Shown piece after piece: positions 1 to 64,000 of a DNA stretch of 64,000 nt. The position numbers were made by a program, and so were the translations under genes. Position 1 is the stretch's first letter. Each line of letters begins with the position of its first letter. The DNA comes from Atopobiaceae bacterium (GTDB lineage Bacteria > Actinomycetota > Coriobacteriia > Coriobacteriales > Atopobiaceae). Below the pieces are notes generated by a model. That model ran no database searches and was not told where the DNA came from. It worked only from the letters and a program-made list of their open reading frames with translations. The DNA is taken from NCBI GenBank assembly GCA_022483015.1, contig JAKVOB010000001.1, positions 744,001 to 808,000 on the forward strand, given 5' to 3'.

Positions 1-181
1 GAGCATGCGCGGGCCGGCTCACGTTCCATGCCTGGTGGGGGAGGATCCACGCACCGCAGAGGATGGCGGCCATCTCGGGGAAGAGGACCTCGGTCAGGCC
101 CGTGACCTGCGCGATGCCGCACATGAGGGCTACGAAGGCGGCCGAGAGCGCAATGGGGAGCCAGCGGTCGCGCAGGGACAT
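1..181 (-). CDS. Membrane protein, N-terminal fragment
   Basis: The reverse strand reads from an ATG at 181 off the left edge, giving the first 60 residues (starts MSLRDRWLPIALSAAFVALM). An AGGAG-like ribosome binding site lies about 10 bases upstream at 189-198. Residues 8-28 and about 35-50 are hydrophobic, so this is an integral membrane protein entering the window by its N-terminus. No family can be named from the fragment. It diverges from the gene at 353, and both probably have promoters in the 171-base gap. Confidence 0.55.
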   Translation of the reverse strand, partial: MSLRDRWLPIALSAAFVALMCGIAQVTGLTEVLFPEMAAILCGAWILPHQAWNVSRPAHA

Positions 182-352
182 CGGACGCTCTCCTCCTCAT
201 GGCTCGCTACGTGTCATACGACGCTCGCCATGGTAGCGCAAGGGGCCTGTCCTCGACCGCTCGCCCCCGTGCATGGGTCGTTCGCCCCCGTGCGTTTGAC
301 GTGGATATCCATATGGGTGTATTGAGCATTCCCCACCATCGAAGGAGCGTCC
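182..352. promoter_or_regulatory. Divergent intergenic region
   Basis: The gap between two divergent genes carries a 12-base direct repeat (TCGCCCCCGTGC, near 262 and 281) and a 10-base palindrome TGGATATCCA at 302-311. The ribosome binding site GAAGGAG precedes the ATG at 353. The palindrome and repeat could be regulator sites, but no regulator is identifiable. Confidence 0.3.
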
Positions 353-1447
353 ATGAGCGAGCGACCCATCCAACGGTCCCATGAGCCCGACCTGGCTGGC
401 CTTGCGCTGTCCGAGACGGAGCTTGCCACCCTCGAGCGGGCTCGTTCCGACGCGCTTGCCGAGACGGAGCGGGTCGAGTTCTCGGACGGTCCGATCGTCT
501 TGCTCGCACGCATGCTCTCCTCCTCTCCCTTCCGCGATCCTGGTGCGGCGGCGGTGCAGCTCGGCGAGCTCCAGGCCCAGTTCTATCGCCTCAAGGATGA
601 CACCCTGGATGTGGCCTCGGACGAGGATGTGCTGGCCTCGCTGTCTGATGCCTTCGAGGCTGCGGCGGGAGATCTCGCGCTTACCTATGACCTCGCGTTC
701 GATGAGCTACGTCGGCAGGACGCCGGGGACCCAACGGATCCCGAGGCCGTCGCCTCGCCATCGTTTGGGTCCTCCCTCCCTGCATGGGTGGCCTATGATC
801 GCTTGGTCTCAGCCGACTATGTCGTGTCCCAGGCGGGCGACGCTGCGCTTGTGCGTCTCGAGTCGCTGGATGCCGATGACCTGCGCGAATCGTTCGAGCG
901 AGGGCTTCGCGGCATCGAGGAGAAGGTCTCGCGGACTCATGACCTCTGGAGGCAGGCGTGTGAGGGTGCGCCACCCTTCGCAAGCCGAGCCCTTGCCGAC
1001 ACCCTCACGAGCATCGGGCAGGGATTCGATGCCTACGAGCCTCGCCTCCTCGCGCAGGAGTTTCCGGCGGACATCGACTATCAGTTGGCCCATCCCGTCT
1101 CGGAGGAGCTTGTGGGCATCGACTACGTGGCTGTATGGCTGCACCGTCTCTGCGTGGAGGATGACCTGCTCTCCCATCTCGGGGAGCGAACCTGTCGCCG
1201 CGTGCTCGACGCGGGCCTTCCCGAGTGGCACGAGCAGGTGGCCAATGTCTGCGAGCTCGTCATCTGGGGTCTGCTCGACGAGGCGGCAGGGCCTGGTGCC
1301 GCACCCGATGGCCTGGTCCAAGCGGGTGAGCACCTCTCGGCAAGCCTCCTCCTCGAGGATGAGGCCGCGGCCTACCTCGATGGCATGGCACGGGAGATGG
1401 CGACGAGACGAGCGCTCGCGCAGGGTTCGGGACGCGTTGGGGCATGA
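353..1447 (+). CDS. Conserved hypothetical protein, 364 aa (possibly DUF6179-like)
   Basis: A soluble acidic protein with no signal peptide or membrane segment, starting at an ATG with a good GGAG site. It is predicted to be largely alpha-helical. The segment around residues 240-265 (DIDYQLAHPVSEELVGIDYV) resembles, from memory, the conserved part of the DUF6179 family of Firmicutes and Actinobacteria. I cannot confirm that match, and the function is unknown. It is monocistronic and ends just before a 16-base inverted repeat at 1474-1551 that separates it from the convergent gene at 1588. Confidence 0.75.
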   Translation: MSERPIQRSHEPDLAGLALSETELATLERARSDALAETERVEFSDGPIVLLARMLSSSPFRDPGAAAVQLGELQAQFYRLKDDTLDVASDEDVLASLSDAFEAAAGDLALTYDLAFDELRRQDAGDPTDPEAVASPSFGSSLPAWVAYDRLVSADYVVSQAGDAALVRLESLDADDLRESFERGLRGIEEKVSRTHDLWRQACEGAPPFASRALADTLTSIGQGFDAYEPRLLAQEFPADIDYQLAHPVSEELVGIDYVAVWLHRLCVEDDLLSHLGERTCRRVLDAGLPEWHEQVANVCELVIWGLLDEAAGPGAAPDGLVQAGEHLSASLLLEDEAAAYLDGMAREMATRRALAQGSGRVGA

Positions 1448-1473
1448 CGCGTGGGTCGTGCACAAATCTCAAC

Positions 1474-1551
1474 TAACGGACGACCGAGTGCGGGATGGGG
1501 GCAATCATCTCCCGTCGCAGGATGAGTCCATTTGGACTCGGTCGTCCGTTA
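1474..1551. terminator. Perfect 16-bp inverted repeat between convergent genes
   Basis: Arms at 1474-1489 (TAACGGACGACCGAGT) and 1536-1551 are exact reverse complements, separated by 46 bases. The element lies between the 3' ends of genes at 353 and 1588, so a bidirectional terminator or mRNA 3'-end stabiliser is the simplest reading. There is no U-tract after either arm and the loop is long for an intrinsic terminator. Confidence 0.55.
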
Positions 1552-1587
1552 TCGAAGAAATGTGTCAGGCCGCCTTGCTCGCAACGG

Positions 1588-2517
1588 CTAGGCCTCCGCG
1601 CGTGCGAGCGTCACCTGTTCGCGGATGAACGCACCCTTGGCCTCGGTGTAGGCGTCGCGGTCGTGCTCGTAGTGCGCCGCGAGCTCGCGCTTGAGGGCCA
1701 CATAGTCGGCGGCCACCTCGGGATGTGTGCGCAACCAGTCGCGAAAGACGAGCTCGTCCCAGTCTCCAGGCTCCTTCACGTGCAGATGGAAGACCTTCTC
1801 GGCGAACCCCCGGAGGGTGTAGCCCTGGTTGAGGTCGATGCTGTGGTCCGTATCGTCGCGGCACATCACCACCCAGTCGGCCCCCTCGAGCAGCGCGATT
1901 GCCTGGTCCATGTCATAGCCGGGTGCGAGCTCGAGCAGGATGTCGACGATGGGCTTGGCCACGAGGCCGTCCACGCTGGTGGACCCGATGTGGCTCATGC
2001 GCACGACTTCGTCGCCGAGAAGGTCGGCGAGCTTGTGGGCCTCCTCCTCGTACCAGGCAGGCCAGGCGGGGTTGGGCTCGGAGAGCTCGATGGGGAAGAG
2101 CTGCCAGAGTCGCTCGAGCGAGAGCTGCGAGAAGATGTGCTTTCTCTTGCGGCAGAAGGCGAGGTCAAGGGCCTCGAACTCGCCGGGATGCGCGGTCCTT
2201 CGAAAGGCCTCCCTGCGCGCGGGCGTGTCGTCATCGACCACGGCGACCTTCTCGCAGGGCCATTCGGCGCAGTCGCGACAGCTCTCGAGGCCATGCTCCT
2301 GCGCGCACTCCCACAGGCCGAAGGTGCAGGAGCCGCCGCCGCAGGCACACCCCAGGGCACATCCCTCGCAGGCGAGCGAGCGGGGATCCGCGGTGGCGTC
2401 ACGCCAGCCCAGCTCGCGCCACAGCTCGGCCACGCGGGCCAGCTCGTCGTCGGCGTGCGCGGTGTGGCGAGGGCACAGGGAGCAGTCGTCCCCGCAGAGC
2501 GAGATCATGGGTTGCAT
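1588..2517 (-). CDS. DUF3795 (Cys-rich) - GrpB/UPF0157 fusion
   Basis: Two parts are visible. Residues 1-90 are Cys-rich (CGDDCSLCP, CEGCALGCACGGGSC, CRDCAEWPC), as in DUF3795 proteins, which probably bind metal. Residues 125-309 match the GrpB family, whose members adopt a nucleotidyltransferase-like fold; the core motif HIGSTSVDGLVAKPIVDI is present. Start: ATG at 2517 preceded by GAGGAG. GrpB proteins are usually free-standing at about 170-190 aa, so the N-terminal addition is notable. The substrate is unknown. The gene stands alone, divergent from murB. Confidence 0.8.
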   Translation of the reverse strand: MQPMISLCGDDCSLCPRHTAHADDELARVAELWRELGWRDATADPRSLACEGCALGCACGGGSCTFGLWECAQEHGLESCRDCAEWPCEKVAVVDDDTPARREAFRRTAHPGEFEALDLAFCRKRKHIFSQLSLERLWQLFPIELSEPNPAWPAWYEEEAHKLADLLGDEVVRMSHIGSTSVDGLVAKPIVDILLELAPGYDMDQAIALLEGADWVVMCRDDTDHSIDLNQGYTLRGFAEKVFHLHVKEPGDWDELVFRDWLRTHPEVAADYVALKRELAAHYEHDRDAYTEAKGAFIREQVTLARAEA

Positions 2518-2607
2518 GTGCTTCTCCTCGGGCCGGTCATGGTGGCGGTACGTGCCTCATCCGATGATAGTCGCATCTCCGGTCTGCCCCCATGAGCCCG
2601 TCTCGGC

Positions 2608-2613
2608 TAGACT
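2608..2613 (+). promoter_or_regulatory. Possible -10 box for murB
   Basis: TAGACT sits 35 bases before the murB start. No convincing -35 box is visible. A similar TAGACT follows the isocitrate dehydrogenase gene near 61482, before the gene at 61562. Confidence 0.25.
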
Positions 2614-2647
2614 AGGGGGCACTGGATTCACCTATCGGGAGGAAACG

Positions 2648-3598
2648 ATGTCCGGATCGTCAGACGGGACCTACGACAGACCAACGCTTGCGGCGAGCCT
2701 TCGCCGCATCCTAGACGAGGACCGCGTCCTCGTGGACGAGCCCATGAGCGACCACACCACCTTCAAGGTGGGAGGGCCTGCCGACCTGCTCGTGATGCCC
2801 GACACGGCTCAGGAGGTGGCCGCCGTGCTGGCGGCCGCGAACGATGCCGGCGCGCCGTCGTTCGTCCTCGGTCGCGGCTCCGACCTGCTCGTCTCGGATG
2901 CCGGCTATCGGGGACTCATCGTCTCGATGCCTGACGAGATGGACGACGTCGTGGTCGAGGGACGCACGATGCGCTGCCAGGCGGGAGTCACCTTGGCCGA
3001 TGCGGCCGAGATGGCCTGTGACCTGGGCCTCACGGGGCTCGAGTTCGCCTGTGGCATCCCGGGGACCGTGGGCGGCGCCGTCTTCATGAACGCCGGTGCC
3101 TATGGCGGCTGCATCGCCGACGTGCTCTCCGAGGTACGCGTCCTCAACCAGGAGGGCCATGACTTCGTCGTGGACATCGATGACCTCGCCATGGGCTACC
3201 GCACGAGCCTCGTGCGCACCGAGGGCCTCGTGGTGCTCGACGCGACCTTCGACCTCGAGGAGTCCGAGCAGGACCATATCCGGGCCACGATGGATGACCT
3301 CACGCGCAGGCGCGAGGAGAAGCAGCCTCTCGAGCTGCCGAGCGCCGGGTCCACCTTCAAGCGGCCCGAGGGCCATTACGCCGGCAAGCTCATCATGGAT
3401 GCCGGCCTCATGGGCTACCAGGTCGGGGGAGCGGCCGTCTCGACCAAGCATGCCGGCTTCGTGGTGAACGTCGACCACGCCACCGCGGCCGACGTCGCTG
3501 CCGTCATAGCGCACGTCGTCGACGAGGTCGAGCGCACGAGTGGTGTGACCCTCGAGCCGGAGGTACGCTTCCTTGGCGACTTCTCGCAGGAGGGCTAG
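2648..3598 (+). CDS. murB: UDP-N-acetylenolpyruvoylglucosamine reductase
   Basis: MurB reduces UDP-GlcNAc-enolpyruvate to UDP-MurNAc with NADPH and FAD in the cytoplasm, the second committed step of peptidoglycan synthesis. Visible signatures: TTFKVGGPADLLV (FAD-binding start, residues 38-50), GRGSDLLVSDAGYRG, GIPGTVGGAVFMNAGAYGG (dinucleotide/FAD loop), the catalytic-serine region SAGSTFKRP, and the C-terminal glutamate region LEPEVRFLG. The 316-aa length is typical of compact Gram-positive MurB. The start at 2648 is fixed by GGGAGGAAACG; an upstream in-frame extension reads through non-conserved sequence. Confidence 0.95.
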   Translation: MSGSSDGTYDRPTLAASLRRILDEDRVLVDEPMSDHTTFKVGGPADLLVMPDTAQEVAAVLAAANDAGAPSFVLGRGSDLLVSDAGYRGLIVSMPDEMDDVVVEGRTMRCQAGVTLADAAEMACDLGLTGLEFACGIPGTVGGAVFMNAGAYGGCIADVLSEVRVLNQEGHDFVVDIDDLAMGYRTSLVRTEGLVVLDATFDLEESEQDHIRATMDDLTRRREEKQPLELPSAGSTFKRPEGHYAGKLIMDAGLMGYQVGGAAVSTKHAGFVVNVDHATAADVAAVIAHVVDEVERTSGVTLEPEVRFLGDFSQEG

Positions 3599-3719
3599 CT
3601 GGGACGATGACGCCTGGGCTCCGTCCGCCCTTTCGCTGTGGAGAGGGTTTCTCTGCCGCCGCGAATGCGTTACGCTACGAGGCAACGAAGCTTAAACACA
3701 CCAGTCGTTGGGGCAACCT

Positions 3720-4901
3720 ATGATTACCAGTGATGTAGGCCATACCGATCAGCGCCAGGAACGTCTTCCGTCCTTCTCGCGCCGTGAGGCGCTGCGGCTG
3801 ATGCTCGGCGCCGGGCTCGTCGCGCTCACGGGCCTGCCCTCCACGGCGAGGGCAGACACCCAGTCCGACCTCGACGCGGCCCAGTCCCAGCTGGATGCCG
3901 CCCAGTCCCAGCTCGATGACATCTCGAACCAATACCAGCAGCTGGCCGTGGAGCAGTCCAACACGAAGGACGCGATCGACCAGAAGCAGTCTGACATCGA
4001 CCAGATACAGGCAGACATCGACGTCAAGCAGAAGGACCTGGACTCCAAGCAGGAGATCCTCTCCAAGCGCATCTCGAGCTCCTACAAGAACGGTGGCTCG
4101 AACGTGCTCGACGTCCTGCTCTCGTCGGCAAGCCTCGACGAGCTCATCTCGAACGTGTACTACATGGGTAAGATCACCGACTCCGACAAGGCCATGATCG
4201 AGGAGGTCAAGCAGGCGAAGGCCGAGCTTGACGACAAGAAGTCCTCCCTCGAGCAGGAGAAGGCGTCGCTCGAGGACCTCAACGCCCAGCAGACCCAGCA
4301 GCTCCAGGACATGCAGTCCAAGCAGTCCGAGGTCCAGACGGTGCTCGACGGTCTGAGCACGCAGGTGAAGGACCTCATGTCGCAGCGCGATGCCGAGCTC
4401 GTCGCCGCGGCCGCGGCCGAGGCCGCACAACAGGCGCAGTCCGCCGCTCAGGCTGCCGCCGGCTCTGGCGGCAGCGTCTACGTCGACACGAGCACGAGCG
4501 GGCAGTCCACGTCCGGGCTCACCAACGCGCAGGCAAACGTGGTGAACGCCTGCAAGTCGGTCGGGTCTCCGGGCTCCGGCCTCTGCGCGATGTGGGTCTC
4601 GCAGGTCTTTGCCGCGGCCGGATACGGGTATTACGGCGGGAACGCCTGCGACATGTACGCGAACTGGTGCACGAGCTCGAACAAGTCGAACCTCAAGGTC
4701 GGCATGATCGTGGCGGTCTCGACGCACTCGCACACGTCGGCCGGCAGGACCTACGGACATATCGGCATCTACATCGGCAACGACACGATGATGGACAACG
4801 TCGGCTACGTCCGCACCATCAACGTGAACGACTGGATCAGCTACTACAACACCACGGTGACCCCCCGTTGGGGCTGGATTGGTGGCGTGAGCCTGGTCTA
4901 G
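3720..4901 (+). CDS. Secreted coiled-coil peptidoglycan hydrolase (CHAP/NlpC-P60-like)
   Basis: A likely wall hydrolase or amidase for cell separation. Residues 20-47 form a signal with a twin-arginine motif (SRREALRLMLG) and a cleavage site near ARA-DT. Residues 50-240 are heptad-rich coiled coil (repeated DLDAAQSQL-type units), like the N-terminal regulatory region of CwlO/RipC/PcsB proteins. After an Ala-rich linker comes a 110-aa catalytic domain with the likely nucleophile Cys289 (SGLCAMWVSQ) and His347 (YGHIGIYIG). The ATG at 3720 is preferred over an in-frame TTG at 3708. A hairpin immediately follows the stop. Confidence 0.85.
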   Translation: MITSDVGHTDQRQERLPSFSRREALRLMLGAGLVALTGLPSTARADTQSDLDAAQSQLDAAQSQLDDISNQYQQLAVEQSNTKDAIDQKQSDIDQIQADIDVKQKDLDSKQEILSKRISSSYKNGGSNVLDVLLSSASLDELISNVYYMGKITDSDKAMIEEVKQAKAELDDKKSSLEQEKASLEDLNAQQTQQLQDMQSKQSEVQTVLDGLSTQVKDLMSQRDAELVAAAAAEAAQQAQSAAQAAAGSGGSVYVDTSTSGQSTSGLTNAQANVVNACKSVGSPGSGLCAMWVSQVFAAAGYGYYGGNACDMYANWCTSSNKSNLKVGMIVAVSTHSHTSAGRTYGHIGIYIGNDTMMDNVGYVRTINVNDWISYYNTTVTPRWGWIGGVSLV

Positions 4902-4902
4902 G

Positions 4903-4923
4903 CGAGAGGACGGGTCCCTCTCG
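4903..4923. terminator. Bidirectional hairpin between convergent genes
   Basis: CGAGAGG (4903-4909) pairs with CCTCTCG (4917-4923) around a 7-base loop. It lies in the 29-base gap between the hydrolase gene and the convergent serine hydrolase gene. No U-tract is present. Confidence 0.45.
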
Positions 4924-4930
4924 ACGTCCC

Positions 4931-6013
4931 CTACGAGGCGAGCAGGGCGGTGTGCGCGTCGTCGAGCGCGCCTACCATGGTGTTGAGCGGGTTGAAGTCA
5001 GAGGGGGCGCTGCACATCACGGTGACCACATAGTCGCCCGAGGTCGCCTCGACGATGCCTCCAACGCAGGTGACGGGGGCCGAGCCATACCCCTCGCTCG
5101 CGTTGTACCACCCAGCCTTCGACATGGTGGAATACCGGTCGTTGAGGGCCTGGCTCACAGGGGAGTCGAGGGTGTCCGCGAGCGCCTCGCGACACCAGCT
5201 GGCATTGGTCTGGTCACTCGTGAGGTAGGGATACTCGGCACTCCAGATGAGGCGCAGCTCATGGGCGCTGTAGTGCGTGTAGTAGCTGTAGGCGCCGTCG
5301 GGGGAGTCGAAGCCGGTCCCCTGGCACCATGAGTAGAAGCCTGAGTCCCCATAGGTCGAGCGGAGCGTGCGATAGCAGTCGTTGTCAGAGTTGACGAGCG
5401 TCTCGCTCAGGGTGTCCGCCATGGAGCCATAGGGGTCTGCGATGCCGTTCTGCACGAGGTAGACCACATACGGCCCCTTGATGGAGCTCGCGCTGTAGTA
5501 GCGGGTGTCGACGTCATAGGAGATGGTCATGCCGGTGGCGACGTCCATGAGCTCGAAGCCGATGGTGTAGCCGCTTCCCTCGAGGTCGCGGACCTCCTCT
5601 ATGAGATAGCCCAGCGCCATGGCCGCCTTGGACCGGTCCGCGCCGTCAACGGTGATGGCGCTCGAGTCCTCAGCGGCGGCCGTCGCGTCATCCGCCGCCT
5701 TCCGAGCCTCGGCCTCGGCCTCGAGCTCCTGGGCCTTCCTGGCCTGCTCGGCAGACGTCTCGAGGTCGGCTGCCGATGCGGCGTCATCGGTCGTGCGCTC
5801 CGTGGCGTCCATCAGGGTCGAGGCGAGGCTTCCCATCCCCGACGGGATGGCATCCTGGTCGACGGGCGATGCCGTCTGCGCACGATCGAGCGCGATCACG
5901 CCAACCCCACATGCGAGGGCCACCACGACGGCAAGGACCCACGGCCAGCGGCGACGGGTCCCGTGGGGTTCTTCCGCGTGTGCGGGACTCTGCCTGGTGT
6001 GGAGCTCCGCCAT
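4931..6013 (-). CDS. Membrane-anchored serine hydrolase, class A beta-lactamase fold
   Basis: A cytoplasmic N-terminus (1-24) is followed by one membrane helix (about 25-43), an Ala/Glu-rich stalk (about 60-120) and an extracellular beta-lactamase-like domain. The three class A signatures are visible: S176-S-I-K179 (SxxK), S209-D-N211 (SDN) and K299-A-G301 (KTG-like). KAG in place of KTG, with no strong resistance context, suggests a peptidoglycan- or peptide-acting serine hydrolase rather than a true beta-lactamase. The start at 6013 follows AGGGA and lies 10 bases after the UPF0210 stop, so the two genes probably form an operon. Confidence 0.8.
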   Translation of the reverse strand: MAELHTRQSPAHAEEPHGTRRRWPWVLAVVVALACGVGVIALDRAQTASPVDQDAIPSGMGSLASTLMDATERTTDDAASAADLETSAEQARKAQELEAEAEARKAADDATAAAEDSSAITVDGADRSKAAMALGYLIEEVRDLEGSGYTIGFELMDVATGMTISYDVDTRYYSASSIKGPYVVYLVQNGIADPYGSMADTLSETLVNSDNDCYRTLRSTYGDSGFYSWCQGTGFDSPDGAYSYYTHYSAHELRLIWSAEYPYLTSDQTNASWCREALADTLDSPVSQALNDRYSTMSKAGWYNASEGYGSAPVTCVGGIVEATSGDYVVTVMCSAPSDFNPLNTMVGALDDAHTALLAS

Positions 6014-6023
6014 GGGGGCATCC

Positions 6024-7388
6024 CTAGTTCTTGAGCGAGTTGATCGGGGCGGGGAAGCGTCCGCCACGATGCGCGAGGACGGTGCCCGCATGCTCGTTCA
6101 CGTGCATGACGGGCGCGGAGCCGAAGAGTCCTCCGAACTCGAGGACGTCCCCCTCCTTCCTGCCGATGGCGGGGATGACGCGGACGGCGGTGGTCTTCGA
6201 GTTGATGACGCCGATGGCCATCTCGTCGGCGATGATGCCGGCGATGGCCTCGACCGAGGTGTCACCGGGGATGGCAATCATGTCGAGCCCCACGGAGCAG
6301 ACGCAGGTCATGGCCTCGAGCTTCTCGAGCGAGAGGGCCCCGCTCTCGGCTGCGGCGATCATGCCGGCATCCTCCGAGACAGGGATGAAGGCACCGGAGA
6401 GCCCGCCCACGCTGGAGCTCGCCATGACGCCGCCCTTCTTGACGGCATCGTTCAGCATGGCGAGCGCGCAGGTGGTGCCGGGGCCGCCGCACTGGCCGAC
6501 GCCCATGATCTCGAGGATGCGGGCGACGGAGTCGCCGACGGCCGGGGTCGGCGCGAGGCTGAGGTCGACGATGCCCTTCTCGACGCCCAGGCGGGTCGCA
6601 GCCTCGCGGCTCATGAGCTCGCCTGCACGGGTGATCTTGAACGCCGTCTGCTTGATGCGCTCGGCGACCTGCATCATGCTCGCGTCGTCGGGGAGCTCCT
6701 CGAGGGCTGCTGCCATGACGCCGGGGCCCGAGACGCCTACGTTGATCACGGCATCTGCCTCGCCGCCACCATGGATGGCCCCGGCCATGAAGGGCGAGTC
6801 CTCCACCATGTTGGAGAAGACCACGAGCTTCGCCGCGCCGTAGCAGTCGATGTCGACGGTCGCCTTGGCGGTGTCGATGACGGTCTGGGCCATGAGGAGC
6901 ACGGCGTCCATGTTGATGCCGGCACGCAGGCTTGCCACGTTGACCGAGGAGCAGACGCGGGTCGTGGTGGAGAGCGCATGCGGGATGGAGGCGATGAGGC
7001 GACGGTCAGCGTCACCGATGCCCTTCTGGACGAGGGCCGAGAAGCCCCCGAGGATGTCGATTCCCACGGCCTCGGCGGCGCGGTCGAGCGTGACCGCGAG
7101 GGGGGTGAGGTCCTCGTCGGGGCAGCAGGCGGCGATCTGTGCCACGGGCGTCACCGAGATGCGCTTGTTGACGATGGGGATCCCGTACTCGCCCTCGATG
7201 GCCTCCGCGGTCGAGACGAGGTCGGCCGCCTGGTGCGTCACCCGCTCGTAGACCTTGTCGCACATGCGCGACAGGTCCTCGTCGGCACAGCCCATGAGCG
7301 AGATGCCCATGGTGATGGTACGGATGTCGAGATGCTGCTGAGACACCATGTCGATGGTCTCGACGACCTCTTCGGGGGTGATTGCCAC
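6024..7388 (-). CDS. PFL-family protein, UPF0210/DUF711
   Basis: A 454-aa cytosolic protein matching the UPF0210 (DUF711) family across its length: [10 protein letters not shown] near the N-terminus, [20 protein letters not shown], the glycine/cysteine-rich [13 protein letters not shown] and the C-terminal [10 protein letters not shown]. The fold resembles pyruvate-formate-lyase-type barrels, but no activity is established. Start is GTG at 7388 with AAGGGA upstream. In many genomes this gene follows a small ACT-domain protein (UPF0237); none is present here. Instead the serine hydrolase gene follows. Confidence 0.85.
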
Positions 7389-7469
7389 GGGTTCGTCCCT
7401 TCATGCTGTGGTGAGGAATGGTCCTCACAGTATAGACTGGGCGGTAAAAGGCATGGTGTGCGGACTGCG

Positions 7470-7493
7470 AGAGATTAGAGCGCTCTAATCTCT
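7470..7493. promoter_or_regulatory. Perfect 24-bp palindrome in a divergent promoter region
   Basis: Positions 7470-7493 form an uninterrupted perfect palindrome centred at 7481/7482 (core TTAGAGCGCTCTAA). It lies between the divergent UPF0210 gene and the arabinose ABC operon. With no spacer it cannot make a good RNA hairpin, so a binding site for a dimeric regulator is more likely than a terminator. Confidence 0.5.
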
Positions 7494-7978
7494 AAACATA
7501 AGCAAAACGTTTAGTACATACATGCAGGAAACATTAGTAAATCTGTTCACTACGGACCCCAAATAGTCCGCTGGCGAACGTTTTCATACCGTTTATGGGA
7601 TGCAGTCTGGCCTTTGGTGGCCCCGTGGAATACAACATGGTTGTACGAATTGCGCGGCAGGAACTTCGGCAGCGCAAGGGTTATGAGGCTTTGATCGTCG
7701 GCGGCTCAATCGGACGCAAGGTCATCCCAACAACGGAAGGGCAGGCGGGTTCTCGGAAGCGTTCGCTGGTCTGTCCCCGTGAACTAAACGTAAAGTAAAC
7801 AGTAAGAAATAGGTCGCATAAGTTCGTGCTCTGAGGTACTCGCAGGTATCTGGTTTGTTCGAACAAGAATATGGATACAGGCAGAGCAACAAACAAGAGG
7901 ACGAACGACAGGTGCATGACTCCCTGCGGGGAGTGGGGTTCGAGAAGGCAGTTCCATACAGGACCGGAAGGAGAAACA
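7494..7978 (+). promoter_or_regulatory. Long upstream region of the arabinose ABC operon
   Basis: This 485-base gap is visibly more AT-rich than its surroundings. It holds LacI-like half sites (AAAACGTTTAGTA at 7504-7516, ACTAAACGTAAAGT near 7787) and a block (7508-7550) that also occurs upstream of the LacI gene. Small hairpins occur at 7631-7645 (TACAAC-ATG-GTTGTA) and 7650-7677 (TTGCGC...GCGCAA). A 67-codon open frame (7595-7798) has no clear ribosome binding site and I do not call it a gene. The region could be a long regulated leader. Confidence 0.45.
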
Positions 7979-9211
7979 ATGAACGGAAAGAAGAATCTCT
8001 CGAGGCGCGACTTCCTGAGGCTTTCGGGTGTCACTGCGGCGGGTATCGGTGGGGCAACACTGCTCGCCGGCTGCTCGAGTGGGTCAAGCAGCTCCGCTGA
8101 CACGTCGGCCTCCTCGAGCTCCTCGAGCTCGAGCAGCAGCGTCAAGATCGGCGTCTCCATCTGGTCGTCCACCGATGCCCTCGGCAAGCTCTCCGTCGAC
8201 ATCATCAAGAAGGCGGCCGACATCCTGGGCGTCGAGATCTCCACGGTCGACCAGGGCCACGTCTCCGAGCAGGTCACCGCATCGGTCGAGACGCTCTGCG
8301 CTGCCGGCTGCAACGGCATCGTCATCTGCAACTCCGCAGACTCCGAGATGACCTCCTGCATCAACACCTGCGACCAGAACGAGGTCTACCTCGGCCAGTT
8401 CTACCGCATCATCAACCAGGACAACTCGCCCGACGTCTACAAGCTCGCCCAGAACTCCAAGTACTACGTCGGTGCCGTCCACGAGAACGAGGTCGAGAAC
8501 GGCGAGAAGCTCGTCTCCCTGCTCACGGCCGACAACGCCGATGCCGCAGGCACGCTCCAGAAGGGGGCCCGCAACATCAAGCTCGAGGGCTGGACGGTCG
8601 GTGACGCAACCTTCCAGCAGCGCTGGAACGGCTACAAGAACGGCGTCGACACCTGGAACTCCGCCAACCCCAACGACAAGGTCACGCTCTCCGACCCGGT
8701 CTACGCCAACACCTCCTCTATCGAGGGCGCGAACGTCACGCAGCAGTTCTATAACACCGACCCCACCATGGACGCCCTCATCGTCGCCGGTGGCGGCGGC
8801 GACCCGCTGGTCGGCTCCGTGGGCCAGCTCGCCAACATGGGGCTCACCGGCAAGATCCGCGTCGCCTCGACGGACTTCCTCGACGACCTCAAGACCCAGC
8901 TCTCCACGGGTGGCATGTACTGCGAGTCCGGCGGCCACTTCTGCGATCCCCTGTACTCCTTCCTGATGGTCTACCAGGCCTGCCAGGGCAAGATCACCCC
9001 GACTGCCGGCGACTTCGGCAAGGAGATCAAGTTCCCCTACGTCTACGTCTCCTCGGTCTCCGAGTACGAGGACTACGAGAAGTACTTCGTCGACGAGGCC
9101 CCCTATACCGACGACGAGATCAAGAAGCTTGCTGATATGAGCTTTGATGACCTCAACAAGTCGGCCACCGAGCTGTCGATCGACGACGTCAAGAGCCGTC
9201 ACAGCGCGTAG
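7979..9211 (+). CDS. Sugar ABC transporter substrate-binding lipoprotein (probably L-arabinose)
   Basis: The extracytoplasmic receptor of the importer. Residues 8-28 are a Tat-type lipoprotein signal: twin arginine SRRDFLRLSG, then lipobox LLAGC with the lipidated Cys at about 28. A Ser-rich linker follows. The rest is a periplasmic-binding-protein type I fold beginning KIGVSIWSS, with STVDQGHVSEQV and a C-terminal lobe. Length 410 aa is typical. The start at 7979 has GAAGGAGAAACA upstream; longer in-frame starts would bury the signal. The sugar is inferred from the araA/B/D genes downstream. Confidence 0.88.
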   Translation: MNGKKNLSRRDFLRLSGVTAAGIGGATLLAGCSSGSSSSADTSASSSSSSSSSSVKIGVSIWSSTDALGKLSVDIIKKAADILGVEISTVDQGHVSEQVTASVETLCAAGCNGIVICNSADSEMTSCINTCDQNEVYLGQFYRIINQDNSPDVYKLAQNSKYYVGAVHENEVENGEKLVSLLTADNADAAGTLQKGARNIKLEGWTVGDATFQQRWNGYKNGVDTWNSANPNDKVTLSDPVYANTSSIEGANVTQQFYNTDPTMDALIVAGGGGDPLVGSVGQLANMGLTGKIRVASTDFLDDLKTQLSTGGMYCESGGHFCDPLYSFLMVYQACQGKITPTAGDFGKEIKFPYVYVSSVSEYEDYEKYFVDEAPYTDDEIKKLADMSFDDLNKSATELSIDDVKSRHSA

Positions 9212-9241
9212 TAGCTGGTAACAATCGACCTTCCGGACCTT

Positions 9242-9271
9242 GGGGTGGGCTGGGCATGCCCGGCCCACCCC
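9242..9271 (+). terminator. Intercistronic hairpin after the receptor gene
   Basis: GGGGTGGGC (9242-9250) pairs with GCCCACCCC (9263-9271), and an inner GGGC/GCCC stem closes a 2-base gap. There is no U-tract. Hairpins here commonly protect or partially terminate receptor mRNA, so receptor is made in excess over the permeases. Confidence 0.55.
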
Positions 9272-9310
9272 AAGCTTTGCCAAGGTTTCAACACGAGAAG
9301 GAGCGATGCG

Positions 9311-10264
9311 ATGCAATCTATACTCCAAAAGGCGAAGCAGAGCCAGTGGTTCGGTGTGGGACTCCTCGTCCTCATCTCACTGGTCTGCTGGGCACTCTTC
9401 ATGGTGTTCTGCCCGGCCGACACCTTCGGGTCTCCCGACAAGCTGCTGACGTATCTGCAGCGCGGCCTCATCTACGCCGTGGGCTCCTGTGGCCTGTACT
9501 TCATCGTCGTCATGGGCCTCTGGGACTTCTCGATCGGCGCCATGCTCATCCTCTCCGAGCTCATGGGGGTCTGGGCAAGCCAGTCCTTTGGGTATCTGGG
9601 TCTCATCGTCGCCCCGATCGTCTGCGGCTTCGTGCTCGGTCTCGCCAATGGCGTGACCTATCGCGTCCTCCGCATCCCCTCGCTCATCGTCACCGTGGGC
9701 CTGTCGCTGCTCTATGAGAGCTTCGGCGTCTTCGTGTCCAACGTGGGCGGCACCCGCCTGTCCGACTCGTTCAACGCCTTCGGCTCCTATCCCTGGAACC
9801 TCATCCTGGCGCTCGCGGCCTTCTTCCTCTGCGGGTTCATCCTCAAGTACACGAAGGTCGGCACGTACGTCAACGCCATCGGCACCAACGAGCTCACGGC
9901 AAAGAACATGGGCGTGAACGTCGACAGGTACAAGATGATCGCCTTCATCCTCTGCGGCACCTTCTGCGGGATCATGGGCATCCTCTACATCTCGTACGGC
10001 ACCGCGCAGACCCCCCAGACCGGCATGCTCTCGCAGGCGCTCAACTTCACGCCGCTCATGGGCACGTTCTTCGGCCTGGCCTTCCGCAAGTACGGTCACC
10101 CGATCGTGGCCATCGTCATCGGCGAGTTCCTCATCGCCATGATGCTTGCCGGCTTCGTCGCGCTCAACGTCCCAGGAACCATCAACAACGTCATCACCGG
10201 AGCCACGCTCATCATCATCGTCAGCCTGACCACCAAGCGCGTCAAGGGCGCCGTCGTCAAGTAA
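9311..10264 (+). CDS. Sugar ABC transporter permease 1 (RbsC/AraH type)
   Basis: A polytopic inner-membrane protein of 317 aa, BPD_transp_2 family, with about 8-10 hydrophobic helices. Characteristic stretches are VVMGLWDFSIGAML (N-terminal channel helix), IPSLIVTVGLSLLYESFG and AKNMGVNVDRYKMIAFILCG (cytoplasmic coupling loop). Start ATG 9311 follows GAAGGAG. It lies between the receptor and ATPase genes and probably dimerises with the permease encoded at 11785. Confidence 0.85.
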   Translation: MQSILQKAKQSQWFGVGLLVLISLVCWALFMVFCPADTFGSPDKLLTYLQRGLIYAVGSCGLYFIVVMGLWDFSIGAMLILSELMGVWASQSFGYLGLIVAPIVCGFVLGLANGVTYRVLRIPSLIVTVGLSLLYESFGVFVSNVGGTRLSDSFNAFGSYPWNLILALAAFFLCGFILKYTKVGTYVNAIGTNELTAKNMGVNVDRYKMIAFILCGTFCGIMGILYISYGTAQTPQTGMLSQALNFTPLMGTFFGLAFRKYGHPIVAIVIGEFLIAMMLAGFVALNVPGTINNVITGATLIIIVSLTTKRVKGAVVK

Positions 10265-10277
10265 GGAGGGAACTACC

Positions 10278-11771
10278 ATGGCAGAAGAAGTCATGCTTCA
10301 TGCAGAGAAGATCGATAAGACCTTTGGTATCACGCACGCCGTCGACCATGTGACCCTCGACTTTGCGAAGGGCGAGATCCACGCGCTCATCGGCGAGAAC
10401 GGTTCGGGCAAGTCGACGTTCACCAACATGCTCACCGGCATCATCTCCATCGGCGAGGGGACCTTCACCCTCGATGGCGAGCAGATCGTCGCCAAGAACC
10501 AGGTCGACGGCAACCACAAGGGTGTGGCCGTCATCGTGCAGGAGACCGGTACGCTCGCCGCGCTCACCGTGGCCGAGAACCTCTTCCTGGGCGACGAGGA
10601 CCGCTTCATCAGCCACGGCCTCAAGAACACCGCGGCGATGAACAAGAAGGCCCAGGAGCTGCTCGACAGCTACGGCCTCGACCGCATCAAGGCCACCGCC
10701 CCCATCGACAACTACGACTTCGAGGACCGCAAGCTCGTCGAGATCGTCCGCTCCACATGGTTCGACCCCAAGGTCCTCGTGGTAGACGAGACCACCACAG
10801 CCCTCTCGCAGAACGGCCGAGACAAGCTCTTCGAGGTCATGCGCCACGTCAAGGAGATCGGCCATACGGTCATCTTCATCAGCCACGACCTCGACGAGGT
10901 CCTGCGCATGTCCGACTCCATCTCGATCCTGCGAGACGGCGAGTTCATCAAGACGGTCAATGCCGCCGACGTCACCGAGGATGACCTCAAGACGCTGATG
11001 GTCGGCCGTAAGATGAGCGACCACTACTACCGCACCGACTACGGCCAGGAGGTCACTGGCGAGGTCGCCCTGTTCATGCAGAACGTCTCGGTCCCCGGTG
11101 AGCTCGACGACATCTCGCTCGAGCTCCACAAGGGCGAGATCCTCGGTATCGGCGGGCTGTCGGAGTGCGGCATGCACGAGCTCGGCAAGGCCATCTTCGG
11201 TGCCTCATACGACCGCACCGGTCGCGTGACCCTGGGGGACGGCACCGAGATCAACGACATCAACACCGCCATCGACCACTCGATTGCCTATGCCTCCAAG
11301 GACCGCGACAACGAGAGCCTGCTCATCAACGACACGATCCAGGACAACATCACCCTGCCGTCGCTGCGTGACATGGGCAAGGTCATCAACAACAAGAAGT
11401 GCCACACGTTCGCGACGAAGTACGCGGACATGATGAGCACCAAGATGACCGGCGTCGACCAGTTCGTCGCTGACCTCTCGGGCGGCAACAAGCAGAAGGT
11501 CGTTCTCGCGAGGTGGCTTGGCAAGCAGTCCGACATCCTCGTCCTCGACAGCCCCACGCGCGGCATCGACATCAAGGTGAAGGCGGACATCTACGCCCTC
11601 ATGGAGGAGATACGCAACCAGAACAAGGCGATCCTCGTCATCTCCGAGGAGATCATGGAGCTCATCGGCATGTGCGACAGAATCTACGTCATGAAGGACG
11701 GCAAGTTGAACGGACAGCTCTTCAGAAGTCCGGATCTGACGGAAAACGATCTCATCTCGAAGATGGTCTAG
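10278..11771 (+). CDS. Sugar ABC transporter ATP-binding protein (RbsA/AraG type)
   Basis: A 497-aa tandem ATPase powering pentose import. The first nucleotide-binding domain has Walker A GENGSGKST (about residues 38-46), a degenerate signature region (DFEDRKLVEIVRS) and Walker B KVLVVDETT. The second domain lacks a Walker A lysine (GIGGLSECGMHELG) but keeps LSGGNKQKVVLARWL and ILVLDSPTRGID. This asymmetry is usual for the RbsA/MglA family, though the first signature is more eroded than usual. Strong AAGGAGG precedes the ATG. Confidence 0.9.
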   Translation: MAEEVMLHAEKIDKTFGITHAVDHVTLDFAKGEIHALIGENGSGKSTFTNMLTGIISIGEGTFTLDGEQIVAKNQVDGNHKGVAVIVQETGTLAALTVAENLFLGDEDRFISHGLKNTAAMNKKAQELLDSYGLDRIKATAPIDNYDFEDRKLVEIVRSTWFDPKVLVVDETTTALSQNGRDKLFEVMRHVKEIGHTVIFISHDLDEVLRMSDSISILRDGEFIKTVNAADVTEDDLKTLMVGRKMSDHYYRTDYGQEVTGEVALFMQNVSVPGELDDISLELHKGEILGIGGLSECGMHELGKAIFGASYDRTGRVTLGDGTEINDINTAIDHSIAYASKDRDNESLLINDTIQDNITLPSLRDMGKVINNKKCHTFATKYADMMSTKMTGVDQFVADLSGGNKQKVVLARWLGKQSDILVLDSPTRGIDIKVKADIYALMEEIRNQNKAILVISEEIMELIGMCDRIYVMKDGKLNGQLFRSPDLTENDLISKMV

Positions 11772-11784
11772 GAGGCGACTGGTT

Positions 11785-12780
11785 ATGGCTACTACTGATA
11801 CCGCAACGCTCGACCCCAAGGCTCCGGCGCCCCAGGCCGAGGAGGAACCCAAGAAGAAGTTCGGCCTTGCGTCACTGCGCCCGTTCCTTCCCATCATCGG
11901 GTTCGCTGTGATTCTGCTCTTCTTCACGGTTGCGACCAACGGATCGATCATCACGCCCAAGAACATCAGGCTGATGCTCTCGCAGACCTACATGATCATG
12001 ATCGCCGCCGTCGGCGTGTTCATGATCATGACCATGGGATGCCTCGACTTCTCGCAGGGCTCCATGCTCGGGCTCTCGTGCATCGTGGTCTGCTACCTGT
12101 CGAACTACAACATCGTGCTCGCCATCATCGGCGGCATCGTGACGGGCGCCCTCATCGGCGCGGTCAACGCGTACTTCCACGTCTATCGGCAGATTCAGTC
12201 GTTCGTGGTCACGTTGTGCATGATGTTCCTGCTCCGTGGCGTGGTCGCGTTCCTCACCACCGACGCCCCGGTCATGGGTGCCAACTACCTTTCCAGCCTG
12301 AACGACCCCATGATCATGATTCCCATCATGGTCGTGGTGCTCGTCTTGGGCTACCTCGTGTTCCACTTCACGTCGGTCGGCCCTGACCTCAAGGCCATCG
12401 GCGCAGGTGAGAAGGGCGCACGCTTCGCCGGCATCAAGGTCAACAGGACCAAGGTCATCGTCTACATCGTCGCCGGCTGCATCACGGGCTTCGCCGCCTT
12501 CGTGAACGCCGCCAAGGTCGGCTCGGTCACCGCGACGGGCGGCAACATGTTCGAGACCCAGCTCCTCATCGCGCTGGTCCTCGGCGGCATGCCCATCAAC
12601 GGCGGCGCACGCGTGAGCTACGCCAACATCATCGTCGGCGTGCTCTCCTACCGAATCCTCGCGTCCGGCCTGGTCATGCTCGGGTTCACCACGGAGATCC
12701 AGCAGCTCATCATGGGCGTCGTGTTCGTGCTCGTGGTCGCCGCCTTCTCCGACCGCAAGTCCAACCAGGTCATCAAGTAG
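11785..12780 (+). CDS. Sugar ABC transporter permease 2 (RbsC/AraH type)
   Basis: A 331-aa permease with a charged, Pro/Lys-rich cytoplasmic N-terminus (1-28) and about 9 helices. Family landmarks are MTMGCLDFSQGSMLGLS, IQSFVVTLCMMFLLRG, GEKGARFAGIKVNRTK (coupling loop) and LIALVLGGMPINGGARVSY. It is the last gene of the importer operon (13 bases after the ATPase stop) and is followed by two strong hairpins. Confidence 0.85.
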   Translation: MATTDTATLDPKAPAPQAEEEPKKKFGLASLRPFLPIIGFAVILLFFTVATNGSIITPKNIRLMLSQTYMIMIAAVGVFMIMTMGCLDFSQGSMLGLSCIVVCYLSNYNIVLAIIGGIVTGALIGAVNAYFHVYRQIQSFVVTLCMMFLLRGVVAFLTTDAPVMGANYLSSLNDPMIMIPIMVVVLVLGYLVFHFTSVGPDLKAIGAGEKGARFAGIKVNRTKVIVYIVAGCITGFAAFVNAAKVGSVTATGGNMFETQLLIALVLGGMPINGGARVSYANIIVGVLSYRILASGLVMLGFTTEIQQLIMGVVFVLVVAAFSDRKSNQVIK

Positions 12781-12795
12781 GTACCTCCTTCCTTT

Positions 12796-12827
12796 CCCCG
12801 GCCGGCCCTGCCCCCGGTCGGCCGGGG
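12796..12827 (+). terminator. GC-rich hairpin after the ABC operon
   Basis: Arms 12796-12807 (CCCCGGCCGGCC) and 12816-12827 pair over 12 bp with one G-T wobble and an 8-base loop. No U-tract follows. It probably terminates or attenuates transcription between importer and catabolic genes. Confidence 0.6.
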
Positions 12828-12851
12828 CCCTCTAGGAGCCATCCGGGGTCA

Positions 12852-12886
12852 CGTTCCTCGCTCCCCATGCGGGAGTCCCGGGAACG
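12852..12886 (+). terminator. Second hairpin in the araA leader
   Basis: CGTTCC (12852-12857) pairs with GGAACG (12881-12886), with an inner stem CTCCC (12861-12865)/GGGAG (12871-12875). It lies 35 bases before the araA start and may be a leader structure rather than a terminator. Confidence 0.4.
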
Positions 12887-12921
12887 CCCGACTATCACAA
12901 CCGTTCGAGACGGAGGATCGC

Positions 12922-14418
12922 ATGCTAGACATCAAGCAGTACAAGTTCTGGTTCTGCCCCTGCTCGCAGGACCTGTACGGTGACGAGGTGCTCGAGCACG
13001 TCGCGGCCCATGCGGCCGAGGTCGTCGCAGCGCTCAACGCGAGCGACAAGGTGCCCTTCGAGGTCGTGTTGAAGCCCACGCTCATCACGTCCGACGTCAT
13101 CGGTGCCACGTTCAATGCCGCCAACATGGACGACGAGTGCGCCGGCATCATCACCTGGGCGCATACCTTCTCGCCCTCGAAGTCCTACATCCAGGGCCTG
13201 AACGACCTTCGCAAGCCGCTGTGCCAGTTCGCGACGCAGTACAACGAGGAGATCCCGTACGACACCATCGACATGGACTTCATGAACGAGAACCAGGCCG
13301 CCCATGGCGAGCGCGAGTTCGGCCACATCTTCGCCCGCATGCGCAAGAACCGCAAGGTCGTCTTCGGGTTCTGGAAGGACCCGGACGTCCAGGCGGAGCT
13401 CGGTGCCTGGCAGCGCGTGGCCGTGGGCGTCAACGAGTGTCGCAACATCCGCGTGGCCCGCTTCGCCGACACCATGCGCAACGTCGCCGTCACCGACGGC
13501 GACAAGGTCGAGGCCGAGGTCAAGCTCGGCTGGACCGTCGACGCATGGCCCATCAACGACCTCACGCCCTACATCGACGGCGTCTCTGATGCCGACGTCA
13601 AAGCGATGGCCGACGAGTACTACGACACCTATGACATCATCCTCGACGGCCGCGACCCTGCGGAGTTCCGTGCGCACGTCGAGGTCCAGGCGCGTCAGGA
13701 GATCGGCATCGACCGCTTCCTCACCGAGAACAACTACAACGCCTTCTCCGACCACTTCGGTGACCTGGGCGACCTCAAGGAGCTCCCGAGCCTGGCCATC
13801 CAACGCCTCATGCAGAAGGGCTATGGCTTCGGCCCCGAGGGTGACTGGAAGACCCCTGCCATGGTGCGCATGATGAAGGTCATGACCGCCGGCGACCCGA
13901 ACGCCAAGGGCTCGGGCCTCATGGAGGACTACACCTACAACCTCGTCCCGGGCAAGGAGGGCATCCTCGAGTCCCATATGAGCGAGGTCGACCCCTCGGT
14001 CGCCGACGGCAAGATCTCGATCCGCGCCACGCCGCTCTCGATGGGCGACCGCGAGGATCCCGCACGTCTCATCTTCACGGCCAAGACCGGTCCGGCCATC
14101 GCCACGTCCCTGATCGACATGGGCAACCGCTTCCGTCTCATCATCAACGCCGTGGACTGCAAGAAGGTCGAGAAGCCCATGCCGATGCTGCCTACCGGCA
14201 CCGTCTTCTGGACGCCCCGTCCGAGCCTCAAGGTCGGATCCACCGCGTGGATCATGGCCGGCGGTGCGCACCATACCGCCATGTCCTACGACCTCACGGC
14301 TGACCAGATGGTCGACTGGGCCGACCAGATGGGTATCGAGTCGCTCGTCATCGACGAGGACACGACCATCCGCGAGTTCAAGCGCGACCTCAAGATCGGC
14401 GAGGTCTACTACCGCTAG
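12922..14418 (+). CDS. araA: L-arabinose isomerase
   Basis: Converts L-arabinose to L-ribulose (EC 5.3.1.4) in the cytosol with Mn2+. The 498 aa match AraA length. N-terminal FWFCPCSQDLYGDEV corresponds to the family's FWFVTGSQHLYG region. The metal/catalytic residues fall where expected: E306 (GFGPEGDWKTP), E335 (LMEDYTYN), H352 (ESHMSEVDPS) and H450 (GGAHHT). It heads the catabolic block araA-kinase-araD behind the importer. Start ATG 12922 has GGAGGAT upstream. Confidence 0.95.
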   Translation: MLDIKQYKFWFCPCSQDLYGDEVLEHVAAHAAEVVAALNASDKVPFEVVLKPTLITSDVIGATFNAANMDDECAGIITWAHTFSPSKSYIQGLNDLRKPLCQFATQYNEEIPYDTIDMDFMNENQAAHGEREFGHIFARMRKNRKVVFGFWKDPDVQAELGAWQRVAVGVNECRNIRVARFADTMRNVAVTDGDKVEAEVKLGWTVDAWPINDLTPYIDGVSDADVKAMADEYYDTYDIILDGRDPAEFRAHVEVQARQEIGIDRFLTENNYNAFSDHFGDLGDLKELPSLAIQRLMQKGYGFGPEGDWKTPAMVRMMKVMTAGDPNAKGSGLMEDYTYNLVPGKEGILESHMSEVDPSVADGKISIRATPLSMGDREDPARLIFTAKTGPAIATSLIDMGNRFRLIINAVDCKKVEKPMPMLPTGTVFWTPRPSLKVGSTAWIMAGGAHHTAMSYDLTADQMVDWADQMGIESLVIDEDTTIREFKRDLKIGEVYYR

Positions 14419-14424
14419 AGACCC

Positions 14425-14469
14425 TGTGGCCTGCGGGATCGTGCATGTGTCGCATGCCCGCAGGCCACA
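14425..14469 (+). terminator. Hairpin after araA
   Basis: Perfect 13-bp stem: TGTGGCCTGCGGG (14425-14437) with CCCGCAGGCCACA (14457-14469) and a 19-base loop. There is no U-tract. Confidence 0.6.
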
Positions 14470-14508
14470 CGTCGCATGTGCTGACCCAAGGGTCGCGTCT
14501 CCCATCCA

Positions 14509-14527
14509 GGGCCGCGGCCCCTTCTTT
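14509..14527 (+). terminator. GGGCCGCGGCCC hairpin with T-rich tail
   Basis: A 12-base GC palindrome (14509-14520) followed by CTTCTTT looks like a weak intrinsic terminator or attenuator directly before the kinase ribosome binding site (GAGGAG, 14529-14534). Confidence 0.35.
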
Positions 14528-14541
14528 CGAGGAGTGCAATC

Positions 14542-16155
14542 ATGGCAGACAACACAGAGACCATCGCGTCCCAGATCGAGGCCGGCACGTGCTCCCTGGG
14601 CATCGAGTATGGCTCGACCCGCATCAAGGCGGTGCTCGTCGGTCCTGCGAACGAGCCCATTGCCGTGGGCACGTTCGACTGGGAGAACTCGCTCGAGAAC
14701 GGCTACTGGACATACGGCGAGGATGAGATCTTCGACGGCCTCACCGCCTGCTACGCCTCGCTCAAGGCTGACGTCCAGGAGATCTATGGCGTGAGGCTCA
14801 CCCAGCTGGGCGCGCTCGGCATCTCGGCCATGATGCATGGGTACCTGCCGTTCGACGCGAACGGCAACCTCCTGGTGCCCTTCCGCACCTGGAGGAACAC
14901 CACCACGACCGAGGCGGCCGGCAAGCTCACCGAGCTCTTCGGCTTCCATATCCCCGAGCGCTGGAGCATAGCCCACCTCTATCAGGCGATCCTGTCGAGG
15001 GAGCCTCACGTGGGCAAGGTCGCCTCCCTCACCACGCTCGCCGGCTTCGCCCACTGGCGCCTCACGGGCGAGAGGGTCCTCTCCGTCGGGGACGCCTCGG
15101 GCATGTTCCCCATCGACTCGGCCACCAAGGCCTATGATGCGGGGATGCTCGAGAAGTTCGATGCCCTGCCCGAGGTCAGAGCCCTGGGGCTCCGCGTCGA
15201 GGACCTGCTCCCGCGCGTCGCGCTCGCCGGGGACCATGCGGGGACCCTCACGGCCGAGGGCGCACGTCTGCTCGACCCGTCGGGCGACCTCAAGCCGGGC
15301 TGCCCGCTCTGCCCCCCAGAGGGCGACGCCGGTACCGGCATGATCGCCACCAACTCCGTGGCCCAGCGTACCGGCAACGTGAGTGCGGGCACCTCGGTCT
15401 TCTCGATGGTGGTGCTCGACCATCCCCTGAAGGACAAGATGGTCCCCCAGATCGACCTCGTGACCACGCCCGTGGGCGATGCCGTCGCGATGGTCCACTG
15501 CAACAACTGCACGTCGGACATCAACGCCTGGGTGGGTCTGTTTGACAGCTACAACAAGCTCATGGGCTTCGAATGCGACAAGGGCGATCTGTTCCGTAGG
15601 CTCTTCGAGTCCGCGATCGATGCCGACAAGGATGCGGGCGGCATCGTGAGCTCGCCGTTCATCTCTGGTGAGCCCATCATGGGCGTGAACGTGGGGCACC
15701 CGCTGCTGCTCCGCCGCGAGCACTCGACCTTCTCCATCGCGAACCTCATGCGCATGAACGTCATGGCCGCCTTCGGAACGCTCAAGGTGGGAAACGACAT
15801 CCTCAAGAAGGAGGACGTCCATATCGACAAGCTCTATGGGCATGGTGGCATCTTCAAGACGCCACGGGTCGCCCAGAGCCTGCTCGCCGCAGCCATGGAC
15901 GCCCCGGTCACGGTGCTCTCGACGGCGGGGGAGGGCGGAGCCTGGGGACAGGCCGTCGCCGCGTCGTACATGCTCAACAAGGAGCCTGGCCAGAGCCTGG
16001 CCGACTTCCTCACCACGAAGGTGTTCTGCGGCATGGAGGGCGAGACCTTGGCGCCCGACCCGGCCGACGTGGCGGGCTATGATGCGTTCATCAAGGTGTT
16101 CGAGCAGGTCAACGAAGTCGAGAAGGCTGCCGAGCGGGCAGTCGCGGAAGAATAG
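14542..16155 (+). CDS. FGGY-family carbohydrate kinase, probable L-ribulokinase
   Basis: Phosphorylates, by context, L-ribulose to L-ribulose-5-phosphate. The 537-aa protein has the two FGGY/actin-fold halves: phosphate-1 loop GIEYGSTRIKAVLVG (about residues 20-34), GISAMMHGYLPFD in the sugar site, AGTSVFSMVVLD, and the C-terminal ATP-binding GEGGAWGQAVAASYM. It differs from classical E. coli AraB but fills the ribulokinase slot between araA and araD. Another pentulose substrate such as xylulose cannot be excluded from sequence alone. Confidence 0.85.
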   Translation: MADNTETIASQIEAGTCSLGIEYGSTRIKAVLVGPANEPIAVGTFDWENSLENGYWTYGEDEIFDGLTACYASLKADVQEIYGVRLTQLGALGISAMMHGYLPFDANGNLLVPFRTWRNTTTTEAAGKLTELFGFHIPERWSIAHLYQAILSREPHVGKVASLTTLAGFAHWRLTGERVLSVGDASGMFPIDSATKAYDAGMLEKFDALPEVRALGLRVEDLLPRVALAGDHAGTLTAEGARLLDPSGDLKPGCPLCPPEGDAGTGMIATNSVAQRTGNVSAGTSVFSMVVLDHPLKDKMVPQIDLVTTPVGDAVAMVHCNNCTSDINAWVGLFDSYNKLMGFECDKGDLFRRLFESAIDADKDAGGIVSSPFISGEPIMGVNVGHPLLLRREHSTFSIANLMRMNVMAAFGTLKVGNDILKKEDVHIDKLYGHGGIFKTPRVAQSLLAAAMDAPVTVLSTAGEGGAWGQAVAASYMLNKEPGQSLADFLTTKVFCGMEGETLAPDPADVAGYDAFIKVFEQVNEVEKAAERAVAEE

Positions 16156-16164
16156 GAGGCACTC

Positions 16165-16860
16165 ATGCTGGAGGAACTCAAGCAGGCCGTCTACGAGGCG
16201 AACATGGACCTGCCGGCCCACGGGCTGGTCACGTTCACGTGGGGCAACGTGTCCGGCGTCGACCGCGAGCGGGGCCTCTTCGTGATCAAGCCCTCCGGCG
16301 TCGCCTACGACGAGCTGACGCCCGACATGATGGTGGTGTGCGACCTCGACGGCAACCGCGTGGAGGGGGACCTCAACCCGAGCTCGGACACGGCGACCCA
16401 TGCCGTGCTCTACCAGGCGTTCGGCGACGTGGGCGGCATCGTCCACACGCACTCGCCCTGGGCCACGTCCTGGGCGCAGGCGGGGCGCGCCATCCCGTGC
16501 TACGGCACCACGCACGCCGACTACTTCTACGGTGACATCCCCTGCGCCCGCAACCTCACCAAGGCCGAGATCGACGAGGCCTACGAGAGGAACACGGGCG
16601 TGCTGATCGCCGAGCTGTTCGGCGAGGGCGGCTACGACCACGTGGCGGTGCCGGCCGTGCTCTGCAAGAACCACGGCCCCTTCGCCTGGGGCGCCGACCC
16701 CGCCGAGGCCGTCTACCACGCCGTGGTCCTCGAGCGCGTGGCCGAGATGGCCTGCAAGACCGAGACCATCAACCCCCGCGTGAAGCCGGCGCCGCAGGAG
16801 CTCCAGGACAAGCACTACCTGCGCAAGCATGGCCCTGATGCGTACTACGGCCAGAGGTAG
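16165..16860 (+). CDS. araD: L-ribulose-5-phosphate 4-epimerase
   Basis: Epimerises L-ribulose-5-P to D-xylulose-5-P (EC 5.1.3.4), a class II aldolase-fold Zn enzyme. The 231 aa equal the AraD length. Zn ligands H94, H96 (VHTHSPWAT) and H170 (KNHGPFAWG) align with E. coli AraD H95/H97/H171. Asn/Gly of WGNVSG and SSDT of the phosphate site are present. It begins 9 bases after the kinase stop with AGGAGG, so the two are cotranscribed. The product feeds the phosphoketolase encoded next. Confidence 0.95.
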   Translation: MLEELKQAVYEANMDLPAHGLVTFTWGNVSGVDRERGLFVIKPSGVAYDELTPDMMVVCDLDGNRVEGDLNPSSDTATHAVLYQAFGDVGGIVHTHSPWATSWAQAGRAIPCYGTTHADYFYGDIPCARNLTKAEIDEAYERNTGVLIAELFGEGGYDHVAVPAVLCKNHGPFAWGADPAEAVYHAVVLERVAEMACKTETINPRVKPAPQELQDKHYLRKHGPDAYYGQR

Positions 16861-16908
16861 GTGCCTTCGGGTCATCTGCCGTTCGGGCTGTCTGCGACAC
16901 CCTCCTTT

Positions 16909-16983
16909 CGTCTGTCGATGCATTCCCTAGCGTTCTGAGGTATTTAGCGGAGCGATTTCCACGAGGAAATGCATCGACAGACG
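16909..16983 (+). terminator. Perfect 16-bp inverted repeat after araD
   Basis: CGTCTGTCGATGCATT (16909-16924) and its exact complement (16968-16983) flank a 43-base loop. It has the same geometry as the element at 1474-1551. It may end the ara transcript, but no U-tract is present. Confidence 0.5.
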
Positions 16984-17076
16984 TGGGGGAGTGCCTGCAG
17001 ATGCGTCGGGACCATGAGGCGTGCCGGCCGTCGTGCGGACGCGGTCCCTCTGTCGACGCCTCGATAGATGAACTGT

Positions 17077-17117
17077 TTGGTAAATCGTTTTTCTCACGTG
17101 CTAAAACGATTTACCAA
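17077..17117 (+). promoter_or_regulatory. 15-bp inverted repeat, probable operator of the phosphoketolase gene
   Basis: TTGGTAAATCGTTTT (17077-17091) and its exact reverse complement (17103-17117) flank 11 bases. Each arm holds a LacI-like TAAA-CG-TTT core, with the two CG centres 21 bp apart. It sits 77 bases before the start of the phosphoketolase gene. Similar AAACGATT/TAAATCGTT words lie upstream of the nearby LacI gene, so this is a likely operator of that regulator. Confidence 0.5.
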
Positions 17118-17193
17118 GATATACTCATCATGGCAGAAGGTGTGGCAGTCCCCGATGACTGTCACCAGACGGAATGTGTCAGAAAGGATCACG

Positions 17194-19701
17194 ATGTCGC
17201 AACCGACCATCGGCACGCCCTGGAAGAAGCTCGACGGACCCGTCCCCCAGGAGGAGATCGAGTGGGTCGACAAGTACTGGCGCTGCGCCAACTACCTGTC
17301 CATCGGCCAGATCTACCTGCGGAGCAACCCCCTCATGCGCTCCGACTTCACCGACGAGAAGAGCGGCGAGGTCCGGGACTTCGGCCGTGCCGACGTCAAG
17401 CGCCGTCTGGTGGGGCACTGGGGGACCACGCCTGGCATCAACTTCCTGATGGGTCACACCAACCGACTCATCCATGACCATGGCCAGAACGCCATCTTCA
17501 TCATGGGACCGGGTCATGGCGGCCCCGCCGGCAACGCGCAGTCGCTGCTCGACGGCACCTGGGGCGAGTGCTATCCCAAGATCACCGATGACGAGGCGGG
17601 CCTCACCAAGTTCTTCCGCCAGTTCTCCTATCCCGGCGGCATCCCCTCGCACTTCTCGCCCGAGACCCCTGGCTCCATCCACGAGGGTGGCGAGCTGGGC
17701 TATTCACTCTCGCATGCCTTCGGTGCGGTCATGGACAACCCCAACCTGCTCGCCGTGGTCGCCGTGGGAGACGGCGAGGCCGAGACGGGCCCGCTCGCCA
17801 CGAGCTGGCAGTCGAACAAGCTCATGAACCCCAAGACGGACGGCATCGTCCTGCCGATCCTGCACCTCAACGGCTACAAGATCGCCAACCCCACCATCCT
17901 CGCCCGCATCTCTGACGGCGAGCGCGACGAGTTCTTCCGTGGCATGGGCTATGAGCCCCACACCTTCGTGGCGGGCTTCGACGACGAGGACCACCTCTCG
18001 ATCCATCGTCGCTTCGCCCAGCTCATGGAGCAGGTGTTCGACGAGATCTGCAACATCAAGGCCCGCGCGAACGCCGGGGACCTCACCCGTCCGCACTACC
18101 CCATGATCATCTTCAAGACCCCCAAGGGCTGGACCTGCCCCAAGATCATCGACGGCCACAAGACCGAGGGCTCCTGGCGCGCGCACCAGGTGCCGCTGGC
18201 CAGCGCCTGCGACACCCACGAGCACTTCCGCGTCCTGCGCGGTTGGCTCCGCTCGTACCAGCCCGTGGAGCTGTTCGACTCGAACGGCGCGATCCGCCCC
18301 GAGGTCAAGGAGTTCATGCCCGAGGGGGACCTGCGCCTGGGTGCCAACCCCAACGCCAACGGCGGACGCATGCTGCAGGACCTCACGCTGCCTGACATCC
18401 ATGACTACGAGATCCCCGTCGCCGACATGGGCCATGGTTACGGCGCCACCGAGGCCACGCGCGTGCTCGGCTATTACACGCGTGACATCATCGCCCGCAA
18501 CCCTGACATCTTCCGCATCTTCGGGCCTGACGAGACGGCATCGAACCGTCTGCAGTCGGCCTACGAGGTCACTGACAAGCAGTGGGATGCCGGCTTCAAC
18601 GGTGACCGCGAGTGCGACCAGCACCTGGCCGCCAAGGGTCAGGTCATCGAGCAGCTCTCCGAGCACCAGATGGAGGGCTTCCTCGAGGGCTACGTCCTCA
18701 CCGGTCGCCACGGCATCTGGTCGAGCTACGAGTCGTTCGTGCACGTGGTCGACTCGATGGTGAACCAGCACTGCAAGTGGCTCGAGGCATGCGCGCGCGG
18801 CATCGACTGGCGCAAGCCCATCTCGGGACTCAACCTCCTGGTCACGAGCCATGTCTGGCGTCAGGACCACAACGGGTTCTCGCACCAGGACCCTGGCTTC
18901 GTGGACATCCTGCTGAACAAGAGCTTCAACAACGACCACGTCACGAACATCTACTTCCCGGCAGATGCCAACATGCTGCTGGCCGTGGCCGAGCGTTGCT
19001 TCAAGTCGACCGACTGCTTCAACGCCATCTTCGCCGGAAAGCAGCCGGCACCCACGTTCCTCTCGATCGACGAGGCAGAGGCCGAGCTCGAGCGTGGCGC
19101 TGCCGAGTGGACCTGGGCAAGCTCCACCGAGAAGGGCGAGGAGCCTGACGTCGTGCTGGCCTGTGCCGGCGACGTGCCCACGATGGAGGCGCTTGCCGCC
19201 TGCGACATCCTCACCAAGATGGGTATCAAGGTCCGCTTCGTGAACGTCGTCGACCTGCTCAAGATCCAGAACGCCTCCGAGAACGACGAGGCCATGAGCG
19301 ACAAGCAGTTCACCAAGCTGTTCACGGCTGACAAGCCCGTGGTCTTCGCGTTCCATGCCTATGCCGGCTCGGTCCACAAGCTCATCTTCGACCGTCCCAA
19401 CCACGACAACTTCCACGTGCATGGCTACAAGGAGCAGGGCTCGACCACGACGCCGTATGACATGCTCCGCGTGAACGACATGGACCGCTGGGCGCTCGCC
19501 TCGCACGTGCTCGAGCTCATGGATGCCAAGAAGTGGGCGGGCCAGATCGCCGAGTGGAAGCAGTTCCGCGAGGACGCCTTCCAGTTCGCCGTCGACAACG
19601 GCTACGACCACCCCGACTTCACCAACTGGGTCTGGCCCGAGGCTGCCGACACGACCGACGAGCTCGGTGCCACCAAGGTGACCGGCGGAGACAACGAATA
19701 G
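17194..19701 (+). CDS. xfp: Xylulose-5-phosphate/fructose-6-phosphate phosphoketolase
   Basis: A ThDP enzyme that splits xylulose-5-P (and often fructose-6-P) with phosphate into acetyl-P plus glyceraldehyde-3-P (or erythrose-4-P). The 835-aa length is typical. Signatures: [12 protein letters not shown] (from residue 105), [21 protein letters not shown], the ThDP/Mg motif [18 protein letters not shown], and HQDPGF near the C-terminal third. It completes the pentose phosphoketolase route begun by araA-araB-like-araD. Start ATG 17194 follows AGAAAGGA; the upstream open frame overlaps the operator and is not coding. Confidence 0.96.
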
Positions 19702-19714
19702 ACGGATGCATCTC

Positions 19715-19800
19715 GTGCCAGGCCCCGTTCTTCTCGCTCATGTCCTCGCCGCGCTTCGTGCGGCTGCGGAATGATCCGCGAGGGGAGCGGGGCCTGGCGC
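19715..19800. terminator. Long-armed hairpin after xfp
   Basis: GCCAGGCCCC (19717-19726) pairs with GGGGCCTGGC (19789-19798), extending to 13 bp with one wobble. The 60-base interior contains its own small CCGC...GCGG hairpin. It is the first of two hairpins between convergent xfp and the LacI gene. Confidence 0.5.
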
Positions 19801-19830
19801 ATGCCGGGACATCCCGGACTGCTGAAGAAG

Positions 19831-19890
19831 GCTCCGGTGTGCCTCGTCCACGTTGAGGGGGTCCCTAACGTGGACGAGGCACACCGGAGC
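19831..19890. terminator. Perfect 24-bp hairpin between convergent xfp and LacI gene
   Basis: Arms 19831-19854 and 19867-19890 are exact reverse complements around a 12-base loop. The arms begin GCTCCGGTGTGCC. It is symmetric, so it can act on both converging transcripts. No U-tract is visible on either side. Confidence 0.75.
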
Positions 19891-19931
19891 CGGCACGACG
19901 CTTAGCGGGGGGAGACCTCGGGGCGTGGGAC

Positions 19932-20936
19932 CTACAGGCTCTTCACGCTCTCGCGCTCGACCAGGGTCGTCGACATGTGGGTGGCCGTCGTGAAGCCGCG
20001 GGGGCTCCTGATGTCCTCGATGAGCATCTTCACGGCAAGCTCGCCGATCTCGCGCTTGGGCACGTGGATGGTGGTGAGCGGGGGGTTCGCGAAGTTCGCG
20101 AAGTTGAGGTCGTCGAAGCCGATCATCGAGATGTCGTCGGGCACCTTGTAGCCGTACTCGTTGAGGGCGCGGATGGCACCCACGGCGAGGAAGTCGTTGT
20201 CGGCGAAGAAGGCCGTGGGGAGCTTGGGCTTGGTCGAAAGCCAGGCGAGCATGTCCTCGTAGGCGCCGTCGAGCGTGGTCCCGATATTGACGCGATAGCC
20301 CTCGTTCACGGGTAGGCCCGCATCCTCCATGGCGGAGCGCCATCCGCGCTCGCGGAGGGGGAAGTTGCGGATGCGGAAGGTCCCTGCGAGGTAGCCGATC
20401 TCCCGGTGGCCCTTCTCGATGAGGTAGCTCACGGCGTGATAGGCGGAGTTCTCGTTCGAGATGACGATGGAGTCGAAGAACCGACGGCTGCTCCACCCGT
20501 CGACGATGACGAGCGGCGCGGTCGCGTCGTCGAACATGCGGTAGTCCGACTCCTCCATCTCGGTGCCGAGAAGCACGATGGCTCCCGAACGGTCGTGGCA
20601 GAGCTCCTTCATCTGGCGCGCCGCCTCGGCCTGGTTGGCGAGCTCGAGCGTCATGTAGGTCGTCTTGAGGCCGCATCGCCTCGCCTGTCGCTCGATCCCG
20701 TCGACCACGGAGATGTGGAAGACGCCCTCGTCGGTGACCTGGCCGGTCTTGCGGGCGAGGATGAACTGGACCTTGTCGAGCTTCTCGGGGCGCTGGTAGC
20801 CGAGCTCCTGGGCCGTGCGGATGATGGCCTCGGCCGTCTCCTTGCTCACGCCGCGCTTATGGTTGAGCGCATTCGACACGGTGGCGGGTGAGTACCCGGT
20901 CCTGCGACTTATCTCTCGTACGCTTGCCTTGGCCAT
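19932..20936 (-). CDS. LacI-family transcriptional regulator (probable pentose regulator)
   Basis: A 334-aa regulator. The N-terminal helix-turn-helix is ASVREISRRTGYSPATVSNA (residues 3-22), followed by the hinge LNHKRGVSKETAEAI and a periplasmic-binding-like effector domain (ISVVDGIERQARR, AFFADNDFLAVGAIRAL, MIGFDDLNFANF). Start ATG 20936 follows GGAG; an ATG at 20948 is possible. It converges on xfp, and its upstream region shares sequence with that of the arabinose importer, suggesting autoregulation and control of the ara/xfp genes. The effector is probably a pentose or pentose phosphate (inference). Confidence 0.88.
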   Translation of the reverse strand: MAKASVREISRRTGYSPATVSNALNHKRGVSKETAEAIIRTAQELGYQRPEKLDKVQFILARKTGQVTDEGVFHISVVDGIERQARRCGLKTTYMTLELANQAEAARQMKELCHDRSGAIVLLGTEMEESDYRMFDDATAPLVIVDGWSSRRFFDSIVISNENSAYHAVSYLIEKGHREIGYLAGTFRIRNFPLRERGWRSAMEDAGLPVNEGYRVNIGTTLDGAYEDMLAWLSTKPKLPTAFFADNDFLAVGAIRALNEYGYKVPDDISMIGFDDLNFANFANPPLTTIHVPKREIGELAVKMLIEDIRSPRGFTTATHMSTTLVERESVKSL

Positions 20937-20981
20937 GGGGGTCTCCATTCGCGCAGGAGCCTTGTGGTGTGGTGTCCTGAC

Positions 20982-21044
20982 TACTAAACGATTGTAGTGC
21001 ACGTTTAGTAAGATACGCAGGAAATCAATGTAAATCGTTCATTA
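20982..21044. promoter_or_regulatory. LacI-type operators in the regulator's own promoter region
   Basis: TACTAAACG (20982-20990) and CGTTTAGTA (21002-21010) are exact inverted 9-mers 11 bases apart. From 21002 to 21044 the sequence CGTTTAGTA...GCAGGAAAT...GTAAATCGTTCATT closely resembles 7508-7550 upstream of the arabinose importer. The rest of the gap to 21231 shows nothing else recognisable apart from the protease ribosome binding site. Confidence 0.5.
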
Positions 21045-21231
21045 ATTGGGCCAACGGAGCCGAGGAGCGTGCGACGGGGCGGGCACCCTGATGGAAGGTG
21101 ACGCTCACCTGCCGTGTGGTGGCTTCCGCCTAATTGTCTGGCGAGAATGACGTCCCGCGGTCCACACTCGTCGAGGATGTTGCATCGTGTCGGTGTCGGT
21201 CGTCGACGGGTCATTTCTTGAGGGGGCGCAC

Positions 21232-24200
21232 ATGAAGAGGGCTTATCGCGCGGCCTTGGCTGCCATGCTTCTGCTCGCGTTCTCGCTCGTGGTCCTTCCC
21301 GGCCAGGCCCGCGCGGCGTCGGGGGATGCCTCGTCGCAGGTGGTCGGGTCATCGACGAATGCCCAGACGGTCCAGGAGCTGCTTGACGCTGGCTCCTACC
21401 AGGAGGGCCGGGTCCTCGCACGGGTGACCGACGAGTATGCGCCCCTTTCGACCTTCTCGGATGAGGCCTCGTCCACCACGAGCGACCTGTACACCTTCTC
21501 CTCCAGCTCGGAGACGTCGACCGACGGCGACGGGCTGGCGGTCGCATCCTCCGCCGAGCCCGACCGCATCATCCTCATCACGTCTGACACCCTCTCCACC
21601 AAGGAGCTGCTCGAGGGGTTGGTGGGGGAGAGCGGGGTCGTGTATGCCCAGCCGGACTATGTGGGCACCGTCGGTGACGAGGTCTCCACAGACGAGAGCT
21701 CCCTGTCGAGTGACACCACCACGGCCCAGTCCGACGACGAGGCGACCGCGCAGGCGACCGGCCCCAATGACACCTTCTATGACCAGCAATACACCCTCAA
21801 GGGCACCAGCGCGGGCGGCACGAACGTCCAGACGCTCTGGGCCAAGCTCTGGAGCGGGGTGCCTACGAGCACGACCGTGGATGCGAGCGAGCAGGTCATC
21901 GTCGCCGTGATCGACACAGGCGTGAAGTATGACCATGAGGACCTGCGCGACGTCATGTGGACGGGCGGGGCCGCGTTGACGGCGGCCGGCGTCGACTGCG
22001 GTACCTATGGCTATGACTTCGTCGACGATGACACGGACCCCATGGACGAGGCAGGCCACGGCACGCATGTGGCCGGCATCATAGCCGCCACGGTCAACAA
22101 CGCGACGGGCGTGGCCGGCATGGCTCCCAACGCGCGCATCATGGCTCTCCGCGCGGGCGACAAGGACGGGCAGTTCTCGACCTCGGCAACGATATCGGCC
22201 TATGACTTCCTCGTGAGTGCCGCGAAGGCAGGTGTCCATGTGACGGCAGCGAACAACTCCTGGGGCGGCCCCAGTGGGGACGGTCTGCTCCGCGAGGTCG
22301 CGAACGACCTCTATGAGACCTACGGGACCATCTCGGTGGTGGCTTCCGGAAACTCCGCATATGACAATGACGTCGTGAACGACTATCCCTCGGCGCTCCT
22401 CACGGACGGCATCATCGCGGTCAACGCCACCGACAGCACCGGCAATCTCTGGGATTTCTCGAACTATGGCGCCATGACCACCGACATCGGGGCGCCAGGG
22501 GCCTCGATCCTCTCGACCTCAGGCATTGCCAGCGAGAACACCACGGAGCTCGTCGATAAGAGCAAGCAGGCCGTCTACGAGACCTATGACGGTACTGCGC
22601 CGTACGGCTTCGAGGCCGCGACCGCCGGAAGCGAGGGCGTTGACGAGACGGTCGAGGTCTCGAGCGTTGCGGATTGTGGCTCGTCCGGGACGGGTGCCGG
22701 CCTCGAGTGGGTCGTGAAGGACGCTGCCGAGGGCACGTCGGACGCGATCACGCTCACCGCGACGAACCTGGACCTGAGTCAGGCTGCCAAGCCCACCTAC
22801 GTGGCCTTCTGTGCCATCCAATCGGATGACACGGGCGCGGCCACGAACAGGTACACCCATGTCTATCTGGCCTCCACCACGCAAGGGGAGTGGGTTGAGG
22901 TATCGCCCGATGGCTTCGTCATCTCGAGCGAAGGGTGGAACCAGTATCTGGTCCCCATATCGTCCGAGGCGAGCGCACGGATCGACTGGAGCCATCCCAT
23001 CATCAAGATCGAGCGCAAGCTTCCAGCACATGACGAAGGCATGGATGTGACCTACCTCATCGACAATGTGGGACTCGCTTACGACGGCGCCTATGAGACC
23101 TGTCCCTACGTGGTCTATGACGGGACGTCCATGGCGGCCCCTGTCGTATCCGGAGCGCTCGCCCTCCTGAGCGCGGCCTACCCGGACGACTCCGCCTCCA
23201 CGCTCAAGAACCGCCTCCTCGGTTCGGTCACGAGAAGCGACGACCTCATGGGGACCTGTACCTCGGACGGGCGGCTCGACCTCTCGCAGTCGGACGATCC
23301 CTATCCCGTGGTGACCTCGGTCGAGCAGGCCGACAAGGACGCACGCACGGTGACCATCACCGGCTCGTTCTTTGGCGACACCGCAGGCGACGTCTCGGTC
23401 GAGGGGGTAGATGCCTCCCAGCTCACGGTCACGTCATGGAGTGACACGTCGATCACCTTCACGCTTCCCGCAGGCCTCGAGACCGCGAACCGCTATGTCA
23501 CGGTCACGCGTGCGAGCGACGGGCGCACTGGCCGCAGGCTCGTCACCCTCGAGGCCACGGCCGCCGCGGACACCTCCTCCTTCGACGAGCTCCCCGCGCC
23601 GGACCTCAAGGCCTTAGGGCTGTCGAGGACAGAGGAGCAGACCGGGTCCTGGAAGGTCGCCACGGTCGGGGGCAAGATCTATGCCACGGCCAACAGCTTG
23701 GTGAGGAGCTATGGCGAGGGAGACGAGGAGCGAGACGCGCTCGCCCTCATCTGCTACGACCCCGCGACGCGTACCTGGGCGACCACCGATGCCTTCGACA
23801 GCATCGATCCGTGCTACCCGTTGATGTGCTCGTATGGCGCGGACCTCTATCTGTTCGATGCTACCAAGGCCGTGCTCTACCGCTACGACACGACGACCGG
23901 CGTCATCACGAAGATTGGCGACTACGTGGATGCCCCTGCGTTCAAGGACGTGACCTTCTCATGTGGCTCCATGGTCTGCGATGGGTCGAGCGTGACGTTG
24001 GTCGGTGGGGGCCATTTTGCGGACAACGCCTATGACTTCAACCAGCCAACCGTGAGCGTCGACCTCGCCACGGGTACGGCGACCTCAGGTCCTTCCCTGG
24101 TCACTGGTAGGGAGGCGTCGATCCTGGCCTCTCTCGACGGTACGCTCTACGTCGCAGGCGGGGGTACGGATGATGCGACGCCGGTCCTGACGGTCGAGGC

Positions 24201-24822
24201 CCTCTCGAACGGGTCCTTCTCCACGGTCTCCACGATGCCGGACTCGGTCCTGGCAACCCAGCTCTCCATGGCGGCCGGCGCCGTCCTGCCTGCGGGCTTC
24301 TCCTATGTGGCGGCCGATGGTTCCACGGTCACGCTCGACCATGAGTGCCTCATCGTGAGTGGTCTCGTGAACAGCTCGGACCACAACAGCATGGACACGT
24401 ACGTCTTCGACCCCGAGGCCAAGACCTGGACCGCGACCGCACGCATCCTCGCGCCTGTGAAGGTCTCCTATGCGGGCGGTGCCTACCTCGATGGTTCCTT
24501 CTACGTGCTGGGCTATGACGCCACGGACAACATCGGCAACGGCGACGGCCTCGTGTTCAGGTGCCTCACGTCCGTCGAGAGGGACGACCCCACCCCGGCG
24601 ACCACCGCTGCCACGCCTGCCGCGACGCAGGAGGCCGCGACCACGGCTACTGCGGCCACGGATGCGGATGCCCAGCAGACGGCCCAGGCGGGCGCCTCAG
24701 GCACACCGAGGACGGCGGATCCCCTGTCCCTCTCGGCAGCTGTGGTGCTCCTGGCGCTCGCTGGGGCGACGGTCCTTCTCGTGTGTGGTGGGCTCGTGCG
24801 CAGGGCCGACAAGGGACGCTAG
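21232..24822 (+). CDS. Secreted cell-surface subtilisin-like (S8) protease with TIG- and kelch-like domains
   Basis: An extracellular serine protease of 1196 aa. Signal peptide 1-29 (VLPGQARA). A prodomain-like region (about 40-165) precedes the catalytic domain: Asp228 (AVIDTGVKYD), His276 (GHGTHVAGI), oxyanion Asn374 (ASGNSAYDN) and Ser633 (DGTSMAAPV). Asn-to-Ser spacing is about 260 residues against 66 in subtilisin, implying a roughly 190-residue insert (about 420-610). After the protease come a TIG/IPT-like beta domain (about 685-770), kelch-like repeats (about 790-1100), a Thr/Ala linker and a C-terminal helix ending RRADKGR, preceded by TPRTAD, a possible sortase-type signal. Confidence 0.88.
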   Translation: MKRAYRAALAAMLLLAFSLVVLPGQARAASGDASSQVVGSSTNAQTVQELLDAGSYQEGRVLARVTDEYAPLSTFSDEASSTTSDLYTFSSSSETSTDGDGLAVASSAEPDRIILITSDTLSTKELLEGLVGESGVVYAQPDYVGTVGDEVSTDESSLSSDTTTAQSDDEATAQATGPNDTFYDQQYTLKGTSAGGTNVQTLWAKLWSGVPTSTTVDASEQVIVAVIDTGVKYDHEDLRDVMWTGGAALTAAGVDCGTYGYDFVDDDTDPMDEAGHGTHVAGIIAATVNNATGVAGMAPNARIMALRAGDKDGQFSTSATISAYDFLVSAAKAGVHVTAANNSWGGPSGDGLLREVANDLYETYGTISVVASGNSAYDNDVVNDYPSALLTDGIIAVNATDSTGNLWDFSNYGAMTTDIGAPGASILSTSGIASENTTELVDKSKQAVYETYDGTAPYGFEAATAGSEGVDETVEVSSVADCGSSGTGAGLEWVVKDAAEGTSDAITLTATNLDLSQAAKPTYVAFCAIQSDDTGAATNRYTHVYLASTTQGEWVEVSPDGFVISSEGWNQYLVPISSEASARIDWSHPIIKIERKLPAHDEGMDVTYLIDNVGLAYDGAYETCPYVVYDGTSMAAPVVSGALALLSAAYPDDSASTLKNRLLGSVTRSDDLMGTCTSDGRLDLSQSDDPYPVVTSVEQADKDARTVTITGSFFGDTAGDVSVEGVDASQLTVTSWSDTSITFTLPAGLETANRYVTVTRASDGRTGRRLVTLEATAAADTSSFDELPAPDLKALGLSRTEEQTGSWKVATVGGKIYATANSLVRSYGEGDEERDALALICYDPATRTWATTDAFDSIDPCYPLMCSYGADLYLFDATKAVLYRYDTTTGVITKIGDYVDAPAFKDVTFSCGSMVCDGSSVTLVGGGHFADNAYDFNQPTVSVDLATGTATSGPSLVTGREASILASLDGTLYVAGGGTDDATPVLTVEALSNGSFSTVSTMPDSVLATQLSMAAGAVLPAGFSYVAADGSTVTLDHECLIVSGLVNSSDHNSMDTYVFDPEAKTWTATARILAPVKVSYAGGAYLDGSFYVLGYDATDNIGNGDGLVFRCLTSVERDDPTPATTAATPAATQEAATTATAATDADAQQTAQAGASGTPRTADPLSLSAAVVLLALAGATVLLVCGGLVRRADKGR

Positions 24823-24966
24823 GCTGCCGTTCTCCGTTGCGCATGTTCTGTGCCACTCCTATGTGTCCGCAACTTCTTGCGCACCATGTGCAATACTACT
24901 CACGCTGAGAAGAACACGAGTCGTGGGAGACCTCCCGCGACCACGCTCTCGAGGAAGTGAGCACTG

Positions 24967-25695
24967 ATGGCACCTACTACCGATGCGGTGTTGGAGCCGG
25001 CCGCGACAGGCCGGGTCGACCCGCGCACCGCACGATCTCGCCTGGCCCTGCGAGACGCCCTCGCTGCCGAGGTCTCCGAGGTCGGTGACCTCTCGCGCGT
25101 GACGGTGACCGCGGTGGCCGACCGCGCCGGCCTCACACGCCGGACGTTCTACTCGCACTTCCATGACATTCCCGACCTCGTGGCGCAGACGGAGGCGGAG
25201 GCCCTCGCGGACATGCGGGCCCTTGTCGAGGCCATCGCCGCGATCCATCTCGACGACCTCAACGAGCGCGTGAGCGCGGGTGAGCCCTGCCCCGGCTCGG
25301 TCGAGCTCCTCGACTGGTTCCGGGCCAACGGCTGCTACCTCACCGCGATGCTCGGCCCTGGCGGTGACCCCGCCTTCATGGAGAAGGTCAAGGCCATGGT
25401 GCACGAGGCCGTGGCCGTCCGTGCCCTCGACGGCATCGACGTCCGTGCCCTCGGCGCCTTCTTCGACTATTACCTCACCTTCGCGATCTCGGCGGAGGTG
25501 GGCGTGCTGCTGCGCTGGCTCGCTGGCGGCATGCAGGAGTCGAGCCGCGTGATGGCCCAGCTCATGACGGCGCTCATGTTCGTGCGCCCCGGTGACCTGT
25601 ACGGAAATCCCATCGACCTCGACGTCACCTCCTATGGTCTTGCGATCATGGGTTCGATGATGTCGGGCGAGACCGACGGAGGAGAGCAACGATGA
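24967..25695 (+). CDS. TetR/AcrR-family regulator
   Basis: A 242-aa protein with an N-terminal TetR helix-turn-helix: VTVTAVADRAGLTRRTFYSH (about residues 46-65). The C-terminal half is a helical ligand/dimerisation domain ending in a hydrophobic stretch. Its stop overlaps the start of the next gene by 4 bases (ATGA at 25692-25695), so the two are translationally coupled. The regulator probably controls its own operon. Ligands of such regulators are often acyl-CoA or lipid-like, which fits the partner, but that is inference. Confidence 0.85.
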   Translation: MAPTTDAVLEPAATGRVDPRTARSRLALRDALAAEVSEVGDLSRVTVTAVADRAGLTRRTFYSHFHDIPDLVAQTEAEALADMRALVEAIAAIHLDDLNERVSAGEPCPGSVELLDWFRANGCYLTAMLGPGGDPAFMEKVKAMVHEAVAVRALDGIDVRALGAFFDYYLTFAISAEVGVLLRWLAGGMQESSRVMAQLMTALMFVRPGDLYGNPIDLDVTSYGLAIMGSMMSGETDGGEQR

Positions 25696-28600
25696 CGAAC
25701 CATCCCGAATCCAACCAGGTACAGGCCACGTCCGGCCATGGCATCGACCTTGTGGCCGATGGCGCCGAGCTCAAGCCTGCGCACGAGGTGGACCTCGGCC
25801 ATGCCGACCTCCGCCTGGGCATCGACGTCGGCTCGACCACGGTGAAGCTCGCCGTCATCGACGAGGACGCCCATCTGGTCTATGCCAACTACCAGCGCCA
25901 CCATACCGACATCCGTGCCACGGCCAAGGAACTCTTCGATCGTGCCCGTGGTGCCGTGGGCGACGTGCCCATGCGGGTCTCGATCACCGGCTCGGGTGGC
26001 CTGCTCCTCTCGCAGTGGCTTGACCTCGAGTTCGTGCAGGAGGTCATCGCCTCGAAGCGCGCCGTCGAGACCCTCATCCCCCAGACCGACGTGGCCATCG
26101 AGCTCGGCGGCGAGGATGCCAAGATCATCTACTTCCAGGGCGGCATCGAGCAGCGCATGAACGGCACCTGCGCCGGCGGCACGGGCGCCTTCATCGACCA
26201 GATGGCGAGCCTGCTCCACACGGATGCGGGCGGCCTCAACGACCTCGCCAAGAAGGCCGAGCACATCTACCCGATCGCGAGCCGTTGCGGCGTCTTCGCC
26301 AAGTCCGACGTGCAGCCGCTCCTGAACGAGGGCGCGGCACCCGCGGACGTGGCAGCCTCGATCTTCCAGTCGGTCGCCAACCAGACGGTGTCGGGCCTTG
26401 CCTGCGGTCATCCCATTCGTGGCTATGTGGCCTTCCTCGGCGGCCCGCTCCAGTACCTCTCCGAGCTCCGCAAGCGCTTCTACGTCACGCTCGACCTCGA
26501 CGAGGAGCACCGCATCGTCCCCGAGAACGCACACCTCTTCGTGGCATGCGGCGCGGCGCTGGCCGGCGAGGCTGCCGACAAGGTCACGTTCGCCGACGTC
26601 ATCGAGTCCCTCGAGAACCTGGGCGACACCCAGGGATCCGAGGTCGAGCGCCTTGACCCGCTCTTTGCCGACCAGGCAGCGCTGGACGAGTTCCACGAGC
26701 GTCATGATGCGCAGGTGGTCCCCAAGGGGACCCTCGACGGGTATCACGGCCGGGTCTTCATCGGCATCGATGCCGGCTCCACCACGCTCAAGGCCGCCAT
26801 GGTGGGTGAGGCAGGGCAGCTCCTCCACACCTGGTACGGCTCCAACAACGGGGACGTGCTCGGCACGGCCCGCACCGTCATGGACGACTTCTACGACCAC
26901 ATCCCCGATGGCTGCACCATCGGTCATGTGACCACGACCGGGTATGGCGAGGCGCTGCTCATCGAGGCGCTCCAGGCCGACTCCGGCGAGATCGAGACGG
27001 TGGCGCACCTGCGTGGCGCCAAGGCCTTCATCCCGCAGGTCGAGTTCATCCTGGACATCGGCGGCCAGGACATGAAGTGCCTGCAGGTAAAGGATGGCGT
27101 CATCGAGCACATCATGCTGAACGAGGCGTGCTCGAGCGGCTGCGGCTCGTTCATCGAGAGCTTCGCCAACGCCATGGACATGTCCGTGCAGGACTTCGCG
27201 AAGGAGGCCGTCGCGGCAAAGCACCCCGTCGACCTCGGCAGCCGCTGCACCGTCTTCATGAACTCCCGTGTCAAGCAGGCCCAGAAGGAGGGCGCCACGG
27301 TGGGCGACATCGCGGCGGGCCTCTCGTACTCCGTCATCAAGAACGCCCTGTTCAAGGTCATCAAGCTGCGTGACTTCGACGAGATCGGGAAGTACGTGGT
27401 GGTTCAGGGCGGCACCTTCATGAGCGATGCCACCCTGCGTGCGTTCGAGCTGCTCACCGGTCGCAAGGTGATCCGTCCCGACATCGCCGGCTGCATGGGT
27501 GCCTATGGTGCGGCCCTGCTCGCCCGCGACCGCGCCGTCGAGGGGCGTGACTCCTCCGTGCTCTCCCGCGAGGGGATCGACAACCTCACCGTCAAGCACA
27601 TGAACGTCCACTGCGGACGCTGCTCGAACAACTGCCTGCTCACGGTCAACGACTTCGGCGGCGGGCACAAGTTCATCACGGGCAACCGCTGCGAGAAGGG
27701 CGCGGGTCACAAGAAGTCGAAGACGGCCGCCCCCAACCTCTTCGAGTTCAAGAACAAGCTGCTGTTCGACCGCGACGGTCTCGCGCCCGATGAGGCGCCC
27801 CGCGGCACCGTGGGCATCCCCCGCGCGCTCAACATGTACGAGAACTACCCCTTCTGGCATGCCTTCTTCACCAAGCTGGGCTTCTCGGTGGTCCTCTCGG
27901 ACCAGTCGACCAAGGCGACCTATGAGGCCGGCATCGAGTCGATGCCGTCGGAGTCGGTGTGCTACCCGGCCAAGCTCAGCCACGGCCACATCATGAACCT
28001 GCTGGCCAAGGACCCCGACTTCATCTGGATGCCCTGCATCAGGTGGGAGCGGACCGAGGACGAGGGCACCACCAACCACTACAACTGCCCCATCGTCATG
28101 AGCTACCCGCAGTCGCTGGGACTCAACGTCGACGAGCTGGCCGACCCTGCGGTCGAGTACCTCGACCCCTTCATCCCCTATGACGACAAGCGCGAGCTCC
28201 AGCGCCGTCTCTATGAGGTCATCTCCGTGCAGCGCGAGGCCGACGCCAAGGAGGGTCACGGTCGCTTCAAGGGCGACCACATCACCCGCACCGAGGTCGA
28301 CGCCGCGGTCAACGCCGCGTGGGCTGCCGACGAGGAGTTCCATGACGAGATGCACCGCAAGGGCGATGAGGCCCTCGAGTGGATGGAGGCCCATGATGCC
28401 CATGGCATCGTCCTGGCCGGCCGTCCCTACCATAACGACCCCGAGATCAACCATGCCATCCCCGAGCTCGTGAACTCCTTCGGGTTCGCGGTCCTCACCG
28501 AAGACTCCGTGGCCCACAAGATGCTTCCCGAGCGTCCCATCCGCGTGGTCGACCAGTGGATGTACCATGCGCGCCTCTATCGCGCGGCTCGCTTCGTGGC

Positions 28601-30425
28601 TACCAGGAACGACCTCGACCTCATCCAGCTCAACAGCTTCGGCTGCGGCCTCGACGCCCTTACGACCGACGAGGTGCAGGAGATTCTCGAGTCGTCAGGC
28701 AAGATCTACACCGTGCTCAAGATCGACGAGGTCTCGAACCTCGGCGCCGCCCGCATCCGCATCCGCTCGCTCATGGCGGCCCTGAAGGAACGTCGCGAGG
28801 AGCTCGTGCGCGAGACCGAGGCCGGCGAGGTCCACGAGGTGGCCCCCATCGACGTGCACAAGGCGGACGGCTCCCTCGAGCTGACGCGCCATGCCGACCC
28901 CGCCCGTCGTGCCCCCGTCTATCGCGAGAGCACGCCTTCCTCGTTCAAGAAGGTCCGCTACACCGAGGCCATGCAGGAGGCCGGCTACACCATCCTCTGC
29001 CCGCAGATGGCTCCCATCCACTTCGACCTGGTCCAGGAGTTGCTCAAGCACTACGGCTACAACATCGAGCTGCTCCCCTCCGTCGACCGCGGCGCCGTCG
29101 ATGCGGGCCTCAAGTACGTCAACAACGACATCTGCTATCCGTCGATCCTCACGGTGGGCCAGATCATGGAGGCCATCGAGAGTGGCCGCTATGACCTCAC
29201 CAAGACGGCTGTGCTCATCTCGCAGACCGGCGGTGGCTGCCGTGCCACCAACTACATCGCCCTCATCCGCAAGGCGCTGAAGGACTCGGGCCACCCCGAG
29301 ATCCCGGTGATCAGCCTCTCGGTGGCAGGCAACCTCGACGAGAAGAACCCCGGATTCAACGTCATGAAGCCCGGGCTACTCCTCCGTGCCATCTACTGCC
29401 TGGTCTATGGCGACCTCATCATGCAGCTGCTCTATCGCGTGCGTCCCTACGAGACCAAGCAGGGATCGGCCGACGCGCTCTATGACGAGTGCATGGGATA
29501 TGCCAAGGCGCTCCTTCCCACGGCGAGCCGCAAGCAGTTCTACGAGCTCTGCCAGCAGACGGTGGACGCCTTCCAGGCCCTGCCCCTGACCGACGACCGC
29601 TCCAAGCCCCGCGTGGGCGTGGTGGGTGAGATCCTCGTGAAGTTCCATCCCACGGCCAACAACCAGGTCGTGCGTGTGATCGAGCGCGAGGGGTGCGAGG
29701 CCAACGTGCCGGGTCTGGTGGACTTCTTCCTCTTCGGCCTCACGAGCCCCATCAACATGGAGGCCGAGCTGGGCAGCAAGGCCAAGAGTCGCATCAGCCA
29801 CATGGCGGGCATCCGCTTCATCGATGCCGTGCGGGCGCCCCTGAACGACATGCTCGCGAAGGCTGATCGCTTCGAGCCCTACGAGGATGTCTTCGACCTG
29901 GCCGACAAAGCCGACAAGATCCTGTCGCTGTGCAACACGATGGGGGAGGGATGGCTGCTCACGGCCGAGATGGTCGACCTCATCGAGACCGGCACGCCCA
30001 ACATCATCTGCTGCAGCCCGTTCGCATGCCTGCCCAACCACGTGGTGGGCAAGTCCGTGATCAAGCGCCTGCGCCAGATGCACCCCGAGTCGAACATCGT
30101 GGCCGTGGACTACGACCCCGGCGCCTCCGAGGTCAACCAGCTCAACCGCATCAAGCTCATGATCAGCGTGGCCAAGGAGAACTTCGACGCCAACCGCGGC
30201 GGCAGCTTCCGCGTGGAGAACCCCGACGACCCCACGCTCCACGTGGTGGCGCCCTATACCGCCGAGCCGTCCGTGGCCGACCAGGAGATCAATGGTGACC
30301 CTGCGGCCTGCGGGGCCTCATGCGGCACGATGGACCTGCACCTCTCGGACGAGCAGCTCGCCCGGATCAAGGCTGCCGAGGACGAGGCGGCCGAGCGCTC
30401 CGAGAAGGAGCCTGCGACCAGGTAG
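25692..30425 (+). CDS. Giant acyl-CoA dehydratase activase/HgdB-like fusion protein
   Basis: A 1577-aa cytosolic protein of the 2-hydroxyacyl-CoA dehydratase activase superfamily. Two BadF/HgdC ATPase domains are in tandem: GIDVGSTTVKLAV (about 42) with NGTCAGGTGAFID, and GIDAGSTTLKAAM (about 357) with NEACSSGCGSFIE; these Cys positions bind the bridging [4Fe-4S] cluster in HgdC. Then come a Cys cluster HCGRCSNNC (about 640), a DUF2229-like domain (about 705-930) and an HgdB-like dehydratase-subunit domain (about 1085-1550, CCSPFACLPNHV near its end). The arrangement resembles other very large activase-related proteins of gut anaerobes, whose reaction is unknown. Confidence 0.88.
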   Translation: MTNHPESNQVQATSGHGIDLVADGAELKPAHEVDLGHADLRLGIDVGSTTVKLAVIDEDAHLVYANYQRHHTDIRATAKELFDRARGAVGDVPMRVSITGSGGLLLSQWLDLEFVQEVIASKRAVETLIPQTDVAIELGGEDAKIIYFQGGIEQRMNGTCAGGTGAFIDQMASLLHTDAGGLNDLAKKAEHIYPIASRCGVFAKSDVQPLLNEGAAPADVAASIFQSVANQTVSGLACGHPIRGYVAFLGGPLQYLSELRKRFYVTLDLDEEHRIVPENAHLFVACGAALAGEAADKVTFADVIESLENLGDTQGSEVERLDPLFADQAALDEFHERHDAQVVPKGTLDGYHGRVFIGIDAGSTTLKAAMVGEAGQLLHTWYGSNNGDVLGTARTVMDDFYDHIPDGCTIGHVTTTGYGEALLIEALQADSGEIETVAHLRGAKAFIPQVEFILDIGGQDMKCLQVKDGVIEHIMLNEACSSGCGSFIESFANAMDMSVQDFAKEAVAAKHPVDLGSRCTVFMNSRVKQAQKEGATVGDIAAGLSYSVIKNALFKVIKLRDFDEIGKYVVVQGGTFMSDATLRAFELLTGRKVIRPDIAGCMGAYGAALLARDRAVEGRDSSVLSREGIDNLTVKHMNVHCGRCSNNCLLTVNDFGGGHKFITGNRCEKGAGHKKSKTAAPNLFEFKNKLLFDRDGLAPDEAPRGTVGIPRALNMYENYPFWHAFFTKLGFSVVLSDQSTKATYEAGIESMPSESVCYPAKLSHGHIMNLLAKDPDFIWMPCIRWERTEDEGTTNHYNCPIVMSYPQSLGLNVDELADPAVEYLDPFIPYDDKRELQRRLYEVISVQREADAKEGHGRFKGDHITRTEVDAAVNAAWAADEEFHDEMHRKGDEALEWMEAHDAHGIVLAGRPYHNDPEINHAIPELVNSFGFAVLTEDSVAHKMLPERPIRVVDQWMYHARLYRAARFVATRNDLDLIQLNSFGCGLDALTTDEVQEILESSGKIYTVLKIDEVSNLGAARIRIRSLMAALKERREELVRETEAGEVHEVAPIDVHKADGSLELTRHADPARRAPVYRESTPSSFKKVRYTEAMQEAGYTILCPQMAPIHFDLVQELLKHYGYNIELLPSVDRGAVDAGLKYVNNDICYPSILTVGQIMEAIESGRYDLTKTAVLISQTGGGCRATNYIALIRKALKDSGHPEIPVISLSVAGNLDEKNPGFNVMKPGLLLRAIYCLVYGDLIMQLLYRVRPYETKQGSADALYDECMGYAKALLPTASRKQFYELCQQTVDAFQALPLTDDRSKPRVGVVGEILVKFHPTANNQVVRVIEREGCEANVPGLVDFFLFGLTSPINMEAELGSKAKSRISHMAGIRFIDAVRAPLNDMLAKADRFEPYEDVFDLADKADKILSLCNTMGEGWLLTAEMVDLIETGTPNIICCSPFACLPNHVVGKSVIKRLRQMHPESNIVAVDYDPGASEVNQLNRIKLMISVAKENFDANRGGSFRVENPDDPTLHVVAPYTAEPSVADQEINGDPAACGASCGTMDLHLSDEQLARIKAAEDEAAERSEKEPATR

Positions 30426-30435
30426 CGCACCTGCC

Positions 30436-30478
30436 TCTGGGAAGGGCGGCGCCTATCGGGCGGCGTCGTCCTTCCCGG
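30436..30478. terminator. Imperfect hairpin at the convergent 3' ends
   Basis: GGGAAGG (around 30440) pairs with CCTTCCC (around 30470), with further pairing inside (GGCGCC/GGCGGC, bulged). It lies in the 27-base gap between the activase gene and the convergent glycosyltransferase gene and overlaps the 3' end of the latter. Confidence 0.35.
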
Positions 30479-31445
30479 AGGCGGCCTTCGCTGTGGACGA
30501 GGGGCGCGCGCCCCCACCACATCTCTCGCGCACCACGTACTGGGGCGACTGGTTCTGGCTGATATAGATACGGCCCACATACTCGCCCACCAGGCCGAGC
30601 GTCACCATGATGAGGCCGCCCACCACCAGCAGCACGCACATGAGGCTCGACCAGCCGGCGTCGATGGCGGAGTCGAAGATGATCTTGCGTACGAGCACCA
30701 CGAGCGCGAAGACGAAGCCGACGAGCGCGAACACGCTGCCGAGGATGGTCGCTACGCGGAGGGGCTTCACCGAGAAGGCCGTGAACCCGTTGAGCCACAG
30801 TGACAGCAGCTTTCTGAGCGAGTAGCCCGAGGCTCCCTGCTCTCGCTCGAGATGGCTCACCTCGACGGAACGGATGCGGCCGGCACTCCTCAGGAAGAGC
30901 CCGTCGACATAGGGGAAGGGCCCCTGGTAGCGGACGACCTCCTCCACGACGGCGCGTGTGGCCGCGAAGTAACTCGAGAGGTAGAGACCCCTGGGCTTGT
31001 CGAGGAGCCAGTGGGCCATGTGGTCGTTCACCGTCGAGCCGAACCGACGGAATCCCGAGGAGAATCCCATGCCCTCGTAGTGGCAGTACACCAGGTCTGC
31101 GCCTTGCTCGATCTGCTCGACCAGCTTGAAGGCCTCGGAAGGGGGCGTCTGACCATCGTCATCAAGGGAGATCACGATGTTGCCCGAAGAGGCACGATAG
31201 CCGGCCATGAGTGCGGCATGCTGGCCGAAGTTGTGCATCATGCACAGGCCGGACACCTGGTCATGGGCCTCGCAGAGGCCTTGGATGACATCCCAGGTGG
31301 CATCTGGCGCGTTGTCGTTCACGAGCAGTACCTCGCACGTATAGCGCTCGTCGGATTCCACCGTTGCGAGCACGTCGTCGACGACGGCGGACAAGGTCTG
31401 GTCGCTGTGGTAGCACGGGATGACAAAGCTCAGGAGCTGGGTCAT
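30453..31445 (-). CDS. GT2 polyprenyl-phosphate glycosyltransferase (GtrB/CsbB/ArnC-like)
   Basis: Transfers a sugar from a nucleotide donor onto undecaprenyl phosphate at the inner membrane face. Residues 1-210 are a GT-A domain: LSFVIPCYHSDQTL, LLVNDNAPDATW, ISLDDDGQTPP (DxD-type), and GRIRSVEVSHLEREQGASGY near the acceptor site. Two membrane helices (about 230-255 and 265-290) follow, typical of GtrB/ArnC/CsbB. Start ATG 31445 was chosen because the GT-A fold begins there; no strong ribosome binding site is visible. It is divergent from the aminotransferase gene and probably shares a promoter region with it. Confidence 0.85.
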   Translation of the reverse strand: MTQLLSFVIPCYHSDQTLSAVVDDVLATVESDERYTCEVLLVNDNAPDATWDVIQGLCEAHDQVSGLCMMHNFGQHAALMAGYRASSGNIVISLDDDGQTPPSEAFKLVEQIEQGADLVYCHYEGMGFSSGFRRFGSTVNDHMAHWLLDKPRGLYLSSYFAATRAVVEEVVRYQGPFPYVDGLFLRSAGRIRSVEVSHLEREQGASGYSLRKLLSLWLNGFTAFSVKPLRVATILGSVFALVGFVFALVVLVRKIIFDSAIDAGWSSLMCVLLVVGGLIMVTLGLVGEYVGRIYISQNQSPQYVVRERCGGGARPSSTAKAASGKDDAAR

Positions 31446-31672
31446 GGGGGACGCTTTCGACGGAATCTGACAGGGCATGGTGCGCCACGACTCCGTAGGA
31501 TACCAGTGAGGTATCGGGGAGGTGTGGCGTAGACGGGTTTCAGCCTCCATCTGCTCTTGTCCTTCCTCTGGAAGATGGCCGCCCTTGCAGGGGGTGTCCG
31601 CGAGACGTGGCACTATAGGAAGGCAGTCCCTCCCGAGGGGGCGCCTGCCAAGCTGAGAAAGGTCCATCCTGC
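31446..31672. promoter_or_regulatory. Divergent promoter region of the glycan cluster
   Basis: These 227 bases separate the glycosyltransferase from the aminotransferase gene. GAGAAAGG (near 31655-31662) is the ribosome binding site of the latter. I see no clear operator, so co-expression of the divergent genes is only inferred. Confidence 0.3.
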
Positions 31673-32809
31673 ATGATCAGTTTCAACGTGCCACCCTGCG
31701 TGGGGACGGAGCTCGAGTACCTCAAGCAGGCAGTCGAGTCTCATAAGATCTCCGGCGACGGCGAGTTCACCAAGAGGTGCCAGACCTGGATCCAGGACCG
31801 GTTCCATACCCAGCGCGACTACCTCACGACGAGTGGCACGTCCGCCCTCGAGATGGCAGCCTGCCTCTGCCGCATCCAACCTGGGGACGAGGTCATCCTC
31901 CCCAGCTTCACGTTCTCCTCGACCGCCACGGCCTTCGTGCAGCAAGGCGCTCGCCTGGTCTTCTGTGACATCCGCCCTGACACCATGAACATCGACGAGA
32001 AGCGCATTGAGGAGGCCATCACTCCCAAGACCAAAGTCATCGTGCCGGTGCACTATGCGGGCGTCTCCTGTGAGATGGACACGATCATGGGCATCGCGCG
32101 GGCGCATGGCCTGCGTGTGGTCGAGGACGCCGCCCAGGGCGTCATGTCCACCTACAAGGGCCGGGCCCTCGGTACCATCGGTGACTTCGGCTGCTACTCC
32201 TTCCACGAGACCAAGAACTACTCGATGGGCGAGGGCGGCGCCGTCTGCATCGCCGATGCTGCCGATGACGACCATGCGGAGATCCTTCGCGAGAAGGGCA
32301 CCAACCGATCGAAGTTCTTCCGTGGCCAGGTGGACAAGTACACCTGGGTCGACTACGGCTCGAGCTACCTGCCGAGCGACATCCTCGCTGCCTACCTGTG
32401 GGCCCAGCTCCAGGAGGCTGACCGCATCAACGACGACCGTCTTGCCACATGGGACGCCTATGACGAGGCCTTCCGTCCGCTTGCGGGCAGGGGACTCGTC
32501 GACCTGCCGCACATCCCCGAAGGCTGCGTCCACAACGCCCATATGTACTACGTCAAGCTCGCTGACCTTGACGAGCGTACGCGGTTCATCGCCTTCCTCA
32601 AGGACCATGGGGTGCAGTCCACGTTCCACTATGTCCCGCTCCATTCGGCCCCTGCAGGTCTGCGATTCGGACGGTTCTCAGGCGAGGATCGCTACACCAC
32701 ACGCGAGAGCGAGCGCCTCACGCGCCTGCCCATGTACTACGGGATGACGCCTCATGACCGTGACCAGGTCATCTCTACGGTCCTCGCCTTCTTCGGGGAG
32801 CGTGCGTGA
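31673..32809 (+). CDS. WecE/RffA-type dTDP-4-amino-4,6-dideoxygalactose transaminase
   Basis: A PLP aminotransferase that aminates a dTDP-4-keto-6-deoxyhexose to an aminosugar nucleotide. The 378 aa align from end to end with E. coli WecE as I remember it: FNVPPCVGTELEYL, SGDGEFTKRCQ, YAGVSCEMDTIM, VVEDAAQGVMSTYKGRALG, the PLP lysine in FHETKNYSMGEGG, REKGTNRSKFFRGQVDKYTW and FHYVPLHSAPAG. This is closer than generic DegT/ArnB similarity, so dTDP-Fuc4N is the best product guess. Its stop overlaps the next start (GTGA). Confidence 0.9.
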   Translation: MISFNVPPCVGTELEYLKQAVESHKISGDGEFTKRCQTWIQDRFHTQRDYLTTSGTSALEMAACLCRIQPGDEVILPSFTFSSTATAFVQQGARLVFCDIRPDTMNIDEKRIEEAITPKTKVIVPVHYAGVSCEMDTIMGIARAHGLRVVEDAAQGVMSTYKGRALGTIGDFGCYSFHETKNYSMGEGGAVCIADAADDDHAEILREKGTNRSKFFRGQVDKYTWVDYGSSYLPSDILAAYLWAQLQEADRINDDRLATWDAYDEAFRPLAGRGLVDLPHIPEGCVHNAHMYYVKLADLDERTRFIAFLKDHGVQSTFHYVPLHSAPAGLRFGRFSGEDRYTTRESERLTRLPMYYGMTPHDRDQVISTVLAFFGERA

Positions 32810-33219
32810 GCGGAAGCGGCTCAGGAGGGACGTCTCACGGTACGAGGCGCACGGGCGTCCGCGTGCTTCTCGGGCTGCATGTGCTTCTCGGCGTCTATTC
32901 GCTGTCGGATGTCCTCAGCAAGAAAGCCTCTGGCACCGAGTTCATGACCCCGGCGTTCATCGTGTTCTATGGCGGGGTGCTCGTGCTGTTGGCCGTCTAC
33001 GCGCTGGGGTGGCAGCAGGTCATCAAGCGCATGCCCCTCTCGAGCGCGTATGCCAACCGGGCCGTGACCATCGTCTGGGGGATCCTGTGGGGGCTCGTCT
33101 TCTTTGGTGAGCCGATAACCTGGGGCAAGCTCGTCGGTGCCGCCCTCATCATGTGCGGCATCGTGGTCTTCGCGCGTGCCGACAAGGCCGAGGGCGACCT
33201 TGGGGGCGGTGTCTCGTGA
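32806..33219 (+). CDS. Small EamA/SMR-type transporter subunit (ArnE/ArnF-like)
   Basis: 137 aa with four predicted helices after a Gly/Ser/Thr-rich N-terminus. SSAYANRAVTIVWGILWGLVFFGEPI is the hallmark second-half region of small EamA proteins. Paired small subunits of this kind (ArnE/ArnF) flip lipid-linked aminosugar across the membrane in the Arn pathway. It starts at GTG 32806, overlapping the aminotransferase stop, and overlaps the next gene, so the three are translated as a coupled set. Confidence 0.8.
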   Translation: MSGSGSGGTSHGTRRTGVRVLLGLHVLLGVYSLSDVLSKKASGTEFMTPAFIVFYGGVLVLLAVYALGWQQVIKRMPLSSAYANRAVTIVWGILWGLVFFGEPITWGKLVGAALIMCGIVVFARADKAEGDLGGGVS

Positions 33220-33569
33220 ACGGCATCCAGTGGGGATATGCGGCCGTGCTGCTCGTGAGCGTCTTCGTGAGCGCGGTGAGCCAGGTCATGCTCAAGAAGG
33301 CCTCGCAGCGGACCTATGCCTCGACCTTCGCCGAGTACGCCAATCCCCTCGTGGTCTCGGCGTATGCCATCTTCGTGGGAACGACGCTGCTCACGGTCCT
33401 TGCCTATCAGGGCATCCCGCTCTCGCTCGGTCCCGTCCTCGAGGCCACGAGCTACGTCTATGTCACCATCTTTGGTGTCACCATCTTCCATGAGCACGTC
33501 GGAAGGCAGAAGCTCGTGGCACTCGCACTCATCCTTGCCGGCATCGCGGTCTTTGCGGTGCTGGGCTAG
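33216..33569 (+). CDS. Small EamA/SMR-type transporter subunit, second of pair
   Basis: 117 aa with four predicted helices: QWGYAAVLLVSVFVSAVSQV with MLKKAS after the first helix, then PLSLGPVLEATSYVYVTIFG and VTIFHEHVGR. The SxxSQxxLKKAS pattern recalls ArnF/EmrE-type half transporters. Start GTG 33216 overlaps the preceding stop (GTGA), implying heterodimer formation with the upstream protein. The predicted role is flipping of undecaprenyl-phosphate-aminosugar, inferred from neighbours. Confidence 0.8.
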   Translation: MNGIQWGYAAVLLVSVFVSAVSQVMLKKASQRTYASTFAEYANPLVVSAYAIFVGTTLLTVLAYQGIPLSLGPVLEATSYVYVTIFGVTIFHEHVGRQKLVALALILAGIAVFAVLG

Positions 33570-33584
33570 TCGCGGAGGTATCGC

Positions 33585-34709
33585 ATGACCAGGAAGCTCG
33601 CCGTCATAGGCGCATCGGAGCTCCAGGAGCCCCTCATCGAGAAGGCCCATGAGCTCGGCCTCGTCACCCACGTCTTCGCGTGGGAGGCGGGCGACATCGG
33701 CGAGCGCACTGCCGATGTCTTCCACCCCATCTCGATCGTCGAGAAGGACGCCATCGCCGCCGAGTGCGCCCGCGTCGGCGTGGACGGCGTGGCGACCATC
33801 GCCTCCGACCTTGCCAACATCACGGTGGCCTCCGTGGCCGATGAGCTAGGTCTCACCGCGAACTCCCTTGGCTGCGTGGCACGTTCGACCAACAAGCACC
33901 TCATGCGCGAGACCTTCGAGGCGGCCGGGTGTCCCAGTCCCAGGAGCCGACTTGTGCGGAAGGGGGAGATTCCAGACCTTTCGGACATGTGCTGCCCCCT
34001 CATCGTGAAGCCTACCGACCGCTCGGGGTCGCGTGCCATCACCAAGGTCGATGGCCCCATGGGGACGTCCGCGTTCGAGGCCTCGCTGGCCTCTGCCCTC
34101 GAGGCAGCCTGGGACCAGAGCTTCGAGGGCGCTGCCCTCGTGGAGGAGTGGCTCGAAGGCCAGGAGTATTCGGTGGAGTTCTGCTCCTGGCAGGGTCACC
34201 ATACGTTCCTCGCACTCACGCAGAAGCAGACCACGGGCGCGCCGCACTTCATCGAGACGGGCCATCTCGAGCCGGCTCCCGTGGATGCGGAGACGCTCGA
34301 GCGGGTGCGGTCTGTGGTGGGACACGCGCTTGATGCCCTGGGGGTGACCTGTGGTGCTTCGCACTCTGAGATCAAGATCGCGCCTGATGGCAGCATCGGG
34401 ATCGTGGAGATAGGAAGTCGCATGGGCGGTGACTGCATCGGTAGCGACCTCGTGCACCTCTCCACGGGTGTGGACTTCGTACGGGCCGTGGTACAGGTGG
34501 CCCTCGGTGAGGAGCCTGACCTCACGCCGACGGGTCCGACGGGTCCTGCCGAGGTACGCTACATCCTCGGCCAGGCCGATCTCGACGAGATGCATCACCT
34601 TCAGGTCACCGACCCCGGACGCATCGTGCGGATGAGCGAGATCCGTCCGTTGGACCATGAGGTCACCGACAGCGGCAGCCGTTTCGGCTTCTATATCGTG
34701 AGGGGCTAG
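33585..34709 (+). CDS. ATP-grasp ligase of the glycan cluster
   Basis: A 374-aa carboxylate-amine ligase. The pre-ATP-grasp domain begins KLAVIGASELQEPLIEKAHE; the ATP-grasp core has STNKHLMRETFEAAGCP, CPLIVKPTDRSGSRAI (ATP lysine), VEEWLEGQEYSVE and SEIKIAPDGSIGIVEIGSRMGG (Mg-binding Glu/Asn-type end). Such enzymes join a carboxylate to an amine through an acyl phosphate. Between an aminosugar transaminase and a flippase pair, a likely job is N-acylating or aminoacylating the sugar amine (inference). Start ATG follows GCGGAGG. Confidence 0.8.
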   Translation: MTRKLAVIGASELQEPLIEKAHELGLVTHVFAWEAGDIGERTADVFHPISIVEKDAIAAECARVGVDGVATIASDLANITVASVADELGLTANSLGCVARSTNKHLMRETFEAAGCPSPRSRLVRKGEIPDLSDMCCPLIVKPTDRSGSRAITKVDGPMGTSAFEASLASALEAAWDQSFEGAALVEEWLEGQEYSVEFCSWQGHHTFLALTQKQTTGAPHFIETGHLEPAPVDAETLERVRSVVGHALDALGVTCGASHSEIKIAPDGSIGIVEIGSRMGGDCIGSDLVHLSTGVDFVRAVVQVALGEEPDLTPTGPTGPAEVRYILGQADLDEMHHLQVTDPGRIVRMSEIRPLDHEVTDSGSRFGFYIVRG

Positions 34710-34714
34710 CGAGG

Positions 34715-37639
34715 ATGGAAGACAAGAGGGAGAGGGACGACGAAGGTGCACGCTCGGCGCGCACGACCCGTCGCGTGCGCCATTCCCGTCGGGGCCTCAT
34801 GGGGGCTCTCGAGGCCTCCGAGGACAAGCTCGCGGTCTGGGAGCAGTCCCGTCCTGGTCGTTTCCGCGCCGCCTACTGGCGCTGCTACAACAGGGCGTTC
34901 CTTCTCCTTCTGCTCGTCGTGCTTGGCACCTATCTCGTGAACGGTCGCTCCATCGTGTGGCGGGTGGACGGACTTGAGCAGTACTACCAGTTCTTCGCCT
35001 ATGAGGGGGAGTGGCTGAGGGGAATCCTCTCGTCCCTCCTCTCCGGGCAGGGGCTCCAGGTGCCGCTCTGGACCTGGGACCTGGGCTATGGGGCCGACAT
35101 CCCCACGACGCTCGATGTCATCTTCGACCCCGTGAACCTGTTCTCCGCGCTCGTGCCGGTACGCTATTCCGAGTATGCCTATCAGGCCTGCGTCGTCCTG
35201 CGCCTCTATCTGGCCGGTATCGCGTTCTCCGCCTATGCCCTGCGCCGCGGCAGCTCCCGTTTCGGCACGCTGGCGGGTGCCATGACCTACGCGTTCTCGG
35301 CCACCCTGCTCGAGGGGCTCGTCTGGCCCGGTTCCATGGTGGGGGCCATCCTGTTCCCCCTCGTCCTTCTCGGCGTGGAGAAGGTCCTTGCTGGCGAGCG
35401 GCCCTACCTGCTCATAGGCATGGGCGTGTTGCTCTTCGTGGCCTCCTACTACTACGGCTACATCATCGCCATCTTCCTCGTCGCCTACTGCCTCGTGCGC
35501 GTCCGACAGGTCGAGGGGACCTTGGCGCCTCGTGTCGTACTCTCATGGGCCGTGCGAATCGGTGGGTGCCTCGTGCTGGCCATCGCCGTCTCGGCCTTCT
35601 CGCTCGTGCCTGCCGTCGAGGCCTTGACGGGCATGAGCCGGTTCACCTCGAGTTCGGTCACCGAGAGCATCACCTATTCGCTCTCGTACTATCTTGGGAT
35701 CGGTCCGGGGCTCGTGTCGGGGTATGTGGTGGGGAGCGACTGCTACGTGGGGTATGGGGCAGTCGCCCTGCTGGCTTGCGCGTCGTTGCTCTGCCATAGG
35801 CACGAGCATCGTGCCCTGAGAATCGCGCTCGTCGCGTGCACGGCCATGCTGCTCGTACCCCTTGCCGGCAGCATCATGAACGGTGGGAACTACGCCACCA
35901 ACCGCTGGGTCTTCGTCTATGCCGCCCTTGTCTCCTATGTCGTCTCGATCGAGGCACCTCGGCTGCTCCATCTCGAGCGGCATGACCTCTATGTGCTCAT
36001 TGGCGTGGGCATAGGCCTTGCCGTATGGACGTTCGTGGTGGCGAGCGCGCGTACCGAGGGGAACGTCGCGGCGCTGTTCTGCGTGCTTGCCGTCCTGCTC
36101 GTCCTCGCGCTCGACGACGTCGCGCCTCGTCGTCGTCGCTATCTGCTCATGACCTGCCTGGTCTGCTCGCTCAGCATCAATGCCTTCTACTTCATCGATT
36201 CGAGCGAGGGCGGCGTGTCGACCAACGACTCGGCCCTCACGGCGATGTATACGGGTCTGACCTCGGATAACCCCACGAGCCTGGCCACCACGATTGACGA
36301 TGACTCCTTCTGGCGCCTTGATGTCGATCCAGCCGGTTCCACCGTGGCCGGAGGGCATTACTCGATCCCTTCGAATTCCGGTCTGCTCCAGGACCTCAAG
36401 AGCTACAACTTCTACAGCTCCATCTATGACTCTGACGTCGACCGCTTCCACACAGAGCTCGGGCTCTGCGACGCAGACGTCAACTTCTTGTATGACAACC
36501 TCGGCGGTCGCTCGGCGCTCGAGGCAATCTGCTCCACCAAGTACTACCTCGTCCCGGACGAGGGGGACATCACCGCTGCCTATGGCTATGACACCACGGT
36601 CGTGGCCCAGGGACAGGTGAACGGCGAGTCCTATAAGGTCTACGAGGCCGATGACGCCCTGCCACTGGGCTTCACCTATTCGAGCGTCATCTCTCGCTCG
36701 ACCTATGACTCGCTTTCCATGGCAGGCAAGCAGGAGGCCCTCCTCCAGGGGTGTGTCGTGAGCGATGACGAGGCATCATCCACCAGCGTCCCCACGACCG
36801 AGCCCACCATCGAGAGCACCACGGTCGACTCGTCCGTGGTCTCCAGCAGCGGCTGCTCCGTCTCTGACGGCTCCATCAAGGTGGATTCCGCGGGGGCCAC
36901 CGTGACCCTTTCCTGCGCCGGCCTTTCGGGCAGTGACACCTATCTCCAATTTACCAACCTCCAATACGAGAGCCTCCTGCCGAGCGAGGCCTATTCCTCA
37001 GACCAGTGGAATGCGCTGCGCTGGTATCAGAAGGCGAAGGTCCTGCTCGAGGACCAGAGCTACTCGTGCCCATCCGGCTATAGGATCAGTGCCTCTGCGG
37101 ACAAGGGGAGCGCTGCTCGTTTCATAAGCAACAGCAGGTCGACCTCCCACATGTATGGTGGAAAGACCAATTGGCTGCTTGACCTTGGGTACTCTGACGA
37201 GGCACAGTCAACGGTGACCTTGACGTTCAATACGACCGGCATCTACACGTTCGACTCGATGGACATCGTGTGCCAGCCGCAGGACGGCTTTGACTCGCAG
37301 GTCGTCGCCCTTGGCGAGGAGACGATGCAGGATACCGTGGTCGGCTGCAACTCGGTGACGGGCGACGTCTCGCTCTCGTCCGAGAGGATGCTGTACTTCT
37401 CGATACCCTATTCGAGTGGCTGGACGGCAACCGTCGACGGAGAGCCGGCGACGCTCATAGAGGCCAACACCGCCTTCATGGCGCTCGACCTTCCGGCGGG
37501 GGAGCATACCATCGAGCTCCACTACATGACGCCCGGACTTCGCGAGGGTGCGGCCGTGAGCATGTGCGGCCTTGCGGCGCTTGTGGGTGTCATAGTGTTG
37601 CAGGAACGACACAGGAGAGGGACGAAGGGTGGCAAGTGA
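34715..37639 (+). CDS. YfhO-family membrane glycosyltransferase
   Basis: A 974-aa polytopic protein. A charged N-terminus (1-60) is followed by about a dozen helices to about residue 490, an extracellular beta-rich domain (about 500-935) and a final helix (about 945-962). Early loop RVDGLEQYYQFFAYEGEWLR and TLDVIFDPVNLFSAL resemble the GT-C catalytic loop of YfhO/GtlB proteins, which transfer a sugar from undecaprenyl phosphate to teichoic acid outside the cell. The C-terminal YSSGWTATVDGEPATL and ALDLPAGEHTIELHYMTPG are typical of the family. It starts 5 bases after the ATP-grasp stop. Confidence 0.88.
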   Translation: MEDKRERDDEGARSARTTRRVRHSRRGLMGALEASEDKLAVWEQSRPGRFRAAYWRCYNRAFLLLLLVVLGTYLVNGRSIVWRVDGLEQYYQFFAYEGEWLRGILSSLLSGQGLQVPLWTWDLGYGADIPTTLDVIFDPVNLFSALVPVRYSEYAYQACVVLRLYLAGIAFSAYALRRGSSRFGTLAGAMTYAFSATLLEGLVWPGSMVGAILFPLVLLGVEKVLAGERPYLLIGMGVLLFVASYYYGYIIAIFLVAYCLVRVRQVEGTLAPRVVLSWAVRIGGCLVLAIAVSAFSLVPAVEALTGMSRFTSSSVTESITYSLSYYLGIGPGLVSGYVVGSDCYVGYGAVALLACASLLCHRHEHRALRIALVACTAMLLVPLAGSIMNGGNYATNRWVFVYAALVSYVVSIEAPRLLHLERHDLYVLIGVGIGLAVWTFVVASARTEGNVAALFCVLAVLLVLALDDVAPRRRRYLLMTCLVCSLSINAFYFIDSSEGGVSTNDSALTAMYTGLTSDNPTSLATTIDDDSFWRLDVDPAGSTVAGGHYSIPSNSGLLQDLKSYNFYSSIYDSDVDRFHTELGLCDADVNFLYDNLGGRSALEAICSTKYYLVPDEGDITAAYGYDTTVVAQGQVNGESYKVYEADDALPLGFTYSSVISRSTYDSLSMAGKQEALLQGCVVSDDEASSTSVPTTEPTIESTTVDSSVVSSSGCSVSDGSIKVDSAGATVTLSCAGLSGSDTYLQFTNLQYESLLPSEAYSSDQWNALRWYQKAKVLLEDQSYSCPSGYRISASADKGSAARFISNSRSTSHMYGGKTNWLLDLGYSDEAQSTVTLTFNTTGIYTFDSMDIVCQPQDGFDSQVVALGEETMQDTVVGCNSVTGDVSLSSERMLYFSIPYSSGWTATVDGEPATLIEANTAFMALDLPAGEHTIELHYMTPGLREGAAVSMCGLAALVGVIVLQERHRRGTKGGK

Positions 37640-38898
37640 TGGGTGACATGCAGACAAGTGACGTGCTCGAGCGGTTCCTGCGCTATGTGCAGGTGGACTC
37701 GCAGTCCGACCCGGCGCACGAGGACGTGACGCCTTCCACGGCGTGCCAGCATGACATGGCGACCCTGCTCGCTGGAGAGCTCAGGGACCTGGGCTGCGCG
37801 GATGCCACGGCCGACGGGCACGCCTACGTCACCGCCACGGTGCCGGCCTCGACCGGAGCCGTGGGTCTGCCGGCCCTCGGGCTCTGCGCGCACATCGACA
37901 CCTCGTTCGACGCGCCGGCGCATGCCGTGAGCCCGCACATCGTACGCTACGAGGGAGGTGCGCTCGTCTCCGGCGTGGTCGACGGCCGTGAGGTGGCCTC
38001 GACGCCCGAGACGAACCCCGACCTGGCCCAGATGGTGGGCTGCGACATCGTCTGCTCCGATGGCACCACGCTCCTCTCGGCAGATGACAAGGCTGGCGTC
38101 GCCGAGGTCATGGCCCTGGTGGCCCGCCTCGCGGCCGACCCGACCCTTCCGCACCCCACGCTGAAGATCGCCTTCGTGCCCGACGAGGAGATCGGCCATG
38201 GTGCGTCCCTGCTCGACCTCGACCGCTTCGGCGCGGCCTGGTGCTACACCGTGGACGGCGAGGAGCTGGGTGAGTACAACTACGAGTGCTTCTCGGCATC
38301 GCAGGCCACGGTGCATGCGGTGGGCACGATGGTCCATCCGGGCAGTGCCAAGGATGTCATGGTGAACGCCCTCACGGTCCTGCGCGAGTTCGACGAGATG
38401 CTGCCTGCCTGGGAGCGCCCCGAGCATACCTGCGGCTACGAGGGCTACTACCACGCGCTCTCGATGTCGGGCTCGGCGGCGGAGGCCACGTACACCTACA
38501 TCGTGCGCGACTTCGACGCGCAGGCCTTCGCGGGTCGCGAGCAGACGCTCCGTGACGTCGCCGCCTTCCTGAACGCGCGATACGGCACGAGCGCCCATGT
38601 GGACGTGGACGTCCGCGAGGAGTACCGCAACATGGCCGAGAAGTTCGACGGGCTCGGCTTCCTCATCGACAACGCAGCCGAGGCCAACCGCCTGGCTGGC
38701 ATTGACGCGCATGCGGCGGCGGTGCGCGGCGGCACCGATGGCGCGCAGCTCACCTTCCGCGGCCTGCCCTGCCCCAACCTGGCGACCGGCTGCCACAACG
38801 CCCATAGCGTGCGCGAGTTCGTGGCCGTCCGTGACCTCGAGGCGACGGTCGAGGTGCTGACCGCCCTCGTGGGGCTCTTCGCCGTCCCGCAGGAGTAG
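37639..38898 (+). CDS. pepT: Peptidase T (tripeptide aminopeptidase)
   Basis: A Zn-dependent M20B aminopeptidase releasing the N-terminal residue of tripeptides in the cytosol. Zn-site motifs: LGLCAHIDTSFDAP (His/Asp), LLSADDKAGVAEVMAL (bridging Asp), FVPDEEIGHGA (catalytic Glu pair), TVDGEELG and the C-terminal His in CHNAHSVREF. At 419 aa it is near the family norm of about 410. The ATG at 37639 overlaps the YfhO stop (TGATG), so it is coupled to the glycan operon although its role is metabolic. Confidence 0.93.
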   Translation: MGDMQTSDVLERFLRYVQVDSQSDPAHEDVTPSTACQHDMATLLAGELRDLGCADATADGHAYVTATVPASTGAVGLPALGLCAHIDTSFDAPAHAVSPHIVRYEGGALVSGVVDGREVASTPETNPDLAQMVGCDIVCSDGTTLLSADDKAGVAEVMALVARLAADPTLPHPTLKIAFVPDEEIGHGASLLDLDRFGAAWCYTVDGEELGEYNYECFSASQATVHAVGTMVHPGSAKDVMVNALTVLREFDEMLPAWERPEHTCGYEGYYHALSMSGSAAEATYTYIVRDFDAQAFAGREQTLRDVAAFLNARYGTSAHVDVDVREEYRNMAEKFDGLGFLIDNAAEANRLAGIDAHAAAVRGGTDGAQLTFRGLPCPNLATGCHNAHSVREFVAVRDLEATVEVLTALVGLFAVPQE

Positions 38899-38950
38899 CG
38901 GCACGTCGTCCTTCTCGTCCCGATCGGCCTGCGCCGCGGTCCACCCTCAT

Positions 38951-39012
38951 GTCGAGGTAGCGCCTTCGGCACCTTCTGACCCCTCAAAAGGTGCCGAAGG
39001 CGCTACCTCGAC
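38951..39012. terminator. Perfect 25-bp hairpin between convergent pepT and scrB
   Basis: Arms 38951-38975 and 38988-39012 are exact complements around a 12-base loop (arms begin GTCGAGGTAGCGCC). Symmetric, with no U-tract. Same geometry as the 24-bp hairpin at 19831-19890. Confidence 0.75.
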
Positions 39013-39045
39013 GCCATCTGTCGAGAGGAACGGTCCCGCCGGGTC

Positions 39046-40500
39046 TTAGCGGGTGCCTGCAAGCGCCTCGCTCATCACGTCGGCCATAGGCCAGACGTGG
39101 GTCTCGGCATCCCCGCAGGAGACGTCCAGGCGGACGGCGGACGTGGACGGGTACCAGCGCGTCGTCATCACCGTGGCACCTCCGTCGAGGTAGACCTCCA
39201 TGATCGAGCGGTCGCAGAGGATGCGCAGGTCGTCGACGTGGCCCACATGCGCCCGCCGTACGTCGCGCCCGTCGCCGGCCGTGCCGTCGAAGGCGAGCGT
39301 GAGGGAGCCGTCATCGCATGCCAGGACGACCGAGCCGTTGCTCGCGGCCGCCAGCGTGACCTTCCAGGAGCTGGCTGTGATGCCCGTGACCTCGAGGTCG
39401 AAGCGGCCGTGCTCGAAGGTGACCTCGTCGTCCAGCAGCGGGGCCTCGTTGCCGCGCAGACGGGCGAGCTCGCCCACGGGACGCTGGCAGACGGTGCCGT
39501 TGCTGCCTCGTGTGAGCTCGCGAGGGACGGTGAGGCAGTGCATCCATCCGAGCTCGCCGGTCGGATTGCCATAGGGGACGTCGGGAAGGCCTGCCCAGCC
39601 GATGAGGACGGTACGACCGTCGTCCGTGGCGAAGGTCTGCGGCGCGTAGAAGTCGAAGCCGAGGTCCCACTCGCGGAAGTCGTCGACGTCCACATGGCGG
39701 AGTGGCACGCCATCCTCCGCCATAGCGTCGGCCGAGAGGAGCCTGTCCTCGAGCGGCACGTAGCCGGACTGGTAGACGTTCTGGAAGCGCAGGTGCCCAT
39801 GCTCGAGACCTTGCGGGCAGAATGCCAGGTACTCATGGCCGTCGAGCGAGACCCGGTCGGGGCACTCCCACATGTAGCCGAAGGCGCCGGGCGTGCCTGG
39901 GCGCACCTCCTCCTCGAGCTCCCAGGTCGCACCGTCGTCATCCGAGCGATAGACGAGGGCGGCTCCCTCGGAGTCGAGGCCGCGAGCCCCCAGCAGCATG
40001 TGGAGCGTGCCCGCCTGTCTCCAGACCTTCGGGTCGCGCACATGGCACGAGCACCAGGAGGGATAGTCGGCGTTGCGAAGGACCACGCGCTTGCTCGAGA
40101 GGTGCTCGCCGTCGGCCGAGGTGACCTCGATCTGGTTGGCGAGCCTGCCGCTCGTGATGTAGTCGTGCTTGCCCGGCAGCTTGACGTTGCCGGTGTAGAC
40201 CAGGTGCAGGAGACCGTCGTCACCTACGAAGGCCGATCCGGAGTAGGCGCCGGTGGCGTCGTCTGCGGTGTCGGGCATGAGGGCCATGCCCTGCCATTCC
40301 CACGTGACGAGGTCGCGGCTCGTGAGGTGGCCCCACCCACGGGTGGCATCCAAGGCGGGCCAGTCGGGGGAGCACTGGCAGAACACGTGGTAGGTGCCCT
40401 CGAACTGGCAGAGGCCGTTGGGGTCGTTCACCCAGCCGGCTGGCGGCAGCAGGTGGAAGCCGGGACGCCAGATGTCACGTGCTGAGGGGCTGCCGGTCAT
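39046..40500 (-). CDS. scrB: Sucrose-6-phosphate hydrolase (GH32 invertase)
   Basis: Hydrolyses sucrose-6-phosphate from the PTS to glucose-6-P and fructose. The 484-aa protein has the GH32 five-blade propeller and C-terminal beta-sandwich: nucleophile Asp26 in WVNDPNG, the transition-state stabiliser in HVRDPKVW, acid/base Glu in MWECPDR, and WDLGFDFYAPQTF. There is no signal peptide, so it is intracellular. Start ATG 40500 follows AAAGGAACACC. It lies downstream of scrA on the same strand, with a 230-base gap containing a possible hairpin. Confidence 0.92.
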   Translation of the reverse strand: MTGSPSARDIWRPGFHLLPPAGWVNDPNGLCQFEGTYHVFCQCSPDWPALDATRGWGHLTSRDLVTWEWQGMALMPDTADDATGAYSGSAFVGDDGLLHLVYTGNVKLPGKHDYITSGRLANQIEVTSADGEHLSSKRVVLRNADYPSWCSCHVRDPKVWRQAGTLHMLLGARGLDSEGAALVYRSDDDGATWELEEEVRPGTPGAFGYMWECPDRVSLDGHEYLAFCPQGLEHGHLRFQNVYQSGYVPLEDRLLSADAMAEDGVPLRHVDVDDFREWDLGFDFYAPQTFATDDGRTVLIGWAGLPDVPYGNPTGELGWMHCLTVPRELTRGSNGTVCQRPVGELARLRGNEAPLLDDEVTFEHGRFDLEVTGITASSWKVTLAAASNGSVVLACDDGSLTLAFDGTAGDGRDVRRAHVGHVDDLRILCDRSIMEVYLDGGATVMTTRWYPSTSAVRLDVSCGDAETHVWPMADVMSEALAGTR

Positions 40501-40730
40501 GGTGTTCCTTTCGGATGGTGTGGGGTGCGTGCAAGGCCCTTCGTCCTTGGGTTGCCAGACGGATGGGAGCGGGGGCCCAGCTTGCTGTCGACGAGTTCAC
40601 GCTGGTGGTGAGACGATCGATGAGGTGCGGGCGGAGGGGGAGGCTTCTGGACGAGTTCCGCAGCGCTCTGTGCGAGGACTGCTCGAGCCCAGAGGTCACC
40701 CCCTCCGCCCCTTCAGGCGATGTGCGTGGT
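40501..40730 (-). other. Gap between scrA and scrB
   Basis: It contains GCAAGGCCCTTCGTCCTTGGGTTGC (about 40531-40555), a likely small hairpin (GCAA...TTGC, AAGG...CCTT), and no gene. No ScrR-like operator is apparent, so scrB is probably read from the scrA promoter. Confidence 0.35.
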
Positions 40731-42686
40731 CTATCCCAGGACGATGACCTCGTCGCCGGCCTTCACGTCGGAGCCCTCGGCGGCGGACGTGTCCACCGAG
40801 GCGTACTTGTCGGTGTTGGTGACCACGATCGGGGTGATCGTGTCGTAGCCGGCGGCCTTGATGGCGTCGAGGTCGGCCTTGATGAGCAGGTCGCCCGCCT
40901 TCACATGGTCACCGGTGGCGACGCAGGCGGTGAACGGCGTGCCGCCCATCTCGACGGTGTCGAGGCCGATGTGGATGAGGACCTCGGCGCCCTTGTCGGA
41001 GACGATGCCGATGGCGTGCTTGGTCTCGAAGAGCATCGTGATGGTGCCGTCGCAGGGCGAGCAGACCTGGCCCTTGGCAGGCCTGATGGCGACGCCCTTG
41101 CCCATGACGCACTTCGCGAAGGTCTCGTCGGGGACGTCGGACATGGCCACGCAGGCGCCCTCGATGGGGGAGACGAGCGTCTCGGGCTCAGGGTCCTCGG
41201 TGCTGGGGAGCTCGGTGACGGTGGCGTCGCCGGCGTCCTGCTCGGACTCGTCGTCGACGGGGTCCTTGTAGAGGAAGAAGGAGATGCCGAAGGCGATGAC
41301 GAACGAGACGACCATGACGAGCGCGTACTGGAGCGTGCAGTTGGTGGTGGTGAGGAAGCCGAAGAGCCCGGTGATGCCCATGGCCGTGGCATAGACGCCG
41401 AGGATCGAGCTCACGGCTGCGCCGAAGGCGGCACCGATGCAGGCGGCGATGAAGGGCTTCATGTTAGGCAGGTTGACACCGAAGATGGCAGGTTCGGTGA
41501 TGCCGAGGAAGGCCGAGAGGGACGAGGGGAGTGCGAGCTCCTTGGTCTTGGCGCGCTTGGTCTTGACGGCGACGGCCAGGCAGGCGGCACCCTGGGCGAC
41601 GTTGGCGGCGGTGGCGATGGGCATCCAGGTGTCCATGGGGGTGGCCGCGGCGAGCATGCCCATCTCGAGGGCGTTGTACATGTGGTGGATGCCGCAGACC
41701 ACGGTAGGCGCATAGACCGCGCCGCAGAGGAACGCGCCGATGCCGAACGGGATGGTGATCAGGTACTCGACGCCGGAGAGGATCCAGTTCTCGAGGGTGG
41801 CGAAGACGGGCCCGAAGATGGTGAGCGTGAGGAAGCCGGTCACGAGGACGGTCACGAGCGGGGTCACGAAGAGGTCGATGATGTCAGGGACGTGCTTGTG
41901 CAGCTGGATCTCGAGCTTGGACATGAACCACACGGCGATGACCACGGGGATGACGTGTCCCTGGTAACCCGTGGCAGGCACCTGGTAGAGGCCTCCCAGC
42001 AGCGGGAAGTACGAGATGGCCTGTTTGACGATCGACTGGGCTCCCGTGACGGAGTCGGTCGCGATGGTGAAGGCGGTACCGGCCGTGATGCTAGGCACGT
42101 CCCATGCGCTCGTGAGCGAGGTATGGATCATGATCATGCCGATGACGGCACCCAGGTAGGGGTTGCCGCCGAAGACCTTGGCGGCCGAGAAGCCGATGAG
42201 GATCTGCAGGAAGACGAAGGACGCGTTGGAGAAGAGGCTGATCATCTGGAACTCGCCGGTGTCAGCGAGCGCCGGGAAGGCCTGGCCGAGGCCGTTGCAC
42301 AGGCCCATGAGCAGGCCGGATGCCACGATGGCGGGGATGATGGGGACGAAGACGTCGCCGAGGGCCTTGATGGCGCGCTGGAACCAGTTGCCCTTCCTGG
42401 CACCTGTGGCCTTGGCCTCGTCCTTGGAGGAGGCCTCGACGCCGCTGACCTTGATGAACTGGTCGTAGACCTTGTTGACCGTGCCGGTGCCGAAGATGAT
42501 CTGGAGCTGACCGGCAGCCGAGAAGACCCCCTTGACGCCCTCGGCGTCGTCGAGCGCCTTCTTGTTCACCTTCGAGTCATCGGCGATGACCAGACGCAGG
42601 CGTGTCGCGCAGTGCGCCGCCGACACGAGGTTGCCCTTGCCGCCGATGGCGGCGAGCACCTCTTCTGCTGCCTTCTTGTAGTCCAT
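40731..42686 (-). CDS. scrA: PTS sucrose-type transporter subunit IIBCA
   Basis: Imports and phosphorylates sucrose. The 651-aa protein carries IIB (1-85, phosphocysteine Cys26 in SAAHCATRLRL), a IIC membrane domain (about 105-465, with LGITEPAIFGVNLP and the GYQGHVIPV region) and a C-terminal glucose-type IIA (about 500-651, with GKGVAIRPAKG and the phosphohistidine region VLIHIGLDTV). A fused IIA removes the need for a separate Crr. Start ATG 42686 follows AGAGAGGA; an upstream in-frame ATG has no ribosome binding site and overlaps the operator. Scr regulation is indicated by two operators just upstream. Confidence 0.93.
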   Translation of the reverse strand: MDYKKAAEEVLAAIGGKGNLVSAAHCATRLRLVIADDSKVNKKALDDAEGVKGVFSAAGQLQIIFGTGTVNKVYDQFIKVSGVEASSKDEAKATGARKGNWFQRAIKALGDVFVPIIPAIVASGLLMGLCNGLGQAFPALADTGEFQMISLFSNASFVFLQILIGFSAAKVFGGNPYLGAVIGMIMIHTSLTSAWDVPSITAGTAFTIATDSVTGAQSIVKQAISYFPLLGGLYQVPATGYQGHVIPVVIAVWFMSKLEIQLHKHVPDIIDLFVTPLVTVLVTGFLTLTIFGPVFATLENWILSGVEYLITIPFGIGAFLCGAVYAPTVVCGIHHMYNALEMGMLAAATPMDTWMPIATAANVAQGAACLAVAVKTKRAKTKELALPSSLSAFLGITEPAIFGVNLPNMKPFIAACIGAAFGAAVSSILGVYATAMGITGLFGFLTTTNCTLQYALVMVVSFVIAFGISFFLYKDPVDDESEQDAGDATVTELPSTEDPEPETLVSPIEGACVAMSDVPDETFAKCVMGKGVAIRPAKGQVCSPCDGTITMLFETKHAIGIVSDKGAEVLIHIGLDTVEMGGTPFTACVATGDHVKAGDLLIKADLDAIKAAGYDTITPIVVTNTDKYASVDTSAAEGSDVKAGDEVIVLG

Positions 42687-42713
42687 CTTGTGTCCTCTCT
42701 GCTTGGCTCGATG

Positions 42714-42727
42714 CGGAAACGGTTCCA
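42714..42727. promoter_or_regulatory. ScrR-type operator O1 (scrA)
   Basis: CGGAAACGGTTCCA matches the pattern TGGAAwCGkwwCCA shared by three sites in this locus. It is 28 bases before the scrA start, where bound repressor would block transcription. Confidence 0.65.
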
Positions 42728-42789
42728 TACAGACCGCGAAAAAAGAACGGGAACGATTCGAGGTGGCCTGTGTTTCTCGCCGTCTGATG

Positions 42790-42803
42790 TGGAATCGGTA
42801 CCA
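42790..42803. promoter_or_regulatory. ScrR-type operator O2 (scrA)
   Basis: TGGAATCGGTACCA lies 76 bp upstream of O1 and fits the same near-palindrome. Two spaced operators are common for LacI-type sugar repressors. Confidence 0.65.
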
Positions 42804-42958
42804 CGTTCAAGAAGGATGATACGACCGCTTTCGAGAGGAACCATCGAGAACGACCAACATCGGCCAGAAGTCACCGCGAGCGGTCGGTAATGGGTGCTGG
42901 GCGGCGTTCGAGGCGCTCACGGGCTGCATCGGCCGAGCCGACGGTCGCTCATCGCGAG

Positions 42959-43123
42959 CCGCGGGTCACCATCGCCAGGCAACGTCCCTTGACGCCCGCG
43001 TTGCCTGCCCGGAGTGACCCTGGTACCGGTCGCGGGCACCGCCGCGGGTCACCATCGCCAGGCAACGTCCCCTGACGCCCGCGTTGCCTGCCCGGAGTGA
43101 CCCTGGTACCGGTCGCGGGCACC
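42959..43123. repeat. Tandem duplication of an 82-bp hairpin unit after scrR
   Basis: Copies 42959-43040 and 43042-43123 differ at a single base (T/C in CGTCCCYTGACG) and are separated by one G. Each copy folds into a stem with outer GGGTCAC/GTGACCC and inner AGGCAACG/CGTTGCCT arms. The pair lies directly downstream of the scrR stop, so it is probably a recently duplicated transcription terminator. Confidence 0.8.
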
Positions 43124-43130
43124 TTCAGCG

Positions 43131-44111
43131 CTAGCGCGTGGACTCGCGCAGCACGAGCTCGTAGCCCATCTTGACCTCGCGGCGCACCTCGGCCTCGCCG
43201 CGCATCATGCTCACGAGCATGCGCGCCGCCTCGGAGCCGCTGGTGCGGTAGAACAGGTGGGCGGTCGAGAGCGGCGGCGTCATGACCTGCGAGAGCATCC
43301 CGTCGCCCATGCCGGTGACCGCGACCTTCCCCGGGATGTCGATGCCCCTCTCGTGCAAGGTCACCATGCAGCCGGCGGCGATGTTGTCGGTGGCGCAGAC
43401 GATGGCGTCGCACTCGGGGTGCGCGTCCATGAGGCGCGACGTCCCATCGCGGCCGCTCTCCATCGAGAAGTCCACGCCTACCAGCATGTCGTTGGGCACG
43501 CCGATGCCTGTCGCATGCGCGGCGTCGAGGAACGCCTGCCTCCGCATGTGACCCGCGGCCTTGTCGCGGTCGGTCACGCCCAGGAAGGCTGGGTGCCTGG
43601 CCGTCCCCATCACGTGTGCCGCAAGGTCGAGCATCGAGTTGTAGTCGTCGAAGAAGACGCATGAGTGCCTCTCGAGCCGCTGGCCCAGTACCACGACGGG
43701 CACCGACAGCTCCTTCATGGCCTTGAGGTGCTCTCCCGTGAAGATGGTGCCGATGAGGATGATGCCATCGACCTGCTTCTCGTCGAGGACGTGCAGGAAG
43801 CTCACCTCGGCGCGCTCGTCGTTATCGGTGTTGGCAAGCAGGGTGGAGTACTGCGCCTCGTCGAGGGTCGATGTGATGCCGGCGACCTCGCGACCGATGG
43901 CTTCCGAGTTGATCTTGGGGATGATGACGCCCACGAGGTGCGTCTGCCCGGTCCGCAGCGTCTGTGCGCGCGAGGAGGGGACGTATCCCGTCTCGTCGAT
44001 GACCTTCTGGATGCGCTCGCGCTTCTCGGCGCTCACGTAGCCATCGTTCAGGAAGCGCGACACCGTGGTACGTGACACGTCGGCGAGACGTGCGATCTCG
44101 TTGATGTTCAA
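43131..44111 (-). CDS. scrR: LacI-family sucrose operon repressor
   Basis: A 326-aa LacI repressor. The helix-turn-helix is INEIARLADVSRTTVSRFLN (residues 3-22), followed by an effector domain with GVIIPKINSEAIGREVAG, GIILIGTIFTGEHL, ATDNIAAGCMV and TGMGDGMLSQVM. The start is set at TTG 44111: GGGAG lies 6-7 bases upstream and family members begin MNINEIARLA. An upstream GTG at 44141 lacks a ribosome binding site. Position in front of scrA-scrB, and operators in both upstream regions, identify it as the sucrose regulator with autoregulation. Confidence 0.88.
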   Translation of the reverse strand: MNINEIARLADVSRTTVSRFLNDGYVSAEKRERIQKVIDETGYVPSSRAQTLRTGQTHLVGVIIPKINSEAIGREVAGITSTLDEAQYSTLLANTDNDERAEVSFLHVLDEKQVDGIILIGTIFTGEHLKAMKELSVPVVVLGQRLERHSCVFFDDYNSMLDLAAHVMGTARHPAFLGVTDRDKAAGHMRRQAFLDAAHATGIGVPNDMLVGVDFSMESGRDGTSRLMDAHPECDAIVCATDNIAAGCMVTLHERGIDIPGKVAVTGMGDGMLSQVMTPPLSTAHLFYRTSGSEAARMLVSMMRGEAEVRREVKMGYELVLRESTR

Positions 44112-44160
44112 GGTTGCTCCCTCGTATGTGGCTGTGCCCACGCGGATAGTCTACCCCGTG

Positions 44161-44174
44161 TGGAATCGTATCCA
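44161..44174. promoter_or_regulatory. ScrR-type operator O3 (scrR promoter)
   Basis: TGGAATCGTATCCA is a near-perfect palindrome 50 bases before the scrR start and matches the two scrA operators, supporting autoregulation. Confidence 0.65.
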
Positions 44175-44375
44175 TACCATCCTCTTGCGAGAAGGTCGCC
44201 CCTCTGGCCCCGTCCGTCATCAGCTGGGAGTCAGGTGGCCTTCTGCTCCGCAACAGCCTTGTGCGAATACGGGGCGCATCCCGAGCTGGCCTTATGATTA
44301 GTCGGTCGCATGTATGTCCAACGCGGGCATGTCGTGCTCGGCCAGGTCGCCTGGCCTGCGCATCGTCCCACATCC

Positions 44376-44389
44376 AGGAGGTCCCCTTG
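44376..44389 (+). promoter_or_regulatory. Ribosome binding site deciding a TTG start
   Basis: AGGAGG at 44376-44381 stands 5 bases before TTG 44387-44389. No ATG or GTG with comparable spacing exists in this frame, so TTG is the likely start of the LCP gene. Confidence 0.7.
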
Positions 44390-45889
44390 TCCCGTAAGCC
44401 CGAGCGCCGTCCGAACACGACCTACCGACGCTCCTCGCATGCCTCGTCGTCTGCCTCCACGACGACTCGCCATGCCTCCCGTGCGTCGAGGCCGGTCTCG
44501 CCCTCCTCGTCCCTCTCGCGTGACACCTATCTGGTACGTCAGACCGAGAGGCGGCGTCGGCGTCGGCGCAAGCATGCCCTGGTGGCCGTGCTGACCACGC
44601 TCGCGGTCCTCGCGGCGGGTGCCGGGGTGGCGTGGGCCTACTTCAGCAAGGTCTCGAGCAACCTCGGCGACGGCGTCGACGACTCGCTCCGAGCCGAGCT
44701 CACCTCCACCTCGGACACCGAGCCCTTCTACATGCTGCTGCTTGGCACCGACGAGAGCGAGGAGCGTGACGCGGACTCCTCCACGGACGGCACGTATCGA
44801 TCCGACTCCATGCTGCTCGTGCGCGTGGACCCCCAGAACATGCAGGTCACGCTCGTGTCCATCCCGCGCGACACCATGGTCGAGATGGGGAGCCATGGCA
44901 CGCAGAAGATCAACGCCGCCTATGCCTATGGTGGCGCGACCTATGCCGTGCAGATGGTCGAGCAGCTTGCCGGCGTGAGCATCTCGCATTATGCCGAGAT
45001 CGACTTCGACCAGTTCGCGACGATCGTGGATGACATCGGCGGCATCGACGTGGACGTCCCCATGGAGATAGACGACGAGGAGTACACGGGCCACCTCGAC
45101 GCTGGCGAGCAGATCCTTACCGGCGAGCAGGCCCTCATCCTCTGCCGCAGCCGTCATGCCTATGACGACTATGGCGACGGGGATGCCTGTCGCTCCTCCA
45201 ACCAGCGCCTGGTGATCGCCGCCATCGTGGAGAAGGTCCTCACCCTCGACCCGGTGAGCATGGCAAGCACCATATCGACCCTGTCGGGCAGCGTCACCAC
45301 CGACATGAGCCTCACGGACATCCTCTCGCTCGCCACGCAGATGAGCGACCTCGACGTCGAGAACAACGTCTACTCGGGGGCCGTCCCCACCACCTCGGAG
45401 TACCTCAACAGCATCTGGTACGAGGTGGTCGACACCGACGACTGGACGCAGATGATGGCGCGTGTGGACGCGGGCCTCTCGCCGTACGAGAGCGCCGACG
45501 ACGACCCGACGGCGGGTATCGCCGGTGGCATCGACAGCGTCAAGAACGCCGACGGCTCCACGGGCGACTCCACCACCACCGGCACGGTCGAGGTGCAGAA
45601 CGGGACGTCGACCCAGGGGCTCGCTGCCACGGCGGCGTCAACGCTCACGAGCGACGGCTACACCACCACGGCCACCAATGCCACCTCGACCAGCCATACC
45701 AAGACGCTCGTCATCTACAGCGACACGGACGACGCCGACAAGGCCCAGGCCGTTGCCGACGCGCTGGGAGGCACGGCTACGGTCGAGAAGGACGACGGGT
45801 CGTACTCGCTGTTCACGGACGTGCTCGTGGTCATCGGGTCGGACTGGTCGGCCTCGGCCACCACGTCGACCACGTCCTTGGCCGCATAG
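44387..45889 (+). CDS. LytR-CpsA-Psr family wall-polymer ligase
   Basis: Attaches lipid-linked anionic polymers to peptidoglycan outside the membrane. A Ser/Arg-rich cytoplasmic tail (1-65, with an Arg run RRRRRRR) is followed by a membrane helix (about 67-88) and the LCP domain (about 115-290): FYMLLLGTDESEE, RSDSMLLVRVDP, SIPRDTMVEM, KINAAYAYGG and LTGEQALILCRSRH (conserved Asp/Arg diphosphate-binding residues). A C-terminal LytR_C domain (about 400-485, VEVQNGTSTQGLA) completes the 500 aa. It probably acts with the surface-glycan genes, though not in the same operon. Confidence 0.9.
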   Translation: MSRKPERRPNTTYRRSSHASSSASTTTRHASRASRPVSPSSSLSRDTYLVRQTERRRRRRRKHALVAVLTTLAVLAAGAGVAWAYFSKVSSNLGDGVDDSLRAELTSTSDTEPFYMLLLGTDESEERDADSSTDGTYRSDSMLLVRVDPQNMQVTLVSIPRDTMVEMGSHGTQKINAAYAYGGATYAVQMVEQLAGVSISHYAEIDFDQFATIVDDIGGIDVDVPMEIDDEEYTGHLDAGEQILTGEQALILCRSRHAYDDYGDGDACRSSNQRLVIAAIVEKVLTLDPVSMASTISTLSGSVTTDMSLTDILSLATQMSDLDVENNVYSGAVPTTSEYLNSIWYEVVDTDDWTQMMARVDAGLSPYESADDDPTAGIAGGIDSVKNADGSTGDSTTTGTVEVQNGTSTQGLAATAASTLTSDGYTTTATNATSTSHTKTLVIYSDTDDADKAQAVADALGGTATVEKDDGSYSLFTDVLVVIGSDWSASATTSTTSLAA

Positions 45890-45977
45890 GGTCCATCCCC
45901 TTACCGGACCTTTGCCTGTCTCCTGCCTAGTCCCTGGTCCTCTCGGGTAGAATGCGAGAGGTACAGAAGGGAACTGC

Positions 45978-46814
45978 ATGATCAAGCTCGTGCTCTCAGA
46001 CATGGACAACACGCTGCTGGCCTATGGCAGGCCCTATGTGTCCGACTTCGCGCTCGACGCGATCCACAAGCTCCAGGCGACAGGCGTCACCTTCGCCCCG
46101 GCCACGGGCCGCGGCATCGTGGAGCTGCGCCACTTCTTCCAGGGCGACGAGGCGGCCTGTTCCTGCGCGCTCGTCTCGTCGGGCAAGGAGGTCTGGGTCG
46201 ACGGCGAGCTCCGCCAGCGTACGGCGGCCCATCCACGGCAGCTCGCGCAGGTGGTGGCCACCCTCCATGACGTGCCTGATGCCTGCCTCGTCGCCTACGG
46301 CGATGGCGAGCATCCCACGCTCGTCGTCGACCTCGCGTCCAAGTACCTGCCTCAGATAGAGCCCCTCTTTCCCATGGGGGTCCAGCCTGTCGACCAGGCA
46401 CCCGACTATGACGTCGTGGCCTGCGGCATCATCTGCGGTGGCGACGCAGCCCACCTCGAGGCCGTGCGTGCCAGCCTGCACGAGGCCTGTCCCGACCTCG
46501 ACTTCATCCGTTCCGTCGACCACTGGTGCGACATCGTGCCGGCGGGCTTCACCAAGGCCACGGGCGTGGAGGCCCTCGAGGGGCTCCTCGACGTACGCGC
46601 GGCCGACGTGGTGGCCTTCGGCGACTCCGACAACGACCTGGCCATGCTCGAGCACGTGGGCGAGGCCGTGGCGGTGGCCAACGCCAACGACCGGGTGCGT
46701 GCCGTCGCCCGCTGGCACATCGGCTCGGCCGAGGACGAGGCCGTGCCCCATGCCCTCCTGGACATCGCGGCGTCCGCGCTCGACGGCAGCGTCCCCGCGT
46801 TCATGGCAGGTTGA
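45978..46814 (+). CDS. Cof-type HAD phosphatase 1
   Basis: A 278-aa haloacid-dehalogenase hydrolase of the Cof/YidA (IIB) subfamily. Motif I is LSDMDNTLL, with Asn replacing the usual Gly after the second Asp. Motif II lies in FAPATGRG, motif III Lys is in GFTKATGVEAL, and motif IV is FGDSDNDLAML. Members dephosphorylate sugar phosphates or nucleotide-like metabolites; the substrate cannot be told from sequence. A second, divergent copy follows 68 bases downstream. A TAGAAT -10-like box lies at 45948-45953. Confidence 0.88.
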   Translation: MIKLVLSDMDNTLLAYGRPYVSDFALDAIHKLQATGVTFAPATGRGIVELRHFFQGDEAACSCALVSSGKEVWVDGELRQRTAAHPRQLAQVVATLHDVPDACLVAYGDGEHPTLVVDLASKYLPQIEPLFPMGVQPVDQAPDYDVVACGIICGGDAAHLEAVRASLHEACPDLDFIRSVDHWCDIVPAGFTKATGVEALEGLLDVRAADVVAFGDSDNDLAMLEHVGEAVAVANANDRVRAVARWHIGSAEDEAVPHALLDIAASALDGSVPAFMAG

Positions 46815-46882
46815 CGCAGACCCGCCCGTTCTTCTCGCCATCCACCGCGTGCCACCTGGCATGCGCCTACGAAGGGAACCAC

Positions 46883-47689
46883 ATGATCAAGCTCATCGCG
46901 TCAGACATGGACGGCACGCTTCTCGACGAGCGCTCGCACGTCCCACCCGAGACCTTCGACCTCATCCGTGAGCTCTCTGGCCTGGGCATCCACTTTGCCG
47001 CGAGCTCGGGCCGTCGCTATGACACCCTCTGCGAGTTCTTCGAGCCGGTGCGCGACCAGATGGACTTCGTCGCATCCAACGGGTCGCAGGTCTATGCGGA
47101 CGGCCGTCTCATCGATCGTGAGGTCTACAGCCACGCGGCGCTCCAGCGACTGCGTAGCGTGGTAGGCATGTTCGACTGCCTCCACCTGGTCATGTTCGAC
47201 CGCACGCGCAGCTTCCTCTTCGACGACGAGAGCCTCTACGAGCGTGAGATGGACAAGGACCTGCCCAATGCCGAGCGTGTCTTCGAGGCACCGGGCCCTG
47301 ACGTGAGCATCCTCAAGGCGTCCATCTTCTGCGACGCGGACGACCAGGTCATGGACATGGCCTATGCCCTCGACCGCGAGCTTGGCGCCGACTTCGTCTT
47401 CGCTCCATCAGGCAAGAAGTGGATCGACGCCATGCAGCCCGGTGTCACCAAGGCGTCGGGCATCTCGCAGGTCATGGCCCACTATGGCATCGGGAACGAC
47501 GAGGTCATGGCCTTCGGCGACGCCATGAACGACTACGAGATCCTGCGCATGGTGGGCAACTCCCGTGCCATGGGCAACGCGCGCTATGCCATCAAGCAGG
47601 TGGCCGCCGAGGTCGTGGGCACCAACGTCGAGCAGGCCGTGCAGCAGGAGATGCGCAAGGTCATTGCCGAGGCGCGCAGCAGGGGATAG
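46883..47689 (+). CDS. Cof-type HAD phosphatase 2
   Basis: A 268-aa Cof-subfamily hydrolase: motif I ASDMDGTLL, motif II FAASSGRRYD, motif III PGVTKASGISQV, motif IV AFGDAMNDYEIL. Start ATG 46883 follows GAAGGGA; the longer open frame overlaps the upstream phosphatase. It resembles the preceding protein only in family motifs, so the two probably have different substrates. Confidence 0.88.
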   Translation: MIKLIASDMDGTLLDERSHVPPETFDLIRELSGLGIHFAASSGRRYDTLCEFFEPVRDQMDFVASNGSQVYADGRLIDREVYSHAALQRLRSVVGMFDCLHLVMFDRTRSFLFDDESLYEREMDKDLPNAERVFEAPGPDVSILKASIFCDADDQVMDMAYALDRELGADFVFAPSGKKWIDAMQPGVTKASGISQVMAHYGIGNDEVMAFGDAMNDYEILRMVGNSRAMGNARYAIKQVAAEVVGTNVEQAVQQEMRKVIAEARSRG

Positions 47690-47716
47690 CGCGGCCTGGC
47701 CGCAGGGCATGCTGGC

Positions 47717-48331
47717 TCAGTGTCGCCGCAGCCTGCCGAGAAGGTCGGTCCTGCCCGTCTCGCCGGTGGATATGCCGGCCACGGCGGGTGCGTGGGCGCG
47801 CAGCATGAGCGCCCCCAGGGCTGCGGCCACCACAATCTGGTCCATGCTCCCCGAGGCGAACGAGAAGGCCAGGTAGACGGCAGAGATGACGAGCGCCCCC
47901 ACGCAGAGGTAGCCTGACCCCACCACCGTGACGCCGCCGGCCAGCATCGAGACCAGTCCGGCCACGGGCGTGGCGATGATCGTGCCCGCGCAGGTCGTGG
48001 TCACCCCCTTGCCACCGCGGAAGTGGTGCCATGCGGGGAAGGTGTGGCCCAGCGTGGTGCCGAGGGTGGCCCAGAGGGCGGTCGTCGTCCAGCCGAGCTC
48101 GGGCATCAGGGCCCAGCAGACGAGTGCTGCCATGACGGTCTTGGCGATGTCGCCGCCCAAGGTGTAGAGGCCCCACCTGAGGCCGAGGCTGTGGGCGACG
48201 TTGGCCATGCCGGGGTTTCCCTCGCCCAGGTCGAAGACGCTCTTGTGCGAGACGTGCCGACAGACGAGCTGCGCCGTGAGGATGCAGCCGAACGCGTAGC
48301 CGATGGCAAGGCATATGAACCGTTCGGCCAT
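47717..48331 (-). CDS. plsY: Acyl-phosphate:glycerol-3-phosphate acyltransferase
   Basis: Makes lysophosphatidate from acyl-phosphate and glycerol-3-P in the membrane, the first step of phospholipid synthesis. The 204-aa protein has five to seven helices and the PlsY loops: GEGNPGMANVAHSLG (G-x-x-N-P-G motif), GHTFPAWHHFRGGKGV (the conserved GH-FP-----GGKGV motif) and a C-terminal polar tail. The serine of the usual GSGNPG motif is replaced by Glu. Start ATG 48331 follows GAGGGGG. Confidence 0.88.
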   Translation of the reverse strand: MAERFICLAIGYAFGCILTAQLVCRHVSHKSVFDLGEGNPGMANVAHSLGLRWGLYTLGGDIAKTVMAALVCWALMPELGWTTTALWATLGTTLGHTFPAWHHFRGGKGVTTTCAGTIIATPVAGLVSMLAGGVTVVGSGYLCVGALVISAVYLAFSFASGSMDQIVVAAALGALMLRAHAPAVAGISTGETGRTDLLGRLRRH

Positions 48332-48410
48332 CTGGACCCCCTCGGGTGCGCGTGCTTCTCGCCTGGTCGCCAGCTTTCTACCCGATTCGGCAGAAAGTTT
48401 GCAGATTTCG

Positions 48411-48418
48411 TGTACACT
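48411..48418 (+). promoter_or_regulatory. Extended -10-like promoter element
   Basis: TGTACACT (48411-48418) resembles an extended -10 element, 80 bases before the membrane-protein gene at 48498. No good -35 box is present. Confidence 0.35.
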
Positions 48419-48497
48419 GCTGGTAGGAGCCGCGCCCTTGTACCCATCGTGTGCGGTCCGATTCGTGCAGGAGCCGCATCCCTTTGGAGGAACGCAT

Positions 48498-48938
48498 ATG
48501 TATACCGATACCGCGCTCGCCCTGTTCGCAGGTGTCTCGATCCTCGTCGCCGTGCTGCTGGTCATCGTGCTCTACGTGCTCTATGTCATCGGCTACTGGA
48601 AGATCTTCTCCAAGGCCGACGAGCCTGGCTGGAAGTCCATCGTGCCGTTCCTCAACGCCTACACCGAGTTCAAGGTCACGTGGAAGACCAGCATGTTCTG
48701 GCTCTGGCTCGTCCTCGTGGTGCTGGCCGCCATCTTCGGCACCAATGGGAACGACCAAGGGTTCATCGCCAGCGTCCTCGCCATCGCCATCGCCGTCCTG
48801 CACATCGTGGCCTGCAGCAAGATGTCCAAGGCCTTCGGCAAGGGCATCGGCTACACGATCGGCCTCGTCTTCCTGGAGCCGTTCTTCATCATGGCGCTTG
48901 GCTTCGGCGACGCCGTCTACCAGGGGCCGCAGGAGTAG
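48498..48938 (+). CDS. Small membrane protein, DUF5684-like
   Basis: A 146-aa protein with four predicted helices (about 8-30, 60-80, 88-105 and 118-135). The stretch IGYWKIFSKADEPGWKSIVP followed by FLNAYTEFKVTW is the hallmark of DUF5684 proteins, whose function is unknown. Start ATG 48498 follows GGAGG by 7 bases; longer open-frame starts have no ribosome binding site. It is monocistronic with a strong hairpin downstream. Confidence 0.8.
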   Translation: MYTDTALALFAGVSILVAVLLVIVLYVLYVIGYWKIFSKADEPGWKSIVPFLNAYTEFKVTWKTSMFWLWLVLVVLAAIFGTNGNDQGFIASVLAIAIAVLHIVACSKMSKAFGKGIGYTIGLVFLEPFFIMALGFGDAVYQGPQE

Positions 48939-48965
48939 CTGCCCCCACGCGTCCGCAATCCCGTC

Positions 48966-49011
48966 CGTCCGGGGTGCCGCGCGGCCTCTGCCGCGTTGCC
49001 CCGGACGGCCC
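48966..49011 (+). terminator. Hairpin after the DUF5684-like gene
   Basis: CCGTCCGGGG... and ...CCCCGGACGG pair across a region holding inner GCGCGG/CCGCGT pairing, followed by CCCTTCT. It looks like an intrinsic terminator with a weak U-tract. Confidence 0.5.
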
Positions 49012-49034
49012 TTCTCCGGAGGATGACCTGCCAC

Positions 49035-49439
49035 ATGTCCGTCTCGTCGCCACATGCCACCGAGTACCGCCAGTACCTCGTGGCCGACCGTTCGCTCGGG
49101 ATGAGCCCCGGCAAGCTCGCGGCCCAGGTCGCGCACGCCTCCGTGGCGTTCCTCATCCACGCCACCGAGGTCGACGTCGATGCGCTCACGGCATGGGCGA
49201 CCTCCGGCGAGGCCAAGATCGTGCTGGCTGCCGAGGGTGAGGAGGGCCTGTCCGCGCTGGTCGTCCGCGCACGCGACCATGGCCTCGTCGAGGACCGTGA
49301 CTTCTTCGTCATCCGTGACGACTGCCGCACCGAGCTCGTCCCCGACGCCACTGGCAGCCGTTGGACCTGCGTGGGGTTCGCCCCGGCGCCGGCTGACGTG
49401 ATGGCCCCCATCACGGGGAGTCTTCCGCTGTATCGGTAG
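49035..49439 (+). CDS. PTH2-family peptidyl-tRNA hydrolase-like protein
   Basis: 134 aa with the PTH2 fold: RQYLVADRSLGMSPGKLAAQ (PTH2 starts with K-x-Q-V--R-DL-M--GK-AAQ), VAHASVAFL, GLVEDRDFFVIRDDCRTELV and VGFAPAPADVMAPITGSL. PTH2 enzymes release peptides from peptidyl-tRNA and are usual in archaea and eukaryotes; actinobacterial members exist. The start is ATG 49035; GGAGG at 49018-49022 is 12 bases away, a little long, and ATG 49023 would be too close. Confidence 0.75.
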   Translation: MSVSSPHATEYRQYLVADRSLGMSPGKLAAQVAHASVAFLIHATEVDVDALTAWATSGEAKIVLAAEGEEGLSALVVRARDHGLVEDRDFFVIRDDCRTELVPDATGSRWTCVGFAPAPADVMAPITGSLPLYR

Positions 49440-49474
49440 GGAGACCTCCCTCGCCCCGCCCCTCTCGCCGTCGT

Positions 49475-49483
49475 TGCTACAAT
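49475..49483 (+). promoter_or_regulatory. Extended -10 promoter of the metG operon
   Basis: TGCTACAAT (TGn plus TACAAT) is a good extended -10, 80 bases before metG. Confidence 0.45.
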
Positions 49484-49563
49484 GGTCTGGCTGCGCACGT
49501 GGTGGGCCCCTGGCACGCCTCCGGCGCCGGCATCGTTTCCGCATCCGTCCCGAAGAGGCCCCC

Positions 49564-51174
49564 ATGGCAGAGCACACCAAGCCGTCCTTCTATATCACCA
49601 CCCCCATCTACTACGTCAACGCCGCCCCGCACCTGGGCACCGCGTACTGCACGATCCTGACCGACGTCCAGGCGCGCTTCCGCCGGGCGCAGGGCATGGA
49701 CGTCAAGTTCCTCACCGGCCTCGACGAGCACGGCGAGAAGGTCGCCACGGCAGCCGCCGAGCATGACATGACGCCGCAGCAGTGGTGCGACTCGCTCGTA
49801 CCCTCGTTCACCGACCTCTGGAAGACCCTCGAGATCACCAACGATGACTTCATCCGCACCACCCAGCCCCGCCAGACCAAGGCCGTCCAGCATCTCTGGG
49901 ACGTCCTGAAGGAGAAGGGCTACATCTACAAGGGGTCCTATGACGGCTGGTACTGCGTGCCTGAGGAGACCTACTTCACCGAGACCCAGGTGGCCCATGC
50001 CGACGAGGCCAACCACACGGAGGGCCAGCACCTCTGCCCCGACTGCGGTCGTCCCCTCGAACGCGTGCAGGAGGAGAGCTGGTTCTTCAAGCTCTCGGAG
50101 TTCCAGGAGCCGCTGCTGGCGCTCTACCGCGAGCACCCCGAGTTCGTGGAGCCCGAGATCCGCCGCAACGAGGTCGTCTCGTTCGTGGAGGGGGGCCTCA
50201 AGGACCTCTCCATCTCGCGCACGAGCTTCGACTGGGGCATCCCGCTGCCCTTCGACACCAAGCACGTCACCTACGTCTGGTTCGACGCGCTCATCAACTA
50301 CCTCACGGCCGTGGGCTACGGCGATGACACGCCCGAGGCGGCTGCCGAGCTGGCCTATCGCTGGCCTGCCCAGACCCACATCGTGGGCAAGGACATCATC
50401 CGCTTCCACTGCGTCATCTGGCCGGCCATGCTCATGGCGGCGGGCCTTGCCGTCCCCGAGCGCGTCTTCGTCCATGGCTTCCTCATGGTCAAGAACAGCG
50501 AGACCGGTGCCGGCGAGAAGATGAGCAAGTCCCGCGGCAACGCCATCGCGCCCGCCGAGGTCATCGACATGCTGGGCGTCGAGGGCTATCGCTACTACTT
50601 CATGACCGACGTGGCACCCGGCACCGACGGGTCAATCTCGTTCTCGCGCATGGAGCAGGTCTACAACACGGACCTCGCCAACAGCTGGGGCAACCTCGTG
50701 TCCCGTGCGCTCAACATGAGCGCCAAGTACTTCGACGGCAAGACGCCTGCGCTCGACGGGTGGGCCCAGAGGGACTCGCCGCTGCGCACCATCGCCGACG
50801 GGCTCTACGGCCGCTATGCCGACGCGATGGCCGCCTATGCCTACCATGATGCCGCCCACGAGGTCATGGAGCTGGTCCATGCCGCCAACCACTACATCGA
50901 GGACACCGAGCCCTGGGCGCTCGCCAAGGACCCGGCCAAGGCCGATGACCTCGCATTCGTGATCGAGGGCCTGCTCGAGGCCATCCGTGTCTCGGCGCAC
51001 CTGCTCGCTCCCTTCATGCCCGAGACCTCGGCCGAGGTCCTGCGGCGCATGTCATGCGAGCCCGAGGCGACGACCGATGACTGCGAGGCCGCCTGCACCT
51101 GGGGCCAGCTCCCGCAGGATGCCCCCGTCACCAAGGGCGACGCGCTCTTCCCGCGCCTCGACACCTCCAAGTAG
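49564..51174 (+). CDS. metG: Methionyl-tRNA synthetase
   Basis: Charges tRNA-Met. The 536-aa class I synthetase has ITTPIYYVNAAPHLGTAY (HIGH-type motif at PHLG), the connective-peptide cysteines CPDCGRPL, and KMSKSRGNAI. It ends in the anticodon-binding helical domain (VMELVHAANHYIEDTEPW) without a C-terminal EMAP/OB dimerisation domain, like the short form. Start ATG 49564 follows AAGAGG. metG-ksgA-tatD form a tight cluster seen in many Gram-positives. Confidence 0.95.
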   Translation: MAEHTKPSFYITTPIYYVNAAPHLGTAYCTILTDVQARFRRAQGMDVKFLTGLDEHGEKVATAAAEHDMTPQQWCDSLVPSFTDLWKTLEITNDDFIRTTQPRQTKAVQHLWDVLKEKGYIYKGSYDGWYCVPEETYFTETQVAHADEANHTEGQHLCPDCGRPLERVQEESWFFKLSEFQEPLLALYREHPEFVEPEIRRNEVVSFVEGGLKDLSISRTSFDWGIPLPFDTKHVTYVWFDALINYLTAVGYGDDTPEAAAELAYRWPAQTHIVGKDIIRFHCVIWPAMLMAAGLAVPERVFVHGFLMVKNSETGAGEKMSKSRGNAIAPAEVIDMLGVEGYRYYFMTDVAPGTDGSISFSRMEQVYNTDLANSWGNLVSRALNMSAKYFDGKTPALDGWAQRDSPLRTIADGLYGRYADAMAAYAYHDAAHEVMELVHAANHYIEDTEPWALAKDPAKADDLAFVIEGLLEAIRVSAHLLAPFMPETSAEVLRRMSCEPEATTDDCEAACTWGQLPQDAPVTKGDALFPRLDTSK

Positions 51175-51177
51175 CGC

Positions 51178-52083
51178 ATGGTCGCATCCCCCCTTGCCAA
51201 CCCCCAGGCCACGCGCGACGTGCTCGAGCGGCACGGCCTGGCCGCCAAGCATCACCTGGGCCAGAACTTCCTCGTGAACGACGCCGTCATCGCCCACATC
51301 CTCGAGCTCGCCGAGCTGGACGAGAAGGACGCCGTGCTCGAGGTGGGTCCTGGCATCGGCACCCTCACGGTGGCCTTGGCTGCCGGCGCCGGCGCCGTGG
51401 TGGCCGTCGAGGCCGACCGCTCGCTCGCACCGGTCCTCGCCGAGACGTGCGCGGACGTGACGGACCGTATCGCGCTCGTGCTGGGGGACGCCCTGAAGGT
51501 CGGTGCCTGGCAGCTCGACGAGGCGCTCTCGTCGCTCGAGGCACCCGGGGTGCAGGGCTGCCTCACGAGCTTCGTCTCGAACCTGCCCTACCAGGTGGCG
51601 GCCACGGTGCTGCTCCGCTTCCTGCAGGAGGAGCCCACCATCGACCGTGCCGTCGTGATGGTGCAGCGCGAGGTGGCCGACCGCATCGCGGCCGTGCCTG
51701 GTACCAAGGCCTATGGGGCCTACACCGCAAAGCTCGCGCTCCAGGCCGAGGTCACGGGACGCTTCGAGGTGGGACCTGGCAACTTCATGCCGCCCCCGCA
51801 TGTGGACTCGTCGGTGGTGCGCCTGGACCGTCGGGTGCCCACGGACCCCGACACGGCCGAGCCCCTCTCGCCTGCTCGCTGCGAGGCGGTGGCGGCCGTG
51901 ATCGACGCGGCCTTCGCCCAACGTCGCAAGACCATCAGGAACTCCATGTCCGCCTCGGGCCTCTCGCGCGAGGAGCTCGACGTCGCCTTCGCCGCGGCGG
52001 GCATCGACCCCAGGTGTCGTGCCGAGACGCTCGACGTGGGCTCCTTCGTGCGTCTCGAGAGTGCGCTCGGAAGGTCTGACTGA
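51178..52083 (+). CDS. rsmA: 16S rRNA dimethyladenosine transferase
   Basis: RsmA/KsgA dimethylates two adjacent adenines in the 3' terminal hairpin of 16S rRNA. The 301 aa contain KHHLGQNFLVND, SAM motif LEVGPGIGTLTVALA, the acidic VAVEADRSL, and catalytic NLPYQVA. C-terminal FMPPPHVDSSVVRL and FAQRRKTIRNSM are diagnostic. The start is 3 bases after the metG stop without its own clear ribosome binding site, so translation is probably coupled. Confidence 0.95.
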   Translation: MVASPLANPQATRDVLERHGLAAKHHLGQNFLVNDAVIAHILELAELDEKDAVLEVGPGIGTLTVALAAGAGAVVAVEADRSLAPVLAETCADVTDRIALVLGDALKVGAWQLDEALSSLEAPGVQGCLTSFVSNLPYQVAATVLLRFLQEEPTIDRAVVMVQREVADRIAAVPGTKAYGAYTAKLALQAEVTGRFEVGPGNFMPPPHVDSSVVRLDRRVPTDPDTAEPLSPARCEAVAAVIDAAFAQRRKTIRNSMSASGLSREELDVAFAAAGIDPRCRAETLDVGSFVRLESALGRSD

Positions 52084-52084
52084 C

Positions 52085-53080
52085 ATGTCGCAGGAGCTGG
52101 TCTGTGAGGATGACCTCACGCTCGAGGACGGCGAGCTCTTCCATTCCAAGAAGGGCCGCGTGCTGGTCGAGCCCGCGCCCCTGGCACCTCTTGCAGACAC
52201 CCATGGCCACCTCACGGTCATCTCGCAGCATGACCCGGCCCGTGCCATCGCCCGTGCGGCCCTGGCAGGCGTGCGCCTGCTCGTCACCCCGCTCGACCCG
52301 GTGGACGACCGCCATGACATGGATGCCGTGCTCGCAGACCTCACGGCCTGGCAGGACCGTGCCAGGGGACTGCTCGCCGACGCGGTCAAGCGGGGCCATG
52401 TCCCTCCTGTCTGGCAGGCCCACCCTGGACTTCCCGAGCTTCCCGACAACGTCCGCCTGGTCGCCGGCGCGCACCCGTACGGGGCGCTCGAGTTCGATGA
52501 CGCGGCGCGGGCACGTATGGGTCGCATGCTGGCAGACCCCCGCTGCGTGGGCGTGGGCGAGATCGGCCTCGACTACACCTGCGACGTCCCGCATGACGCG
52601 CAGCTCGCCTGCTTCTCCGAGCAGCTTGCCATGGCACGCGAGAGGGACCTTCCCGTCGAGCTCCACATCCGTGACGTGCGGGACGACCCGTCTGCCGAGG
52701 CGCATGCGGACGCAGCGGCGCTGCTGGCACGCGAGGGCGTGCCTGACGCCGGCTGCGACCTCCACTGCTTCACCAACGACGTCGAGGTCGTGCGCCCCTT
52801 CCTCGAGCTGGGCTGCCATGTGGCCTTCGGCGGGGCCGCGACCTTCAAGAGGAGCGATGACATCCGCGAGGCGGCGGTGGCCGTGCCGCTGGGGCGGCTC
52901 CTGTCCGAGACGGACTGCCCCTACATGGCTCCCGTGCCGCTGCGCGGTCAGGAGTGCGAGCCCGCCATGGTGTGCTTCTCGGCGGCGTGTGTGGCCGATG
53001 CACGTGAGGCGGCCGGCGTCTCGACGAGGCTCGAGACCTACGAGGCCCTCTGGGCCAACGCCTGCGAGCTGTTCGGGTAG
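52085..53080 (+). CDS. TatD-family metal-dependent hydrolase
   Basis: A TIM-barrel hydrolase of the TatD DNase family (331 aa). Metal ligands: HGH in LADTHGHLTV (about 40), Glu in GVGEIGLDY (about 162), His in VELHIRDV, His in CDLHCFTN, and Asp in LSETDCPYMAP. An unusual N-terminal extension of about 35 residues precedes the barrel (SQELVCEDDLTLEDGELFHS). It begins one base after the ksgA stop. Family members process 3' DNA ends or D-amino-acyl bonds; here the role is inferred from family only. Confidence 0.88.
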   Translation: MSQELVCEDDLTLEDGELFHSKKGRVLVEPAPLAPLADTHGHLTVISQHDPARAIARAALAGVRLLVTPLDPVDDRHDMDAVLADLTAWQDRARGLLADAVKRGHVPPVWQAHPGLPELPDNVRLVAGAHPYGALEFDDAARARMGRMLADPRCVGVGEIGLDYTCDVPHDAQLACFSEQLAMARERDLPVELHIRDVRDDPSAEAHADAAALLAREGVPDAGCDLHCFTNDVEVVRPFLELGCHVAFGGAATFKRSDDIREAAVAVPLGRLLSETDCPYMAPVPLRGQECEPAMVCFSAACVADAREAAGVSTRLETYEALWANACELFG

Positions 53081-53184
53081 GGCGGTCGGCTCGACCCTGC
53101 GGCCCGCGCCCGTGGGGTGCTCCCGACGCGTTACACTTCTCGTATCGGCAGCCTCCGGCGCGTCTCGTACGCGGGAGGCCGCGC

Positions 53185-53913
53185 ATGCCGATCCCCCGGC
53201 TCTCGGACATAGCCGATGACCTGCTCGAGCTCGCCTATCCCACGCGCTGCCTGGGATGCGACGACCCTGGGGAGCTGCTCTGTCCCGACTGCCGTGCCGC
53301 GCTTCCCTGGATAGCGCAGAGGTGGGCCTGTCCCACCTGCGGCGCCCCCTTCGGCTGGCTCACCTGCACGGAGTGCACCCATGACTGGGAGCCGCGTGCC
53401 ACCGTCTGCGCCCTCTCGCACGAGGGCACCGCCGCCCGCATGGTCGTCGGGCACAAGGACGCCCATGAGCGCAGGCTCGCCCCCGTGATGGCAGCCGCCC
53501 TTGCCTGCGCCCTGGACGAGGCTGCCGCCTGGCCGGCGGCAGACGGCCGTGCCCGCTTCGATGCCGAGTCGGTCGACGGAATCTGCTTCGTCCCGGCGTC
53601 ACCGGCCGCCTATGCCCGACGGGGCTTCGACCACATGGAGGCCGTGGCGCATGAGCTCGCGCGCTTCGAGGGGCTTCCCGTCATGGACGTCCTCGCGCGC
53701 CGTGATGCCGCGGACCAGCGCACGCTCGGCAAGGAGGCGCGCGCCCGCAACGTGTCGGGCACGTTCTTCCTGGCGGAGGAGGTGGCCGGTGTACGGCTCC
53801 TCCTCATCGATGACGTCGCCACCACGGGCTCGTCGGTCCGCTCCGCGGCAGCCACCCTGTTGGCCCATGGTGCCGGCGAGGTCACGGCCTGTACCTTCGC
53901 GCGGGTGTGGTGA
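53185..53913 (+). CDS. comFC: ComFC-family phosphoribosyltransferase-like protein
   Basis: 242 aa. N-terminal Cys-rich zinc region (CLGCDD, CPDC, CPTCGAP, CTEC; residues 23-70) followed by a type I phosphoribosyltransferase fold with the PRPP loop LLLIDDVATTGSSV (about 204-217) and ARRGFDHMEAVAHELA. ComFC is needed for DNA uptake or single-strand handling in competence. comFA is absent nearby. Start ATG follows GGGAGG. The downstream order comFC - RNA - hpf recalls the Firmicute comF-hpf neighbourhood. Confidence 0.88.
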   Translation: MPIPRLSDIADDLLELAYPTRCLGCDDPGELLCPDCRAALPWIAQRWACPTCGAPFGWLTCTECTHDWEPRATVCALSHEGTAARMVVGHKDAHERRLAPVMAAALACALDEAAAWPAADGRARFDAESVDGICFVPASPAAYARRGFDHMEAVAHELARFEGLPVMDVLARRDAADQRTLGKEARARNVSGTFFLAEEVAGVRLLLIDDVATTGSSVRSAAATLLAHGAGEVTACTFARVW

Positions 53914-54005
53914 GGCGGCCGCCCGACCACGTCCCCCCATCCTCCCTCGAGGCCTTGGAGCTTTTGTCGAACATGCTGCTAGCGCAGAAGGTCCCTTGAT
54001 CACAC

Positions 54006-54014
54006 TGCTATACT
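54006..54014 (+). promoter_or_regulatory. Extended -10 promoter of the structured RNA
   Basis: TGCTATACT (TGn + TATACT) at 54006-54014 predicts transcription from about 54020-54022, immediately before the first stem of the RNA. No good -35 lies at 17-base spacing, as is usual for extended -10 promoters. Confidence 0.6.
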
Positions 54015-54020
54015 TCAAAC

Positions 54021-54275
54021 GTTTCACCCAGGTCTGTGGTTGCGGGGGCGCAAGCCCCCTAGTCCATGGCAGACGAGGCCGAAGGGATCCACGTAAGCTG
54101 CTGCGTGCGCGCAGGGGCGATCATGGTTCGTCCTAGAAGTAAGTCGCACCGCCCGTCATACCAGAGGCATCCCGCCTCGCGGGCGAGAGGGTCAGTCGTG
54201 AAGGCACCGTGGTGCCCGAGCAAACGCCCCGGTGCGCGAGTGTGGGGGCAAAGACCAGGTCAGCTGGGTGGGATG
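54021..54275 (+). ncRNA. Structured RNA between comFC and hpf, probable raiA-motif RNA
   Basis: A 415-base non-coding gap holds a compact RNA-like element. A closing stem CACCCA (54025-54030) pairs with TGGGTG (54265-54270), and the next GGTCT (54031-54035) pairs with AGACC (54252-54256). Inside are clear hairpins: GGGGGC-GCAA-GCCCCC (54044-54059, GNRA loop), GAGGC-ATCCC-GCCTC (54164-54178) and GGCAC-CGTG-GTGCC (54203-54216). Length of about 250 nt, its own promoter, and position by hpf/raiA in a likely coriobacterium fit the raiA-motif RNA, an ncRNA class of Clostridia and Actinobacteria. Identity is inferred; no covariance search was run. Confidence 0.6.
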
Positions 54276-54328
54276 CATGAATGAACGTCAGAGGCACGCA
54301 TAGGCAGCAGGTATCAGGGAGCCGTCTC

Positions 54329-55327
54329 ATGAAGCGCAGGTCCTTCGTCGCCCTCCTCGGCGCATGTGTCGCAGGGGCACTCGCACTCCCGCTTGCGGGC
54401 TGCTCGTCAACCGGGGTCCTCTCGTCGCTCGGCCTTACCACGACCTCCGTCGACGACGCGCGCACGCAGGCGCAGGAGGCCGTCTCGCCCACGGTCACCA
54501 CCCCGACCATCGCCACGGACGGCACCCTCACGGTGGGGCTCCTCACCGAGTCCGAGTCCGCCCCCCTCTGCATCACCGACAAGGCCGATGCCGTGACGGG
54601 CATGGACATCGACATCGCCTCGGCCATCGCCGACGAGCTGGGGCTCTCGGTCAAGTTCGTCTCGGTCAGCTCCTCCACGTCCGGGTTGCAGTCGGGCTGT
54701 GACATCGTCATGGGGGCGACGAACGGTGCCGATGGGGTCAAGGTCGTGTCGACCTATGCCGAGAAGGCCACCTGCCTGTTCCACCAGGGCGTCGTGGGCG
54801 TCGCCACGACCAGCCAGCTCTCTGGCAAGACGGTCGCGGTGCAGGATGGGTCCGTGTCGCAGAACACCCTCTCCAAGACGAACCTCGTCACGACGCAGAA
54901 GACCTTCGGCAACCTCAACGAGGCCTTCGAGGCACTGAGCGCTGGGACCGTCGACTACGTCTGCTGTGACGCCTACTCGGGTGCCTATCTCGCGGCCACC
55001 TACAAGGGCATCACCACGGCAGGCACCATCGACGCGCCCACGTCCCTGGGCATCGGGGTCTCCTCGAGCAACTCGAGCCTCCAGACTGCCGTGGCCGGCG
55101 CCTACCAGGCCATCTCGCAGGACGGCCGGCTCGACCTCATCCGCACCCGATGGGTGGGCAGCATGGCCCAGCTCACCTCGTCGAGCCAGATCCAGGGGAT
55201 CACGTCCACGTCCACGTCGGCCGCCACCGGTTCGGCCGACTCGGCTGCGACCACCTCCTCGTCAAGTGGCAGCGACGGGTCGACGGCCGGTTCGAACGCG
55301 GTCGCGGCGGTCTCCTCTGCCAGCTGA
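54329..55327 (+). CDS. Orphan substrate-binding lipoprotein (amino-acid type)
   Basis: 332 aa. Signal 1-24 with RRSFVALLGA and lipobox LPLAGC (lipidated Cys about 25). The body (about 60-275) is an SBP_bac_3-type fold: LTVGLLTESESAPL, VTGMDIDIASAIADELGL, DIVMGAT and VDYVCCDAYSGAYL (lobe switch). A Ser/Thr/Ala-rich tail (280-332) replaces the usual end. No permease or ATPase gene is nearby. Start ATG 54329 follows AGGGAG; the upstream open frame runs into the RNA element. It may be translated from an mRNA whose leader is that RNA. Confidence 0.82.
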   Translation: MKRRSFVALLGACVAGALALPLAGCSSTGVLSSLGLTTTSVDDARTQAQEAVSPTVTTPTIATDGTLTVGLLTESESAPLCITDKADAVTGMDIDIASAIADELGLSVKFVSVSSSTSGLQSGCDIVMGATNGADGVKVVSTYAEKATCLFHQGVVGVATTSQLSGKTVAVQDGSVSQNTLSKTNLVTTQKTFGNLNEAFEALSAGTVDYVCCDAYSGAYLAATYKGITTAGTIDAPTSLGIGVSSSNSSLQTAVAGAYQAISQDGRLDLIRTRWVGSMAQLTSSSQIQGITSTSTSAATGSADSAATTSSSSGSDGSTAGSNAVAAVSSAS

Positions 55328-55439
55328 TGGGGTTCGACCCATCCGCACCGACCGCTCGTGGGGCAGGAGCAACCCATCGCGATTCCGGGCGCTTGTTTGG
55401 GTATGACCACTGTATCCGGGTCCACACGGGCCGCCAGGG

Positions 55440-55473
55440 AACAGTGGCGGCACGAGTCGGAACCTGCACTGTT
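55440..55473 (+). other. Stem-loop in the hpf leader
   Basis: AACAGTG (55440-55446) pairs with CACTGTT (55467-55473), ending 11 bases before the hpf ribosome binding site (GGAGG, 55484-55488). It could modulate hpf translation or end the upstream transcript. Confidence 0.4.
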
Positions 55474-55492
55474 GGCGACGAATGGAGGCAAC

Positions 55493-56078
55493 ATGGTGGA
55501 CATCAAGGTCTCTGGGCGCAAGACGACGGTCACAGAGCCGCTCCGCGAGTACGTTGACGAGAAGATCGGCGATGCCCTGAAGGTGTTCGAGATGCGGCCC
55601 ATGAGCTGCGACGTCGTACTCCGTGTGGAGAACAACCCCTCGAACCCCGATCGCTCGACCTGCGAGGTCACGGTCTTCGTGCGCGATGCCGTCGTACGTG
55701 TGGTCGCCACCGATCCCGACATGTACGCAGCCATCGACATCGCTGCCGACAAGGTCACCCGGCAGCTGCGCAAGTTCAAGACGCGCGTGGTCGAGCGCAA
55801 GCACCGCTCCGAGGGGCCTTCCCCCGCAGCCGCTCACCACGACGGACTACGCCGACCTCATCGACGAGAAGCCCGGGGACGAGGACGAGCTCGTCCGGGA
55901 GAAGGTCATCGACCTACCGCCGATGACCGAGGAGCAGGCCCTGGTCCAGACGGACCTCATCGGGCATGACTTCTATGTCTTCACCAATGCCGAGACGGGC
56001 CTCGTCAACGTCATCTATCACCGCCATAATGGCGGGTATGGCATCATCAAGCCCAAGATCGAGGAGTCGGATGAGTAA
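55493..56078 (+). CDS. hpf: Long-form ribosome hibernation promoting factor, interrupted by a frameshift
   Basis: HPF(long)/RaiA dimerises idle ribosomes into 100S particles. The N-terminal domain reads from ATG 55493 (GGAGG upstream): MVDIKVSGRKTTVTEPLREY through QLRKFKTRVVERKHR. The C-terminal dimerisation domain (DLPPMTEEQALVQTDLIGHD, NAETGLVNVIYHRHNGGYG) continues in the +1 frame to 56078. The switch lies at or near a five-C run (55820-55824). Reading four Cs gives one uninterrupted protein of about 195 aa. Without this, translation ends at 55969 after an unrelated Arg-rich tail. Possible causes are a sequencing indel, a true mutation or +1 frameshifting at CCC. The end overlaps degV by 8 bases. 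Confidence 0.85.
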
Positions 56079-57162
56079 GAGGGACGAATCCAGCACTACC
56101 GAGGACAGTACGGCCGCGGCGCCCGAGGCAAAAGCCCCGGACGCCGCGGCGCGTGCGGGTCATGCCTTCCGCAAGCGCGCCACCTGCACGATCATCGTCG
56201 ACTCCTGTGCCGACTTCTCGCCCGTGGTGGTCAAGGCCCTGGGCGTCGACGTCATAGGGTTCCCCTACGTCATGGATGACGGCGAGCACGTGGACGACCT
56301 CTGGCAGTCCATGGACCCGCATGACTTCTACGAGGCCATGCGCAAGGGGGAGCAGATCACCACCTCGGCGGTCACGCCCGGGCATTACCTCGAGGTCTTC
56401 GAGAAGGCCGCCCAGACAGGGCTCCCTACCATCTACCTCGCCTTCACGGCGGGCCTCTCGTCGAGCATCTATGCTGCCCAGCAGGCCGCCGACATGGTCC
56501 GCGAGGAGCATCCTGGCTTCCGCATCGAGGTCATCGACAACCTCTGCGACTCCTGTGCCTCGGAGCTCCTTGCCATCGAGGTCGTCCGACAGGCAGGCAA
56601 CGGCCTGTCGTTCGACGAGCTCGTGGAGTGGACGAGCGAGGCCCGCTTCTTCCTGCAGGGCTACTTCACGCTCGACTCCTTCGATGCGTTGGCTCGTGGC
56701 GGGCGCATCCCGCCTGCTGCGGCGCAGGTCACCGGCAAGCTCGACATCAAGCCCGAGCTCTCGTACGACCTCGACGGGTCGCTCAGCCTCAAGGGCATGT
56801 GCCGCGGTCGCAAGAAGGCGCTCCGCGCGATCCTCGCCGACTTCAAGGCGAACTACTCGGGCGACACGAGCCTGCCCATGGCCATCGTCTCGGCCGATGC
56901 CGAGAAGGACGCGGACTGGCTCGAGGAGCAGGTCAGACGTGAGCCTGGCTGCTCTGACCTCGCCATCATCAGGAGCTCGGTCTCGCCCGTGCTCGGTGCC
57001 CATGTGGGGCCGGGCATGGTGGCGCTCACCTTCTGGGGAAGCGACCGCCGCGAGAAGGTCTCCCTCACCGACCGCATCGCCCGCAGGGTCAGGAACGGTG
57101 ACGTCGCGGACGAGGCGGCCCCCGGTGCCGACGTGCCGGCGCCCCCGACGCAAGACCACTAG
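56071..57162 (+). CDS. DegV-family fatty-acid-binding protein
   Basis: A 363-aa protein whose DegV domain starts at about residue 37: CTIIVDSCADFSPVVVKALG, DVIGFPYVMDDGEHVDD, QITTSAVTPGHYLEVFE, TIYLAFTAGLSSSIY, the fatty-acid tunnel residues in FTLDSFDALARGGRIP, and SSVSPVLGAHVGPGMV. DegV/FakB proteins present fatty acids to FakA kinase; FakA is not in the window. An extra charged N-terminus (1-35) and a Pro/Ala tail are non-family. It starts inside the last codons of hpf, implying coupling. Confidence 0.88.
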   Translation: MSKRDESSTTEDSTAAAPEAKAPDAAARAGHAFRKRATCTIIVDSCADFSPVVVKALGVDVIGFPYVMDDGEHVDDLWQSMDPHDFYEAMRKGEQITTSAVTPGHYLEVFEKAAQTGLPTIYLAFTAGLSSSIYAAQQAADMVREEHPGFRIEVIDNLCDSCASELLAIEVVRQAGNGLSFDELVEWTSEARFFLQGYFTLDSFDALARGGRIPPAAAQVTGKLDIKPELSYDLDGSLSLKGMCRGRKKALRAILADFKANYSGDTSLPMAIVSADAEKDADWLEEQVRREPGCSDLAIIRSSVSPVLGAHVGPGMVALTFWGSDRREKVSLTDRIARRVRNGDVADEAAPGADVPAPPTQDH

Positions 57163-57216
57163 GCATCCGCCTCTTCCCGTGACCTCGCACGTCCCTATCG
57201 TATCGAAAGGAACCAC

Positions 57217-58275
57217 ATGTCCTCTCAGAACCTCCAGAAGGTGGCCCTCATCGGCTGCGGCATCATGGGCGCGCCCATCGCAGGCCACATCCTCGATGCG
57301 GGGTATGACCTCACGGTCAACAACCGCACCAAGGCCAAGGCCGACGCCCTCGTGGCGCGCGGGGCCCATTGGGCGGACACCCCCGCCGAGGCCGCGGCAG
57401 ACGCCGACGTGGTCCTCACGATGCTCGGGTATCCCGATGACGTCGAGGACGTCTACCTCGCGACGCATGGCCTCATCCGTGCGGCCAAGAAGGGCGCCTG
57501 GCTGGTGGACCTCACCACGTCGTCACCCCAGCTCGCCCGCGACATCCATGACGCCGCAGAGGTCGAGGACAAGCATGCCGTCGACATCCCGGTGACCGGT
57601 GGCGAGGGAGGAGCCCAGGCGGGCACCCTCACGCTCATCGTGGGCGCGACCGAGGACGAGGTGGCGCCCATCCGTGCTCTCCTCGACACCTTCTCGAGCA
57701 AGCTCTTCTTCTTCGGCGCGGCGGGCTGCGGCCAGACCGCCAAGCTCTGCAACCAGGTCTCGCTCGCGAGCTGCATGGTCGGCATGGCCGACTCGATCGC
57801 GCTGGCCGAGGCCGGCGGGATCGACGTGCACAAGATGCTCGACATGGTGGGCTCGGGCATGGGCGGTTCCCGCGCGCTCGCCGAGCTCGGCCCCAAGGCG
57901 GCTGACGGCGACTACAAGCCGGGCTTCCTCTCCGAGCATATGCGCAAGGACATCGGGCTTGCCATCAAGCAGTCCGAGGATGCCGACATCACCCTTCCTG
58001 GCGCCGAGAACGCCTTCGTGCTGTACGACATGCTCTGCCAGATCGGTGGCATGCGCCTGGGCACCCAGGCGATCGAGCTGCTCTATTCGGACGAGGCCAC
58101 CTCGGTGGCGGCAGGTCTCGACTGGTCGCTCCTCGATGCCGAATCCCTCGAGGGGGACGGCGACGGCGACGGCTGCGGCTGCGGCCATGACCATGGGCAC
58201 GGTGACGGCTGCGGCTGTGACCACCATCATGGTGATGGCCACACCTGCACCTGCGATGACGAGGGCGAGGAGTAG
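57217..58275 (+). CDS. 3-hydroxyisobutyrate-dehydrogenase-family oxidoreductase with Cys/His-rich tail
   Basis: Residues 1-300 are a beta-hydroxyacid dehydrogenase (HIBADH/GarR family): NAD(P) loop ALIGCGIMGAPIAGHIL, substrate loop DIPVTGGEGGAQAGTLTLIV, catalytic Lys in CGQTAKLCNQ, and KDIGLAIKQSEDADI. The likely reaction is reversible oxidation of a short hydroxyacid such as tartronate semialdehyde/glycerate or hydroxyisobutyrate; the substrate is unresolved. Residues about 316-352 are an added tail of Gly, Asp, 6 Cys and 7 His (GDGCGCGHDHGHG, CDHHHGDGHTCTC), resembling metal-storage tails of SlyD/HypB. GAAAGGAA precedes the ATG. Confidence 0.88.
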   Translation: MSSQNLQKVALIGCGIMGAPIAGHILDAGYDLTVNNRTKAKADALVARGAHWADTPAEAAADADVVLTMLGYPDDVEDVYLATHGLIRAAKKGAWLVDLTTSSPQLARDIHDAAEVEDKHAVDIPVTGGEGGAQAGTLTLIVGATEDEVAPIRALLDTFSSKLFFFGAAGCGQTAKLCNQVSLASCMVGMADSIALAEAGGIDVHKMLDMVGSGMGGSRALAELGPKAADGDYKPGFLSEHMRKDIGLAIKQSEDADITLPGAENAFVLYDMLCQIGGMRLGTQAIELLYSDEATSVAAGLDWSLLDAESLEGDGDGDGCGCGHDHGHGDGCGCDHHHGDGHTCTCDDEGEE

Positions 58276-58278
58276 CGC

Positions 58279-58743
58279 GTGGACGGCTTCGCGATAGCCA
58301 TAGTGGGGCTGCTCCTGCTGGTCTTCGGCATCGTCCTCGGGGTCCGCATCGGGGAGGAGCTGGCCGCACGCTGCACCACCACCAAGGACTACTGGCTCTA
58401 CAACCTCGCGGTGCTTCTCGTGGGGTCGGTGGTCTCGGCCTTCGTCTGGGCGACGGGCTGGGTGGTCCTGGCCTTCCTGACCATAGGCCTCATCGCCGGC
58501 GGCATCGCTGGCCTCAAGTTCGGCTTCGGTGAGTCCGTGGGCCCCTGGAAGATCCACGACCGCTTCTTACGCGTCAACAAGAGCCAGGTCAAGGCTGCCG
58601 AGACGGGCCGTGCGGCGGCGGCACGCGAGCGCCGCAAGAAGGGCGAGCCCGAGCCCGAGCTCATGAGCGTGGCCGCACCGGGAACGGATGCGGACCCACA
58701 CGGGGACTCGTCGTCAGACCCGCATATCAGCAACAAGGGCTAG
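58279..58743 (+). CDS. Small membrane protein of unknown function
   Basis: 154 aa starting at GTG 58279, 3 bases after the dehydrogenase stop, with GAGGAG upstream. Three helices are predicted (about 3-25, 40-60 and 62-82), followed by a basic cytoplasmic tail (HDRFLRVNKSQVKAAETGR, RERRKKGEPEPE) that is likely disordered. I do not recognise the family. Co-translation with the dehydrogenase suggests a shared operon. Confidence 0.7.
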   Translation: MDGFAIAIVGLLLLVFGIVLGVRIGEELAARCTTTKDYWLYNLAVLLVGSVVSAFVWATGWVVLAFLTIGLIAGGIAGLKFGFGESVGPWKIHDRFLRVNKSQVKAAETGRAAAARERRKKGEPEPELMSVAAPGTDADPHGDSSSDPHISNKG

Positions 58744-58786
58744 CCACAGGGCCAGCCCCCAACGACAGAACGGAACGGAACAGGAA

Positions 58787-59581
58787 ATGAATCCCATCAA
58801 TACCATGAGCGAGGCAGCGCAGAGCTCCATCGCCGTGCTCATCGACTACGAGAACCTCGCCCTCGGCACGGGCCGTCGCAAGAGGAACGGCCACCAGGAG
58901 GAGGGCCCACGCCCCGACGTGGCGCGCATCCTCGAGCGCCTGGTCGAGAAGGGCCGCGTGGTGTCCAAGCGCGCCTATTGCGACTGGCAGCGCTTCGAGG
59001 ACGCCGTGACGCCCCTCCACGAGCTCGGCATCGAGCTCATAGAGATCCCCGACCGGGCCTATACCGGCAAGAACTCCGCCGACATCCGCCTGGCGGTCGA
59101 CGCCGTGGAGATGTGCCTCACCAAGGACCACATCGACACCTTCGCGATCCTCTCGGGAGACTCGGACTTCTCGCCGTGCGTGGCCAAGCTCAAGGAGTAT
59201 GGCCGCCGCGTGATCGGGGTCGGCATGAAGGAGGCCACGAGCCCGCTGCTGGCCGAGAACTGCGACGAGTTCATCTTCTACGAGGACATCGTGACCACCG
59301 GCGGCCTGCCCCCCTATGAGGGGAAGGTCCCCAAGGAGAAGCAGCCCTGCTACCAGCTCCTGCTCGAGTCCATCGACGCCATCCAGCGCGAGAACGACGG
59401 CGCGATCCTGGCATCGCTGCTCAAGGACACCATGCGCCGCAAGCGTCCGCAGTTCTCGGAGGGGAGCTACGGGTACCGCTCCTTCACGGAGCTGCTCAAG
59501 GAGGCCGCCTCGCTCGGCCTCATCGAGATCCATCGTGACCAGCGTAGTGGGACCGCCGTCGTCGACGGCTTCTGCGAATAG
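58787..59581 (+). CDS. NYN-domain protein with C-terminal winged-helix/LOTUS-like region
   Basis: 264 aa. The NYN (PIN-like, LabA/DUF88) RNase-fold domain spans about 15-165: IAVLIDYENLALG (first Asp), KRAYCDWQRFEDAV, ADIRLAVDAVEMCL (Asp) and AILSGDSDFSPCVAKLKEYG (Asp pair), carrying the acidic residues expected of a metal-dependent nuclease. Residues about 185-262 (YQLLLESIDAIQRENDG, FSEGSYGYRSFTELLKEA) look like an OST-HTH/LOTUS RNA-binding domain. Start ATG 58787 follows AGGAA. RNA turnover is the likely role, target unknown. Confidence 0.85.
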   Translation: MNPINTMSEAAQSSIAVLIDYENLALGTGRRKRNGHQEEGPRPDVARILERLVEKGRVVSKRAYCDWQRFEDAVTPLHELGIELIEIPDRAYTGKNSADIRLAVDAVEMCLTKDHIDTFAILSGDSDFSPCVAKLKEYGRRVIGVGMKEATSPLLAENCDEFIFYEDIVTTGGLPPYEGKVPKEKQPCYQLLLESIDAIQRENDGAILASLLKDTMRRKRPQFSEGSYGYRSFTELLKEAASLGLIEIHRDQRSGTAVVDGFCE

Positions 59582-59601
59582 GCAAGGAGAGACGAGGGAC
59601 C

Positions 59602-60378
59602 ATGGCAACCAAGAAGACCGATACCACCAAGAAGGACGAGCCCGAGGCCAAGAAGGCACCGGCGAAGGCCCGCAAGGCCGTGACGACGGCCAAGGCCACG
59701 ACCAAGAAGCCCAAGAAGCCCGCCGCCAAGAAGAAGCCCGCGACCAAGAAGGCCGCGGCGGCCAAGGAGCCCGAGGCCCAGCCCGAGGCCGTCGAGCCAA
59801 AGCCCGAGACGATCACGCCCGAGGACGTGGCGGCGAGCGTGGAGGAGCTCTCGGGAGCCAACCGCCGTCATCGCCAGGAGGCCTCCCATACCGTCGCGCT
59901 GGCAGCCAAGGCTGATTCGTCGGTCCTGGCCCCGCACATCGATGACCTGGTCGACGCCCTCTTCCGTCCCGAGGCGCAGACGAGGTGGGAGGTGCTCGAC
60001 GCCCTGGCGGTCTATGCGGCAGATGGCGGCGAGGGCGCCGAGACCGCCTACGACGGTGCCGAGGCGTCGCTGTTCGACGAGGGCTCCTCTCGCGTGCGCC
60101 TCTCGGCATTCCGCTTCCTGGCTGCGCTGGGTGCCACCTCGCCAGAGCGCTCTGACGAGGTCTGGCCCCTGCTCGACGAGGGCATCCAGTGCTTCCACGG
60201 TGACCTCGAGTATCGGGACATGCTCGTGGCCCTGCTCGACTTCGTGCGCGGCTCCATCTCGCCTGCGACGCGCGATGCGCTCGTGGAGCGCATCAGCTTC
60301 GACGCGACCTCGGGCCGTGGCTACATCAAGACCTGCTCGGCGGACATCATCGCCGCATCCAATGAAGGGACCAAGTAG
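59602..60378 (+). CDS. Histone-H1-like Lys/Ala/Pro-rich tail plus helical-repeat domain
   Basis: 258 aa. Residues 1-58 are highly basic with KKPKKPAAKKKPATKKAA repeats, like bacterial H1-type nucleic-acid-binding tails. An acidic linker (59-75) follows. Residues 78-255 are helical, repeat-like (HEAT-like): ASHTVALAAKADSSVLAPHI, DLVDALFRPEAQTRWEVLDA and SRVRLSAFRFLAALGATSPE. It lies between the NYN gene (20 bases) and the isocitrate dehydrogenase gene (directly adjacent), all with good ribosome binding sites. A nucleoid- or RNA-associated role is inferred. Confidence 0.75.
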   Translation: MATKKTDTTKKDEPEAKKAPAKARKAVTTAKATTKKPKKPAAKKKPATKKAAAAKEPEAQPEAVEPKPETITPEDVAASVEELSGANRRHRQEASHTVALAAKADSSVLAPHIDDLVDALFRPEAQTRWEVLDALAVYAADGGEGAETAYDGAEASLFDEGSSRVRLSAFRFLAALGATSPERSDEVWPLLDEGIQCFHGDLEYRDMLVALLDFVRGSISPATRDALVERISFDATSGRGYIKTCSADIIAASNEGTK

Positions 60379-61482
60379 ATGGCTTCTCAGACACATCAGG
60401 TAACGCTCATCCCCGGAGACGGGATCGGCCCCGAGATCTGCGCGGCCATGCGTCAGGTGGTCGAGGCCACGGGCGTGGACATCGACTGGCACGTCGCCGA
60501 GGCCGGCGCCAAGGTCATGGACAAGGAGGGCACGCCGCTTCCCCAGTACGTGCTCGACTCCATCAGGCAGACCGGCATCGCCATCAAAGGGCCGGTCACC
60601 ACGCCTGTGGGCTGTGGCTTCAGGAGCGTCAACGTCGCCCTGCGCAAGACGTTCGACCTCTATGCCTGCCTGAGGCCGTGCCTGTCGACCCCCGGTGACG
60701 GCAGCCGCTACGAGGACATCGACCTCGTGATCGTGCGCGAGAACACCGAGGACCTCTACGCGGGCATCGAGTTCGAGGAGGGCTCGCCAGAGGCGGCCCA
60801 TCTCATCCAGGAGGTCGCGGCCTCGGGGGCCGGTACCATCCGACCAGACTCGGCCATCTCGCTGAAGCCCATCAGTCGTACCGGCTCCGAGCGCATCGTA
60901 CGCTACGCCTTCGACTATGCGCGCGCCAACGGGCGCCACAAGGTCACGGCGGTGCACAAGGCCAACATCATGAAGTGCTCCGACGGCCTGTTCCTCCACA
61001 CTGCCCAGGAGGTCGCCAAGGACTATCCCGACATCGAGTTCGAGACACGTATCGTCGATGCCTGCTGCATGGGCCTCGTGATGGACCCCCATGACTTCGA
61101 CGTCCTGGTGCTTCCCAACCTGTACGGCGACATCCTGTCCGACCTCTGCGCCGGGCTCGTCGGCGGCCTGGGCCTGGCCCCCGGTGCCAACATCGGGCAT
61201 GACTGCGCCATCTTCGAGGCCACCCACGGCAGTGCCCCCGACATCGCAGGCAAGGACATCGCCAACCCGACCGCCGAGATCCTCTCCGCGGCCATGATGC
61301 TCGACCACCTGGGAGAGGGGACGGCCGCCACGCGCGTGCGCCAGGCGGTGCGCGACACCCTCGCCGACGGGAGCTGCGTCACGGCGGACATCAAGAAGGC
61401 GCTTTCAGGCTCCTCGAAGGGCTGTGTCGGTACCTCCGCGTTTGGGGCGGCCGTTGCGGCACGTGTGACGGAGCTGGGGTAG
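60379..61482 (+). CDS. NAD-type isocitrate dehydrogenase (isocitrate/isopropylmalate family)
   Basis: Oxidises isocitrate to 2-oxoglutarate, most likely with NAD. The 367-aa protein has LIPGDGIGPEI, IKGPVTTPVGCGFRSVNVAL with RKTFDLYACLRP (isocitrate-site Ser/Arg pattern seen in NAD-IDH and homoisocitrate enzymes), IVRENTEDLYAGIE, the catalytic Lys of KANIMKCSDG, Asp ligands in NLYGDILSDLCAGL, and cofactor loop THGSAPDIAGKDIANP. No leuCD/leuA neighbours suggest leucine synthesis. The ATG directly follows the upstream stop, with GAAGGGA inside the preceding gene. Confidence 0.88.
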   Translation: MASQTHQVTLIPGDGIGPEICAAMRQVVEATGVDIDWHVAEAGAKVMDKEGTPLPQYVLDSIRQTGIAIKGPVTTPVGCGFRSVNVALRKTFDLYACLRPCLSTPGDGSRYEDIDLVIVRENTEDLYAGIEFEEGSPEAAHLIQEVAASGAGTIRPDSAISLKPISRTGSERIVRYAFDYARANGRHKVTAVHKANIMKCSDGLFLHTAQEVAKDYPDIEFETRIVDACCMGLVMDPHDFDVLVLPNLYGDILSDLCAGLVGGLGLAPGANIGHDCAIFEATHGSAPDIAGKDIANPTAEILSAAMMLDHLGEGTAATRVRQAVRDTLADGSCVTADIKKALSGSSKGCVGTSAFGAAVAARVTELG

Positions 61483-61561
61483 ACTAGGGCAGATTCAGCA
61501 CGGTTCGGGGGGTGGGCGGTTCTTCTCGCCCCGCGGCAACACGTCAGGAGGGCCATCAGCA

Positions 61562-62644
61562 ATGGCAGACGAGAACAAGCAGGACGACGTCGAGGGCACC
61601 ACGACCGACGTCGACAAGACCGAGGTCAAGGCGGCCGACCCCACGACCGCAAAGGCCGACGACAAGGCCGAGGAGAAGGCCGATAGCAAGGCCGATAGCA
61701 AGGCTGATAGCAAGGCCGAGAAGAAGGCTGAGAGGGCCAAGCAGAAGGCCGAGAAGGCTGCGGAGAAGGCCGAGCAGGCCGCTGCGGTCGTGAAGGCTCC
61801 CAAGCCCAAGCGCACGGTGAAGCTCCCCGTCTTCATCATCGTGGCCGTGGCCTGCCTGGCGGCAGGTGTCGCCCTCGGGTACTTCGTCCTCACGGGTCTG
61901 CTGGCCGGCGGTACCGTGGCCGGCAAGACGACCGTCTCCGAGGACCAGCTCGACGCCACGCTCGGCAGCTACACCTATGACGGCCAGACGACCAACGTCA
62001 CCGTCCGTGAGGCCATCGAGACCGACTCGACCCTTGACTCGGCCAAGCAGGATGACGGCACCTACACGGTACCTTCCGCGGACACCGTCGTCTCGATCGC
62101 CCGCAACGCCATCGTTCAGAAGCAGGTCGCGGCAGAGGGCATCACGGTGAGTGATGACGACGTCTCCTCCTATGCGGAGAGCTCCCTGGGCTCCTCCGAC
62201 TATGCCACGATCGCCTCGCAGTACGGCATGACCGAGGATGCGGTCAAGGAGACCCTCACGGAGAGCTGTGGCACCAAGAAGCTCTATGACAGCGTCGTGA
62301 CCACCACCACGACCTCGGCTCCCACGGCCCCCACGTCGCCTGCCGATGGTACCGACAACGACACCATGACGGCTGACTATGGCGCCTACGTCGTGAACCT
62401 CCTCGGTGACGAGTGGGACTCGACCACCAACACCTGGGCTCGTACCGACGGCTCGTTCTACTCGGCCATGAAGGACATGCAGTTCACGAGCGACTCCGCG
62501 AGCTACACGCAGGCCGAGACCGCCTACTACGTCGCCTACCAGCAGTACTCTCAGACCGCGAGTGACGCCTCCTCGCAGTGGACCTCCTATGTGAACGGCC
62601 TGCTGTCCAAGGCGACCATCTCGCTCAGCACGCTCGTCTCCTAG
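61562..62644 (+). CDS. Membrane-anchored PrsA/SurA-N-like extracellular protein
   Basis: 360 aa. A charged Lys/Asp/Ala-rich cytoplasmic segment (1-85) contains a fourfold KADSKAD-type repeat encoded by three near-identical 12-bp units (61679-61714). A single helix (about 86-112) is followed by an extracellular helical domain: VSEDQLDATLGSYTY, VVSIARNAIVQKQVAAEGIT, VSDDDVSSYAESSLG and YGMTEDAVKETLTES, the arrangement of SurA/PrsA N-terminal chaperone domains. No peptidyl-prolyl isomerase domain is present. A Thr/Pro linker and a helical C-terminus follow. Start ATG follows AGGAGGG. Confidence 0.75.
   Translation: MADENKQDDVEGTTTDVDKTEVKAADPTTAKADDKAEEKADSKADSKADSKAEKKAERAKQKAEKAAEKAEQAAAVVKAPKPKRTVKLPVFIIVAVACLAAGVALGYFVLTGLLAGGTVAGKTTVSEDQLDATLGSYTYDGQTTNVTVREAIETDSTLDSAKQDDGTYTVPSADTVVSIARNAIVQKQVAAEGITVSDDDVSSYAESSLGSSDYATIASQYGMTEDAVKETLTESCGTKKLYDSVVTTTTTSAPTAPTSPADGTDNDTMTADYGAYVVNLLGDEWDSTTNTWARTDGSFYSAMKDMQFTSDSASYTQAETAYYVAYQQYSQTASDASSQWTSYVNGLLSKATISLSTLVS
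61679..61714 (+). repeat. Three tandem 12-bp units inside a coding region
   Basis: GCCGATAGCAAG occurs twice, then GCTGATAGCAAG, encoding Ala-Asp-Ser-Lys repeats in the cytoplasmic segment of the anchored protein. Copy number could vary by slippage. Confidence 0.8.
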
Positions 62645-62678
62645 AAGAGGCGCGTTCGCAGATAGCACGCGTGATGGC

Positions 62679-62696
62679 GGGGCCCTTCGGGGCCCC
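62679..62696 (+). terminator. UUCG-tetraloop hairpin terminator
   Basis: GGGGCCC (62679-62685) pairs with GGGCCCC (62690-62696) around TTCG, an exceptionally stable C(UUCG)G tetraloop stem. Only a weak T content follows (GTTCG). Confidence 0.65.
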
Positions 62697-62786
62697 GTTC
62701 GCGTATGGTGGCAAGGAACTGCGGACGGCCCGTCGACTTCGGGCCCTTCGCAGGCAGACAGCATGAGACGTTCGAGCGGAGGCAGG

Positions 62787-63977
62787 ATGAAGGTCGTCGT
62801 GAGCAGGTGCCTGCTGGGCGAGGCATGTAGGTACGACGGCGAGGCGCGCCCGTGTGAGGCCGTTCGCCAGATGCGGGATGCCTTCGATGTGGTTGGGGTA
62901 TGTCCCGAGACGGAGGGAGGCCTCGCGTCCCCACGCCCGCCTGCCGAGAGGAGAGACGGGCGGGTCGTGCTCGAGGATGGGACGGACGTCACGGTCGAGT
63001 TCGCCCGCGGTGCCCAGGCGGCCCTCCGTCGTGCGTTCACGGCTGATGCGGGCCTGGCCGTACTCAAGGCAAAGAGCCCCTCCTGCGGGAGCGGCTGCAT
63101 CTATGACGGAAGCTTCACGGGAACGCTCGTGCCAGGCGATGGCGTCTGTGCCGAGCTCATGAAGGGGGAGGGGATCTGCGTGGTAGACGAGAACATGGTC
63201 ACCAAGTGCAAACCTACGATGGAGCATCCGGTCGCTCTCGTGCTCGGCAGCGGGCTGGGCGCGCTCGCCAACGACGTCAAGCCCGTGCGACGCATCGACT
63301 ACCATGACATCCCCGGCTTCCCCGAGGACGCCACCCCGGTGGAGGGGCATCGCTTCGAGGCGACCATCGGTACCGTCGATGGCGTGCCCGTGGTGGTCTA
63401 CCCGGGGCGCGTCCATCTGTACCAGGGCTATGGCGCCTCAGAGGTCACGGCGCTCGTGCGGCATGCCCACAGGCTCGGCTGCCGTGACATCGTCTTCGCG
63501 TGTGCCACGGGTGCCATCCCCGGCAAGGCCGAGATGGGTCTGGGCCTCATCACCGACCAGATCAACCTCACGGGGACCAACCCGCTGGTCGACCAGCAGG
63601 ACCTCTGCGACGTGGACTCGCCGTTCGTGGGCATGACCGATGCCTATACGCCCTACCTCACGGCCATTGCCAGGGGCGTCGCGGCGGACCAGGGCATCAC
63701 GCTGGGCGAGGGTGTCTATGCCGGGATGCTCGGCCCCAACTTCGAGACCGCCGCAGAGAATGCCGCGCTGGGTGCGTTGGGCGTCTCGTACGTGGGGGTC
63801 TCCACGGTGCTTGAGGTCATCATGGCGCATGCCTTGGGCATGAACGTCCTCGGTCTCACGCTCGCGGCCAACATGGCAGGGGACGCCAGCGTGACGCATG
63901 AGACGGTGCTCGAGGCGGCGGAGACCTATGCGGACGACTTCGAGGACCTCGTGAGGGGCGTGCTCACCAAGCTGTAG
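62787..63977 (+). CDS. DUF523 (TudS-type desulfidase) - purine nucleoside phosphorylase fusion
   Basis: 396 aa. Residues 1-140 are DUF523: VVSRCLLGEACRYDG (Cys8), VGVCPETEGGL (Cys39) and AKSPSCGSG (Cys100), three cysteines placed to bind a [4Fe-4S] cluster with one open iron site, as in the thiouracil desulfidase TudS. Residues about 148-396 are a class I purine nucleoside phosphorylase: ALVLGSGLGALAND, GRVHLYQGYGASEV, ATGAIPGKAEMG, GPNFETAAENAALGALG and STVLEVIMAHALGMNVLGLT. PNP cleaves purine nucleosides with phosphate to base plus ribose-1-P. Start ATG 62787 follows GGAGG; an ATG at 62763 has no site. Confidence 0.9.
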   Translation: MKVVVSRCLLGEACRYDGEARPCEAVRQMRDAFDVVGVCPETEGGLASPRPPAERRDGRVVLEDGTDVTVEFARGAQAALRRAFTADAGLAVLKAKSPSCGSGCIYDGSFTGTLVPGDGVCAELMKGEGICVVDENMVTKCKPTMEHPVALVLGSGLGALANDVKPVRRIDYHDIPGFPEDATPVEGHRFEATIGTVDGVPVVVYPGRVHLYQGYGASEVTALVRHAHRLGCRDIVFACATGAIPGKAEMGLGLITDQINLTGTNPLVDQQDLCDVDSPFVGMTDAYTPYLTAIARGVAADQGITLGEGVYAGMLGPNFETAAENAALGALGVSYVGVSTVLEVIMAHALGMNVLGLTLAANMAGDASVTHETVLEAAETYADDFEDLVRGVLTKL

Positions 63978-64000
63978 CCAAGAGGCTCATTCGGGCTTGC

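Follow-up and report, generated by a model that had tools for sequence, protein, structure and literature searches.

A raiA (ModT) RNA with its own extended −10 element directly precedes an SBP lipoprotein gene in an Atopobiaceae genome

Background

The raiA RNA, also called ModT, represents a structured RNA family (Rfam RF03072) that has already been reported in more than 2,500 species of Bacillota and Actinomycetota, with solved structures and knock-outs. The structures reveal a compact monomer (PMC11751092, PMC12286853). In C. difficile, deletion of the RNA raises c-di-GMP (PMC11706538), and loss of ModT leads to later stationary-phase entry and less sporulation. Complementation in trans has been reported for both C. 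difficile and C. acetobutylicum, and the occurrence of raiA/ModT in many non-spore-formers has been stressed in the same study (PMC11706538).

The surroundings of these RNAs have also been described. Published synteny values, quoted second-hand from Soares et al. (2024, PNAS), are 74% and 66% for a neighbourhood of comFC and hpf, respectively. According to the review PMC11477304, the discovery paper of 2017 already noted genes for periplasmic binding proteins behind raiA RNAs.

Identity and extent of the RNA

We analysed a 64,000-nucleotide stretch of DNA from an Atopobiaceae bacterium, called the window below. Relatives were sampled from what we take to be its class (Coriobacteriia) and family (Atopobiaceae). 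The features that matter here are as follows.

53185–53913, + strand: comFC, a ComF family phosphoribosyltransferase gene (domain matches PF18912 and PF00156)
54006–54014, + strand: extended −10 element TGC-TATACT, with a −10 in the corresponding place in all 41 loci aligned
54020–54275, + strand: raiA (ModT) RNA, from the RF03072 match and extra P1 pairs; P1 is longer by 3 bp than the Rfam ends
54020–54041, + strand: P1 5′ arm, pairing with 54253–54275
54044–54059, + strand: P2 hairpin, GGGGGC-GCAA-GCCCCC, with a GNRA (GCAA) loop (sequence and covariation)
54062–54088, + strand: P3a/P3b stem-loop, whose loop carries the pk-1 5′ strand, 54072–54077 (GACGAG) (alignment)
54097–54118, + strand: P5 hairpin (RF03072 model and covariation)
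54127–54132, + strand: pk-1 3′ strand (UUCGUC), partner of 54072–54077
54143–54237, + strand: P6-P7-P8 multi-stem domain (covariation), the larger 'variant 2' form as defined in PMC11751092
54253–54275, + strand: P1 3′ arm (covariation)
54329–55327, + strand: SBP_bac_3 (PF00497) lipoprotein gene, 332 amino acids, 56 nt past the Rfam 3′ end
55493–56078, + strand: hpf/raiA (long HPF), in two frames in the assembly, with PF02482 and PF16321 in different frames

The initial annotation, made from the DNA letters alone, proposed a raiA-motif RNA at 53996–54275 and named the Rfam covariance model as the way to check it. When the entire window is scanned with cmscan and Rfam 15, the result is a full-length RF03072 match (model positions 1–209) at 54023–54272 on the + strand, scoring 160 bits against a gathering cut-off of 101.3 (E = 3.8e-40). 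This is the sole match above a curated cut-off in the window, and the RNA occurs as a single copy in the source genome. Three additional covarying pairs (54020–54022 with 54273–54275) lengthen P1 beyond the Rfam ends, such that the RNA proper spans about 54020–54275. Thus, the proposed interval does contain the RNA, although it begins further upstream, at 53996. The RNA at 54020–54275 is an ordinary member of the known raiA (ModT) family.

Covariation of the conserved fold

Structural conservation was assessed by aligning 39 loci (RNA plus 6 nt of flank), which comprise the window, most sampled genera of its family and loci from elsewhere in the class. For P1 with its three-pair extension together with P2, 91.8% of cells are paired and 195 cells show double changes, compared with a shuffled mean of 72. 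The corresponding covariation score of 0.525 exceeds all 500 shuffles and every slid control (shuffled, 0.232; best slid control, 0.166). In outer P1 considered separately, 90.9% of cells are paired, and double changes occur in 12 of the 15 pairs. Pairing is yet more complete for P3, pk-1, P5, P6, P7 and P8 jointly (98.5% of cells), with 109 double-change cells versus 31 after shuffling; here too, covariation scores above all shuffles and slid controls.

The pseudoknot pk-1, which joins the P3 loop and the P5–P6 junction, is paired in all 39 sequences and has double changes in three of its six pairs. By comparison, the nucleotides of pk-2, a 2-bp element of the cryo-EM model, are nearly invariant in the aligned class loci, which leaves no covariation to be seen there. 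The helices of P6-P7-P8 are present and supported in the alignment.

These data bear out the structural details that had been read from the sequence. The nested complementary arms thought to close a domain of about 250 nt correspond to Rfam P1 (54023–54041 with 54253–54272), and compensatory changes are decisively present in the segments where they had been sought, 54025–54035 and 54252–54270. The 'at least three' internal hairpins are accounted for by P2, P5, P7 and P8, all of which covary in relatives, and the one with a GNRA loop is P2. It is the comparative evidence that carries the RNA claim, because single-sequence folding energy is unremarkable, being only mildly better than that of shuffled sequences (z = −1.74). 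Chance hairpins of GC-rich DNA are ruled out by the covariance-model match and the covariation.

Distribution among relatives

Matches to raiA were found in 136 of 140 family genomes (100 of 101 near-complete ones) and in 379 of 398 class genomes (310 of 316 near-complete); those above the cut-off number 135 and 376, respectively. Among genomes drawn from the phylum, 137 of 396 have a match. Six near-complete class genomes lack one, and at least three of these absences are assembly artefacts: in G043 the site coincides with a join between scaffolds, marked by a single N, and in G223 and G225 the SBP gene lies at a contig end. The other three (G188, G338 and G356) have no orthologous SBP gene either, as would also be expected if their assemblies had a gap at the locus. 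Separately, G076 carries two identically scoring matches on one contig (C56:38139 and C56:92886), possibly an assembly duplication.

The source organism had been singled out for carrying this RNA as a non-sporulating actinobacterium. That point does not hold, given that nearly all genomes of the class carry the RNA and that non-spore-formers already feature in PMC11706538. The raiA RNA here is not unusual as an instance.

Carriers that lack c-di-GMP enzymes

One proposed mechanism, put forward for C. difficile, is that the RNA acts by lowering c-di-GMP. It draws on the published c-di-GMP change in the C. difficile deletion (PMC11706538) and agrees with the presence of GGDEF (11 matches) and EAL proteins in the source genome. 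However, 147 of the 398 class genomes (125 of 316 near-complete) have no GGDEF match. Subtracting the RNA-less from the GGDEF-less genomes leaves 142 class genomes, 123 of them near-complete, that carry raiA and have no detectable GGDEF; in six of these, each a single contig (G022, G025, G039, G051, G055 and G058), EAL is also absent.

No c-di-GMP is made by cells that have no GGDEF enzyme. Judged from gene content, therefore, c-di-GMP control cannot be the function universal to raiA carriers, and as an account of how the RNA acts it appears highly improbable. It could nonetheless be a local function in some carriers. Likewise, Spo0A is absent from the class genomes tested, so sporulation is not a function common to all carriers.

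A conserved promoter-like element

The element TGC-TATACT is separated by 8 nt from the Rfam 5′ end and by 5 nt from the extended P1 stem. Across 41 aligned loci, a −10 hexamer matching at four or more of six positions is always found 7–14 nt (median 9) before the Rfam 5′ end, and 35 loci carry the TGn extension. The combination of TGn with a hexamer of at least five matches occurs in 29 of 41 loci, whereas shuffled upstream regions give a mean of 0.36 and a maximum of 3. The window contains no good −35 element, and −35 matches are poor across the 41 loci; a −35/−10 promoter was rejected, and the extended −10 element alone stands out. On both counts this agrees with the initial annotation. A start roughly 7 nt past the −10 element would coincide with the base of extended P1.

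Genes behind the RNA and their linkage

The RNA had been placed between comFC and hpf. The comFC side of this description is correct, since that gene ends 110 nt upstream, but hpf is not the adjoining gene: it lies 1.2 kb downstream, beyond the SBP_bac_3 gene. This arrangement is widespread. An SBP gene directly follows the RNA in 38 of 40 relatives and in 19 of 19 further ones (57 of 59, plus the window), with a spacer of 25–81 nt (median 39) in the first set of relatives; a few loci have longer spacers, reaching about 105 nt. The RNA–SBP linkage is known in outline; what is added here is its near-universality in the class, the tight terminator-free spacing and a common operon order.

That order, RNA-SBP-SBP-permease-ATPase(-hpf), is seen in deep families of this class; the Acidaminococcaceae, which belong to Bacillota, have the identical RNA-SBP-SBP-permease-ATPase-hpf order (permease 38% and ATPase 58% identical). 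It was seen in loci L087, L089–L093, L150, L153 and L157, with hpf next where the stretch is long enough. Either common descent or transfer of the entire locus would account for the shared order, which suggests that the lone SBP gene of the source genome is probably the remainder of a full uptake operon.

The SBP gene of the window is itself an orphan, with neither permease nor ATPase seen beside it. Inspection by eye suggests that the family consensus lacks the arginine usually present at the ligand-carboxylate site, and the lipoprotein may therefore bind a ligand other than a standard amino acid. Further downstream, the frame break in hpf falls close to a short C run at about 55815–55830, in the linker that joins the ribosome-binding domain to the dimerisation domain. 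In nearly all sampled relatives, the hpf near the RNA holds both parts in a single reading frame, so the break reflects either a mistake in sequencing or a recent mutation private to this genome.

Other lineages have other genes behind the RNA. In Clostridium the gene is hpf, often preceded by a terminator, and in Acidimicrobia it is a SecA-like gene (recognised by eye). Many uncultured Clostridia carry a PF13451 (zf_Tbcl, zinc-ribbon) gene of about 90 amino acids 31–87 nt behind the RNA, mostly with no terminator between them (L097, L099, L113, L115, L121, L124, L131 and others).

Mode of action

Tight linkage to an uptake-type gene raises the prospect that the RNA of this class is mainly a cis-acting, riboswitch-like leader of the SBP gene or, in the deep lineages, of the SBP-SBP-permease-ATPase-hpf operon. 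Rfam classes RF03072 as cis-regulatory, and the SBP start mostly lies 25–85 nt behind the RNA in the 57 of 59 relatives. In one family the linkage holds in 13 of 13 loci, even though comFC is mostly inverted and hpf was not found within 4.5 kb of the RNA. The operon order shared with the Acidaminococcaceae, of another phylum, points the same way.

An expression platform was looked for behind the RNA. The window contains no intrinsic terminator there. A terminator-like element before the SBP start is absent from 57 of 58 spacers and weak in the remaining one, and matches in seven relatives fall within the SBP reading frame; this candidate was rejected. So was a translational switch, since pairing of the Shine-Dalgarno sequence with the RNA domain is predicted in just 4 of 35 cases. 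Neither a terminator/antiterminator nor consistent Shine-Dalgarno sequestration, as a riboswitch would use, is thus recognisable. The loci of one family of the order (L274–L281) have a longer RNA–SBP spacer, in which a GC-rich hairpin is often present; this hairpin has no clear T run and may be a weak attenuator.

Retention of the RNA is also informative. Two genera (G049 and G114/G117) keep the RNA and have only distant SBP paralogues, the orthologous SBP gene being absent; hpf lies directly behind the RNA in G049 and G114. This is what should be seen of a trans-acting RNA, and the presence of raiA RNAs before genes that differ by lineage (hpf, SBP, PF13451 and SecA-like) also counts for action in trans, as does the clostridial complementation (PMC11706538). 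A missing terminator and 57-of-59 linkage to one gene family would be equally expected of a cis leader. The lack of an expression platform, together with the loci that have the RNA but no orthologous SBP gene, weakens the leader explanation, which we consider unlikely.

We therefore favour, with reasonable confidence, a single-copy raiA/ModT gene with its own extended −10 promoter, whose structured RNA product would be abundant, act in trans and, in this organism, share a transcript with the SBP gene. Transcription would start at about 54020 from this housekeeping-type promoter, and the transcript would fold into the conserved compact core of P1–P8 and pk-1. With no recognisable terminator behind the RNA, this transcript is expected to extend through the SBP_bac_3 gene and possibly as far as hpf; the mature RNA would then have to be set free by processing or partial termination in the source organism. 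As an abundant, stable and probably protein-bound molecule, it would act in trans to time the transition from exponential to stationary phase. Abundance, stability, trans action and the growth-phase phenotype are properties taken from clostridial experiments, and in this organism the effector may be something other than c-di-GMP.

Two further possibilities concern the RNA itself. It could be a ribozyme or RNA-processing factor, as proposed in PMC11706538 and PMC11751092; the compact pseudoknotted fold with invariant junctions would suit such a role, but cleavage activity is not reported in the ModT papers cited here, and we judge this very unlikely. There is a small chance that in this class and the Acidaminococcaceae the RNA is a dual element, namely a stable trans RNA that also serves, on the same transcript, as a sensor leader of hpf and of an uptake module of the amino-acid type, either SBP alone or SBP-SBP-permease-ATPase. 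In that case, the RNA would tie ribosome hibernation to nutrient status independently of c-di-GMP.

Comparison with known systems

The search for a function is narrowed by these data, because neither c-di-GMP control nor sporulation is common to all raiA carriers. With those functions excluded as universal, small non-sporulating genomes devoid of GGDEF offer a clean setting in which to look for a direct partner. Given how steadily the RNA-SBP(-permease-ATPase)-hpf arrangement recurs, starvation or nutrient uptake is the prime candidate process.

Compared with the raiA/ModT family in general (RF03072), the locus agrees in its full-length match, P1–P8, pk-1, single copy number, upstream comFC and own promoter. 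It differs in having no intrinsic terminator and an SBP gene in place of hpf directly behind the RNA. C. difficile ModT (PMC11706538) shares the fold, a housekeeping-type promoter of its own and comFC upstream. Nevertheless, it lacks P2, which is present here, and it has a −35/−10 promoter, an intrinsic terminator and a PTS operon downstream, whereas the RNA described here has an extended −10 element, lacks a −35 and is separated from the SBP gene by no terminator. The locus resembles riboswitch leaders in that a structured RNA lies just before an uptake-type gene, presumably on one transcript. Unlike them, this RNA has no recognisable expression platform, and the clostridial evidence favours action in trans.
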